Assembly (NCBI GenBank): GCA_950295325.1
Contig: OX485805.1
Span: 47,144,758 to 47,208,757 of the forward strand
Direction: 5' to 3'
Length of the DNA: 64,000 nucleotides
DNA from: Polytrichum commune
Taxonomy: Eukaryota > Streptophyta > Polytrichopsida > Polytrichales > Polytrichaceae
The notes beneath the pieces were generated by a model. The model was given only the letters and a program-made list of their open reading frames with translations. It did not search any database and was not told the origin of the DNA. This document shows, in pieces, positions 1 to 64,000 of the stretch. Position 1 is the first letter of the stretch, and each line of letters starts with the position of its first letter. The translations under genes and the position numbers were made by a program.

Positions 1-759
1 GTAGCACTAGGGTGTTGCATCCCTAGTGCCATGAATTTTGCTAGCATGATTCTCCACTTATGTTGTAAAATGAATATGTGGTATTCAATCCGAGTACTTT
101 TCACTGTATAAGGGTGAATGTACATGGGGTTTTCCTCTTTGGGTTAAAATTAATGTCTGGTATGAAAAAACACGTAGGCTCCTGTTTAGTTTTGATTAAA
201 TTGTCAAGATACTTGCCACCCAACCATGTGGGGCCCGACTTTGGCTGCGAAGGTGAAGATTGCCGCCATTTTGAGGTGTCATGAATAAGCTTGTGAGGAT
301 TCTTGGACCATATATGAAATTGCTCATTTTAGGCACCTATGATAGGCTTTATGATTTCTAAATTTAGTCATAGGTTTGTTTTTGTTGGATAGGGTTCTTA
401 AAACTTTTGAGACAAGCTAACATAACATTACTCAATTAATGAATTGTGTTTGGGTTCCTTGCCTTTAAATTCAGTATGAAGCACTGAAAGTCTGGCATCC
501 GGAGGCTTTATCCTCGAATCAACTATGGAGAACATGAACACACCTCGCTAGCTAAGTAATGTTATGAAGCCAATGTATAGAGGAGACAAACTATGTGCAT
601 TATATGGTTATATTATTGCAGACTTTTATTTTGGACTTACATTGCATCCACACATGGTTGTATGAAAATTGTACAAGGTTGGGTTGAAGTTAACCATACC
701 AAGTTCTTCATAAGTGCTCCACACAGTGTGTCATATGGCAATGGGTATTTACATGACAA
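1..759. other. intergenic, no gene seen
   Basis: AT-rich sequence with only short chance reading frames on both strands. I see no conserved protein motif, RNA gene or clear repeat boundary here. Confidence 0.5.
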
Positions 760-1250
760 TGCTAAATTAATTATCATATTTAGTGATATTAAATTTAGTG
801 TCATTGTGATAAAGTCTCTAATGTTGCCTCTTATGAACAAGTTTACAAATATGGTCATGGATGATATTTGGACAAAAAATCACTTAATAAGTGAAAGTAA
901 TTACAACATTGTAAATTTGTAGTGCCAAATAGTTTTTCGAGGAGTGATATAGTGCTCGTGATACTACACACTAGTAGAAAACTATGCCTGAAAGAATCGG
1001 CTGCGGTTCTTTTGACTAGCCTGATATGTTGTTCGTAAATGACTACATATTTTTCTTTTTCATTTTGCATTTGCAATTTTTTTTTGTGTGTGTGTGTAAT
1101 ATACCGTTGGAAAATTAATTTCAAGACCTTTAGCAACTGTAGATCAGGTTGTTTTAGGCAAAGTTTTCTACTAATGTACACAAGCACTTTACAATTAGTA
1201 TTGAGCAAGACAAATAGAATTGGTATAACCAATTACAATGGTTAGTGTAG
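760..1250 (+). mobile_element. MITE-like repeat, copy 1 (interrupted)
   Basis: This stretch aligns in the same orientation to the repeat at 56,431-56,846. Shared blocks include the segment around 790-850, the segment around 895-925 and the right end at 1,190-1,250 (GAGCAAGACAAATAGAATTG here, GAGCAAGACAATCAGAATTG there). Copy 1 is interrupted by the CACTA-like MITE at 968-1,176. The left boundary is approximate because the copies have diverged. No coding capacity is seen. Confidence 0.6.
968..1176 (+). mobile_element. CACTA-like MITE
   Basis: The left end reads CACTAGTAGAAAACTATGCC (from 969) and the right end, reverse complemented, reads CATTAGTAGAAAACTTTGCC. Termini of CACTAG type are typical of the CACTA/EnSpm superfamily. 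TAC at 965-967 and 1,177-1,179 fits the 3-bp target duplication of that superfamily if one extra A (968) is counted in the element. The related repeat at 56,431-56,846 lacks the insertion and shows the empty site. It is related to the element at 3,998-4,333. Confidence 0.75.
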
Positions 1251-3994
1251 AAATCACATGTGTCACCCATTCAAGGTTGAGGGTTCAATTGCATCTCAAT
1301 TTGGTGAATAGTCCATGTGTGGAACCCACTTTGGGTTTACAAACCCTAGCTCCTTGTACATAACTAGCTTGGACATGTGCCATCTTGACTTGTTGCACAT
1401 GTTCATATGAATGAATGTCCCGAGTGAACCCAACCCATACACCCATGCAATCATATACCCAATACCATATGCTCCCCATGCATGTGCATACCCGCCTTAT
1501 GCACGTATGTTCATGCCCATGCTCATAAGTCCACATAGAGCGCTACAAGAACAAATTTTTTTAGAAAATATTTAAGTTATCTTTCAATTAGATTATCCTA
1601 CTTTGACCTATTACCCATGCCATGTGGCCACCTTGGTTGCATGACCTAGTTTCTCCCACTATACCCTACCTTTTGCACTTGTAGTCCCCCACTTTTCCAC
1701 ATTTGTTTCCTCTTTCTTTTGTCACATGTTTGTTTCAAGAAGGAAACTTTTCCGACCTTGGACAGCTACCAAAATAACTACAATGAACCAATTTTTTTTT
1801 CAATACATTTTAGGGAACAACTCTAGTTACCTAGAAAAATTGTCAGACGACTATAACTTGAGAGTCTCAAAATTTGTAAAGAGCCAGCGGACGAGTTCTT
1901 TAATTTATCTCAAAAAATGGAATGAAATATATTACATTAAATGTTTCAATAGACCTTATGTAAGAATTAATGCTTCTCACCTATTCTAGCCCATCCCCAA
2001 GAAGGAATAGAACCCATCATTCTTTGTAGTAGTTGAACACATTATACTCTAAGTTACTTAAAGATAATGAGATCGTGCTCATTGGATGGTGATAGAGTTC
2101 GAATCACAAATGGAATGAGGTCCCAAATTGAGAATTTTGAGTACAAGAAAAGATATAGATGCTCTCATTTGTCTTGGTACTACATTGCAACCTGCACTCA
2201 ACTTTAGTTAACTAGATATAACTATAGTTAAATAGATTTTTTGGTCGAACAACTATAGTTACGAAAAGCAACTAGTGAACTAATAGTTGAACTAGTTGGT
2301 TAGTTGTCCAAGTCTACTTTAGCATGTGATCATTATTCTTTGGATAATCAAATTAATACTTTTTGTTTTGTTTTGTTTTGTTTTAGGCAAAACGGTGGGG
2401 AATGGTGGGGCCATGACCTCATTACCACCACCCATATCTTTCATTGTATATAGATTTACATCCAATGACACAAAATAGATAGAGGGCACTAGACATCTAC
2501 ATCGATATGTGCAATTAGGTTGACCTTGTATATGGGTTGGCTCTTTACCCAAGCAATATACCTTGGGCCAAACTTAATTGCAAAATTATTAACTTTTTTT
2601 TATTCATCTGTATAGCAACCACATTAATATAAATGCATGTATTTGACATTGTGGTGATAAATACTTCAAATAATGTGGAATGTTTTGGTAATTTAAAAAC
2701 CTGACCAAGTGAAATGCACATCATTTTAAATAGGTCTTGGTCACATGATATAGTGTAAACCAAACTTAGACTAAAATGTTTTTTAATTTAATAACATTTA
2801 AAAATAATAATTATGAAAACATGAAAAAATATGATTAAAATATGATTATTAAATAGACAGTGTTAAAGTAGATATTAAGGACATGAAACTATGACATGGT
2901 CATCTTTATATTATGATGAGTCAACTTATTTGGGTTCATTCATCATAAAATCTTGGTGATCACCAATCATTTTCCGTTTATGGACATGTAGATTTCCATA
3001 TCACTTTCTCATTCATTTCTTTGGACATGGTCACCCTTATATTTGATGACCTTCTAAAACAAAATGAGACCGCCACTCTTTTCTAATCCAATGAGAGGAT
3101 TAGAGACACTGACCTAGTCCATGGTCAGGATTTAGAAGTCCATGGCCATAGCAAATATTTTATTTAGTGTCACCAATTCTATTTTTCTTGCTCGATACCA
3201 ACCTCCTACGTAAATTTCACAAACATTAAATGTAAATCTAACATTATTTGTCATTCCTTGTAAATTTCTCTTGACATTATTGATCTTTATTACAATGTTC
3301 TAGTTACTGTTACTTTCTAAGTGATTTTTCATCCAAATTTAATCACAAGGACAACATTTCAATACATATTATGTATGTTAGGATGCAAAATACACCATAC
3401 TTTGTTTCAATAATTGGCATTTTTTGGCATTCTCATTAGAATTTGTTTCTCTTTGCAAGAAAAACGATGTTATGATAATACTCCTCCTAAATAGATGAAA
3501 ACTCTTTTATTTTATCAGTTACAGATGTCTCAACCTTAGATGCCTAGAGGTAATAAAGTGTCACATTTGTTAATTGCCAACATCATACTATTCATCAACA
3601 CAAATAATTTTTTTATAATTAAAAAAGGTATGTACACTATGACATTTAGCGTAGCACATTAAGATACTTGAGATCATACATTTGTGTTTTCATATGCAAG
3701 GGCAAGTGTCATGTGTTTATATTTTAGTGTGCAAGAGGAAGATATTCTTGAACATACGGATGTCAAGTGTGATTTGTGTACATTTCTTTTGTCAATTTCC
3801 AGACCATTGTGTAACATAGGCATACACCTCATAACACTATTGAACATACACATGCGAAGATATTACTAAGTTAACCACACTTGAACGCTGAGTGTCATGA
3901 GGTGACACTAAATGATGAAGTTGTTGGTTATTAGTGTAATGTAGCATACACCTCAAAATAGGGCAAGTGACAATATAACGTATGTGGCACAAAA
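1251..3994. other. intergenic, no gene seen
   Basis: AT-rich DNA without a recognisable gene. It includes a short TTTTG run near 2,360-2,385. A tRNA-like box-B sequence near 2,095 was not convincing. Reading frames here are short and resemble no family I know. Confidence 0.5.
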
Positions 3995-3997
3995 ATA

Positions 3998-4333
3998 CAC
4001 TAGTATAAAACTTTGCCAAAAAGAGTCGTTGCCTAAATCGGCTATGGTTCTTTTGAGCCAGCCTGATTTGCAGTCGCTCAATGACTGCAAATCATGTTTT
4101 TTTTTAGTTTAGTGACTCAATTTTAAGAAATTTAAGGGTGTATAATTACCTGTTGGAAAGATCTTGAAAACAACTTTCCAACAATATATTAGAAACCCCC
4201 TGAAATTTAAAATTTCAATCGCAAAACAAAAAATAAAAAATTGTGGTCATTTAGCGACTGCAAATCATACTGATTCAAAAGAACTACAACTGATTTCAGC
4301 TGCGCTTTATTTGGGCATAGTTATGTACTAATG
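3998..4333 (+). mobile_element. CACTA-like MITE with long inverted ends
   Basis: The ends read CACTAGTATAAAACTTTGCC and, reverse complemented from the right, CATTAGTACATAACTATGCC. The inverted repeat continues inward for about 100 bp, including a shared block GATTTGCAGTCGCT. ATA flanks both ends (3,995-3,997 and 4,334-4,336), the 3-bp duplication expected of CACTA transposons. There is no transposase, so it is non-autonomous. It shares ends and internal blocks with the element at 968-1,176. Confidence 0.8.
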
Positions 4334-4336
4334 ATA

Positions 4337-5203
4337 CCTGCCTCAAACAATGTGCCCTTGCAAATGACACATCACTTGAATGCCGTCCTCCCACCTTTTT
4401 GAAAAGGTAGGAGACAATGGGCCTGCGATGACCTCCACCACCACCACCACCTTATCTAGTACGGACCTATGATGTGTTAGCATGTTGCACCGGTGCATAA
4501 TGTATGCATGTGTTATTTAGTTCCTCTTCTTAATTGGGCCCCCATATTTGATTGTATGTGGTTCAGAGAGGATCAAAGAGCAAACACATAAAGGCACAAT
4601 TTAAAAGAGATCGGACGACATCTTTGAATATCGTCAACTAGGTACTCTACACTTGTGAGTGACACAAGTGGGAGGACCTATGTATTCTATTTAAAGAGTC
4701 AACAAATGTGCACTTTCAATAACCGAAACTAAAACGGGGAAGTTTGATCTTCAATCTGATTTCTACTGATGCTTCATTATAAAATTGCTCTTGCAACAAC
4801 ACAAGTTTTGTTGTGTAAATCTAATCGGTAGAAGTTGAAAAATATGACAACAAACCGAGTAACACCCACATACCTCACAAAATGAATCCTCATATAGTGC
4901 GCTCAACATGCCACCATTGATGGCCGACCATTTTTGGAACGGTATGATGACAACCTCGACTTAGCATCATGTTATTCCTTGTATATGAAACACTTGTGAA
5001 TTTGCCAAATTGTGAACGAATTTCATGATGGGATAGTAAGTTTAGTGATCGCCTTGTCAATTGATGTAAATTGAAACCTACCTTCAAGGGAATATATGGA
5101 AGTGTATTGCACTTGGTAGTGTAGTGTTATGAGGAAGTCACCCACAAAAACATCATCAAAAATCTAACACATGTAATAGATATTAGCCCCACTACACCCC
5201 ACA
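4337..5203. other. intergenic, no gene seen
   Basis: Unremarkable DNA between a MITE and the LINE. It holds a short CAC run near 4,430-4,450 but no convincing coding or RNA feature. Confidence 0.45.
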
Positions 5204-6420
5204 AATGGCCCCTATCTCTTACATATTGTATTTCCACCTACATGAATAGTATACACATAGCCCAAACCATTTACCGGAAATATTGCATAGAACCGCCCCG
5301 CCACCAACACCACACGGACTCCCCACGATCGCCGCTCCACTACCACTCCAAGCCCCTCCGGGCTTCCAAAACAACCCACAAATATACCACCAAGGACCCC
5401 ATACATTTAATGGTTAGTGCCCATAGAGAATATCACAAATGGCTCCCATACTTCCTTTATTATGTATTGTTGTTTCTCCACAATAAAGAGTTCAAAATAT
5501 TGCTCATATCCCAAAGATGTCTCTATATTATGTACATTATCTCATCTCACCCACATACCACAAAACATAAAACCACACTAATACCACACTACAAACCCTC
5601 CAAACATACCCACATTAACCCCCAACACTTAAAACCCCACAAATCTACACACAAGACACTCCAAACTAAGCCACCGAACCCTCACCTCAACTCCCAATAT
5701 CGTCCAAGAAAAAGACTAATACTCAACATCATAATCCTACTATGGCTAAATCACCTCTCCATCACTAACCAAACACATCCTAAATCCACAATAAATCCAC
5801 AAACACTACCCACACCCTATAAGCACACGCCACACACTAATACTTCTTAGCGGTGATATACAACCTAACCCCGGACCAATCTCACACATTACCAAAAACC
5901 TCCCCCAAGAATATACACAAAGACAAAGATATTTTTTCATACCCAACTTTATGTATTGGTTCTTCTATTATTGCTATAATAAAGAGCATACGCTCAACAT
6001 TTGGCAAACTTGGACACACCCCCAACACATCCACACTACTTACCAACAAACACCTCACCAAACTAACAACACAATCCAAAAAGATACAATATACCACAAA
6101 AAACCTCCAAAGTCCCCACACCAAACAAGAAAAACTATAACCTTAAGTATTATAATTACAATAATAATACCAAGCTACAGCACCGCTATCCATCAAATAA
6201 ACCCCGCCCATACGAACAACTCACACCAACATCAACACACCCATAACAAACACCCATCCTTATACAAAACTAACCAAATATATTATAGACCTCTAAGTAC
6301 TCATACTCCTTAGCGGCGACATACATCCTAACCCCGGACCACCCGCACATATAACTAAAGGTCTCCCCCGGGACTATACACAAAGACAAAACATTACTTT
6401 ATACCCAATACCACCTCACT
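5204..6420 (+). repeat. LINE 5' region with diverged repeat units
   Basis: Several blocks recur. Sequence after 5,848 (TTAGCGGTGATATACA, then CTAACCCCGGACCA) recurs after 6,309 (TTAGCGGCGACATACA, CTAACCCCGGACCA), and both copies continue to an AAGACAAA block. Blocks around 5,204, 5,436 and 5,945 share a CACAAATGG... or TTATGTATTG... core and a TTTC/CTTC(T) stretch; the later two also share AATAAAGAG. This resembles the monomer-type 5' regions that act as promoters in some LINEs, which I infer but cannot show. Open frames here are expected by chance because T is scarce. Confidence 0.55.
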
Positions 6421-6499
6421 TAAACCCTCATATACCCACCTAGAAAAATTATTCTCAACACACCTAACACAAGACTCGCCTAACCAACAGCTAACCAAC

Positions 6500-7642
6500 A
6501 TGCACCGTCACAAACCAATACTTTCACAACACCCACTACACTCCCAAATTTATGCCCTCATAATAACATATGGACCTACACCACAAATATGCGACCAACA
6601 AATGGTTGAAGACATCGACCCCCGATGCCTCACCATCCTCAAAAGACTACAAAGATCCCCGGAATACACTTCCTTACACACACAACACTTACACACCATC
6701 AACCACCACACACCACCTACTACCATAGCACAAACATACACACACATAAATGAAAAAATAGCCAAAGGGGAAAACATAACTATGCCTATCCTACAAAAAG
6801 AAATACCCCATATACCCCCACAAGTACTACTAGAGCTAAGCAAATGTACACAAACCATACATGGTTACCACTCCACACATGACATATTACACCCCAACCT
6901 TAGCCCGAACACCAACATAGACACGGACAATCACCAAACTTCCACATTAAAAATAATTACATAGAATACAGGATGTATCAGCTCAAGTTTACCTGGAATC
7001 CAAGAACTCGCACGAACAATACATAAAGACCCACATATCATACTCATCCAAGAAACTAAACTCTAAAAACTAAAATGCACAACATATATAGACAAAAAAT
7101 TCCCAAACTACAAAATTATATATAATAACTCAAACACCACAACACCAAACCAAAACAGATATTCTAGGGACAACCCGGCTAGAGGGGGTACCCTAACTAT
7201 GATACCTAAAACCATTCACACAAATGAAAATATCACCAAAATCCCCACACCTAGCACAATCTCACCATACCTACAAGTCATCACCATAAAAAATAAACCA
7301 ATCACCTCCATACTCCTCATAAATATGTACATGCCTACACACCCCCAAGACCTACACCTAATACAAGAAATCCAAAACCAAATCCAAACATTAGTACAAA
7401 ATCATTCAACACACCACATCATACTAGGAGGTGACTTCAACCGAGACATCCTCCTTAAAGGACGGTCATCCAACGGAATAAAATCCCCTCCCAACCCACA
7501 TGACCATGAATGGGCTCACTTCACACAAAGACTAGGATTTAAAACGATTAATAACCACGAAACATATACAAGGCAAGAGGGACACAATTACACCGCGACA
7601 AGCCACATTGATGGATTTTACTCTAACCTCCCAAACCACGCC
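6500..7642 (+). pseudogene. LINE ORF, N-terminal segment and AP-type endonuclease (5' part, broken)
   Basis: One frame runs from the ATG at 6,500 into an exonuclease-endonuclease-phosphatase domain. The first 154 codons match no family I recognise. The endonuclease begins around a TAG at 6,962-6,964, where the family usually has a WN or QWN motif; NTG follows directly. QETKL lies just before a TAA at 7,064-7,066. The GGDFNR metal-site motif follows near 7,430 and SHIDGFY near 7,600. The domain is cut by a MITE. Its last motif, NSDHYP, lies beyond the insertion near 8,110 in the same frame once the MITE and one target duplicate are discounted. The enzyme would nick target DNA to prime reverse transcription. 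The two stops show this copy is dead. Confidence 0.8.
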
Positions 7643-8056
7643 CCCGGGGAGTGCACTTAAAGTTAAGATTAGGAATACACGTGAGTGCATTTTAATGGCA
7701 TACCCCCTACAATACTTGGCCTTAAAATAGTTTTTAAATTAAGACTTTTGAAGTGCCAAATCATTACGTATATATCTATCACTTGGTATAAATTTCAGGA
7801 CGAAAAGTTTTTAAAATTTATTAAAAAAAATGATAGAAGTTTGAACTAAAATACGTTGTTTTTTGCTTCAAAAATCAATTTAAAAATATTTACAATTGAT
7901 TATTTTTTGAAATTTATACAACAAGAACTTTAGATTGTGTTTAACAACTTCATATTTTTTTTACAAATTTTAGATGATTTTTTAGTACATACATAGGGGG
8001 GTCAAAAGTACGCACTCACGTGATTCCTAGTCTTAACTTTAAGTGCACTCCCCGAG
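7643..8056 (+). mobile_element. MITE inserted in the LINE, 47-bp TIRs, 8-bp TSD
   Basis: Inverted ends of about 47 bp begin CCCGGGGAGTGCACTTAAAG on the left and CTCGGGGAGTGCACTTAAAG on the right strand. ACCACGCC is duplicated at 7,635-7,642 and 8,057-8,064. An 8-bp duplication suits hAT-type elements and long TIRs suit Mutator-type ones, so the superfamily stays open. There is no transposase. Base composition is ordinary (AT-rich, balanced strands), unlike the LINE around it, so it arrived later from a different source. Confidence 0.85.
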
Positions 8057-8064
8057 ACCACGCC

Positions 8065-10210
8065 TCCCTACAAAGCCACACAATCACTAACCTTAACCAA
8101 AATTCTGACCATTACCCGGTCCAATTACAATTAGCCCCAAACACTATAATTATAAAGACCAAACCAACACCTAACACCAATCCTAGGATCACCTATCCTA
8201 TATCCCCGATAAATATCCAAAACCTCCTAACAACCTTCCTAGATAAACAAAATCTTGAAATATTAAATCTCATAGACACACTACAACAAGAACAACTCGC
8301 TCAACCACAATGGGAAGAAGCCCAAATTAACTTCCAAAAAATCTTAAATTCTCTCAGCAATTGTGTTGAGCAAACATGCATGACACAACCCACACCCCCT
8401 CTCTCCAACCGAGCCAAGATCCAAGGCGGATTCCTCCCAAGAAAGCAACAAAATTTTTGGAAATCACACCTCAAAGTATATCATAGCATCCGCAAAACAA
8501 TACATGCAGCATGCCACTACCATCACACACAATTACATAATCACCCTGACATAAAGACACTCCTCTCACTCCACAATGTCAACATCCCCCCTCCCCACAA
8601 ACCCCACCACCCACAAGCAATGGATTGAGGACATAGCCCATATAGGACAAACGGCCAAAATAGATGCCTACAAAATTACCTCCAAACAAACCTCGCTCAA
8701 CTGCAAAATCGCCATCAAGAAATATAGAGCCCTACTCAACACCAAACCCAAAACTATCCACAAAAAGATCTTCCAACCATCAACCGAAAGCTCGTTGGAT
8801 TGCATAAAAAACTCTCACGATAACATACTTACCAAACTCATAGAAATAGCCAATGAAATATACCGCGCCCAACAAATATCATTTCAAAGACAAACGCCCA
8901 TTTGCGATGACACCATAGACCACCCACACATATGCATGTGTGTCATACGAAAATATCCATGGCATTCACAAGACGGGATCATAATAGACAAACGCGGACC
9001 TCAAAACCCACAAATAAGCTTACAATTCACTAGAGAAATATATGACAATTGTGTAAAAAGATTAACCAAAGGTGAAACCCCCGGCCCGGACAACATTCCC
9101 AACGACATCATCAAGATATTACCCCCACAATGCCAAACCCTTATATTCTTATTCTTCCTACATTGCTACAAACAACGGGAAATCCCAACTGCCTGGAAAT
9201 ACAGTAAAACTATTTTATTCCATAAAAAAGAAGACCCTACCCAACTCAACAACTATAGACCAATAGCGTTAGCTAATACAATATATAAATTATATACTAG
9301 CACCTTAACAACCCTCCTTACAAACTACGGGGAAAAAAACCGCATACTACACTTCAGTCAAGAAGGTTTCCGCCCACAACGTAATACCTCAAGGCAAATA
9401 CAAACGCTAATAGCCTCCCTCGAAGATGCACGACTCACGAATAAAGACATATATTTAACATACATAGACTTGAAAAACGCTTTTGGTTTTATAGACCACG
9501 CAAGACTCCTGGCTATCATGGCCGACCTAGACTACCCCCTAGATGCCATCAAAATAGTAGGCAACATCTATAACCATTCTACCACCGCCTTCACGGGTAA
9601 CTTCTTCGGAACCACACCTCCCATCAAAATTAACCGAGGTACCATACAAGGTGACACCCTTAACCCATATTTATTCATAATCTTTCTAGAACCACTCTTA
9701 AGATGGCTAGAGAAGGGCAATATGGGCTACCACTTTAGCACGTCCCCATCCACATGCACCACATCGGCATATGCCGACGACCTAGCCATTATCACCGACA
9801 AAATTCAACATATTCAACCTCAAATAACTAAGCTCCAAAAATTCGCCGAATGGGCGCACATGGATCTCAACTTATCAAAATGCGCCATCACCGGTTGCCC
9901 TAACAAGTCCAAACTCAAACCTAATACCTTTAAAGCGTTCATCCAATCCCAAAACATTATGTATAAATCCAAAAACTTCCCAACCTTTACACAAAATGAG
10001 CCATACACATACTTAGGCATCCAACTAGTGCCATCCCTAAAATGGAATCTCCAAAAAGAACTCACCTTAAATAAAGCCAAACAACAAGGCAAACTACTTG
10101 CCGCCTCCCCGGCAAGCTTAAAACAAAAAATCAAAATCCTTAATACCGTCATAAAACCTCGGATTGCCTACGCATACTATACGGTCCCCTTTTCAAAGCC
10201 CGATATTTAA
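8065..10210 (+). pseudogene. LINE ORF, end of AP endonuclease and reverse transcriptase
   Basis: The endonuclease ends with NSDHYP near 8,110. A linker follows, then the frame shifts by one near a C-rich tract (between about 8,540 and 8,625). From there the reverse transcriptase reads through to a TAA at 10,208. Family motifs in order are: GPDNIPNDIIK near 9,080; FRPQRNT near 9,370; YIDLKNAF with the first catalytic Asp near 9,460; GTIQGDTLNPYLF near 9,640; and YADDLAI with the catalytic pair at 9,770-9,781. All catalytic aspartates are intact. The enzyme copies LINE RNA at the nicked target. The stop at 10,208 lies downstream of the catalytic core in a sequence that simply continues in frame, so it is a point lesion, not a natural end. 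Confidence 0.88.
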
Positions 10211-11728
10211 AAACTTGATAAAATAATCAGTAAAATAACAAAAGAAACTTGCAACATACCAAAAAGTACAGCCAATATCCTCACACACCTACCCCACGAA
10301 AACTTCGGCATAAATATGACCTCACTACTCCCAGACTACATTCATTGTATAGGTCAGCAACTACTACAAGCCCTCAACGATCCAGGGCAACTAGGTACTA
10401 TCTATCAAGGCCTAACCAAATACATATCCGCTAAATACGGAGGTTCCCTACACCTACCTAAACTAAAACAACAAGCGTGCTCTAGGTCCCCTATAGCACG
10501 GACACTATTCCTACTCAAAAGAGAATATGAAATACATGTAACCACCAAAAACAAAACCTTCCCAGTCAAAAAAACCCCACTAGAAATAGCATGGAGAACC
10601 AACCCCATATACAACACCCTCTCGGACCACTCTAAAATACAATCCCAAAAATACCTAGACAAACTCTATACATATGGCATAACCACTCTATCACAAATCT
10701 TAAACAAAACTAGCACATCCATCCTTACCCCCGAAGAATTCCGCATCACATACAAAAACGCACCCAAAACCATTAAGGCGGCACTACAACAAGCACAAAT
10801 ACTATTCCCTCAACCACAACAACCCGCATCCCAAACAACACAACACCCGACACAAACCACCGACCCCAACCTAAACCCAATACTTGGGAACGCCATACAT
10901 AAAATCATAAAAGAAAAAACTACCACAAGAAAGGACAAATGGGGAGCACAAGCCATCAAAACAACATACTTATGCCAATGGCAGACCACGAACAACACCA
11001 CACATCAATGGCGCACAGAAGAAGACTTATTCCACCTGGACAACATATTCTTAAACCATAACCTATTAACCATCACACAATACCACACCGCAACCACAAC
11101 ACAAAACACCACTAACACATATGCAAATTACCTTACCAATACCCAAACAAAAGACACTAAGTTTATACATCCACCACTAACAATCACCAACCTCACACTA
11201 AACATCCATGAATGTAACCCCGACAAAGATATCATAACCAACAAACCGTCCATAACAACACACGCATTAGGAGCAAATATATATGACCAAAAATGAAACT
11301 ACATAGCTACCCTTACCCTCGAAAGGTTACATTGGCTATGGAACCAATTCTCTCATAACACCCTTCAACACCTCACTAACTTCCTACAACCACCACCACA
11401 AGATTTTGAAACAGAAATCCTATGGCTCCTACAAAGATACATAACTATACTCCCCAGGAAAAAGCCAAAAACTATCCAACCAAACAACCTACACCAAACA
11501 CTACCCCCCGAAATCACCAAAACACTCATAGAATCCTTCCAAATTACACACTCATACTATTCATCCCCCCTCACTTGCCCTACCCAACTCACCCAATATA
11601 ACTCCCCACACACTCGAGACATACTATTTGGATCAATAGGCAAAGCAAACTCGGCCAAATGGACAGGGCATGGACTAGCGTTCCCCACGGACCACAATAC
11701 AACCCTCGAAGCCCTCCACTGGGCTAGA
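10211..11728 (+). pseudogene. LINE ORF, connector between RT and RNase H, with a methyltransferase-like motif block
   Basis: This region stays in the reverse transcriptase frame, broken only by the TAA at 10,208 and a TGA at 11,294-11,296. The first part resembles the thumb/connection region of LINE enzymes, with a conserved GINMTSL...Y stretch near 10,310. From about 11,545 comes a separate block: SYYSSPLTCPTQLTQYNS, then FGSIGKA, then GHGLAFPTD, then a short hydrophobic strand ending NHKDW (near 11,780). That succession resembles the core of PCIF1-like N6-adenine methyltransferases (SPL, then FGS.G, then NPPF, then a strand ending in W), but the catalytic NPPF position reads AFPTD. The link is an inference with modest confidence. 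Confidence 0.6.
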
Positions 11729-13615
11729 ATGGCCGCTAAAGAGGATGCACAAACAATCACTATCCTAATAATAAACCACAAAGATTGGACACCACAACAA
11801 ATACCACTCACAAACCCGGACATACACATCCTAGCCACAATCCCACCACATACTATAACATACAACCCCACGCCAGAATGGCCAAAATACTACCAATACA
11901 CCGAACCATCCCTTACATCAATCATATGCGTACACAACCAAAGAACCATACTAAATAACACCCAAATACCAACCGCATTACAAAGAATACTCAAAAACAC
12001 TACACATACACACATAGACATCCACCTCATTAAACCCACACCCACACATTACAACGTTAAATTCTCTAACGCATGGAAAAATGCCCCTAAAACCACCCCC
12101 CTCCAAACCATAAACACCCATATAATACCCCTACCAAGCACATTCACAAACACATACCCCCTTAAATTCCACCCACAACAGTGCACATATACGGATGGAT
12201 CATTCATCCCCCCGACCAAAAACTCCGAAGGCCAAATAGAAGGAAACACTGCAGGATCGGGAGTATATAGCCCTAACAACAACACAAAAATCTCAGAAAG
12301 ATTACCAGGCTACCAAAACATACTTAGAGCCGAACTCAATGCAATTCTCATTGCCGTTAAAAATATACAACTCACTAAAATAGACACACACATATTTACA
12401 GATAGCCTTAACAGCATATATCTAATTAACAACCACATCCACCGCCCAACATCACAACACCACCACCCAGACAAATTACTCATAGCAGCAATAATACGAC
12501 ATATATATTGGACCCCACACAAAATACACATACATAAAGTACGGGCTCATACAGGCATCACCGGAAATGAAATAGCAGATGCACTAGCAAACGAAGGAAC
12601 TACCAAAGAAAAACCGAATACCGCCCCACGTATACACACTGCCCACTCGACCCCATACTGGCTAGCAGGCTGCCCAACAGCCACACACGACGGAGCCATC
12701 CGTAACTTACGTACATTCATAACCAAAGAACACGAAACAAATGAAGCAGACCTAGCCAAACATAAATTCCCATACGTAGACAAATGGCTATCCAATACCC
12801 AAATAAACCAAAAACTCTCCAACCATTTTTGGCAGGACGAGAAAATCCCGGATACCCAAATCACCCAAACACTCAAATTTAGATACGCCCAATATATGGG
12901 TAACCACAGGAAAAACATATTTTGGCCTATCACACACCCAAACCCCAATTGCACGCTATGCCATAAAAATGAACGTGACACATGGCCTCACCTACTATCC
13001 ACATGCGAGCACCCATTCCTTAAAGGACTTAGAATTGCACGACACAACAAAGCAGTACATCTCATCGCCCAAACATTACAAGCCAACAAAAATACCAGAT
13101 TCTTTACACTAACAAACGCAGGTCACTTTAATAACCAACCACAAGAACAAACAGTACCGGAATGGCTGCTCCAATGCACTTGCCACCCAAACCCATGCCA
13201 ATGCCTCGCCAAACTAAGACCAGACATCCTATGCATACTCGGAGCACCAAAACAAATACAACCACCTATATCACCCTCTCCCGAACATACGATCCAATTC
13301 ATTGAATTCACATACTGCCATGATAGATTCCCAGAACAAGCCATCACACACAAACATGCCAAATATGACCCACTAAATAACATCATCCAAAACAACGGTT
13401 GGAAAACCAACCCCCTCATAACCATCACGGCAGGAGTAAGAGGAGCCATACACGAACACTCCATTGAAAATCTCACAAAAATAAACATCCCAAAATCAAA
13501 CATCAAAAAATTGATGAAAGACATACACCAAAACGCCATCAAATACCTTACCTACTTAGTACTAAATAAAAGAAAACTAGACAACAAACAAAAACCCGTA
13601 CCCCCTCCTAATTAA
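11729..13615 (+). CDS. LINE ORF 3' part: RNase H, CCHC knuckle and restriction-like endonuclease
   Basis: This 628-codon open stretch is in frame with the reverse transcriptase and ends at TAA 13,613-13,615. It is a segment of the polyprotein, not an independent gene. RNase H spans about 12,180-12,600 with YTDGS, RAELNAIL, FTDSLNS and GNEIADALAN, so all four acidic residues are present. A CCHC knuckle (CX2C-X9-H-X4-C) lies at about 12,950-13,010. A CTCHPNPCQC cluster sits at about 13,177-13,206. It is followed by RPD (13,217-13,225), then IEFT with Glu at 13,304, 27 residues after the Asp, and Lys at 13,361, 19 residues after the Glu. This is the PD-(D/E)XK arrangement of restriction-like endonucleases, placed after a CCHC motif as in R2-type elements. 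Further support is the GW...G.RG tail. Confidence 0.82.
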   Translation: MAAKEDAQTITILIINHKDWTPQQIPLTNPDIHILATIPPHTITYNPTPEWPKYYQYTEPSLTSIICVHNQRTILNNTQIPTALQRILKNTTHTHIDIHLIKPTPTHYNVKFSNAWKNAPKTTPLQTINTHIIPLPSTFTNTYPLKFHPQQCTYTDGSFIPPTKNSEGQIEGNTAGSGVYSPNNNTKISERLPGYQNILRAELNAILIAVKNIQLTKIDTHIFTDSLNSIYLINNHIHRPTSQHHHPDKLLIAAIIRHIYWTPHKIHIHKVRAHTGITGNEIADALANEGTTKEKPNTAPRIHTAHSTPYWLAGCPTATHDGAIRNLRTFITKEHETNEADLAKHKFPYVDKWLSNTQINQKLSNHFWQDEKIPDTQITQTLKFRYAQYMGNHRKNIFWPITHPNPNCTLCHKNERDTWPHLLSTCEHPFLKGLRIARHNKAVHLIAQTLQANKNTRFFTLTNAGHFNNQPQEQTVPEWLLQCTCHPNPCQCLAKLRPDILCILGAPKQIQPPISPSPEHTIQFIEFTYCHDRFPEQAITHKHAKYDPLNNIIQNNGWKTNPLITITAGVRGAIHEHSIENLTKINIPKSNIKKLMKDIHQNAIKYLTYLVLNKRKLDNKQKPVPPPN

Positions 13616-13770
13616 AGATAGCTTGTTTGTATTAAAACCCTAGAGCCCACCTCCCCACAGGAGGCATAAAACCATACACTGCATCACGGAATACCGTGAT
13701 CAGTGCATGGCTAATGGGCTCGCATTCACGCTGGTATCATATACTAGCGTTACTTTTTCTTTTCTTTTCT
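13616..13770 (+). promoter_or_regulatory. LINE 3' UTR with three hairpins and a pyrimidine-rich end
   Basis: Three hairpins follow the stop codon. CCTCC (13,650-13,654) pairs with GGAGG (13,660-13,664). CACTG-C-ATCACGG (13,677-13,689) pairs with CCGTGATCAGTG (13,694-13,705), 12 pairs with one bulge. ACGCTGGTA (13,728-13,736) pairs with TACTAGCGT (13,742-13,750) with one G-U. The element then ends in a TTTTCT-rich tract rather than poly(A). Structured 3' ends are known to be reverse transcriptase recognition sites in several LINEs; that role here is inferred. Confidence 0.6.
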
Positions 13771-14587
13771 TATGAGGAAGTTCATCTCGATAGTTGCCTC
13801 ATCTCTTGACTTTATGGGCACCTAGATGTAGAAAACACATGTCCACCATCCCTACCAAAGAAGAGATTTAAGGTGAAGGAAGAACAATGACATTACTTAG
13901 AGTTATCCTTCAACACAAGGGGAATATTTCGTCGGGAGTTTTCATTGGTTTTTCATACAATCATTATTTCATTCCACTTGTAGTGCATGCCCGGAGCTAG
14001 ATTAGATAGTGCTATCATTGTGGGTGGAAAATTAGTGTGGAAATAATTAGGGTGGGTCATTCGAATTCTTTGATCAAGGTGAAATTAACGTGGGTCCAAG
14101 ACCTTTACTTTTTTCCTCAAATTTTCTTGAAACTTTTGACCAAGACCTTACATAAAACAAAATAGTCACTTTACATCAAAAGTAGCATTCAAAAAGAATC
14201 ACCAGGGTTGATTTTCTAGAAATACAATAAATGTAGGGTGAAAGTACATTTGGCCCACATTAATTCCGATCATTACCCTGACCCAAAAATTATTGTGGGC
14301 CCGCATCAAGAGGGCCATTTAGTGTAGTGTTTTGACTTTGATTGAAGAGCAATCAATTTTGGTTCCTTGAGGCCAAACTCAATTTAGCACCTCTTGGTAT
14401 GCCAAGATGAATTTGACTTTTGTTTGAACTGGTATAGATTATTCTTCGTTCAAACCTCCACACTACCTTTTAATATGCAACAAAAAGTTGCCAAACATGA
14501 AAGGTATTATTCCAAAACAACAAATTCCTAACCAAAACACTTGTTGAGTTAAATGATATTTGTAACATTTGTGCATAAATGCAAATA
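13771..14587. other. intergenic with a dispersed repeat
   Basis: No gene is seen. The part at about 14,325-14,415 (AAGAGCAATCAATTTTGGTT and flanks) recurs inverted at about 27,065-27,160 in an intron of the ATRIP-like gene (AAGAGCAATTGATTTTGGTT on the minus strand). The ends of this repeat family were not resolved. Confidence 0.5.
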
Positions 14588-15530
14588 CCGTAGTTCAATA
14601 GCAGGTTCGGCACAAAATAATTCTAACAATAGATGCCTAAAATTTTGGAATATTATTGGCATTTTTTGCCGAATATAAAATTAATTATTTTTCAAAATTG
14701 CCGAAAAGTAAGAATTTTTTACTTCTCACTAGAGTTTTACTTACAGTGGAAGCATATGTGAATTATGAAGGAGAGAATGTGCTCCTTTTGTAATCAAGCT
14801 CACTTACATTAGTCCACAAAGAATATGGGTTAAGAAGTACCAAGACTCTAGGTGAGGCTTTTCAAACGTGTTGTACACAAATTTTTGGAGTCCAATTGAG
14901 CATAGAAGATGAAGTTTTATAGACTTTTGTCCAACTAACAAAAGTTGAGAAATCAATCCTTCTTCCACCTCCAACAAGTTTTGTGTCAAAATAAGTCTTT
15001 ATGCAAAAGATATGGACAAAACATTGCAGCCGTGTAAAGATCAAAAAATTAAAATGTGTTCATAACAGTTTTTCGGAGCTCATTTGTGCATAGAAGATCA
15101 ACTTTTTGGGAATTTTGTTGGTCTAAGAAAAGTTTAGAAATCAAGTAATATTTCACCTCCAAAAAATTTTATGTCATTTGAAGACTCTATGCAAAAGTTA
15201 TGCGTGTTATAAAAATTAAGTCTAACTAGGTGCTTCACCTCAAAGTTTACATATCCCATATGCATTGTTGAACACAACTCCACTCTACTTGCATAAAGCA
15301 CAGAGCATTCTCAACTCTTCACTCACATCTTACTTGTCATTCAATGCAAGAGAGATGTACAATATAGAAGCTTAAATAGAAAATTAAAAATGAATTTGAG
15401 CCAATTTTTTTAAAATTAGAAGAGAAAATTGCCGAAAATATGAATATACTATTTTAAGGTGCCGAACCTACTTTTTGAACTTTAATTAAATATTAGGCAG
15501 CAAGGTGCCGAACCTGCTAGTAAACTACGG
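14588..15530 (+). mobile_element. TIR element with internal duplication
   Basis: The left end CCGTAGTTCAATAGCAGGTT matches the reverse complement of the right end, CCGTAGTTTACTAGCAGGTT, and TA flanks both sides. Inside, a unit of about 160 bp is duplicated: 14,866-15,025 and 15,055-15,215 share GCATAGAAGAT, ...AATCAA..., TTTCACCTCCAA-like and TATGCAAAAG blocks. No transposase is seen. TA duplication fits the Tc1/mariner (Stowaway-like) group, but the assignment is tentative. Confidence 0.6.
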
Positions 15531-16718
15531 TACTAGAATTTTACTAGGTGGGATATTTCTTCGTTTGCTTTTCAAGTTAGGTCTTTGTTGATTTCATTTA
15601 GACCTTATTTCTTTGCACGAATAAATCGGTGCTCAAATGATCTCTAATGAAGGGCTATGACAAATCTACTTATCTTCTTTAGAAGATATGTGAATAAATC
15701 TTAATGGTGCCCCCACTAGTCAAAATAATCTACTGCAAAAAGTCTTTTGTGTGCATGTTGGGTTCCCAACTTTTCATGTTCTCCATGTAGAGATAAGTTT
15801 TCATCATTATTGAGAATGTAGTATTTAGGGAGCTTCAAGTCTTTCTTTCAATTGGACTAACACGTTGACATTAAACTCTATCTCACTATTCACAACGGCT
15901 CCCTATTCCGAAACAAATGAATTATTTCCCCTCAAAATTTGCCATGTGTCATGTTCACATTCGTCAAAATCCACTTGTATCCTACGTGGAAACTACATTC
16001 CAACACATGGAAAGATGAAAGAGGGAGCGCTTTACAAGGAAGGCCACCCATATTGCATTGCAAGGTTCTTTATTTTTTATTTGGGGGGGGGGGGGTTAAT
16101 GATCAAGGGAAAAGTTTATATTCTTGAGGAGGTACAAATTAAGCTTGTGTGCACACATGTGGTGGAAGTAAGCACACATTTGTAAGCAAGTTGACTGCCT
16201 GAAACTCACTTTTGTAGTTTATTTATTTAATTTTTATTGTGTTTTTGATATTAGCAAGTAGTTTCTTCCAAATAGTATTGGTATCCATGTTTGGTAGGAA
16301 AATACACCAGATGTCTCCATTATGATTGAAACCAAGAATACCAGGATTTTGTCAAATTTGTGGAATTTTGCTTGCACTTCTTTTTAAAAACTGTATGCAA
16401 GAGTGGATTTTAGACTTGTATCAGTTTCAATGGCGCCTCTTTTATGCAAATGTTGATACACATTTACTTCCAAACCAATTGTAAGGATCAACCATGTTTC
16501 AACGTAACTACAATCCCTTAATATTGAAGAAGCATAATGCTTAGTCAATCAAGTGCTCAAGAGGATTACACTCACATCATTTTGGTAAGTGTATTCTAGA
16601 AGTCTAACTACAAATCTCTAAAGCAACCGAGGTTGAATTGCACATGTAATGATGATGATGATTTATGCAACTTAAAGATTAGACAAACATTTAAAGGACA
16701 ACATTGAATGTAGAATTA
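15531..16718. other. intergenic, no gene seen
   Basis: A G homopolymer lies near 16,083-16,095. A frame at 15,865-16,185 crosses it and has no family resemblance. Nothing else stands out. Confidence 0.45.
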
Positions 16719-16849
16719 CAGTCTGCCCTCTATAAGTGGTACCTTCATATGTATCAATATTTTTAATTACAAGGTAACTTCTTCTAGAAATTTACCTTGT
16801 GATAGAAATGTTCACACTTATGGGGGTAACATTTATAGAGGGTGGAGTG
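16719..16849 (+). mobile_element. short pogo/Emigrant-like MITE
   Basis: The left end CAGTCTGCCCTCTATAAGTG is mirrored by a right end that reads CACTCCACCCTCTATAAATG on the other strand. TA flanks both ends (16,717-16,718 and 16,850-16,851). CAGT...CTCTATAA termini with TA target sites are typical of pogo-derived MITEs of plants. The ends are similar to those of the larger element at 51,036-51,925. Confidence 0.65.
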
Positions 16850-16851
16850 TA

Positions 16852-19800
16852 CATACTTTCAAGTAGGATTCCATGAACAAATGCAATGACATAGTTGTGG
16901 TGCCTCATGCATGGACAAGAAAAAATGATATTAGTGGAGAGGTCAACCACAATGCTAATCAAAAGAGAGCTTTGGAATTTTCCTCCAATCTCTTATAATT
17001 CTTAATGGCATGTGAAGTTGTGCAAGAACATGTCTTCTTTACTTCGATTGCAAGCAAATTCTCAATACTACAAACTTGTTTACTTTGATTACTCAAAATT
17101 CTCAACAGTATAGAGTTGTTTGGCAAAGAAAACATGAAGATGTGTGCAAGGAAAAGACTTACAATTTTGATGCATGCATGCACATATGCTCATAGCCAAA
17201 GCCATTGCTTACAAATTAAGGTTCATCCTTACAAACTCAATCATCAAATTTTGCTCAAATTGGAGACATAAGCTTCACAATTATGTACATCTCGCTCCTT
17301 ATACTTGAATCCTCATCCTATAGTTGCAACCTCAATCCACTTAAAACCTCCAACATACATCGAACTCTTGATATTACGTGGCACAAAATCCTCCACCCTT
17401 GAAACTTTGCCAAGCCCTGTGATTGCAAAACACCAAAAAAAGATGGCACCAAGAAAACCTAACGTGCATGCCAAGAAAACCTGGATTATTCCAATTTCAA
17501 CACACAATGTGTACGGTTGTAATACAAATGCCAAGTATTTGAGTGCAACTAAGATTGATTAAAAATAGCAAACTCCTATCAAGATTTTGATAACAAACCA
17601 AATAAAATATGGAATGATAAGAATATGGAATATGGAATGTAGTCTTCAAATTACTTCAACAATCATCGTACCTATAGATTTTTATACTTTTATTAATCTT
17701 TGTGCCATGTGTCATCACCACATTTGTTGAAGTCATGTATTGAGTCATGTATTAGGCAAGAATTTAATTGTTTCTCAATTGCTTACAACTATTACATGTG
17801 AAAATTTTGAGAAGTTGAAATAGGTTACTTGAAAATAATGGAGCTCACTTGCTTAATCAATTGTGTGAAAATTGGTTATTCATGCATTTAAAAAAATAAA
17901 AACCTAGTGTTGAAATCAACTATGTTTTGGGAATGTGGACCTCATTATTCTTACGATGGAGTGTTCAACACTTGAGTGTACAAAAACGTAGGGCAATAGT
18001 AATTCATTCATCTAACTATGGCAATTTTGATCACGTTTTGGTGAATGCCACATGGACACCAAAGGGACTGAGTGTATGGACACAAAGCCAATAGTGGGGT
18101 GGAAGCTAAGATAGTGGAATGAAAGCGTGGGCACAATGGTATGTAACCGCCAGCCTATGGGCCAATCAATCCCAATCACCTACATAATTGCCCGCTCCTT
18201 TCTCCATGACTCTCTTGCCCCTCCTCCCTTTTGTCGCTCACATTGGCTCTGCATGCCTGCCTCTCTTCAATCCTAACCTCACTAGCTCACACACAATCTC
18301 ACATCCTAAAAATCCTACTTAAGCTAATTCTCACATGCTTAACATCATACCTAAGCTGCTCATTCTCTGCCGCTTCTCAGTTGTGCTCAACATGCCATAT
18401 TAGGTGCAGCTAAACCTTATCAATCTACCCCGCCACTCTTAGCATGTGTCTAAATGCTCAAAGGCTTCTAAAAGCTTAAGATTTCATTTTTTTTGCAGCC
18501 CACATCCACTCGGTTTGTTTCTTATGTTCCTAACGATTTGATTTTGTGCAATTTATGATTGTGCATGCTTGTTTGTTGTTTGAGTCAATTGGAGGTGCTT
18601 TGATGGTGCAATTGAGGTTTTGGTGTAAGAGTTGTGTGTTTTTAAAGCACGTGTGGTGTAGTTTCATACCTTTTGGTGCTATTATGTGGTTTTGTTGTGT
18701 TTGTTAGTGATTTTGGTCATCAATTGAGATATGTGGGTTTTTTTGAAAGTTTAAAGTGAAGCTAAGGGAAAGCATGTGAAGGATTTGTATTATTATTTGT
18801 GGTAGGAGTCGCGCCATTTGTTCCCTTGTTGTTCTTAGGTTTCGAGGAGCTAATAACTTGTTGGTGTTTCTTTGAGGAAGCACATGAATTTTGTTTGACG
18901 ACGCTCTTCGACTTCAATTCTTAACATGCCGTGTAGATGCGTGATTTTTTTAAACTCATTTGTTGGGCAAATGAGACTCATATCTCTCTAGTGCTCCAAT
19001 TATTGATTCGCAACAATCAATACATCGTGTACATATCTTTTGGTGTGGCTTTACATTTTGTTGAGCTGTTTTTCAAATTACATCGTGCTTCTCAAATATT
19101 TCCCCTAGACTTGTCATTGAGAATTCATCCCCAATTCATCGTCCCTTGTGCACATCTTTCATGTTAACTCTCTGTTGTAGTAATTGGCTAATTGGAGGTT
19201 GCATGTCACATGATCTCCACATAACCTCTTTAACATACACGAATCGATCCAGATATGGAACTAATTCAACGAACTCGGTAAGTGTATTGTGTAATTAAAG
19301 AATCAACACTTACACTTGCCATTAAAGCGTGCATTCCATCGCATTGCGATGTGTTGAGCTCATTTTAACACCCTGTGCATTTTTGCGTTTGTTTGTCAAC
19401 CACTAAGATGCTCACGAATGTAGAATAATTTTCATTTATGAATCTGAAATCTGAAAGGAGGAATTTTTTTGGCTTGTACTGCAGTCGGCCTACTTCACTT
19501 CAAGGTTGTGTGCCTATTGCAAAGTTTGTAGCTATTCTTAGCGATTTGTAGCCATGCTTTGGTGCATGTCAAATTGATGAGGCGATCGTGAAGCCATCGG
19601 GTTTATAGGCGACATCGCGATGTTTGTTCAAAAACCTCCTATCGAGTTAGACATGCGCAAATGGTGAGTTGTGTTATGTGGAGCAAATTTCCCGACCGCT
19701 CAACAATTTCGATACTTCGTTATCCAGTCTCATCACTATCCTGGTGAGTTTCTCCTCGCAAAAACTTCCTCCAAGGAAATAAGAGTAATGGAAAAGGGCA

Positions 19801-20652
19801 ATTCATTTCCGGCTCGTTGTCGCCTCCATCGATGCTTGCTTCGTAGTTGCAAGACAGTCAAAGTTTCTTTCGGAGGTTCGTGATAGAGCTTCGTTGTATC
19901 AATATGGTAGAGGTTTGAGACGAAGTTTTAGACAGGAGGAAGCGCATGGAATTGGTAGAAGAATTCTTGCTCATGCAACTTCACATGCGTCATGTATTTC
20001 GCACAGGCTTGGATGTTCGCCTCTACACTTTCATATATCGCAACCTACGATACCACATGTTCTGACCGCAATTGGGAATTACGTTAGACGAGCACTCGAT
20101 CGATCAAGTCGGAGCGATTGCGGACGAACATGTTTCTAAACCGAGTGACCCACGAGCAGAGAGACAATGAGCAGTTCATAATGTTCACAACGAAGGCATC
20201 GTGTCGAGGATTGCATCAAGAATGTCTATTATGAAATCCTCAAGTGTTTTTCTGCGGAGAAATGGAAGAGAAGGACTGCAATTTATTCGTCCGAAGACGT
20301 TGCCCCGAGGAATGTCTTCCATTAAATCGAGCACTCACCAACCTAATGTGCAGGTATGACTGCGGCAAACTTATGGTCGGAAGTGGAGAAGCCAATGGTG
20401 TGTTGTCTGCAATTAAATGTGTAGGAATCTGCAATTTGGATTCTCTCATACGAGGGACGTTGAAGATCGAAATTTCCAAAGTGTTGTCATATTAATTTCT
20501 AAAAATTACTCGCATGTGATGCCAGGGGCTGAGTGGAAGTATTTATAAACAGATTTCGGAAAGCCGGTTCGGGTTGGGGTTCAGAAAGTGGTGGTCGATT
20601 TTAAGTGCCCTGGATACTCGGTGAGTACAATCGCAGGTGGAGAATCATCATC
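16852..20652. other. intergenic, upstream of the DUO1-like gene
   Basis: About 3.8 kb without a recognisable gene. From about 19,550 the composition becomes less AT-rich, and this part probably includes the promoter and 5' UTR of the gene starting at 20,653. I could not assign a TATA box or start site. Frames at 17,305, 18,231, 18,937, 19,671, 19,894 and 20,244 show no known motif. Confidence 0.45.
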
Positions 20653-23600
20653 ATGAGTCTCAAGTCGACGCAAAATGGAGATGAGGTGTTGAGGAAAGGG
20701 CCATGGATGCCCGAAGAAGATGAGATTTTGGTGGAGTATGTTCGGCAATTTGGAGCACGTGATTGGAGTTCTATAAGGTCTAAAGGTTTGCTGCCAAGAA
20801 CAGGAAAGTCTTGTCGCTTGCGGTGGGTCAATAAGCTAAAGCCTGACCTCAAAAGGTAAATTTTTCATTTAGTCGGCATGATTTTCAGTTGAATGTTACA
20901 TTTCACAATTGATTGCATGAAGCGGTTAAGATGGTTGGTGAATCATGATAGATGTTGGTTTCATTTGTACTAGACCCACAACAATACCAAGTAGCATGAC
21001 TTCATCAAACTGGCTCAGATTCCCCAAACTCTACAGAAATTCAAGCTTAGAGAGTTTGAATCTCTAAATTCTTTCGCTGCTGGAGAATGTTTTGGTCGCA
21101 GATGTCCTCAGTTTCACCTCGCAACAGACTTTCCTCATGAAAATATGATTGAGAGGCTCATGTTTGATGATGTGATCTGCTTGGGATTGTTCATTAGGAT
21201 TGTCCAAAGGCATTTATTACAATTTCTTGGCATGTTCTGAATATTTCATTTGCATTGACTTGAAATCATGCAAATGATCAATCTGTGTTATATTTGGATG
21301 GAAACTTCATCAAATTCAATCATCTATTGTATTGAGGGAGGTATCAATAGGTTGATAAAAGTATAGGTGGGATATACCTTCACTAAACTTGTTCCATAGA
21401 TTGGTGAGGTCTAAGCCTGAATGGATTGTGTCGTTTAGAAATTCACATATTTAGGATCTACAATCAAGATGCTATGGTAGCCCTAACCCTGGGTGAGGTA
21501 CATAGATTATACGTTGCTTTGCAAAGTAGCATATTTGCACAACCAAGTCTCCCTATGCTAAAACTAGAAATGGAACCCTAGATCATGCCATGACTTTGAA
21601 CAGAAGCTCTTGTCATGTTGCCAAAACTTTTCTTGGCGTCATTCGCTTCTCTAGTTTAAATCTATGTGTAGCAAGAGATTTGTGGAAAGAGATCAGGACG
21701 CCTTGGTGCATGTTTGTTGAAAGTCTATGTAATATTCTTCTTCAAAGTCAAATTTTTTTTGGGTACTCACCCAAGATAGATTCCTTGTCTCAATGTATCG
21801 TTCTCATACCTTCTAAATAAACTTCACGATTGGAATTCATAGTATGTGTGGGTATTCTAGGGCAATTGTTATTAGACATTTGATTTGATTGATGTTTGTA
21901 CCAATCTATATTATATCGCTTTGCTTCATTGAGATTCTCTTCAAATGTGTAAGGTTAAGTAATAATTCCAGTATTTTTCTCTAGATAATTTAATCTCCAA
22001 TATAATGGAGCATAACACTATATTGTAGCCACTTGATCAAGTGTTTTACATATGAGCCTTGCATTCAATATGAAACTAAATTTGGTTAAATGATAATAAC
22101 CTCTTATTTGACAACTTTTACCCTTAATTTTGCATATGTGATTCACTTTTTGTGCACATTTGGATGTTATTTTTATCTTGAAAGGCTCAAGAATCTCAAC
22201 TTGAGTCTCCAAAAATTAAAGATAATATCTCTATATGAACAGTTCATAACAATTTGGATTTCATTAAGTTCATGTTGAATTTATTGTTAAGGGATTATCT
22301 TATGATGCAAAGACTAATGCTTCAAATAGTAAGGCTCAACTATGCCAACATTGTTTGACTATATCTAAATCATTTATCATTTGTCTACACGATGAGAGTG
22401 GTTTTTGGGTTTTCTTTAGTTCTAAACTTTGATTTTTAATTGTTTTGTTTTACTTGTTTTAATTTTCTATGTCAAATCAAATGACCTAATTTGGAAATTA
22501 TCTATGGTTACATGTTAAGCAAATATAACAACCAAATGTTCAAGTTCTATATACATGACAACCATCTCTAGTTAACAAGTTACACCACTAGAGGGCATTA
22601 GAGCCCCTAAACTAATTTCAAAACTCATTTAATGTAAATCAATACTTGATATTGAATGCATCTTTTCAAAGATTTGGAGACAATCTTCTTTAAACATTTG
22701 TAGTTATGAGTCTCCTTTTCCTCAGGAGAAGAGTCATCAAATTTATGCACAAGTCCTTGAATACGATAATTGATAAAGACGCATAAGAAACGGGTCTATA
22801 CTGCACTCAATCTAGATATTTATCAACACTTAATCCAACAAATATACTTCACTTATAGTTCTCATAGAGTATGAAGTATACTCCAATCATTCCAAGTTGT
22901 ATAGCTATGTTTGCATCCGATTTACAAAAGATTGTGAACAATTAATAGAAAATCTAAGGGCTCATAATGCTATTGTACTTCATTAACATTTACATCTGAT
23001 GAGCTAAAATAATAAGATGTCAAATTGATTATACATATGTTTCATGCCAATAATCCATTAAATTCTTCTGTGTTGTAACACTTATAGACGGTAGATGGTA
23101 TCACAAACACAGGAGTGGGTGTAAGTTTTCTCCTGAGGAGGAAAAGTTGGTAGTGGAGATGCAAGCAAAGTTGGGTAATAAGTGGGCCAAGATAGCAAGT
23201 TATCTCCCTGGCCGCACCGACAACGATGTTAAAAACTTTTGGAGCACAAGACAAAAACGAATCTTGAGAGCTTTACAAAGGCCTAAACTACCATCCCAAA
23301 GCACCGATGCTTCTGCAGATACATCTGATTTGAGCAGAGATCCCTCACTAATTGGGTTCGGAGGATTTCAGGTCTCCACTTATACTTGTTTTGTCTATCC
23401 TTGATGTACTAAAAAATTATGAAATCAAATTTCAATGCAAGTTTCTAGACCCTTTAACAACACCGATTTTCTTTTAATAACACTTTTGAACCTTCATTTC
23501 ATACATAACTTGAAGTTTCAAGAACTAACACATCTGGGATGACAAACACGGTATTTTTTTATTCACATTAAAGCCAATATGACAACCTTTGGCAAAGTCA

Positions 23601-25657
23601 AGTTTTACCTCAGAGATAGTGTCGCAAAGGTCAACATGTGTGGTCTATAAGATCAAATGATGTCATTTTAAGGATCGATGCATTCTGGCATGATTAAAAT
23701 GGTTCTTGAGAATAATATCACTTGTAATGTTCTTGAATCAAAATTAGGTTAATTCATAATTTGTCTTGACATAGTGTCAATTATTCTAGTATCTAGACAT
23801 TGTGCAATCTTAAAAGGTGAAAGCATAGAATTTTTGTATGAACATTGCAATTGAGTTTGGCAAAGATTTAGTGGGTAAAAAGCTTATTCTGTATTTTTTG
23901 GTTGAAAGTCCCACAAAGCACTGAGAAGGATGCATATTCCAACAACCAATCATGGTCTCATGGAAACTTCATATGTCAAAAGGCAATTTGGAAGGAAGTA
24001 GCTAGCCTCTTAGTCTAAAAAGAACGTATGCAAATGATTGATTTTGCATAATGGAATCTTTACACGTTGAGTTCAATGTGGAGATGGTAATATGAAACCT
24101 TTGGGTTTTGCTTACAGCAGGTTGAGCCGAGAGGTTGAGCTACTTAGACTTGGATATATGAGGGGGAAGGGAAAGTTACGCTTATTTGTTTCAACATGGA
24201 ATCCAGATGTACATAATGTGCCAAAGAATGAAGAAGCGTGGATGAGGGTTTAATGTATATCAACGAAGAAATGGACTAGGATAGTTCGTCTTAGGTACAA
24301 TGAGATTGATCCAAATTTTGTCACATTGGTATGTTGATCTGCAGGCTCTTGGTCCTCCCTCGACAACATCAATTGTTGGGAGCGGCATTGGACCACATTT
24401 TATCTTTTCAGAAGGTGATAATGAGTTCAGGGATACCACAAATATCCAATGTTTGCAACATAATGTGCATACATACAATCCAATGGAAGCTGATGAAATT
24501 TTGAGCATCAAACTTGAGCCGATCGCTGCAGGCAAGTAGCTACTTGAATTAATTATGCACATTCTGGGTCATCTCTACATGTGTGTGACATATAACAATG
24601 TCCTGACGCTGTGTTCAAGTTTGGGTGGAAGCATACATTCAATGTATGTATAGTGGAAGTTACATTCATCAAAAATTTATGTGCCTCTTGGATACTTGTA
24701 ATTTAAGTTAATTTTAAGTTCATTCAACTGTTGGCGAATGCTTGTATCAATTCATGAAGAAATCTTCATTATACAGATTTTAGAATACTGTTTTACATTA
24801 GTGAATTTTGTGAACATAACTATACATGGAAAACTAACGTGTGGTTTAATCAAATCTATCCTTGGTCACAAAGTCAATTGGACAGGAGTCGTTGATTGCT
24901 ACCCCAAGTTCGCATGAGCGCTCCTATTGCATGTTACATCTTTTTGAAGGCGAGCTCTCATGAACTTATAAGAATATGGACATGTTTGGTTAAACTAATG
25001 TGTACCTATAATATAAGGCCGTGCATGGTTGTAACAGGTGATGTACCACTAGGTGAAAATAATCTCATGTCAAGTGTGGGGAAAGAACTTAATGAAACCA
25101 AAGCAACAAGTTATGTGCACCAACCACTTTCTGTGGCAGTGCCATGCATGGCCATGAATTCACACACGAACCGGTCCATCAAGCGAAGGCCCCGTTCCCG
25201 AAGGGATACAAGGGCAACATTGTCATCGTTCGACCAACCCGCAGCGACATTAAATACGGCGAGTGGAGGAGGCAACATGCTCTCCACAGACTCGAACCTC
25301 AACAATAATTATTGTAGCCGTGCTTCCACAACACATGCATTTGGGATCTCACTAGCCGACTCCCAACAAAACAACAACTACTTAGAATTTCTTCTTCAAT
25401 CCGATGGCTCTTTGATGCACAACATCCAAATTTTTAGCCCCGAGTTCCCGGTGTTCCTCACCAACAATCCTCAATGGGAGAAGTTGCCGGTGTTATACTC
25501 CGAGTCTAACAGTAACTCTAGTTTGCCCGATTGCAACAGCAAGTCGGAACCCGATTCTTGTAGCCCAGATAGCGTGATTACCAATTTTACGACAGACGTT
25601 TTTGACTCTTTGGAGCCATTGTCTTCAACTCCATCAGAATGGTGGGTTGTTCAATGA
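20653..25657 (+). CDS. DUO1: DUO1-like R2R3-MYB transcription factor
   Basis: Four exons: 20,653-20,855; 23,116-23,371 (or from 23,113); 24,345-24,531; 25,038-25,657. Phases close to give 421 residues. DUO1 drives male germ-cell (sperm) differentiation in land plants. R2 begins KGPWMPEEDEILVEYVRQFG and includes RDWSSIRSKGLLPRTGKSCR, the DUO1-type recognition region. R3 begins SGCKFSPEEEK, carrying the extra Lys typical of DUO1, then GNKWAKIASYLPGRTDNDVK. The C-terminal half (exons 3-4) has no domain I know; it is Ser/Asn-rich and ends acidic (FDSLEPLSSTPSEWW), as for an activation domain. Intron 1 (2.26 kb) falls at the R2-R3 junction. Intron 3 starts with GC (GCAAGT). The ATG chosen is the first one close to R2. 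A possible polyadenylation signal AATAAA lies near 25,738. The gene converges with the ATRIP-like gene. Confidence 0.9.
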
Positions 25658-26575
25658 AGGCATGGAGGGATGGAATCCAGCTTTGGACTTTTGTCGAATG
25701 TATGTTTTTGGTTGAAAAATAAAAAAGCAAGGACTTAATAAAAAGCTGGCATGATTGATCGAAAGGTGTAAGATGGAGATCCTCCCTCTGTTTTTGTAAT
25801 GTTCACATTGATGTCCAAGTTAGCAATTTGGAGTTTTGCATTGCATTGCAAAAAACAGGATGAATTGTAGAATACATACCATGTATACAAGATTTAAGTG
25901 CCTAAAAATTGAAAACCACCTTGAAGTTTGCATACGTAATCTTGCAACTATAATTTATTACCAAGTGCACACTGATAAGAAAGGTGTAACGTGCTGGTCG
26001 CAACATACATTAGTACTGCCGAGAAAGTCATCACTTAAAGTACTCACGGAAAGGAAAGAATCGAAACAATCTGTTGCATTAACTGGAGTTTGAAATACAT
26101 TGATGAGATCACAAAAAGTGCTTACCACATAACCACAACCTGAATAACCTGTTGTAATCTTCAATTGTGAAATACAGGATGGCACCACCACCATCGGCAA
26201 CTTTGTGAGATAGTGTGATTGTCTCCATCTGACTCTGGAATTGGTGTCAAAAGCTGGAATCTGGCCATGTGCTATAAAACAGCAATGTCATTGTGTTCCA
26301 TAGGCTATCATGGCAAGACGGGGTAAGAACCAAGCTTGCTAGTATATTTGCAAAGTGGTCAATCCCAGAGATTCTGCTGACATGTTAATTCATGATTGCA
26401 TACGAGGAGCCACATCACCACCCGTAACTTATGACCTTGCCACGGCCTGACCATTGTGTCTGGTAATGGACATGTGTCACCTGCCATCAACTGTAGTATC
26501 CACCCAGGAAAGGGCTTTTTCCATCCATCATGCAGTCCGTAATCACGGACTGGAAAAAGAAGCAGGTCTACTAGA
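25658..26575. other. convergent intergenic region
   Basis: This is the space between two convergent stop codons, presumably the 3' UTRs of both genes. AATAAA-like sequences occur near 25,720-25,740. No other feature is seen. Confidence 0.5.
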
Positions 26576-29500
26576 CTACTTTTGATCTTCGCCAAGCTCT
26601 ACAATAACCTGTTTCTGCAAGCCCCTGGCAAGCTCAATTAGTTCGGGACTCACGCTTGACTGTGCTCTGGAGTTTTGAGAAATAAGCTGCATCAACGTGC
26701 CTAAAACCAGTCTGCCAATTTCCTTGCTAGCCGTCAAAGATGCCAACACTGTGGAAGAGTGTGTTGAGTCGGATGCAAGCTTGCAAAGAAGGGCTAGTGC
26801 TTCGCTTATCAAACATGCCCTGTTTAATCCACAAGCACAGGGACATGGGTCAACAAATATCCAGGAATTCTTCTGGTGGACCCATCAAAATGCGAAGAAA
26901 TATTGCTAATAAAGTTATCCTTTAGCTCACTAGGAATTTTGGTCTGGAGTTGGTTGTTTTGCATACACAACCTTCCATGTTTGGTGAGTGCTTAGTGCTC
27001 GATGCTCAAAGGTAGTGTGGAGGTTTGAAAAAAGGAACATTCTTATTGATTCATTAAGGAATCCAAAACTCATTTTGGTATTCTAGAAAGGTCCTGAATT
27101 AAGTTTGGCCCTCAATGAACCAAAATCAATTGCTCTTCATTGAAATTCAGACACTACCACCAAGCATGCACGACGAATGGGAAAGTGATTCTTGATTTGT
27201 ATGCTAAAAACCCATTGAAAATAATAGGGGACAGACTCCAATGAGAAGTTGCATTGAGTTAAGGGATAACTCTGTTACAAGAACAAAGTCCCCCAATTTT
27301 ATGCAATAGAGTAAAAAGACAAGATTTCGGATGAAAATATATGGAAGAGCACCTACCTGTCTTCAGTGCAATCCATTTTTCCAATGTTATTTGTCATTTC
27401 GTCTTCCTCTGCTTTGAGCTCATTAGCTAACAGCAAGATAAGCCTCCAAGGTATAGTACAGCATGTCTCTCCACCTGAGACAACAATCTGTTCCTGATCT
27501 GCTACTCCATTTACATGGGACGGTTTCTCTTTCCCACTTTTAACAGTATTCATCACAGGTGGCCCTGCATTTTGGGCCTCTTGAGGTTGTTCACTTTGTA
27601 GACATGTCACACCTTCCGTAGTGTTGTTGGAATCTTTGAGAGCACATTGCTCTGCTTTGATGTGGTTCAGATGAATGTGCACCAGGATTGAAGTAGCTGC
27701 CTCTCCAGCTGATGCCAGAAAAGTCAGCACACGGACAACATTTCTTCTCAACATATACTCCTGCAAGGAGTGGCAGAATTTAGGACATAAAAACATCATA
27801 GCCAGATGAAATATACTGCACTGAACATGTCAATATAATAAGGGTGGGTTTACAAAAGGGTCCCGTCCAACAGACTTGGTGTCCAATGTACCCTTTAATG
27901 GACTTTACTTGCAGACTCAAAGATTGGGTTCTGCAACTAGGAGGAGGATTTTCTCCAGTGGGGACCATCAACTTTAGGGATCGCATGTGAGCACAACAAT
28001 TATTTCTAATACTCAAATCAAACAATTGAACATTTAGGGGCACTCATACTAGAGCTTGAGGACCTAAGGAACTAGGGAATTTTCAAAGGATCAAAACTTA
28101 CATGGAGCCCCACATGGCATGCAATAAACAACGCTTCATGGTCTACACTGGTTTGCCCACCTCAAAGAGGTGCAGTGTCTAACACAAAACCAGGAGACCA
28201 TTTTAATTCAAAATCCCACGACCCTTGTACCATTCTAACTTATTGTGTAAAAGGGTCCACAGGGATAGGATGGTAATGAAATAGTATTCAGTTGAGAGCC
28301 CAGTCGCATATGTCCTTGCACTACACTTGAAGGCCTATGACCACACAACTTTCAATGGTACAGCCTTCAGACAAGGCTCAAGGGCCCCCACAATGAAGTT
28401 TATAGTCACCATCCCTTGCCCTAGTGTAAAGTGGTTCTTGATACCCTCCTCCATCCAACCCATTCTCCCTGTCAGGTGATGCAGATTCTCTCATTAAAAA
28501 ATTCTTCCTTCTCTAGTTTATATAAGACCAATTGCAAACATTACAACTCCCAAAGTGAGTACCTTTAGACTGTTGGCCATATTTGCCAAACAGGAGGCCA
28601 AGCTATCCAACACAGCCACTTGAGTTCCCTTGCTTGAAAAATCACTCTGAGCTTCAGCTGCTAAAAATTCCTTAGCCTTGCCCTCATCTGGCATGTCGTC
28701 CCACTTTTGGCCAACATTTATGGAGTCGTGAGTGACACAGAAGATCTGAAGAAGACGTGGGCCTGCACTATGAAGGCTTCAGAGTGTGCTTGACCTGTTG
28801 CTTAAACAAATAGGAATAAATTCATCCAACACTAGAGTTACCCTCTAACTCAACATAACTTTTGGTCCGAAGTTGGTTGTGTTGCATACAACACCCTCCA
28901 TGTTTGTTGTCATAATCTACAATACATACTTTCAATGTCTGAAGCTTTATGGAATGATTTGGAATCCCTAGGATTTGTTTTCATAATAAATTACATGAAA
29001 ATATATCAGATTCAGATGTTTATCCTATTAGATTTCTCTCTGACAAATTTAAAGGTGTTGTGTGAAACTATTTTCAGAACAAAAATTGAATAGATGTGAT
29101 CAATAACATAGATTTACAGCACGGACTGACCAAAGAGAATGAGTGGTCCTTTAGAGGTTGAGTGCCTTGCATTTATTGCAACAAAATCCTATAAAATAAA
29201 CAGGAACAATCTACTCTGGGTGGAGACATTAGAGTAGGAAATGGATGGGTGCAGACCTACAGTGTAAGAGAAGGTGAACCATGCGGACTGCTTGTAGTTG
29301 AACACCCACACCTGCACTTGCTTTGAGCAATGAAGCTAAACCTCCATTCCACAACAAAGGCCCAAATCTGCAGAACAAAATTATGACAAATGTTCACAGA
29401 GAGTATTCCTCAGAAACAAAACACGCTTGCAGGTCACTGATAAATTGACAAGCTCATAGAATCTGAAGGTGCCTATACAGACAATGACTCGAGTGGTTGT

Positions 29501-32500
29501 GGTTGTGGTTCGAGCCCACTTTAACCACAACTACGATTTTTTTTGTTCACACACAACTACTCTTGTAGTTGAAGAGTGGACTTGACCTCAATGATCGGCC
29601 CTCCTATTGGTGCAATCCGTGGAATGGCGACAAACAATATATGGATTCTAGTGGAAAGTTTGTCTAAGAGCAATTTCCTCCTACAAATCCTCCCCTTCCA
29701 TGCTTTGGCCTTGACGTTCTCTCCTGGTGCCACATAGTAACTACAAACCAAATTGAACCAGAGAAAGTAAACTATAACCATTGCAACTACTCCCAACTTT
29801 GTAAGTTAGGCTATTTGACAAGCATAAGAATGACCCTCGTACAAACCTCGACTCACAGAGTTACTGAGAAAAGAGCAATGTGGAATCAACTTACTGTGCT
29901 CTCTCGATTGAAGGCTGGCTGTGCACCACAAGAAGATCCAAGATCGCAGTTGCCTCAAATCTGATCGCAGAGCTCGAAGAATGCAAAGCCAGATCAAGTA
30001 ACCACTGAAGAAACGCATTCAAATTTCTTGTCTCTAAATAAGGTACCAGTAATCCTTCTTGTCTTCTAGAGACACTTTGTTTTTCTGAATGCCCGTGTGC
30101 TGAGGTACTGGTGGTCGGTATTTGATTGTGTGACTCTGGAATGTGACAAATTACTCTAGGAGAAAAATATACAGGAACAGCCACTTGTTCCTTGCTAAAA
30201 GGGACAGAGCTGGAGTGGGACCAATCTACTCCTACATGTCTTGGATTCAATCTCTCCAAACCTTGGTTCTTCCCATTTTGGTCTGAGTTAACATCCATGC
30301 CAGTGGTATCTATGTTGTCACTGCAATTCACAATGACGTACAAAGTCCACATATCAATGGCATGATGCTTTAACGGTGGAAAGAGAAAATTGAGTAAACA
30401 GTGTTATCAAGCCTTCATTGCCTGAGGAGCCCCTCGGGGCTTTTTGTTGGTCAACCTTGCATTTCACCTTGAAGATGATGTCACTTGTTTGCAAGCTCAA
30501 CTAATGAAATGAGTCTACTTTCTATTCCATTTTAATGATCTGAAATTTTCCAAAATCTGAGTGTTTTATTGTAAACTTCATAGATCTCAGATTTCAACTA
30601 CACTACATGGCATGCTTTTCTATCAAATTTCCATATTTAAATACTAAAGCTAATTTTGACCTTATCATGGTACTTCCTGACATATGTTACATAAATTGTG
30701 AAGTTATTGTGAATTTTGGATTTTTTTCATAATTGATATTATTTACATTTAATATTGAATATTCTACAATTATCAGTTTGTGGTTCTATTATTATAGAAA
30801 TCTGGGAGTAAGTTAATGATACGGTTAGGTTACTATAGAAAATCATAGACAAAATAAATATACAATATTTAAGGTGCAAGATATGGTTGACCACATGGAA
30901 ATAGACAGTAAAGGGTTAACTAGTAAAAGGAGGCACGAACTTCTCAATGATTGATTAAGCACAACATGACTTCATTCATGAGAAAATGGTTTACAAACCT
31001 TGCCAGAATTTTTCCTCGGCATGAAGAATCAAGGCGAAGAGTGCAATTCAGAACATGAAGCGCACTTCGTACCAGGTCCACCTACAGAACGTCATCATTA
31101 CAATAAGTCAGGTCGCACCAAAAGTGACATTACAAAAGTCATCATTTATACATAAAAACCATTATATTGGAAAACAAGTCCAGCAATCAGTGAAATCATG
31201 ATGCAATAATAGGAGCATGTTCGAGCTTTCTAGAACAAAGAAGACAGTAGATGCAATGAAGTACGCATTATTTATGCAGATTAACAGGGTACATACATTA
31301 GAACAATTGCAGTATTGCAGTAGAGGTCCAAGAAGTGATGTTGAAGGAGTGAGCTTGTTTGCAACCTGCATCCATCTATCAACATATGAGCGAGAGAGAT
31401 ATAATATAAGTCTTCCAGGCTTGAATTACACCACAAGAACTTCATAAATAATTCAAGAACTTTATAAATTTAAGACTGCACGCACTAATCTGTACAGTCA
31501 AAAATCATCTTTGCTTACAAAGTTATCCTTTCATTCAATGGAACTTCTCAAGCATTGCCAAACAAATAAACTCAAGGTGCAGAGAGGAAGTAAAATCCTT
31601 ACATTCACGAGTGCATTGTGCAACTTTGAGCCAATTCCATCTTGCATTTCCTTCTTTGTCTGATGGTTGAGACTTTGTCTAAGCTTTGAGCTGAGTTTGT
31701 TTTGTGATTTTGATGAGCTGTTACCTAACTGCTTTGGATCAACATCCTTTGGACATCCCTCATGGGTGAACAAAACATACAGATCTTGGCGACAGACAGA
31801 AAAAATCTCAGACACAAGGGCAGCACCCTTGTTGTGAGACTCTTCAGAGTTCCAGATCTGTAGAAGAGAGTGACTAAGTTCGTTCCTGCTGTAAGTATTT
31901 TCCAGTCCCAAACCTCTCCCAGGCCTCACAGGCTGAACAATGAGATCCAACGTAGCATTTCCTGTATTTGATGGTTCTCTGGGTGGGAGCTCAGATGCCT
32001 GCAAGAGCCCAAAATACAGAACAGGTTATCAAATACATCTAGTACCACAATGAGAGAAAAGGCTGCCAAACCCAAGGAATGCAATGCAAAAGTTAACCTG
32101 GAGTTCTAGTGCCAACTGGGGAGCTTCACTTCTTGTCTTCACCTTTTGACTCAGGGTTATATAACCTGCAGAAAACAACAAAAGCTTAAGCGGTTACTGC
32201 AAATTTTGGATAGATAAGATTGAACTATGGAGCCTTTGAGAGATTTCACATTTTCTAGAACAAAATTTAGAAATATCACAGTTTATCGCAGGCAGTCCTG
32301 CAGATTCATCAAATAATTTCTGCAAAGTGGGCAGGGAACAAGGCTCTAAAGTTAGATAATGGGAAAGCACAGTCATCGTACTTTTCTCATCTATGAAGTA
32401 CACACAATAGAGTTTTCCTTAAGGTCTCTCAAAAACTCACAGTGTGGTAGGGAGTTTCGCCCCACTTTTGACAATTTATAATGTTTAAGGTGCGTTCAAT

Positions 32501-34960
32501 AGGTGTTGGAACCCCCAATCTTGGACATTTGAAGCAGAGGTGTTTGACTTTGGCCAAGACCCAGTTCTCTTAAAATGAAATCCCTGTCAAACTTTAGAAA
32601 GCACAATCTTAGGTGCCTTCAAATGTGTACCATGAAATTTATTTTAATATAGCCATCTTTTGGCCAAAGTCAAACACAACCCCTTCATTTCACCAAAATT
32701 GGGGGTTCCAACACCACCTGAATACTCCTTGAACATTATAAATTGTCAAAAGTGGGGCAAAGCTCCATATCAACAACATGGTTTTGAGAGACTTTAAGGA
32801 TGACTCTCTGAGAATACATAACCATTCTTGTGATGATGAAGTCTTAAGCCTTCTCTGAAGCTAGAATGCCTACAGATACAAGATGAGAAAAAAACGGAGA
32901 CCGTCATGCACCTTCCTGCGAATTCTGAGCCTTCAGCATCACTGAGTCTGAAGAATCTGCAGAATTACTGGCCTTGCGTGTCACCACATTGTGATCTTCT
33001 GTCTGCCAAGGTGCTGCCCACATCTCTTGATTCATTTCTCCCCTCGCCTGCAACCTTTTTTCCACTACCTTTTGAGATAAAACCTTTGGGTGAACATCAT
33101 TCAGTTTTCCATTTACTGCTTCAGGTGTTATTTCTTTGTAAAGAGAAAGAGAGCTCCTGTTCCCAGCCTCTGCCTCTGTTCCTCCCTCACGACAACGTTT
33201 ATCCACATCTGCCTCTGCTTGCCTGAAAATCTCAGAAAGTTTATGATGATTAGACAGAGACAGCTAAACAAATGAAAGACGACCTGTCTTTAACCAAATA
33301 CATCTAATATATATGTAAAATGAATTGGAGGCAGATTTGAGCTTGAATAAATGACCGAGACTCAAATGCATACCACGCATATCTGATCACCATTGTCACA
33401 TATGCCTTCATTTTACCTCCTCTGTTTTAGAGGTTCTGCTAAATATGGATTCAATACCATAGACCAAATGAAATATTATTCCAATGCTTGTTGGGGCAAG
33501 CATAGAGCAACTGGGCACCTTAAACTCTTGAGACTCTCTAACTCCTCTTTCAATGCTGCAGCTGAGTCCAGAGCAGCCCTGAGGCGATCCTCCTTCTCAT
33601 CACGTGCCCTTCGTGCTTCCAAAATCTGTTGGTCCTGCACATTAGAAGAAACTCAAAACACTTAGTGCTGTTTTTCACAACATCCAGGACATGAGATTTT
33701 TTATTTTTTATTTTAATTTTAAAAATGCACCCTTCAAGGAAAGACTTTTGAACACACCTTCAATGAGAGCTCCATCGCAAGTCGCTCCAATTCTTTTTGC
33801 TGTCACACATTCAGACCAACATCGCATTAAAAGGTATTGCAACTCCACAAACAGGTATTTAAATTCCAGATGAATGTCAGTCCAACAGTACATGGAACTT
33901 GAGGTCCCTAGTCTCCTATATCTGTGTAAGGGATAACCAGCTGCTCAAAACTTGAACCGATTTCTAGCTGCACTCTCTAGCAGTAAGCAACCTGGTTGTA
34001 TAGGCTCAATAGTCGACCTATCTCGGACTAATATGACCATTTAATGAGCTCGAGAATCTTCAATAATGACACCAAGTAATGAATATGATACTCACATGAG
34101 CTCCAAAAATTGTAAGGAAAATGACTACGGACACAATTTGGAATCCACAATCATCTCACACTCAATGCGTGTTTCACATCCTAGGAGAAGTGGGTGCAGA
34201 GCTAAAAGTGATTTAAGGCCTGCTTACCTTACGATTGGTGAAACTATGCTGTTCAGGATGATACTAATATGTAACGAGAGCAGTAGAAGAGCTCAATTTT
34301 GTGTATTCCATTCAAAAAATACATTTCTACACAGCTACTTTTGAACAAAAAACCTTGTTTTACCTGTATAAGATTGGCCTGATGAAGTGACGTTGTTCCA
34401 TTTCTCTCAGCCAAAAAATCGGAGTCGTGCCGCGGTTGAGCCCGTTGTGAACTAAACCCCCCATTTGACAAATGAACCTGCGAACTCGGAGTTGCCAATT
34501 GCATCCGAGGTGGCGCCATGTGCGACATTTGTCTCTGAAATGCATCATGTTGTGCTGCCTGAGAGGGAACTGCTTGAGAAGGACCTTCTCTCGCCCTCGG
34601 CTCCAAAAAAGCAGGCGGTCTGAAGCTCTGGGTTGGCAGGAGCTGCAAGTAATGCGCATCTTCGCTGTTGTGGAACCCGGGCCTGAATTGTTGCGAGCTC
34701 AAATTCGAGGTTCCAGAACCAGCATTTGCGTTTAAGTTCCATGTGGGCTGAATTGTGCAAATGGGCGCCTCAACCGACAAATTTCGAGAGGGCGGTTGCG
34801 ATTGTGCACCCGCATTGTTGTTGGTGAGCACCACTTGGCTTTGCTTTGCTTTCTGCTCCGCTTTCTGTATAACGTCTTCAAGAATACCGCTGTCGAGGAG
34901 ATCCTCAAGGAGGTCCCACGCTTCATCATACTCAGCTTGCGTCTGCGACTCGCCTACCAT
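26576..34960 (-). CDS. ATRIP: ATR-interacting protein homologue (SUV2/HUS2 type)
   Basis: Thirteen exons on the minus strand: 34,960-34,364; 33,799-33,758; 33,634-33,519; 33,222-32,912; 32,165-32,098; 31,998-31,603; 31,365-31,297; 31,081-30,999; 30,320-29,895; 29,367-29,261; 28,762-28,563; 27,760-27,357; 26,819-26,576. All phases close, giving 1,020 residues. ATRIP recruits the checkpoint kinase ATR to RPA-coated single-stranded DNA in the nucleus. An acidic N-terminus (EAWDLLEDLLDSG) is followed by a coiled coil (exons 2-3). The C-terminal helical region matches plant SUV2: VQLQAVRMVHLLLHCPRLLQ across the exon 10/11 junction, LRRNVVRVLTFLASAGEAAT (exon 12), then SSTVLASLTAS and ELIELARGLQKQV near the end. 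It is longer than the roughly 650-residue flowering-plant proteins I recall, mainly in the middle. Several introns hold MITEs. Confidence 0.85.
26925..27160 (-). repeat. dispersed repeats in ATRIP intron 12
   Basis: Two repeat segments lie in the last intron. Sequence at 26,935-26,990 (GAGTTGGTTGTTTTGCATAC) recurs at 28,850-28,905 in intron 10 (GAAGTTGGTTGTGTTGCATA). Sequence at 27,065-27,160 is the inverted counterpart of 14,325-14,415. Both families are unidentified. Confidence 0.55.
29466..29815 (-). mobile_element. Tourist/Harbinger-like MITE in ATRIP intron 9
   Basis: This copy is the inverted counterpart of the element at 63,241-63,716. Shared blocks on its minus strand include GGCACCAGGAGAGAACGT, then AGACAAACTTTCCACTAGAA, then CCAATAGGAGG and CCACTCTTCAA. 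It fills most of the 527-bp intron. The ends are more worn than in the other copy, so limits are approximate. Confidence 0.7.
32417..32799. mobile_element. foldback MITE in ATRIP intron 4
   Basis: The two halves are inverted copies over about 150 bp each. The left begins CCTTAAGGTCTCTCAAAAAC and the right strand reads CCTTAAAGTCTCTCAAAACC. Both halves contain GCCCCACTTTTGACAATTTA and TTGGAACCCCCAAT, and then GTGTTTGACTTTGGCCAA. A transcript of the intron would fold into a long hairpin. No protein is encoded and the target duplication is not clear. Confidence 0.75.
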
Positions 34961-35127
34961 CCCTCGCAGGTTGCGATTCTCGCGCTTGTCTCATTCAGAA
35001 CCCACGCAAACCCCCTCCTGCTCAATCCCAGAATGTTGGCATTCTTTGTAAAACCTGCACCAATGACCTGCACCTACACATCACCGACTTGCCCTTTCCC
35101 CTCTGCCTTCAGAAGTTCCAACTTATC

Positions 35128-35615
35128 CCTTAAAACCTTCAATTCCGCATGAACCTTCGCGGGCAATTAAAAATCTCCCGAATATCCAGAAATTCTTCTG
35201 CATCAAACCGAGGATGGATAATCTGTTGCTCCCTACAAAAGTCTGCCCCAGCGCATAAACCCTAACACAAGATTTCCGTTGTAAGTGACAGAACTTCACC
35301 CTTGTTCCTTAAACCTTCGATTGAACATTGCCCTTAAGGTGCATGAAAATCTCCCAAATTTCAGAAACCCCTTCTGCATCAAACCTCGGATGGATCATCT
35401 GCCGCTCCTTCCAAAAATATGCCCAAATGCCTGATGCAGTTTCCAGTGTCCAAGATAAACCCTAACACGGAAATTCCTGTGTATATGACAGAACCTCCAC
35501 TTATTCCTTAAACCTTCAAACACACGTGAAACTTCGCAGACATGAAAACCTCCCCCGAATTCGAAAAACCCTTTTCCATTAAACCTCCCACGGATAAACC
35601 CTATTTGTTCCCTTC
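35128..35615. repeat. tandem repeat upstream of ATRIP-like gene
   Basis: Three diverged units start at about 35,128, 35,307 and 35,506 (period about 180-200 bp; the third is partial). Each opens with CCTTAAA(A)CCTTC. The first two share TTCTGCATCAAACC and GGATGGAT. Units 1 and 2 carry ATAAACCCTAACAC and the third GATAAACCCTA, a telo-box-like element. The array sits 170-650 bp upstream of the ATRIP start codon, so it lies in its promoter or 5' UTR. Confidence 0.7.
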
Positions 35616-36421
35616 TTTTTTTCACAAACTTCCTTTGGTGTGTGAAAGGAGAGTTGACCACTGTACAATGTTGCAGGTAAGTTATGTCTAAGTATCTGAC
35701 AACAACATCATCTTTCTATGCTCATTCTGCCATGGAGATTCAATCATGCACCCCCAATGTGAACAATTTACCTACGAAAACTTCATGCACATGAAAACAA
35801 AGTTCACCCCTAAAACCTTGCAGCTACTAAGTAACCTATGTGACTATCATCCAGTGCTATTTAGGGCAACTGTGATGGAACTCTAACTTAGAAAAGGTTT
35901 CTCGTTTGCCTTGAAATCTGTGCATGGATATTGTTGGGTTGGGTAAATGATGCACAGATTGCAAAACCCTAAAAACACCATTCACGTTCTGGGATTTTTC
36001 TCCTACATACATATGTTTCAAATTAAATTGAATAATAGAAAACACATACTAAACTATTGCAGGTCCTATTCTATGCGCACATGATGTATTGTATCTATGT
36101 AGTAGTTTGAACACAATCAAATATTGCATATGTTGAATTCAATTGTCATTCTTTGGTGCATAGTTTGTATGATGTTATGTGTGTTGCTAAAAAACAATTT
36201 ATGATTTAATGGTTGTAAGTTTGGTCTCTTATATAGTGATAATTTTTGGGGGTGTTGGAAAATATGTCACGAGGTCCTAGATATATGGTGAGTTGTGTTC
36301 AATGATGAGCATTCCCAGTCATGAGTTGTGATTCATGGTTTTGCTATCAACATGGTGGGTCTTCGTGTTTGTTCAAGGATTTTCAAGTGTTGACTTCAAT
36401 AGCTTTGCATTTTATACCCTA
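35616..36421. other. intergenic, no gene seen
   Basis: AT-rich DNA with no recognisable feature. Confidence 0.45.
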
Positions 36422-36489
36422 CCCACACACACTGGTGGTGCGCAGCAGTGAACGGGCGAACTCCGTTCACTGCTACTAGCATGTGTGGG
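36422..36489. repeat. imperfect 68-bp hairpin with perfect 12-bp core
   Basis: AGCAGTGAACGG at 36,444-36,455 is followed by a 7-nt spacer and its exact reverse complement at 36,463-36,474. A second layer, CCCACAC at 36,422-36,428 and GTGTGGG at 36,483-36,489, encloses it. It is GC-rich in an AT-rich setting. Function is unknown. Confidence 0.65.
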
Positions 36490-37083
36490 CTTTATTTTGG
36501 AAGACACTTCCACATAGTTACCTCATGGTAAATGATGCTTCAACTTTCCTAACTACAACTTGTTACATGTGTGTGTCATCAGCTGACATAAAGGTGAATC
36601 CCACAAGCACGAGTTCGATCGACACGGAACTCGCCACATACAACTTCATTCCCTTCCACATATTAGTACGTATATGCTATGTGGAGCCTACATGTACATG
36701 TGAACTGGTCGAGGTTGAGATATAACGAGGTTGATATTCGAGTTGTTAGGAGGATTACCAACCTGGCTCGAGGACTGTAGGGTTTATTTATATAAAATAA
36801 ATAAAGTCAAACTAGAAGATGTCGACATGTAACCAAAAGATGTCAACATATCAAACAACATTAGCAAACCATGAGTTAATTTTTTTTTTGAAAATTCATA
36901 ATTAGAATATTTGTATTTTGTTATGAAAATGTTTCATGATTAAAATCATGATGTTCACATAATATATATATGACTAAAATCCTATTGACAACTAATATAT
37001 CTATATATATTAAAAATACATAATTATGCCCTTTTGTCCTATATTACCCAATATTCATTATTCAAGCTCGTATGTAAAGTGTT
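36490..37083. other. AT-rich intergenic DNA
   Basis: No gene is seen; short direct repeats such as AGATGTCGACAT/AGATGTCAACAT occur near 36,815-36,850. Confidence 0.4.
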
Positions 37084-37950
37084 TCAAGAAGAGGGTCCTC
37101 CTGGTTCAATTTTAAGATGTGCCTTTAACTTTTGAATTTCTAGTTGAAAGGATATATTTTGTGCTACTATTCTCTCATTGCTTTCTCTTTTCTCTTTAGC
37201 AATCTTTTCCTGGGTCTCCAACTTCAATTTCGTCATTACAAACTCTCTATTGGCCTTGTTGTCTCTCTTCTCTTTAGCAATCATTTCTTGTGTTTCCAAC
37301 TTCATTTTTGTCATTGCAAGTTTTCACGCAAGTTTTGTATCGGCTCAATCTGCTTCAAGTTTAAGCATTGTTCGTGATCAAGATTCTTTCATCTTTGTGC
37401 AATTCCTTCCAACCCTTTCAACATATTATTCTCCGCCTCATAATCTGGTAATTTTATCTTTTGAGCGGCTTTTCGTCCCAATACATTAGGAGAAATACTT
37501 GCCGCAATCCTCGGTGTTAGTTTTTGTCGGGGAGTTTGCTCCATATGAATCTTTCGTCTTGAAGATTTCCTTGGTGGAGTTTTGTATTTATCCACTTTAA
37601 TTGGTTTGTTTAAATCCAAATCAAATGGCTCGCTAGGACCTCCAACATCAATTGCACCTTGGATTCCTTGAGTTTTGGGTGTTTGACCCCATATTCTGTC
37701 ACATTGATCAAACCAAACCCATATGGAGGGAGTGCCACCCATTGTGTTTTTTTCTTTGGTTTCCACTTTCTTTCTTTATTTTTGAAATTAGATTGTCCGT
37801 TGTAAATTGGATATTTGCCCTTTTGTTTAACACATACAACATTACTTGCCATTGATGCTTTGCTACTAGATTATAGTTTTGACCTATGTATTTTTTTCTC
37901 ATACATTGACAATAAAATCTTAATTTATCGAGGAAAAATACATAGGTCAA
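37084..37950 (-). pseudogene. possible Harbinger accessory (Myb-like) protein, degenerate
   Basis: Two overlapping minus frames look like pieces of one protein. Frame 37,766-37,389 has GGTPSIWVWFDQCDRIWG, a proline- and acid-rich segment and a basic stretch (TPPRKSSRRK). Frame 37,314-37,084 is a charged coiled coil with a duplicated unit of about 28 residues containing KLETQEMIAKEKR / KLETQEKIAKEKR. It is divergently placed to the transposase fragment at 38,303. PIF/Harbinger elements usually encode such a second, DNA-binding protein. A NAM-associated or other plant protein relic is an alternative. Confidence 0.4.
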
Positions 37951-37969
37951 AACTATAATCTAGTAGCAA
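37860..37969. repeat. perfect 36-bp inverted repeat
   Basis: TTGCTACTAGATTATAGTTT starts the left arm at 37,860-37,895. The right arm at 37,934-37,969 is its exact reverse complement across a 38-bp spacer. It sits between the two divergent Harbinger-like frames. Confidence 0.85.
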
Positions 37970-38302
37970 GTCTAGACAATAATAAATTTTCAACAACTAT
38001 GTTAATTTACATTGCTTTATATACATAGGTGTGAAGATAAAATTTTAACGCTTAAAAATAAAGATTAAAAGTTTTAAAAAGAAACTTATGAATAAATTAA
38101 AAGACATGTAAAAATAAAAGTAAAAAAACTCATAAATAAAATAAAAGACACATATCACAACTACAGTTTTTACGTAAGACCCAAATTATTTCAATTAGAA
38201 AATTCATAATCAAAAAGTAATTTATATCACTCAATTTATATATAGTTTATGACATTTTTTTCCAAAATTCTTATACTTCAACGATAAGAGCATGCCAAAA
38301 CA

Positions 38303-38866
38303 ATGGATCTTAATATTTATGACTTTCATAATGACAATGAGGTGTATCCAATATTATATATAATTTGGGTAGTTGCATATATCAAAAGTTGGAGTCAAAG
38401 ACGTAGAAACCTACATCTACCAAGAGAAAGGTGGGTTTTTTCAACATTGTTGCATCGATGGATTGCAATGTATAACGATCTTTATAATATGAATGAAGGT
38501 GTGAGGGATAGATTATGGATTCACGACTTTCAAATGAAGTATGCTACCTTTTTGGAGTTGGTCGAGCTTTTAAGGCCATACATTCAACATCAACATACAC
38601 GATATAGAGAAGCGCTTCTTGTCACAAAAGTTGTAGCTATGATATTACATAAATTGGCAAAAGGTCTTGATAATGTGGAGGTGGGTGAAATCTTAACATG
38701 CGGGAGTTCCACTGTGTACAAATATACTTTATTGATATGTCATGCCTTAGCTGATAAGGACAAACTGTTAAAAATATATATTAGTATATCTTCAGGTATT
38801 AGGCTTGCCAATATTATAGTAGGCTTCTATTATATCACTAAAATTTATGTACCCAAAATATCATGA
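38303..38866 (+). pseudogene. PIF/Harbinger transposase, N-terminal fragment
   Basis: 187 residues match the N-terminal and helix-turn-helix part of plant Harbinger (DDE_4) transposases. Seen here are FLELVELLRPYIQHQHTRYR, VTKVVAMILHKLAKG, VGEILTCGSSTVYKYT and LLKIYISISSGIRLANIIVG. The frame stops where the family continues into the CGAIDGTH catalytic segment, so the DDE core is missing. Surrounding DNA to about 40,000 is very AT-rich and shows no remainder. This copy cannot be active. Confidence 0.75.
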
Positions 38867-40039
38867 TTCAAAATAATGAAAAACAAATAATATTTCATTA
38901 TGATAATGTCATTGAGATATATTACTACAAAATTTTATTAAATTAATACCAATAAGTATACACTTATTAGCATTCAAAATGACATAGCATATTCAATATG
39001 TATTTTGAAATGTTGAAAGACTCTACTATGACATTCAATATTCAAATTATATAAAGAATAAACAATATGGATGATCATTGTGGTATATGATAAACTTATA
39101 TAATCTTACAACATCAAATTTAAAGGTTATGAAGATGTAAATTGGATTGGCGTATTGTTTGAAACAAAATATTATTATTTAAGAGAATTTTTTATGATAA
39201 AAAATTTAAATCATGATTATTTTTATTTGTAAAAATTACGTTATCAATTTACAATGTATTGATAAATATATATATATATAATTTCATAATCCTAATTTTT
39301 TATATTCAAGCATAAAATATAATATTATTAAATTTCATTAATTTGTGTTTCATGTATGTGTTAATAGTTTAGTTTTAATATATACATCGATTTTATGGCT
39401 ATTCATATGGATTTGAAGTCAAAATAGTGTTCTTGTCTACTTATTCATATAATTATCAATATCAAGCATGATAATGAAAATTCAATTAAGATGGAAACAA
39501 ATATCATTTATTGTCTATGCTTAAAAAGTCTCAAGATTGAACCTATTCAATGTTCTTCTAGTGACTTAATATTTTTCGGAAGTTATGGCAGTTGTGATTA
39601 TTATAGTTAATGTAATTATTTGATCGTTGTTATACAATTTGAAAGATAAGGAATGTTTTATTTTATTTTAGAGCATTTAATATTATCAAAAGTACAACTA
39701 ATGGAAGTAAGAAAATTGTTGTTTTATTACTTTAAATAATGCAAGGTCTATCATTTTCAAGTAATATTTTTATACATGATGTTTGGAAGTAAACATTGGG
39801 GGGGGGGGGAAACCCATTGTAGATTTTATATAGTGAATGAAACATCCTAAAATAACATCAAAAAAGATTTTGGTAATTTGTCACATCAAATGATTCATAA
39901 TTTAATTTTAAAAATTCAAACCTACATTGTATCAAATTAATGGTGTAAAACATAATTGTTTTTTGCAAGAATATTTTTTTCATGAATTAAATTATTTGTT
40001 AGGCAGTCAAATGGCCATGTTTATATATTTTTTTATCCT
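38867..40039. other. very AT-rich intergenic DNA
   Basis: No gene is seen. It contains a TA microsatellite near 39,268-39,280 and a G run near 39,799-39,809. Confidence 0.45.
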
Positions 40040-42091
40040 TAGACCTATCATCTTCAAATAAAGAAAATAAATATGGATTATTGAGGATGTGCTTCAACAC
40101 TATATGAGTCCTACCTAAGATATTTGGGATGAAGTTCTGGAAATGATTGAATTTGCCTACAAGAATTCATGGCAAGAATCCGTCAAAACAACCATGTTTT
40201 TCTTTTCTTCTTCTTTTGTTGAAGTATGGTCAACATCCTACAACATATGTGAACATGAAGATCAACGGGTCTCAAGTCCCGGCTATGAAAGACTTCACCT
40301 TGTCTATGGACATGTTATTTGTGAGGCAACCCAACAATGGCAAAAGTCTAATGCTAACACCAAATTATGTGATGTGTTGTATAATGTGGGATTTGAATTT
40401 TTTTCTTAGTACTTCAAACATTAAGTTAAAAATCCCATATGCAATTGCTTCCTCAATGGATTGTTCCATTTGAGATTGATAAGAGAATTGGTGTCATAAC
40501 ATACCATTTGAAATTGCTAGAGACTTTGAAAATTTGTAATAGTTTTCATGTCTCATTGTTGAAGCCCTACAAGGCTAAGGTAAAGTCTCCGGGGGTGTAG
40601 TCATTGGTTGGAGTAGCAATATACGTGTGAACAAATGATAGGGTATTTTAAAAACATGGGGGCAAAATTTTATAATTGGACTTAAGAGTAATATAGGGTA
40701 TCAAAAATGGCACTGGACATCTTTAAAGTACTATAGGGTATGGAATAATAGGTAATTTGGAATTATAAGTAATGCAAGCCATTTTTATATTAACCCAAAG
40801 TAGAAATTTACATAATGATAGCATGTGAAAAAAAGAAGAGAATTGAAAGTAATACCCCCCTATAAAATAGTGGTTGTTCGCACCTATATCCTTAACTTTT
40901 TAGCACACTGCCCCCCCCCCCAAGGGTAAAGTGAAGCCTCCACCTTTGCCATTCATTGAGAATTAGGATATATCATACAAGTTGGAACAAGTGTTGCAAC
41001 ATAAGGGTAAAGGAAGTCATTCCCGTCCTTTGAAATTCTACCTCATTAACCCCTAAATCCTTGTGAAACCCATAATGACCAATTTTTGATGGTTTTTGTT
41101 TTGAATGAAACCTTTGATTTTTTTATATGGAAGTGAAATTTTCATTAAAAATAACGAATTCCATTTTGTATCCAACGTCTCAAATTTCATTGGATTTGGA
41201 CTAACCCTCAACCTTGTGGAATTTTTCAAAGTCATCCAACGCCCCAAATTCCAATGGATTTGGTCTAAACCTCATGATACACTAAGAAACCTGTCATATG
41301 TACTTGGAAAACTATGACATTTTATTTTATTTTGTGCTTCAAATATCTTCCTTTGGGATTAGTAATTGAATTTTTTGAAGTTACTTAAAACATATTATGT
41401 AAGATTGGATGTAAAACATAGTGCTACACAATGCAAGGGCTCTCAAAAAATCACATGTTTTGCAAACATAAAAATTCAAAGCCTCCAAGGTTCATAATTT
41501 AGTTGGAAATCTTATGCAAAAAGTTTCGTCCCAATTGGGGCTCATCCCGTCATATATTTAATGATGTCAGTTGGGGTTAAGGTTGTTTTCAATCATCTAC
41601 CCCACCCATTTAGACCTTCACATATGTACTATATTCTCATTCACATTGCCACATGGACGGTTGATAATGTTTTGGATGGCTTATACAAAGGTTGATATCA
41701 TATCCATATGATTGGATGCTCGAAAACACCTACAGATAAAGTCCTAAATTATCTCTCTTAGAAACAATGATTTGAGGCCAAATTTGAGGAGAACGGTGCT
41801 TAGGGATTTAGGGGCTAAGTGGCTCAGTTATAGGCTTCATCATAACTTTTGGGAAATTGAAGCTAATTTGTGTCATGAGATATTCAAAGAATATTGGGAC
41901 TTTGTGGCTCACTAAATCAAATGCCTATCACGTCATGGTGTTGGATGTGAGAGTTTAAGCGGTATTCCGCCTAAACACAAGAGGCGTAGCATAGGATTTT
42001 TTTAAAAAAAAAATATTTGAATAAGTTTTACCTTTGTTGACGGATTTACTTGTGAGTTAGATAGAGACACTCAAACCTAGAGGGAGGGGAG
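40040..42091 (+). pseudogene. Ty3/gypsy chromovirus pol 3' end with split chromodomain
   Basis: Integrase C-terminal motifs appear in broken frames: IEFAYKNSWQESVKTT and YGQHPTT near 40,146-40,230, LSTSNIKLKI near 40,405-40,435 and FHVSLLKPYK near 40,545-40,575. A chromodomain start (SYKLEQVLQHKGKG, then LKFYLI) lies near 40,975-41,047. Its second half (KWLSYRLHHNFWEIEANL, KEYWDF) resumes at 41,819, on the other side of an inserted element. A purine tract at 42,079-42,091 precedes the 3' LTR. The element is frameshifted and 5'-truncated. Confidence 0.75.
41050..41815. mobile_element. TIR element inserted in the chromodomain (TAA target site)
   Basis: The left end CCCCTAAATCC mirrors the right end GGATTTAGGGG. 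TAA occurs at 41,047-41,049 and 41,816-41,818. Removing the insert and one TAA joins the two chromodomain halves in frame, which defines the borders precisely. A TWA target duplication fits PIF/Harbinger-type elements. No transposase is visible inside. Confidence 0.75.
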
Positions 42092-42317
42092 TGTAACATG
42101 TTAGTATTATGAACAAGGTTATAATGAAGCCTTACGTATGAACTCAAGTGGGCTATTGTGAAGCCGAGTGGATAACAATGGGTTAGTGGCAATCAAATTA
42201 ACTACTTTCAACTTACTTTTTCACTTCTCTTATCTTGGACAACAGGCATGGGGTGAGTACTTTGCATGAGGTCCCCTTCCTCATGGCTCTAAGTTGGGGT
42301 TATTTATGTCACATGGA

Positions 42318-42349
<32 letters not shown>

Positions 42350-42414
42350 AGAGGTTGGTTTTGTATTGTTATTATGAGCTTTGTGAGCTTGTGACAATTA
42401 AACCTTTGACAACA
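42079..42414 (+). mobile_element. polypurine tract and putative 3' LTR
   Basis: AGAGGGAGGGGAG (42,079-42,091) is followed directly by TGTAACATGTTAG. A TG...CA unit of 323 bp ends at 42,414 (TTTGACAACA). Position after a Ty3/gypsy chromodomain supports a 3' LTR. The 5' LTR was not found in this window, so the right border is a proposal. A CT microsatellite (42,321-42,349) lies inside. Confidence 0.5.
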
Positions 42415-43760
42415 AAATCTGTTTATTTTTTCGTTTTTTACCTTTTTTTCTCATCATGTTTTTGGGTGACTTTTGTGTCATTATGATGAGAAATGGCATG
42501 TTTCATTCAGTGCATAAAATGAATGTGAGCATTCGTGCATTGTGGTTTTTATTGTGGTTGATGATACCAATGACAAAAAAACAACTATAATAATATACAA
42601 TTGTCATAGGAAGTAACGTAACAATATCTAAGTATGATCACAATCGCAACAATAAGCTATGACATTTAGTTACGATTGTGATCATACCATGTGATATACA
42701 TAAGACGATGTTAATGCTTGTTACACATACTAGCATGAGGGAGGTGTTTGAGTCAACTTAAGAGGTGGTGTGATGTATTTTTATCATTTTGCAATTTGTT
42801 GATTTTAAAGAAAGAGCCGACGTTGTGCAAAGTGAGTGTCATGACCCTCGCTAGTTTTCCTTAACTTAGCTTAACCGCCTCCCAACTCTAGCAAGTGCCA
42901 CGAGTGCTAACTTGCGCATCCCACGCACATGCATGGTTAGCTGCCAATACCACGGACCTTCAAGCTCATAGCTTGGTCACCAAACCCTCCTACACATGCA
43001 TTCGGGACTCTCCCCTTAGTAGGTAGCCAATGGCTCAGGTGGACTTCCATTCATGGAAGTACACTCTTGAGTTGATCATTGTGTTGCGAAAACAACACTA
43101 CAACTACCCGGAGCAAATTGCCAAGTATGCTCCGGGGGGGTCGGTCGGCTAAGCAACCTCACTCATATAAGCCTCTAGGACTTTGGGCAAGGCCCCTACC
43201 CCACCGTCAAGTATCCTTTTGTCTCTCTACAAGGGTTGGGGCCAAGTAGACATTTTCCCTTGGCCGGTGGGGCTAGAAACCCCTAGCAGCTTCAGACCAC
43301 CATAACTTCTACATACAATGTCTGATGCTATCAGACAACCACTCTATCGTCATCTACTCTTTGCGTAGATGCCGATGGACCCCTCACTTGCCCCATTCAG
43401 GCAAGTATTGAGGAAGTTATGGCTGTTTAAACCTAGGCAGTCCCGGCCGCCACACCCAAGTCACTGCTGTCCCAGGGTGCTGTCCCGGGACAGCGCCCCA
43501 CTCAAATTGTCATATCTCCTAGCTCACACCTCCTATTGAGGTATTCTTTAGTATTCTAGAATTCCGCCGCCATAAGCTACTCATAACTCATGGCCTTACC
43601 CTCATGACTCCTAGTCTCTGTGGGTGAGAGGTGTTCTCAACGCCCGGGGCCTTACCCACACTAGGATTACTTGGGCCCTCTCACCAATGCCGCCACAAGT
43701 CCCGGGTGTCACTCATGTTGCGGGCACTCCTTATGGAGAGGTGCCCAATAGTGAGTCTGA
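42415..43760. other. unresolved, partly LTR-like DNA
   Basis: Sequence from about 42,838 (TGTCATGACCCTCGCTAG) to about 43,740 is less AT-rich than its surroundings. It has the TGTCA(T/C)GACCC start seen in many plant Ty3/gypsy LTRs, but no partner copy, primer-binding site or coding remnant is seen. It includes the near-palindrome CTGTCCCGGGACAG near 43,480. Confidence 0.3.
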
Positions 43761-46700
43761 TTACAAATACAAAAGTTGAAATTTCATTGTGGGAAAAAAC
43801 AAAGAAGTGAGGTTCTCGAAACCATGATGGGATTTTGTGGAAGGATGTAGTACCAACCGGCAATGAACATTGACACAAAGGTCTTGAGTGTTGTTTATGC
43901 AATTAATTGCACATCTAATTTTTAGCACTTTTGAAAAGAATATTCTTCCCCAATAGACATTGAAGTTGATTGACAATGTATTCATGGTGTTTATTATCAC
44001 CATTGGACACACAATTAGGTCTTGTGTGACTACAATTTCTATTACCACCCTCACATGGAACAACTTGTAGGCGGGTGGGGAGGCATCTTACCATATGATT
44101 TAGATTTTTTTTAACCTATGTGATTTCCATGAAACATTTGCTTGATTGCAATGTAAGAGATGTGTGAAGGGAGCCCTAAGTCTCTCACTAATAAGGAAGT
44201 ATATGTTGGAACAACACCTCCACTTTTTGTTTGTTGATTTTTTCAAGGTTTATTGTGCAATCGCAATTAAAGAGTTAGACTATATTGTGTAACCCTATTA
44301 GTTGTACAAGTCAAATTTGCTCTATATATTCTAATTCATGAAGAGTGTAGTTGTCTAGGTTGTTGAGCAACTATATGATTTTATGCTTTGGCAAAAATAT
44401 GTAAACAATGTGCAGATGGGTAGATTGAAAAGTAATGTCATAAATGAGACTTGCAAATTTGTGGTAAGTGTCAATCTCCACGGTGTACATTACCTATGTA
44501 TGTGTCATAGCACATTAAAATTTTTCATCATGTAATTTGGTAGTGAAAGGGAAGGCACAAATGTCACACAATGAAGTTGACCCTTACAAGATTGGGGGTT
44601 TAGCTTGAATTAAAGATGTATTATGAAATATGAATTATAAACTTTATTTTGCATTGGAATACAAGAGAAGGTTTTCGAGAGTTAATTTGAAATCACATCC
44701 GTGCGGTTGGAATATGAATCTTTATCCTTGGTCCCCACCAAATTATTTTACAAGCATTTTCCTTCAAAAAATAATAAAAATTCCAAGATTTCTCTAAGCA
44801 CTTGATCTCTAATACGATTGGTTAAACATCTCAGTTGCATAATTTGGTGGGAAAAATAAAAAAATATTCATGTCATTGACATTTTTGCTTTCCTGAAATA
44901 AGTAATTTTGTAACAAAAAAAAGAGGGATTCCAACTACTTCAAGGTCCAAATCTTAGACTCGATGATATAGAATTTCGATCAATTTGCTCTAGATGGTTC
45001 ATATCTTTATTGTGTCAAAGTGCACGAAAAAAACAATGAAAAATAAGGTCTTCTTTGAAAATATATATCTTTTAAAAATGGTTGCATCCACTTTTTGGTT
45101 TCTTGGGCATTTAGGGGGTGCATACATGGGCATGTTGCAAGGATGGGCAATAGCATGGTCAAATCCCACAAGTGATCACAATTTGATTAAGATTCCCAAG
45201 GTTTGCATCAAGTTTGGCATTGCTTTGCACATGACACATGCACATGCTGTAAATAAGGTGCCATTGTACTAGAATGATGAGAAACTATGGGAGTACAACA
45301 TGTCAAGGTGAAAGAATGTAAAACTATAAAGTGTCAACACATTCAATGCAATACATTTGCAACTATGTATGGTCCACCAACTTGCTTATAGTGGAATACT
45401 CATAAGCAATTGCGAACATCCAAATACATTATCTTAAATGACTGCTTACACATTCTTGTCAAGTCTCATGCATTTATTAAATCAAGTTGGTTAATAGCAA
45501 TAATCTAAGTCTCTCAACATGGGAGGTTATTTGCGGTGGATAGAGGTTGCAAAAACCAAGGCTTCATCAAAATCGAGGAAAATGGTTGGTACCTTGAATA
45601 GTTGGACAAGTCATGGGATCCTTTTGCAAGCATACGGAAAAGACTATCTCAATGCCATGTCCAAGTAGATTGGGCTACCATGCTATGCAACCAATGATTT
45701 ACACCATTCAAGATGTACTAAACCCTCTATGGCATTTAAGTATAAATTCCTAAACTACATCAGCACAACAAGTTGGACATTTTCAACTAATAGAACTCAC
45801 ATCGGCCTACTTTCCCAAACAACTATTGGTGACAAATGGCGTTTAACTGATCATCAATTAGATTCATTTAGGCCAACTAATCGTCTTACCAAAGGAATAT
45901 CAACTGAAAAAACTCCCTTTTAAGCCCCAAAGTAATCTAGTATAGTTCATATAAATACCCAAGTCGCAACTAAAAGATTTGAGCTTTTCTGCGAGAAGAG
46001 TTTGTAGTTCTCTAAACTCACAATGCGTATGGCCTGAGATGATCCTAAACTACCAAATGATAGTGGAGAGGTACCCAAAACCAAATGGAGTGGATGGGAG
46101 TCATAAAACCTCTTCTCTACTTAGGAAAAATTAGCCAAGTAATACCCCCCCACCCCTCAAAGAAAAAAGAAAGAAAAGAAAGAATGAACAAATATTCACA
46201 TTGCCAGCATCAAAAGATCAAAGGATGTAAAGGATGTAAAGGTCATTAGTTGAAAAGAAAATTAATAAAATTTGGTTGATAGTGGCCTACTATAAATACC
46301 ACCAGAATGCAAGATCAATTGAATTGTCCATTGGCATGCCAATTTTAAGACACGAATCAATCAATTCGTACAATGAAATGTTCATTCAGTAGGAATTCGG
46401 TATACCTTTCTCACCTATATCACCCACTCTCATGCACATTCATTCACATAGTGATTGATTAGCACTCATAGGTAACTTGGGATTTCAAAAACCATGAATC
46501 AATCAATTAAGGTAGCTTTACAAATGGGATCAAATATTGGTACAATTTCATTTTGACGTACCGAAGCTCACCTACATCATCCATTGGGATGCAGATCGAT
46601 ATACAAATTCCGAAACTCCAAAAAAAAACACACCACACACGCGGGCACAATGGTCAGGCTACACATCCCCTGTGCATGCAATATTACCTAATTTACACAG

Positions 46701-46779
46701 AAAAACTCTAATGTACACGACAACCGCGTCTGTTGCAGAATGTTGTAATCTATGAACTTGCTCGTTACTTTTCAATCCT
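43761..46779. other. intergenic, no gene seen
   Basis: Three kb of AT-rich DNA. Short frames (43,761-44,063 minus, 44,994-45,272 plus, 46,537-46,755 plus) carry no family motif. The right end is downstream of the rubredoxin-like gene. Confidence 0.45.
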
Positions 46780-48883
46780 CTAGTTGCTGTTCGAGGGGGG
46801 CTTGCCGCTCTTCTCACCGCTTCCACGTGACACAGCATCCTCCTCCTTCGTCGTGTCTAGCATTTCCTCAACAGAGGCGTTGGCCATAGTGAAGCGTGTC
46901 TTGGGTGCCTTGCACTCTGCAATACAAGCAGGACACAGCCAAAAATTAGAATATCAATCTTAGCAAAATATTGCAATTTACTAAACTATTGCAGAATACT
47001 CGGTATTTGAGATCTGTCAGTGCGAACCCCAACCTTGTACAATTTTAATGTGATCATGTGTCTATGTACAGTAACTACAACTTAAACTATGTACCAGCAT
47101 AAAATTTGTTCCTTAGGATGGGTACATAAAGACGTGCATGTAGACAATAATGGCAGCACCGGAAGAGTTGGCAGGATAAGTACACATCCTGTAAACTGAG
47201 ACAACAACCGCTTTATACCAAATGTTCCATGCAGACAGCAGTGGTAGCATTCATAGTCTTGGAAGAATACTCGACTACATCGAATTGGATTGTTGTTGTC
47301 CCAGTCAGTGCATGTCCTCTTACTGAATCAACAACTGTGACTTTTCCTACACACAGAGTAAATTGACGATATTGCATGCAAACAGTAATGGTAGGAAGGA
47401 TATAATTGGTCGTGTGGAGGAAGGAGGAAATGAACTTACGAGGGCAGTTGTATTCGTCGGGGACATCTTCGAAGGGTGTCTCCTGGTCGTAGACGTACCC
47501 ACAGTCTTGGCAGACGTAGGCGATCCTCTCCCCGACGGGCTTGTCTGTGCCCTGGGCGAGAGGAGCGCTGCTGGAGATCACACCGAGGGGGATCTCGGTA
47601 CCGCTGAGACCGGGTGGAGAAGTGGGGGTGGTGGGAGCGTTGCTCCTGCCAGCACCGGAGCCTGGCTCAGCCTTACCCTCGGAGCGCACCACCAAACCAG
47701 ACATTCTCTTGAATGACACAGCGGCACCTGTCAAACAGCAAGCAAACTGTCAAATCATCTGCAACTTACTATCCCGAATTATGCATTTTCCAGATTCAAC
47801 TATGGTTGAAATGTCACTCGATTAACCACAGTAGACTCTGTTGATGGCTATAACCACCATCCAGTCCCCTTTCTTCTCACCATAAATTAAACTCTAGATT
47901 CTTCTTCTTGTGTTAGCGTTCGTATACAAACACACACAGATTGTATCCCGGTTGCATTACCCACCCCGCCTAGCTACAGGTGATCTTCAACATAGTTCCT
48001 GTGAGAACTATGCATTGACACCCACATGACAGCAGCAAATCACGATGGGTAGATACGCAATTGGGAGAGGGGGCACCCACCCCTGATATGTAAGTTAACA
48101 GTACATTCAGGTGGTGCAGAAATGAAGGGAGTGTACCACCCTAGGTTGTACATTTTAGAGATAACTCCTGATGGTATGCTGAAATTGAAGACTCGGCTGG
48201 TTACAAACTAACACTAATATTGAAATTAGCTTATCTATCCCTCCGCATTTCTACTTCTAACCGGTGGAATGTGTTCAAACATCACCTCGACATTCACCGA
48301 ACAACTCACATAATTAAACCCCGCAGGTACAGACATGCAGAGACCGTCCTACCACGCTACAAACTGACCAGCAGAACAGAATTTTTTGCGAGACCTCAGC
48401 TGACACCCACAGAACAGCAACCCGCTACCAGAATGCACAAAACAACCTGCGCGACTACAATTCGCAAAAACAGAAGTCTTGCAAGGTCAAGCAGTAATTA
48501 TCTTAAGGGAACTCAGATGATGATCTGCTGGAATTTAATCTAATGGGCCAGCTGCTTTGATATTGGTGATAGTCAACTTAACTCTTCTACCCCTCCACAA
48601 TGCTGCTACTTCGGAGCTAACGCAACATGTTCAATAATCAAGACCGTCGCCAAACAGCTGCCATGCAGACACCATGACCTATGACAACTAAAACCAAACC
48701 TCAAGTTTCCCCTTCTCGGTATACTATAGCCGGCAGAAAAGAAAAAAAAATCCCATACTTACCACTGTTAAACCTGACGTTGCTGGGTGACGCCTGCTTC
48801 AAGCTCGAAGCACCGCGAGCAGCAGCAGCGGGAGCCACTGCTGCCACTGAGACATTAGCTACGCTTGACATGACGAACGCCAT
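46780..48883 (-). CDS. rubredoxin-like protein, probably plastid
   Basis: Three exons on the minus strand: 48,883-48,763; 47,727-47,440; 46,916-46,780. Phases close to 181 residues. The rubredoxin fold holds one iron in four cysteines: CQDCGYVYDQETPFEDVPDE gives the first pair. The second pair, CPQC, is completed across intron 2 (NCP|QCKAPKTRF). The first exon is Ala/Ser/Val-rich with no acidic residues (MAFVMSSVANVSVAA), as in a chloroplast transit peptide. A Pro/Ser/Gly-rich linker separates it from the metal site. The C-terminal tail is short and acidic-polar, without a membrane segment, so the protein should be soluble, unlike membrane-anchored plastid rubredoxins. Electron transfer in the stroma is the likely role; the partner is unknown. 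Confidence 0.85.
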
Positions 48884-49380
48884 CTCGCTGAATTTACCAA
48901 AAAAAAGGTAAGCAAGAAACTTCTTTTGGGCAGGGACGATGGATGCAACAGAAGGCAAACTAACTGTCTAGGAGACCGAAAAAAAAAGAACTGTTGAGCG
49001 TTGAGTGGAGATGTTGATGGCAGACTACAGTGGACGTGCTCGGGATGCGTGGGGAGGCTGGGTTGTGGGAGCGAGCACGACGATGGTGGTCTGGGAGACG
49101 GGCCAGCACGGGTGTTATAGTGAGGCAGCGCGGCCGTGCTGGGGGAGCGAGGCCGTGGGATGGCGCCGATGGGGCGATGGGGTGCCAAGTGGGCGGAGCG
49201 CGCGGGTGGCGAGCACGGCCGCGCCGCGTGGCGGGTGCGCTCGACCTTTCCTGCATGGCGCATGCCGGGCACGTCCAGCAGGGCCTTCAAAAGCCTTTTG
49301 GTGCTTTTGGGGCCCAACCCATTGCCGACTCATCTTCGAAGTCCCCCTCCCCTCCCCTCCCCTCCCCTATAGCCCCAAAA
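48884..49380. promoter_or_regulatory. GC-rich upstream region of rubredoxin-like gene, with CCCCT repeat
   Basis: From about 49,020 to 49,330 the sequence is GC-rich with many CpGs, in contrast to flanking DNA. It lies just upstream of the rubredoxin-like start codon, so it probably holds its promoter and 5' UTR. A CCCCT tandem run follows at about 49,344-49,369. Overlapping frames on both strands here reflect composition rather than coding. Confidence 0.45.
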
Positions 49381-49814
49381 TGGTTACTAAGGTAGAATTA
49401 CCATATTAACCCGTTAACCACCCTCTAGCCGTGCACTAGACCACCGTCATAATGGTGAAATGCCATTTCTAAAACCGATCATGGCTCGGCGGCAATTTCA
49501 ATGCGTGTACACTTAGTGTAGTCAATGGGAGTCAAGTGTTAATGTACTCATGAGTTAACCGATTTAGGCGATGTTCTGTATGGAAATGTGGATTACCACG
49601 TTCGGTGTAGGGAGAATCTAGTGAACGAGTAGGGGTTTGGATAACTTTCCACTTTGAAAAATTGTAGCATTTTTTTGTATAGGACAGAATAATATGAAAC
49701 AACTTGCATTCTTCATGAATCCTTCTCGTCTACCTTGGAAAATTATCTCATGATTGTCAGACCAGATCTTCAATGCAAATCACCTTATTTTCATGGGTTA
49801 TGATATTTCTACCT
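49381..49814. other. intergenic, no gene seen
   Basis: No recognisable feature. Confidence 0.4.
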
Positions 49815-50055
49815 TATGAACCTTACGGCAGGACACCGGTGTCCCAAAGAAATCGGAGCCTCCTTAATGATTGATTTTGTGGTTGTAAGTGATCAAAAAT
49901 AAAAACCAACTTCAAACATCAAAGCGTGTACAAGACGTTGAGAGAATCTCAACGTTGTTTTGATCGCCTTCAACTCATCATTTTTGACGTCAACACGGGC
50001 TTTAGGGTTTAACCTGTCTATTATGGGACGCCAGTGTCCCGCCATAAGGTTCATA
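49815..50055. mobile_element. MITE with palindromic ends
   Basis: The left end TATGAACCTTACGGCAGGAC mirrors the right end, which reads TATGAACCTTATGGCGGGAC on the other strand. The left TIR contains the perfect palindrome GGACACCGGTGTCC at 49,831-49,844. A small hairpin, CGTTGAGAGAATCTCAACG, lies inside near 49,937-49,955. There is no protein and no sure target duplication. Confidence 0.6.
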
Positions 50056-51033
50056 TGTGTTTTGGTGTCCGTTTATTTTGTCGTAACTCTCATGCCATTG
50101 AATGATAGGTGTCTTGATAAGAGAAATAATTGAATAAGGGTTGTCTACGTTACATACACTAACCCATTAGGAAGGTGAAAATGTAGTTCATTGTTTTATA
50201 GCTTGAAAAATGGTTATTTTTAGATTATTTGATGCCATAATTGGCATCAAAACAATTGGATTGATCTAGTGGGGTTGAATTGGAATGAACTGGTCGTCAA
50301 CCTTACATAGATTTGTTGTTCCTATTATATCCCTTTCATCCTTAATGAATGAGTTTACATAGACGCCACAAACCCTCACAAGCCTTAGTGTTCGGAATGT
50401 AAGTATTAACCAAATACTAGATTTTAAGTAATCTAGACTTGTGCAAAAAAATTGGACATAATGAAGTTGTATGTGTACACTTCTACTAGCGAACTCTATG
50501 ATAGAAATGTCATGAACTAGTCTTAGGTGTAGATTATATATCTTGTTGTAGACATCTTCTACTTACACACATCTTGTGCTATTTGTGAAAAACACAGACT
50601 CAAAGTGACTATTTGACACATGCTTCTCACAACATGTATAATTAGGGGGTTCCATCATATTCTTCTTATTTCTTCTCCCAAAAATTATATGTTTTTGCAA
50701 TGTGCATGTCTATAATTTAGATGGCACAAAACATCTCAAAGGCATTCATGTTTTTGAACCAAGTTTTTGCCCATACTACCTTTTCAGTCCAACCAAAGCC
50801 TTTTATATTATGCAATATCCAAACTTCCTAAGTCTCCGTTGTTTGTAATAAATGAAACTTATAGTCAAAGTTTATATAGCATCATATAATTCGAAATAGC
50901 AAGTGACACTAAATACCAAGAATAATGTGTTTATGGGTATACAACATGTTATAGAAGCATGTTTGCAAAGAACTATTGGAAATGCGATGCACCTTTCACA
51001 GCATGAGCGGGGCATGAGCTTACGACAACATGG
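50056..51033. other. intergenic, no gene seen
   Basis: AT-rich DNA with no recognisable feature. Confidence 0.4.
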
Positions 51034-51035
51034 TA

Positions 51036-51925
51036 CAGTCAGGACTTTATAAGTGTTACCGCTATAAGCGTTATAATTTCATATATGTTAAGAAAATTTT
51101 ACTCCCCTACAAAAACACAATTGGTAAGACTAGTGAGTGTTATGTGTTAAGTGTTATAACATGCTCTACTTCCTTCTTTGTTAATTGCACCTTTATAAGT
51201 GTTAATTTTGAGAAAATCAAGGTAATAATATATGAGAGCATACATTTTAAACATGTAAGCTAGGCGCCTAGTAGAGGTTGATGAAGTTGCTACTCTCCTT
51301 CATCAATTGATGTTGTTGTCATCTGATAGTGAGATGGATGACATGATGAATGCTCATGAATACCTCAATTATGAGATGGAGTTTGAGTTAAACAACCCCT
51401 ATGAACCTACCGATGAGGAGTTTTTGGATATGAATTCCTCATAACATCAAGAAATTGATGTTGATGAGGTTATGGTTGATGTGGTAGAAGAAGTTGTAGG
51501 ATTGAGTGTTGATGAGCGTTCTCTAGAGACTTTGAAGAAATACTTTAAACAAAGACCAAATGATGCCCCCATCACACATCAAGAGCATTCAAGGACTCCG
51601 GAAGGAATCACCTCATCATGTGGAAGTTTCTCGTCAGACTACTATAGACTCTTTCTTTCGGTTAGTTTAGTTGGAAGAATCTCGTCAAGTTACTACTATA
51701 TAGGTTATTTCTTTCAATTAGTTTAGTTGAATTATGTACTATCATTTATGCTTTCATTCTTATTTTTATTAAATGTTATGTTCTCTATTTTCAGAAATTT
51801 TAAGTGTTATTTCTATAAATGTTCTTATTTATTGGTATGAATTCTATAAGTGTTATTTATTAAAATTCTATACATGTTGTTTTTTTTGCTACTCCCGACC
51901 TGTAACATTTACAGAGTCCTGACTG
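51036..51925 (+). mobile_element. pogo-like (Tc1/mariner) transposon relic
   Basis: The ends read CAGTCAGGACTTTATAAGTG and, from the right strand, CAGTCAGGACTCTGTAAATG. TA flanks both sides (51,034-51,035; 51,926-51,927). CAGT...TATAA termini and TA targets are typical of plant pogo/Emigrant elements. Inside, 51,280-51,620 encodes an acidic segment (SDSEMDDMMNAHEYLNYE, then EEVVGLSVDERSLETLKKYF). It resembles the C-terminal acidic and leucine-rich tail of pogo/CENP-B-type transposases. The frame has a stop at about 51,441, and the DDE core and DNA-binding domains are deleted. Confidence 0.65.
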
Positions 51926-51927
51926 TA

Positions 51928-52970
51928 GTTCAACATAACACCAACACCGGACTTATGAACACTCAAATGAGGGGGTTGATTATTTTTAGAACACGATTCT
52001 ATTAAGACTTTCAAGACCTCTTATTCACTGAGCCTTCCTAGAAGGTACTAGGAAATCAATGAACATAATGATAATCACCTAATTTCCTTACATGAAGATA
52101 TGATAACTTCAACGACCACTAGTTACGGATGAGCCCGTTGACTTTGAGAAATAACCAGTTGAAGTTCAAGACTGCAGGGAAATTACTGATCATTTTAGAG
52201 GAATCTACGAACTATTCCTCAAATTAATGAAGAAAAACCGAAAGATCACAAGATGTAACCGGTTGGGCTTGGAAACACTAGGAAATTGACCGATTATGCC
52301 CTAAAATCTCCCCGGACAATCTTATCATGGTACTCTGACATTCTAAGTGTTGGGAGTTCAATTAAAAGTTGACATATGGTTAATTAGGTGATCATGGATT
52401 ATGTGGTAGAAAGGGAATTTTGTATATAAGTATACAAGCATACGTATTTCTCATCCGTCCAACATAAAAACTTGACTCCTTATAGGTTTGTTGTCAATTT
52501 ATTTTGAATGACTTCGAGTACATTAATTCGGGGTCTTTGAAGCTTATTCTAGTGTCAAATCAACTAAAGAAAACATCCTATGGGTTGTGTATTATTTCAA
52601 GGCTTTTATGTTGGACGAATGAGAGGTACATTTGTATACAATAACTCCCTCTCTTCAGGTTACGTGCTTGAGACCAAGAGCATCTTCCCTTGGATGGGGG
52701 GCATGTATCGCCTCATGCAGTCCTATTAGTCGTTGGCCAGCTGATCTTCGGTTGGTTTTTGGATAGGCAATCCTCGGGGGGGGGGGGGGGGGAGGAAAAA
52801 AGGAACACCCATATTATGCATTGGTGTGAATGTGAGCCTATTATTCTTATATTGATCATGGTTAGCTATGATGCAAGATAAGGTGTTGTGCTTTCCTTTC
52901 AGGAGATGAGTTCAAAGGGAGGGGGGGGGGGGGAAGACGGATGTTTTGTTATTCTCTAATTCTCTTTTTG
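51928..52970. other. intergenic with two long G runs
   Basis: 17 consecutive G at 52,776-52,792 and 13 at 52,921-52,933. No gene is seen. Confidence 0.5.
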
Positions 52971-52971
52971 T

Positions 52972-53425
52972 TTAGGATAAGGCATGTGAGATATTTAATG
53001 GTGTTTTGGTGTATGTTTTTTCATGAGATTTTTTAATGGTGTGATTTGGGATGGTGAGTTTATTAAGCTTTCTTATGGAGTGTCCGTGTATGGCTCCTCT
53101 ACCTTTGGTTGTGACGATTATGAGGGAGTTTACTTTCCATCTATTGTTTTGAAATGTATTTATTAATGGGTCATATTTAGTGTGTTTTTGTTCAAGGGTT
53201 TGTTTGGAAAACCTATTATGGCAATATGTGAATTCCATGAATTGGAGTGTGTGCGTGGGAGAGGGGGTAATTGGTATTTGGCTTTGGGGGTTCCTATTAT
53301 GCATAGGATGGCAACTCTTAGTTTTGGTGGACATTGACATGGTGGGTGTGTGCAAGTGCATATAAGTACCCAATCTGAACTTGTTGAGTCGGGCATGTTG
53401 TTATCAAAGTGTTCAGAGACATTGT
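52972..53425 (-). pseudogene. second, 5'-truncated LINE copy: restriction-like endonuclease remnant
   Basis: Minus-strand frames match the last part of the LINE at about 13,130-13,560. Matching pieces are SDWVLICTCTHPPCQC, then LCIIGTPK, then QFMEFTYCHNRFSKQT, KHTKYDPLINTFQNNRW and GRGAIHGHSI. One frameshift separates the first and second pieces. The catalytic RPD of the large copy reads RVA here, so the nuclease is inactive. Sequence 3' of the stop does not match the 3' UTR at 13,616-13,770, so this is probably a different subfamily. It shares the A+C bias on its coding strand. Confidence 0.8.
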
Positions 53426-54936
53426 TGACTCAACCATTTTATCCTAATTGTCCAAACCCTTGGCAAGGTAACCTCCACCCCACCCCACTCCAATTTGCTC
53501 CCTAAGAAAATCATGGGTGTGCTTTAGCAAACCCTACCTCCCTTAAGGGTCGTTGGCATGCAACTACTGACTAGCACATAGGATGGCGGGTACAAAGCTT
53601 CCAAGACAAAATCGTTTGCCTTGGCCTTGAGGGTTAACCTCTTATGAGCCTTGAGTTGGAAGGCATTTATTGCATTTTGAAGTAATTGCCAACATTTCTC
53701 CTTGAGTGAGAAAATATGTTGATGCTTGTTGATGTCAAAATAGGAAGGCTCAGAAGAAAGTTGCAAGAAACTTGAGGAAAAATTTAGAATCACCAACTTT
53801 GACGACTGAGTGTCAATTATGTCAATGGCAACAAGGACATGGAGATGTCAATTCAAATGGGCCATTGATTTATGAACTGGCTCAAACCGGATGAGGTGCC
53901 GTTGTCTCCAATCACTTACCTACACAAAATATTGCGTTTATTTTCATGTACTATTTGAAATTATGCAATGCTATAACTATTTATTGTATATCTCATTTTT
54001 TACCAACAAAGGTCACATTGGTTGTTTGGTCATTATAGAACACTCGCATCTTTACTTGGTAAAAATTTACATTAATAATAAAAAGATGTAGCGTTTTGTA
54101 ACTCAAAATTGTAAGTGATATTTAAATATCATATTTAGTACAGTCCTTTGTGGTGGTTAGGCACCTTGGCTGAGTTAACCATGCCATAACACCAGCCAAT
54201 TGTAATGGTAAAGATAATGGCGCTTACCATTGGTTCCAGAGGTTATTCAACCTTCTGTGAGCACTAGATAAGTCTCCCCAACCTTACATTAGTGTCGATA
54301 ACATAAACCTATGTTGCTAGCAGTATTATGCTTGTAGATTCCAGTGGAATGAGGTGTGAGCAGTTGAAGAAGCAGTTTTGATACTGGAAGCCTGCACACA
54401 ACAATAGATCCAATGCAGTAATCTTCAGTACATATTACTGATGGCATGCTGCGGAGACAGAGAAGTGACTCAGTACTCCAAGACTGATGTGCTGGGCTTA
54501 GTAATTAGTCAGGTAAGGGAAAGCCACCATGGAAATGTAATCTTTAAGGAACAGCCTTGGGCTTGATTTTGTCAGAGTTTTTAAAGTTCACCGTTTAAGA
54601 TCCTCAAGTCTATCAAAGCTTGCAAGATAACGAAGATGGGTCCACTGTATTGTTCAACTACAAAGAATGAATTGCCAGACACTGGTTTTCTACAGGACAG
54701 CTTTGACTGAACACGCCTCATTTGAGACCAGAAAACTGCGACATGCACGTGAACTAAAATGGACATCATGAATGGTGAGACTTCATCCTCTTTTACTGAT
54801 TGTGTTGTTTCTGGATGGACAAGGTTCTGTAAAAACCTTGAAAATGGTCTTTTGTGACAAACGACTGGTGGGAGTCTTAACACCATAGTAAATGTACACC
54901 CTTACAGATAATTCCCCTAGAGCCATAATGACTACC
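53426..54936. other. intergenic, 3' of the GluBP gene
   Basis: No gene is recognised. A minus frame at 53,524-53,796 (90 codons) matches nothing I know. The part above about 54,300 is likely 3' UTR of the next gene. Confidence 0.4.
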
Positions 54937-57900
54937 CTAAACTTCCACGGTTGCGAGTACTGTTTCTGAAGGTATAATCGTTATGTCGGAAGGGGCAAGA
55001 TTGCGCTCCTGTTCCCAAGCTAATTGGGCCAGGATTGTGAGTGACGACCGTGCATCTCTCTCATCCACAACTTCCCGACGGAATGGAATTCGAATTTCCA
55101 GTATATTTTGAGGATTTTTAGTGAGCACCCGTAAGTCGAATCCAAGCCTGTCCACCCATGTCATACTGGCTTCTTCCAACTGCATCAACAACCAGCAATG
55201 TCAAAAGTATCAGCACCTAGGGATGGACTGAAAAGAGTATCTCACATTTGTAAGTATAGAACTTCATAAATAGAGCTGCTTACAAGGATAACCATATTAT
55301 TTACAACACGCAAAGGATAAAAGATGCTGAAGATTCATTTGTAATCTCTACATACAGTAACCAAAAGACATGTATACAAACCAGCGAGATTAATCAAGAG
55401 ATTGGGATGTTCACAATCTTGACAGTACCTAGACCAAATGGGATTGTGACAGGTTGGGGGGGAGGGGGGTGAACATTTTCTAGGTGCAACTATGTGTTTC
55501 ATAAGATATCCGGTATCCCAAGCTCTAGAGTATTGTAAAACTTTTTCACAAGATTGCATATGGGTGATAGCATTATGTCATTAGACTCTGTCTGATAAAG
55601 AATAGGGAAAGTTCCACTAATGTAACACTCCATAGGTAATCAGATCTCCACTGCTATGTGAGAAACAAAAGCATATGCTAAGTAGACTCTGAGAGAATAG
55701 CTTAGAAGATGTCAGCCAAGGTCTAGGACAAACCTCTGCATTCAATTGCACATATACGAGACAAAACCGACGAATGTCTTCCCAATGATTTCGATTCATG
55801 TCTTCGACAATTTTCTTGGCGCACTCTCTTAGAGGATCAGCTGAAGCAGCCCGGTAATCTGGACCTGTTACCCAAATCTCCTCCTAAGACATAGACCACA
55901 GAAGTACATTAGAGTACTGCATAGAGTGTGAGTGTGCAATGTAAACAAAGGTCTCTGCATCAACAGAAGAACATTAAATAAAATTGAGCATGTCCACATA
56001 ATCGATACTGAATCCTGTGATTGAAAGGTTACAAAGGTTGCTTTAAGCGCTTGACCTCACCTCACCCATGTCTGGAGATTGTAGTACACACTCTACATTC
56101 ATTGTGTAAAGGACATACTCATGTATCTGCTCCTTGCCAAACCTTCTCTCCCAAGCAATGTCCAGCCTCTGATGACAAACATAAACAATTCACATGTGAG
56201 CTATTCAATCACTGCTCAATGACGCAGACCAGCAGGATTGAGATCTTCAAACATCATTGTTGATATCCATGTCAATTCTCCACCTTGGTTACTAATACTG
56301 TCAGCCAAACCCTAATACTACAGTCAGTTGAAGCTTCAGCATTGAACCCTTTATTTGGTGTCTAGTGCAATGATACCAAGGCATATATGATGCTCAACAT
56401 TGAATCCTACATAGAACCTACATTCCGGCACGACACTAAATATTGTATTTAGTATTACCGGTATTTTATGTCACTGTGGTAACTTTTCTAATGACACTTC
56501 TTAATGAGTAAGTTTCCAAATATTGTCTTTCCAAATTACTTTACTTCATCCACTTTTAGTTTGGTATATTCTATATCCTAACATTTCTGTAATGTAACAT
56601 TGTCATGGATGAAAATTTGGATGAAAATCCACATAGTAAGTGACAGTAATTGCAGCATTGAAATTCTATAATGCCCAAAAGTTTCACAAAGAATGACAAA
56701 TACTGTTAAGTTTACATTTAGTATACTGACACTACTCGTGCGGTTCACAAATAATATTTAGTGTCAGTGACACTACACAGGCAGTTTACAATAAATATCG
56801 AGCAAGACAATCAGAATTGGTGACACTAATACAATATTTACTGTAGTAAAGATGAAACAGAGTGCCCTCTTAGGTACTCCCTATTTTGAGTATGTAGACC
56901 AAAAAACTCAAGCAAGTGCACTGGAGATTTTGTTATGCAAACCAGCATCATTCCTTGATGCTCACACAGATAATGCTCAAAATTGTGGTCTATATTAAAA
57001 ACTTCCTTTCCAAACCAGCATAACAAAAGCCTCAAGTCTGCTCCAGAGGTAGAAAGTTGTGGTGAAAAAGTAATTATCTACAGAGGTGTCTACTGAACAC
57101 CTTGAATTTATTCTGATGAGCATGTTACAGACTTAGAATGGCACATTGGTAAGAAGGATGTTTGAGAGCTGACGTACATCCTTGAGCTTCTCATCTTCAA
57201 CTTTCAGAATGTGTCCTTGCAATGTGCATTGTGGTTTTCGCCGACCTGGTTGCTCCAGCTGCACTCCCCAAACGAATGTCACCCACACCCATCACAGTTT
57301 CCTATTAAAAATTTGTCAATGGTCAGTATATTGCAACTTCCTTCCATACTACAGGTCATTAAATTCAGAAGCCATGCACCAAGAGTGATATGAAGACCAC
57401 ATGTGTGTTTGCGAGCCTGGTAGACATCAAGATGCCAGGCAAAATTCAATTAGTCTAAATTTCAATAACAGTTTCTATTTCATTGGAGTTGGAATAATGA
57501 GTTGTTTGGTAGGAGGACTCAGAGCGAGAGAGTGAGAAACCCTCGATATTCGGATTCCTACTTCCAACAGCATCCTCCACCAATGCCATCGACAACCATC
57601 ACTATTTCAATCAAAACTGGTGTTAAAGGTGGATATCCTTCAAGGGGTTTCCTAAAAGTCGCTAGACCAGTCAATACCTGCTCCAGCGGAAACATGTAGA
57701 CGACTGGAACCCCAAGAAAGAAGGACGAATTTGCGGAGGGAGGGACAGCTGGAGGGGAGAATCAAAAAGGAGGAGGACGACTATTCAGAACGAGGGAGTG
57801 AGGTAAATGGTCGATATCCTTCAACATCCTTTCTCACAGTCCAGTTCGCTGAATTCAGAAGCTACTCAGCAAGAGTGATAGGAAGACAGCATGTGTGTTT

Positions 57901-58745
57901 GCCGGCCTTGCAGACATGACACCATCAATATGCTGAGCCAAATTCACTCAAACCCTTCCCAGAAAGGGTTACCTACATTTCGCTGAACCAGCCGTTCCAG
58001 CTGAAACACATAGATGACTGCTAACCTCAGAAATAAAGAAGGAAGGAAGCACTTGAAATAAAGAAGGAAGCACTTGCGGAGGGAGAGACGACAGCTGGAG
58101 AAGAGACTGCAAAGAGGAAAAGGAGGAGGAGGAAGATTCAGAGCGACAGATAGTGAGGGAAAACCCTCGAAATTCAGGTTCCTAAGTTTTGACTTTGCCA
58201 ATTTCGCCAATCCACGCCAACATTCACCCGAATTGCCTACTCACCTGCACGTGCAAGCTGCATCGGCTATCCTTGTGCACGTGCTGCGTGTGGAGCGCCT
58301 CGCCTTGCAAGCGCAACACGGGGTTTCCCTCCGTGTCCACGGCGAACCGAACCTCGGTGCCCATAGGCCACCCTTCCTCGGACAACGTCGACAGCGTCCC
58401 TTCCGCGCACACCTCCACCACCGTCCTCGCCCCCTCGGCTGGCGTGGGCCTCAACAACATCCTCGGTTGCTGCTGCTGCTGCCCTTCTACTGTTCCTTCC
58501 CCGATTCCTCTCTCCGCCATAGCCATCGCCATAGCCACCGCCACCACCCCACATTGCGCCGTCTCCTTCCTCCTTCCTCCTCCTCGCCACGCGGCCACGG
58601 ATCTCCCTCCAACCCTGCAAGACGCAGCCGCAGCAGCAGTGACTCTCGCCGTCCTCGACACACCGGTAGTTTCAATTGCAGTGATGCTGTTGCGTACTCC
58701 TCCGCCGCAACAGGGATGATGGACCAGCCCCTCCATGGCCGCCAT
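54937..58745 (-). CDS. PGR7: glutamyl-tRNA reductase-binding protein, chloroplastic (PGR7/GluBP type)
   Basis: Five exons on the minus strand: 58,745-58,245; 57,258-57,178; 56,168-56,061; 55,883-55,734; 55,179-54,937. All introns are phase 0 and give 360 residues. The Arabidopsis homologue (At3g21200) binds glutamyl-tRNA reductase at plastid membranes and so tunes the first step of tetrapyrrole synthesis. Matching segments are GTLSTLSEEGWPMGTEVRFA (exon 1), the SLHVQLEQ junction and KPQCTLQG (exons 1-2), WERRFGKEQ (exon 3), IWVTGPDYRAASADPLRE (exon 4), and TWVDRLGFDLRVL with SSLTILAQLAWE (exon 5). The fold is a split barrel plus a DUF2470-type domain. The first 90 or so residues are Ala/Arg/Ser-rich with no membrane segment, a transit peptide. 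I chose ATG 58,745; a second ATG follows three codons later. Confidence 0.9.
56431..56846 (+). mobile_element. MITE-like repeat, copy 2 (uninterrupted), in GluBP intron 2
   Basis: The left end CGACACTAAATATTGTATTT and the right strand CTACAGTAAATATTGTATTA form the TIR. It is the sister of 760-1,250 and retains the empty site (GACACTACACAGGCAG near 56,767) where that copy carries a CACTA-like MITE. It lies in the intron between exons 2 and 3 (56,169-57,177). No protein is encoded. Confidence 0.65.
57355..58190. repeat. diverged internal duplications in GluBP intron 1
   Basis: Blocks recur in the same order. AAGAGTGATATGAAGACC (57,381) recurs as AAGAGTGATAGGAAGACA (57,870). GAGTGAGAAACCCTCGATAT (57,530) recurs near 57,795 and as GTGAGGGAAAACCCTCGAAA (58,152). 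GCGGAGGGAGGGACAGCTGG (57,733) recurs as GCGGAGGGAGAGACGACAGC (58,077). Two to three degenerate units of about 300-480 bp fill most of the 986-bp intron. Confidence 0.6.
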
Positions 58746-59675
58746 CGATCCGTAGACCTTCAATCGACCGTCAGGCCACTACTCTTCTTCTGATGGGTCT
58801 TCGTTCTTTGGTTTCCTTCTTGTCGTATGAGTCCTTGTTCAGCTTCCGATGGCTTGTTGGACCTGCGATGAAAGCCTGAGCTTCGAGCGAACCCGAAGCA
58901 CACTTACCACCGTGGCTGCATTTCCTTATCCACAAATCTGTGCAAAGCGATGAGATGATCCGGCTTCCGCTAAAGAGGATTGAATCTGCCAGGTTTCCCG
59001 GCTCCTCCCCTCCCGGCCTCCGCATTTTGGAGGCTTCTGCCTGCCAATCGTAAGGGCCACTTCACACACGAGCCAAGGGCCGTGACCGTGAAATTGTGAG
59101 AGCCCAAAAAGAAAGTGTCCAAAGGCCGTCCCACGGCACCTCCAAAATCATGTAGAGTAGAGGTGCCCATACCCGGTCACTTAAGAGATTATGCATCAGA
59201 TCTAGGGAAGTATAAGGTGGGGCAATTTTTTCCCATTCATGAAGATAGAATTCGGGAGGACTACAAAAAAAGTTTGATAATTCTATTCCTTAACTTGAAA
59301 TTATTGTGATTTTTTAAAGTCAAAAGTTGATTCGAACATATTACCAATGTCTAGAGTTTGTCATAACCGCTCGTTTTGACCGCTTGTTTTTTGTCACTTT
59401 AGCACTCAAATTGGGGACATGTGTCACAACACTATTGGTTTTAGCTTGATGGAAATTCAGTTCCAACTTTATCTAAATCATGTCACCCTATAGGTTTTCG
59501 ATGGGGTCTTGATCGGGTATACACGCCTCTACTTTAGTGTGGTCATGGGCCCTCAAGTGTAGTGTGAATTCATATGTGACCGGGCCGTCAATTATCCATT
59601 GTTTCGTCAAATTCATATGTGAACCCCAAGCAGGTTTGCAGACAATGCTAACATGAAGAACATAAGAACCAAATG

Positions 59676-59718
<43 letters not shown>

Positions 59719-61109
59719 GTCCCCTTTACTTAAAAGTTTTAATTTCATTTAGAATTTGATTTTTCTTTTATTTCTCTATTTAACCCCTAACTTCCCAAGC
59801 AACCCATTTTGGGTTGATGGATGATTTATTCCCTACATTAACCCCACCTAACTCATTCATCCACAATCTAAATGACTATAAACACCAAGCCAACATGGAC
59901 ATCTCCATATTAGACACATAAGCCGTGCAATTTGGAGATGATTAGAATGTGGAAAAACATGTCAAAGTGGGAAGTGGTTATGTTATGTTGTGCTAGGAGC
60001 TCATGTGAGGGTGTCAATTCCAATCAATGGTTGCCATTCCAATACAAACTTTGCATGAACAACAACAATGTTTATTTTGGTAAAAGTGAGATATTTTCTA
60101 ATGTTCATGTAAAAACAACCTTGTGCTCACATAGACTGTTTCGTTATTTGGACAAATTTTGATTTTTAGGGAATTCTTTGCATATATGTGGTTAGAAATA
60201 TGGGACATTTTACATGCTTCAAGTGCAAGGTGATTAGCTTGTCATGGTTTACACATTTTGACATGAGAATTTGTGGAGGTGCTCTCAACAATTGAGTTGT
60301 TCCCATCTAGTGAATCACACAAGCATTTTGCTCAATTTGTAGGTGAATTTAATTGGTCAAAGGTCTTCTCTTGGGGGATAAAATATGGCATTTTCTTGTA
60401 CATCTCCTCCTTCAATTGCTATAACATTAAAATTCAAAGGGTTATTCATGCCCGTATGTCTTCTCAAAAATAGTTCATCTCCTATGTTTCAAGATCCTGC
60501 AGATATATCCCATTTTAACCTCAAACTTGTCCATGAAAATTCCACAAGCAACATTGAGTGAAATGCACTCAAACCAACCCTTTCAAAGGCTTGGGAAGTT
60601 AAGGGGTTAATTTCTACAAGGGAGACTCGAATGTGCTTGATGGTGGACGGATACGTATGAATTTCAAGAGAATCTTTCTCTCGGCTCGAAGAAGTTAGCG
60701 AGCTTCATATCACCATCTGCTAACTTACGTTAAGTTAGTGTCGCAGGATGCACTCACACACCTAGCTTGAAGAATTCGGAGTTCCTGTGAGGAATCATTC
60801 GCCAGGGAAAAGCTTAATGATTTACTGCATCATATTACAGTAGGAATTTGGATTTTGGGTTTGGCCATTTGGGTGTGTTGCACGTTTCGACGAACATCTA
60901 GTTCGCGGCTTTATTACAGAAAGATTGTGGGTTCGAGGTGCAGTGTTACATTTTCGACAAACATCAAGAGCTGCATTCTCTTACAGTAAGATTGTGGGAT
61001 TTGGGTGTGTCGCATTTTCGAGGAACACCAAATTTTCCCGTTACCTATTCATCCTGATTAGGTAGCCCTCGGACATTCTGGCGTTTTCTATCTTTCTGTC
61101 TCTCTCGCC
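58746..61109. other. intergenic between divergent GluBP and FAD oxidoreductase genes
   Basis: This interval holds both presumed promoters. A compound microsatellite (CT at 59,676-59,700, then AC at 59,701-59,718) is present. A plus frame at 59,115-59,309 (PGHLRDYASDLGKYKVGQFF) has no family I recognise. No TATA box could be assigned with confidence. Confidence 0.45.

Positions 61110-64000
<2,891 letters not shown>

What the first reader, a model, noticed from the sequence alone, without database searches (positions are those of the whole stretch)
5204..13770. A dual-endonuclease LINE (AP endonuclease plus restriction-like endonuclease) in a land plant
The sequence shows AP endonuclease motifs (QETKL, GGDFNR, SHID, NSDHYP), reverse transcriptase (YADD), RNase H, CCHC and then RPD-27-E-19-K in one frame series. 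Two endonucleases of different folds in one element are the mark of Dualen/RandI, described from the green alga Chlamydomonas. Surveys of flowering plants find L1 and RTE LINEs. A plant-borne member would extend the lineage into embryophytes or mark a horizontal transfer.
Basis: partly seen in the sequence, partly recalled or inferred. Interest (0 to 1): 0.9.

Follow-up and report, generated by a model that had tools for sequence, protein, structure and literature searches.

The report
Two-endonuclease LINE in a land plant
A dead but nearly complete jumping gene in what is most likely a land plant carries two unrelated DNA-cutting enzymes, a combination described mainly from algae, together with a captured domain resembling an RNA-cap methyltransferase.

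The parts
5127..5138 (.). left target-site duplication TTATGAGGAAGT
   Evidence: perfect 12-bp match to 13770-13781; 0 of 2000 shuffles reach 12
5139..13769 (+). whole LINE copy (8631 bp including the MITE-like insert)
   Evidence: bounded by the duplications; A/C-rich + strand inside, not in the flanks
5849..5878 (+). first 2A-like motif SGDIQPNPGP, in a duplicated unit (5836-5927)
6312..6341 (+). second 2A-like motif SGDIHPNPGP, in the other copy of the unit (6299-6390)
   Evidence: related motif at the matching place in P0004
6359..6964 (+). N-terminal linker between the 2A-like motif and the APE, shared with P0004
   Evidence: tblastn of P0004 residues 154-575 onto 6383-7639, 66% identity
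6965..7642 (+). AP endonuclease, first part (N, E, D-x-N and D residues present); start approximate
   Evidence: PF14529 E 1.2e-7; catalytic residues compared with 37 relatives
7643..8056 (.). MITE-like insert with 32-nt inverted repeats and 8-bp ACCACGCC duplication (7635-7642, 8057-8064); splits the APE
8057..8150 (+). AP endonuclease, last part (NSDHYP); end approximate
9224..10027 (+). reverse transcriptase (YADD)
   Evidence: PF00078 E 7.7e-31, residues 224-491 of ORF 8555-10210; trees
11075..11995 (+). PCIF1/CAPAM-like methyltransferase-fold domain; FPTD (11681-11692) at the NPPF position
   Evidence: PF12237 E 1.5e-7; own profile; model core matches PCIF1
12182..12598 (+). RNase H (TDGS, RAEL, TDS, ADA)
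   Evidence: PF00075 E 6.8e-16
12950..13006 (+). CCHC zinc-binding motif
   Evidence: C, C, H, C invariant in the 21-row alignment A4
13007..13615 (+). restriction-like endonuclease (RPD, E, K); stop codon 13613-13615
   Evidence: D 32/32, E 32/32, K 24/32; model me4c3722fc329, Foldseek and VIA-align
13616..13753 (+). 3' UTR with four helices: 13643-13649/13715-13721, 13650-13654/13660-13664, 13672-13689/13694-13710, 13728-13737/13741-13750
   Evidence: z -6.75; covariation with the second copy
13754..13769 (+). (TTTTC)n-type 3' tail
13770..13781 (.). right target-site duplication
52780..53411 (-). second, more decayed copy: RLE end and 3' UTR; limits approximate
   Evidence: tblastn 50-53%; 3' UTR alignment A6

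Best explanation
It is a dead, near-full-length copy of a non-LTR retrotransposon (LINE) of the two-endonuclease, Dualen/RandI-like kind, inserted in a plant genome, most likely of a seed-free land plant. Likely mechanism: the transcript is translated into a polyprotein from which a 2A-like leader may be released (inferred). The Pol protein recognises the hairpins and TTTTC tail at the RNA 3' end (inferred from structure and covariation). One endonuclease nicks the target, the RT copies the RNA from that nick, RNase H removes the RNA, and a second cut 12 bp away gives the target-site duplication (the duplication is shown; which nuclease makes which cut is unknown). Catalytic residues of both nucleases are largely kept across the clade, so both are probably used (inferred). 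The PCIF1-like domain probably binds, or in NPEY-bearing relatives perhaps methylates, the element's own capped RNA; in this copy it lacks the motif and looks catalytically dead (inferred).
Against: No named Dualen and no named RTE, I, Jockey or CR1 reference was in the tree. With the L1-type sequence as root, the tie of the clade to R2 elements is 0.988 in FastTree but only 74 in IQ-TREE, where 11 other sequences fall inside. A relative's RT (P0012) matches L1 too (6e-19), though less well than R2 (1.5e-24). The copy is broken, so no activity can be read from it. The host call rests on one gene. The RLE profile hits 16 of 61 control proteins: 8 lie in the R2 group, 4 carry PF13966 and 4 are others; 3 of the 61 match both nuclease profiles (P0029, P0047, P0175). 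K is replaced by A in 7 of 32 rows and is a gap in 1. Eight of 38 3' UTR pairs are broken in the second copy.
Confidence: 0.88

Rival explanations
1. It is an ordinary plant L1 or RTE element, and the apparent second nuclease is the zf-RVT/CCHC tail seen in plant L1.
For: The RLE profile also hits 4 controls that carry PF13966 (zf-RVT; name recalled). No named RTE sequence was available to exclude RTE by tree.
Against: The RT is outside the branch holding the Striga sequence P0065, taken as L1 from its PF13966 domain. PDB hits for the window RT are R2 at 1.9e-30, with no L1 at E up to 1. The model of the tail matches R2 nucleases over 184 residues, not a bare zinc finger.
Confidence: 0.05
2. 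It is a composite: an APE-type LINE inserted next to, or recombined with, an RLE-type element, so that the two nucleases never belonged to one element.
For: The frames are broken at several places in this copy.
Against: RT, PCIF1-like, RNase H and RLE parts share one frame from 8555 to 13615 apart from two stops. 33 of 37 long relatives match both nuclease profiles in one protein, APE before RT and RLE at the end. One pair of target-site duplications bounds the whole.
Confidence: 0.03
3. The element is algal or microbial contamination rather than part of a plant genome.
For: Nearly all relatives are unnamed records (sources ena, jgi, lgn), and the only one with a species name is from Parachlorella.
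Against: The same 64-kb window carries a plant-type FAD oxidoreductase gene and a second copy of the element at 53 kb.
Confidence: 0.04

Closest known systems
Dualen/RandI non-LTR retrotransposons (Chlamydomonas; LINE/Dualen also reported in cryptophytes, PMC12747079, one passage read)
   Same: APE upstream of RT, RNase H, C-terminal CCHC plus RLE in one element; short non-poly(A) repeats at the 3' end (RandI tails listed in PMC3747384, table passage read)
   Different: Plant host; PCIF1-like domain and 2A-like motifs, not mentioned in the Dualen passages I could read (the 2005 original is not held); no protease domain found in the two N-terminal ORFs scanned
R2 retrotransposons
   Different: R2 has no APE and no RNase H and inserts in rDNA (recalled); here APE and RNase H are present and the window has no rRNA match
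Plant L1 LINEs
   Same: APE and RT; some plant L1 also have RNase H (PMC4640811, passage read)
   Different: RT placement; RLE present; no poly(A) tail
PCIF1/CAPAM cap-specific adenosine N6-methyltransferase
   Different: NPPF is absent from the 42 rows: NPEY in 12, FPTD in the window; embedded in a retrotransposon polyprotein
2A/2A-like ribosome-skipping peptides
   Same: NPGP end and N-terminal position; 2A-like sequences are known from other non-LTR retrotransposons (PMC4981915, passages read)
   Different: E of D[V/I]ExNPGP is Q or H in this copy; function untested

Membership tests
Dualen/RandI | AP endonuclease upstream of the RT in the same element | tested here: met
Dualen/RandI | C-terminal CCHC plus PD-(D/E)XK endonuclease | tested here: met
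Dualen/RandI | RNase H between RT and RLE | tested here: met
Dualen/RandI | RT in one clade with two-endonuclease elements | tested here: met
Dualen/RandI | RT in one clade with the named Chlamydomonas Dualen sequences | not tested
   no such named sequence among the retrieved proteins
Dualen/RandI | N-terminal cysteine protease (recalled from the 2005 description) | tested here: inconclusive
   no Pfam hit in ORFs 5795-6313 and 6359-6964; ORF 5125-5850 was not scanned and the 5' part is broken; PF02338 or PF02099 (OTU, Josephin; names recalled) are listed for P0113, P0011, P0120 and P0144
Plant L1 | RT inside the L1 branch | tested here: not met
   one named plant reference (P0065); P0067 (Papaver) was dropped as too short
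Plant RTE | RT inside the RTE branch | not tested
   no named RTE reference among the retrieved proteins
R2 | RLE as the only endonuclease (no APE) | tested here: not met
PCIF1/CAPAM methyltransferase | PCIF1-type fold | tested here: met
PCIF1/CAPAM methyltransferase | catalytic NPPF motif | tested here: not met
   FPTD in the window; NPEY in 12 of 42 aligned rows, NPPF in none
2A-like peptide | D[V/I]ExNPGP | tested here: not met
   window has GDIQPNPGP and GDIHPNPGP; the full motif is in P0121, twice
2A-like peptide | ribosome-skipping activity | not testable with these tools
   needs a translation assay

The most novel reading that the evidence does not exclude
The two-endonuclease LINEs form a large, old lineage that captured a PCIF1-type cap-adenosine methyltransferase domain early and kept it beside both nucleases. 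In members that keep NPEY the domain may still methylate, and in others only bind, the cap of the element's own RNA, giving cis-preference or shielding from host decay. The lineage passed from green algae into land plants, where it persists unrecognised.
Probability: 0.3. Interest if true: 0.88.

Novelty: new variant of a known kind. Interest (0 to 1): 0.76.

Why it matters
Dualen is used to argue that APE-type LINEs arose by replacing the RLE of older elements (PMC4640811, passages read), and one table gives it for green algae only (PMC4438587, one passage read). A plant member widens the host range and offers a setting in which to ask which nuclease cuts which strand, since the catalytic residues of both are largely kept in relatives. 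A cap-methyltransferase-like domain matched in 34 of 37 long relatives was not found in print by my searches; it would make the cap of a retrotransposon RNA part of its replication cycle, which can be tested directly.

Tried and rejected
Plant L1 placement: rejected by RT trees and by PDB hits of the window RT. Chance junction of two elements: rejected by the shared frame, the order in relatives and the single pair of duplications. Contamination: unlikely, plant gene in the same window. A third copy of the 5' repeat unit: only the pair at 463-bp spacing was found. Chromo domain in ORF 10211-11296: E 0.046, below Pfam's cut-off, not claimed. tRNAs and Rfam families: none found in the window. 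Relatives in viral contigs and prokaryote genomes: none confirmed. The first RLE profile had the window row in a wrong frame, my error; the alignment was repeated in the right frame. In one search, 31 of the 37 relatives with a match were used; P0154, P0149, P0150, P0008, P0013 and P0167 were left out for weak matches. In the RT tree 116 of 132 entries (131 proteins and the window) were kept and 16 short ones dropped. The IQ-TREE run used a subset of at most 58 of 118 rows, chosen by me. The PCIF1-like profile, built from 8 relatives and the window, matched 44 of 72 entries; 42 rows over 150 aa were aligned, one with a gap at the motif. Profiles for APE, RLE and PCIF1-like parts were built from clade members, so clade counts are partly by construction. 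Catalysis by the PCIF1-like domain in this copy: rejected for lack of the motif.
Full report
What is there. A LINE of 8631 bp runs from 5139 to 13769 on the + strand between perfect 12-bp duplications TTATGAGGAAGT. No shuffle of 2000 of the two 60-base flanks gives a match that long. The + strand inside these limits is A- and C-rich (third codon position of the Pol frame A 0.42, C 0.37, G 0.07, T 0.15); the flanks are not. Pfam finds AP endonuclease, RT, RNase H and, unexpectedly, PCIF1_WW. The copy is dead: in-frame stops at 6962, 7064, 10208 and 11294, a frame change near 8587, and a MITE-like insert with 32-nt inverted repeats and an 8-bp duplication inside the AP endonuclease. A second, more decayed copy of the 3' end lies on the - strand at about 52780-53411.

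Host. A gene at 61062-63316, an FAD-dependent oxidoreductase read from its exons, matches Ginkgo and Taxus best among named sequences (54%), with three unnamed sequences at 87-97% over 41-51% of the query. In a tree of 22 sequences the host gene is sister to a group of 15 (support 0.999) that holds Ginkgo, Taxus and flowering plants, three of the 15 being unnamed (P0070, P0082, P0085); host plus this group has 0.947, and with Mesotaenium (P0087) 0.976. An unnamed protein, P0078, falls outside Mesotaenium. That the source labels Gb_ and Mesen1 mean Ginkgo and the streptophyte alga Mesotaenium is recalled. This points to a land plant that is not a seed plant. It is one gene, and no named fern, lycophyte or bryophyte was in the set, so the group is not fixed.

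Relatives. A search with the read-through Pol protein returned 67 proteins and one with an alignment of six of those returned 70. The relatives are giant proteins of up to 3825 aa (P0121). The only one in the clade with a species name in the listings is from Parachlorella kessleri (P0147). P0001-P0004 are 50-77% identical to the window.

RT tree. 116 of 132 entries (the window included) plus two R2 chains from the PDB were aligned. The window groups with P0001-P0004 and P0145 (FastTree local support 1.0), next to P0124 (0.977), inside a clade of 70 rows (0.995; 0.651 without P0167). With the Striga sequence P0065 as root, that clade joins the R2-type elements (0.988). IQ-TREE on a chosen subset of at most 58 rows gives UFBoot 100 for the subclade, 100 with P0124 and 100 for the 30 clade rows present (61 without P0167). 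The tie to R2 is weak there (74, with 11 further sequences inside). By sequence the window RT matches R2 in the PDB at 1.9e-30 and no L1 at E up to 1; the relative P0012 matches R2 at 1.5e-24 and L1 at 6e-19. No named RTE, I, Jockey, CR1 or Dualen sequence was available.

5' and 3' ends. Two copies of a 92-nt unit (82% identical) carry SGDIQPNPGP and SGDIHPNPGP. P0004 has GDIQPNPGP at the matching place; P0113, P0115 and P0121 (twice) also carry NPGP motifs, P0121 with the full GDVEPNPGP. The 3' UTR 13616-13753 folds at -55 kcal/mol, z -6.75 against 200 shuffles; 21 other windows along the element give z from -3.2 to 1.4. Against the second copy, 7 of 38 pairs changed on both sides and still pair, 3 changed on one side, 8 are broken and 20 are unchanged. 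Four of 500 shuffles reach 7, and slid structures give 0 to 3 such pairs. The second copy's own 3' end does not fold unusually well (z -0.9). The tail is TTTTC repeats, not poly(A).

Literature. Searches for Dualen/RandI or two-endonuclease LINEs, with plants where possible, and for PCIF1 with transposons showed no report of either point in what was listed. Several lists were cut: one search showed 40 of 78, 15 of 8700, 40 of 95, 15 of 784. Passages were read in PMC4640811, PMC3747384, PMC4438587, PMC8226300, PMC12747079, PMC3636483, PMC5348765, PMC4981915 and PMC5753468. PMC4438587 lists Dualen/RandI for green algae only; PMC12747079 reports LINE/Dualen in cryptophytes. The 2005 description of Dualen is not held and is recalled. 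Subscription papers and Repbase were not available, so priority is not established.

Verdict. The element is a Dualen/RandI-like LINE in what is most likely a land plant, and a new variant by its host, its PCIF1-like domain and its 2A-like leader.

Noticed in passing
window 7643-8056: MITE-like insert with 32-nt terminal inverted repeats (97% complementary) and an 8-bp duplication ACCACGCC, inside the AP endonuclease
   Followed up: partly
window 38288-38866: ORF that looks by eye like a PIF/Harbinger-type transposase fragment; no Pfam hit at E up to 0.01
   Followed up: no
window 47213-47749, - strand: Exon with a rubredoxin-like match (PF00301, E 0.00039, below the curated cut-off)
   Followed up: no
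window 5139-13615: Coding strand is very poor in G and T (third codon position of the Pol frame G 0.07), a strand bias carried by the element
   Followed up: no
P0167: Sister of the rest of the clade, with RT, RNase H, an RLE match and a partial AP endonuclease match but no PCIF1-like match
   Followed up: partly
P0113, P0011, P0120, P0144: Relatives whose precomputed Pfam lists include PF02338 or PF02099 (OTU, Josephin; names recalled)
   Followed up: no
P0121: Giant relative with two full 2A-like motifs 66 residues apart, and PF00628 (PHD finger; name recalled) in its Pfam list
   Followed up: no
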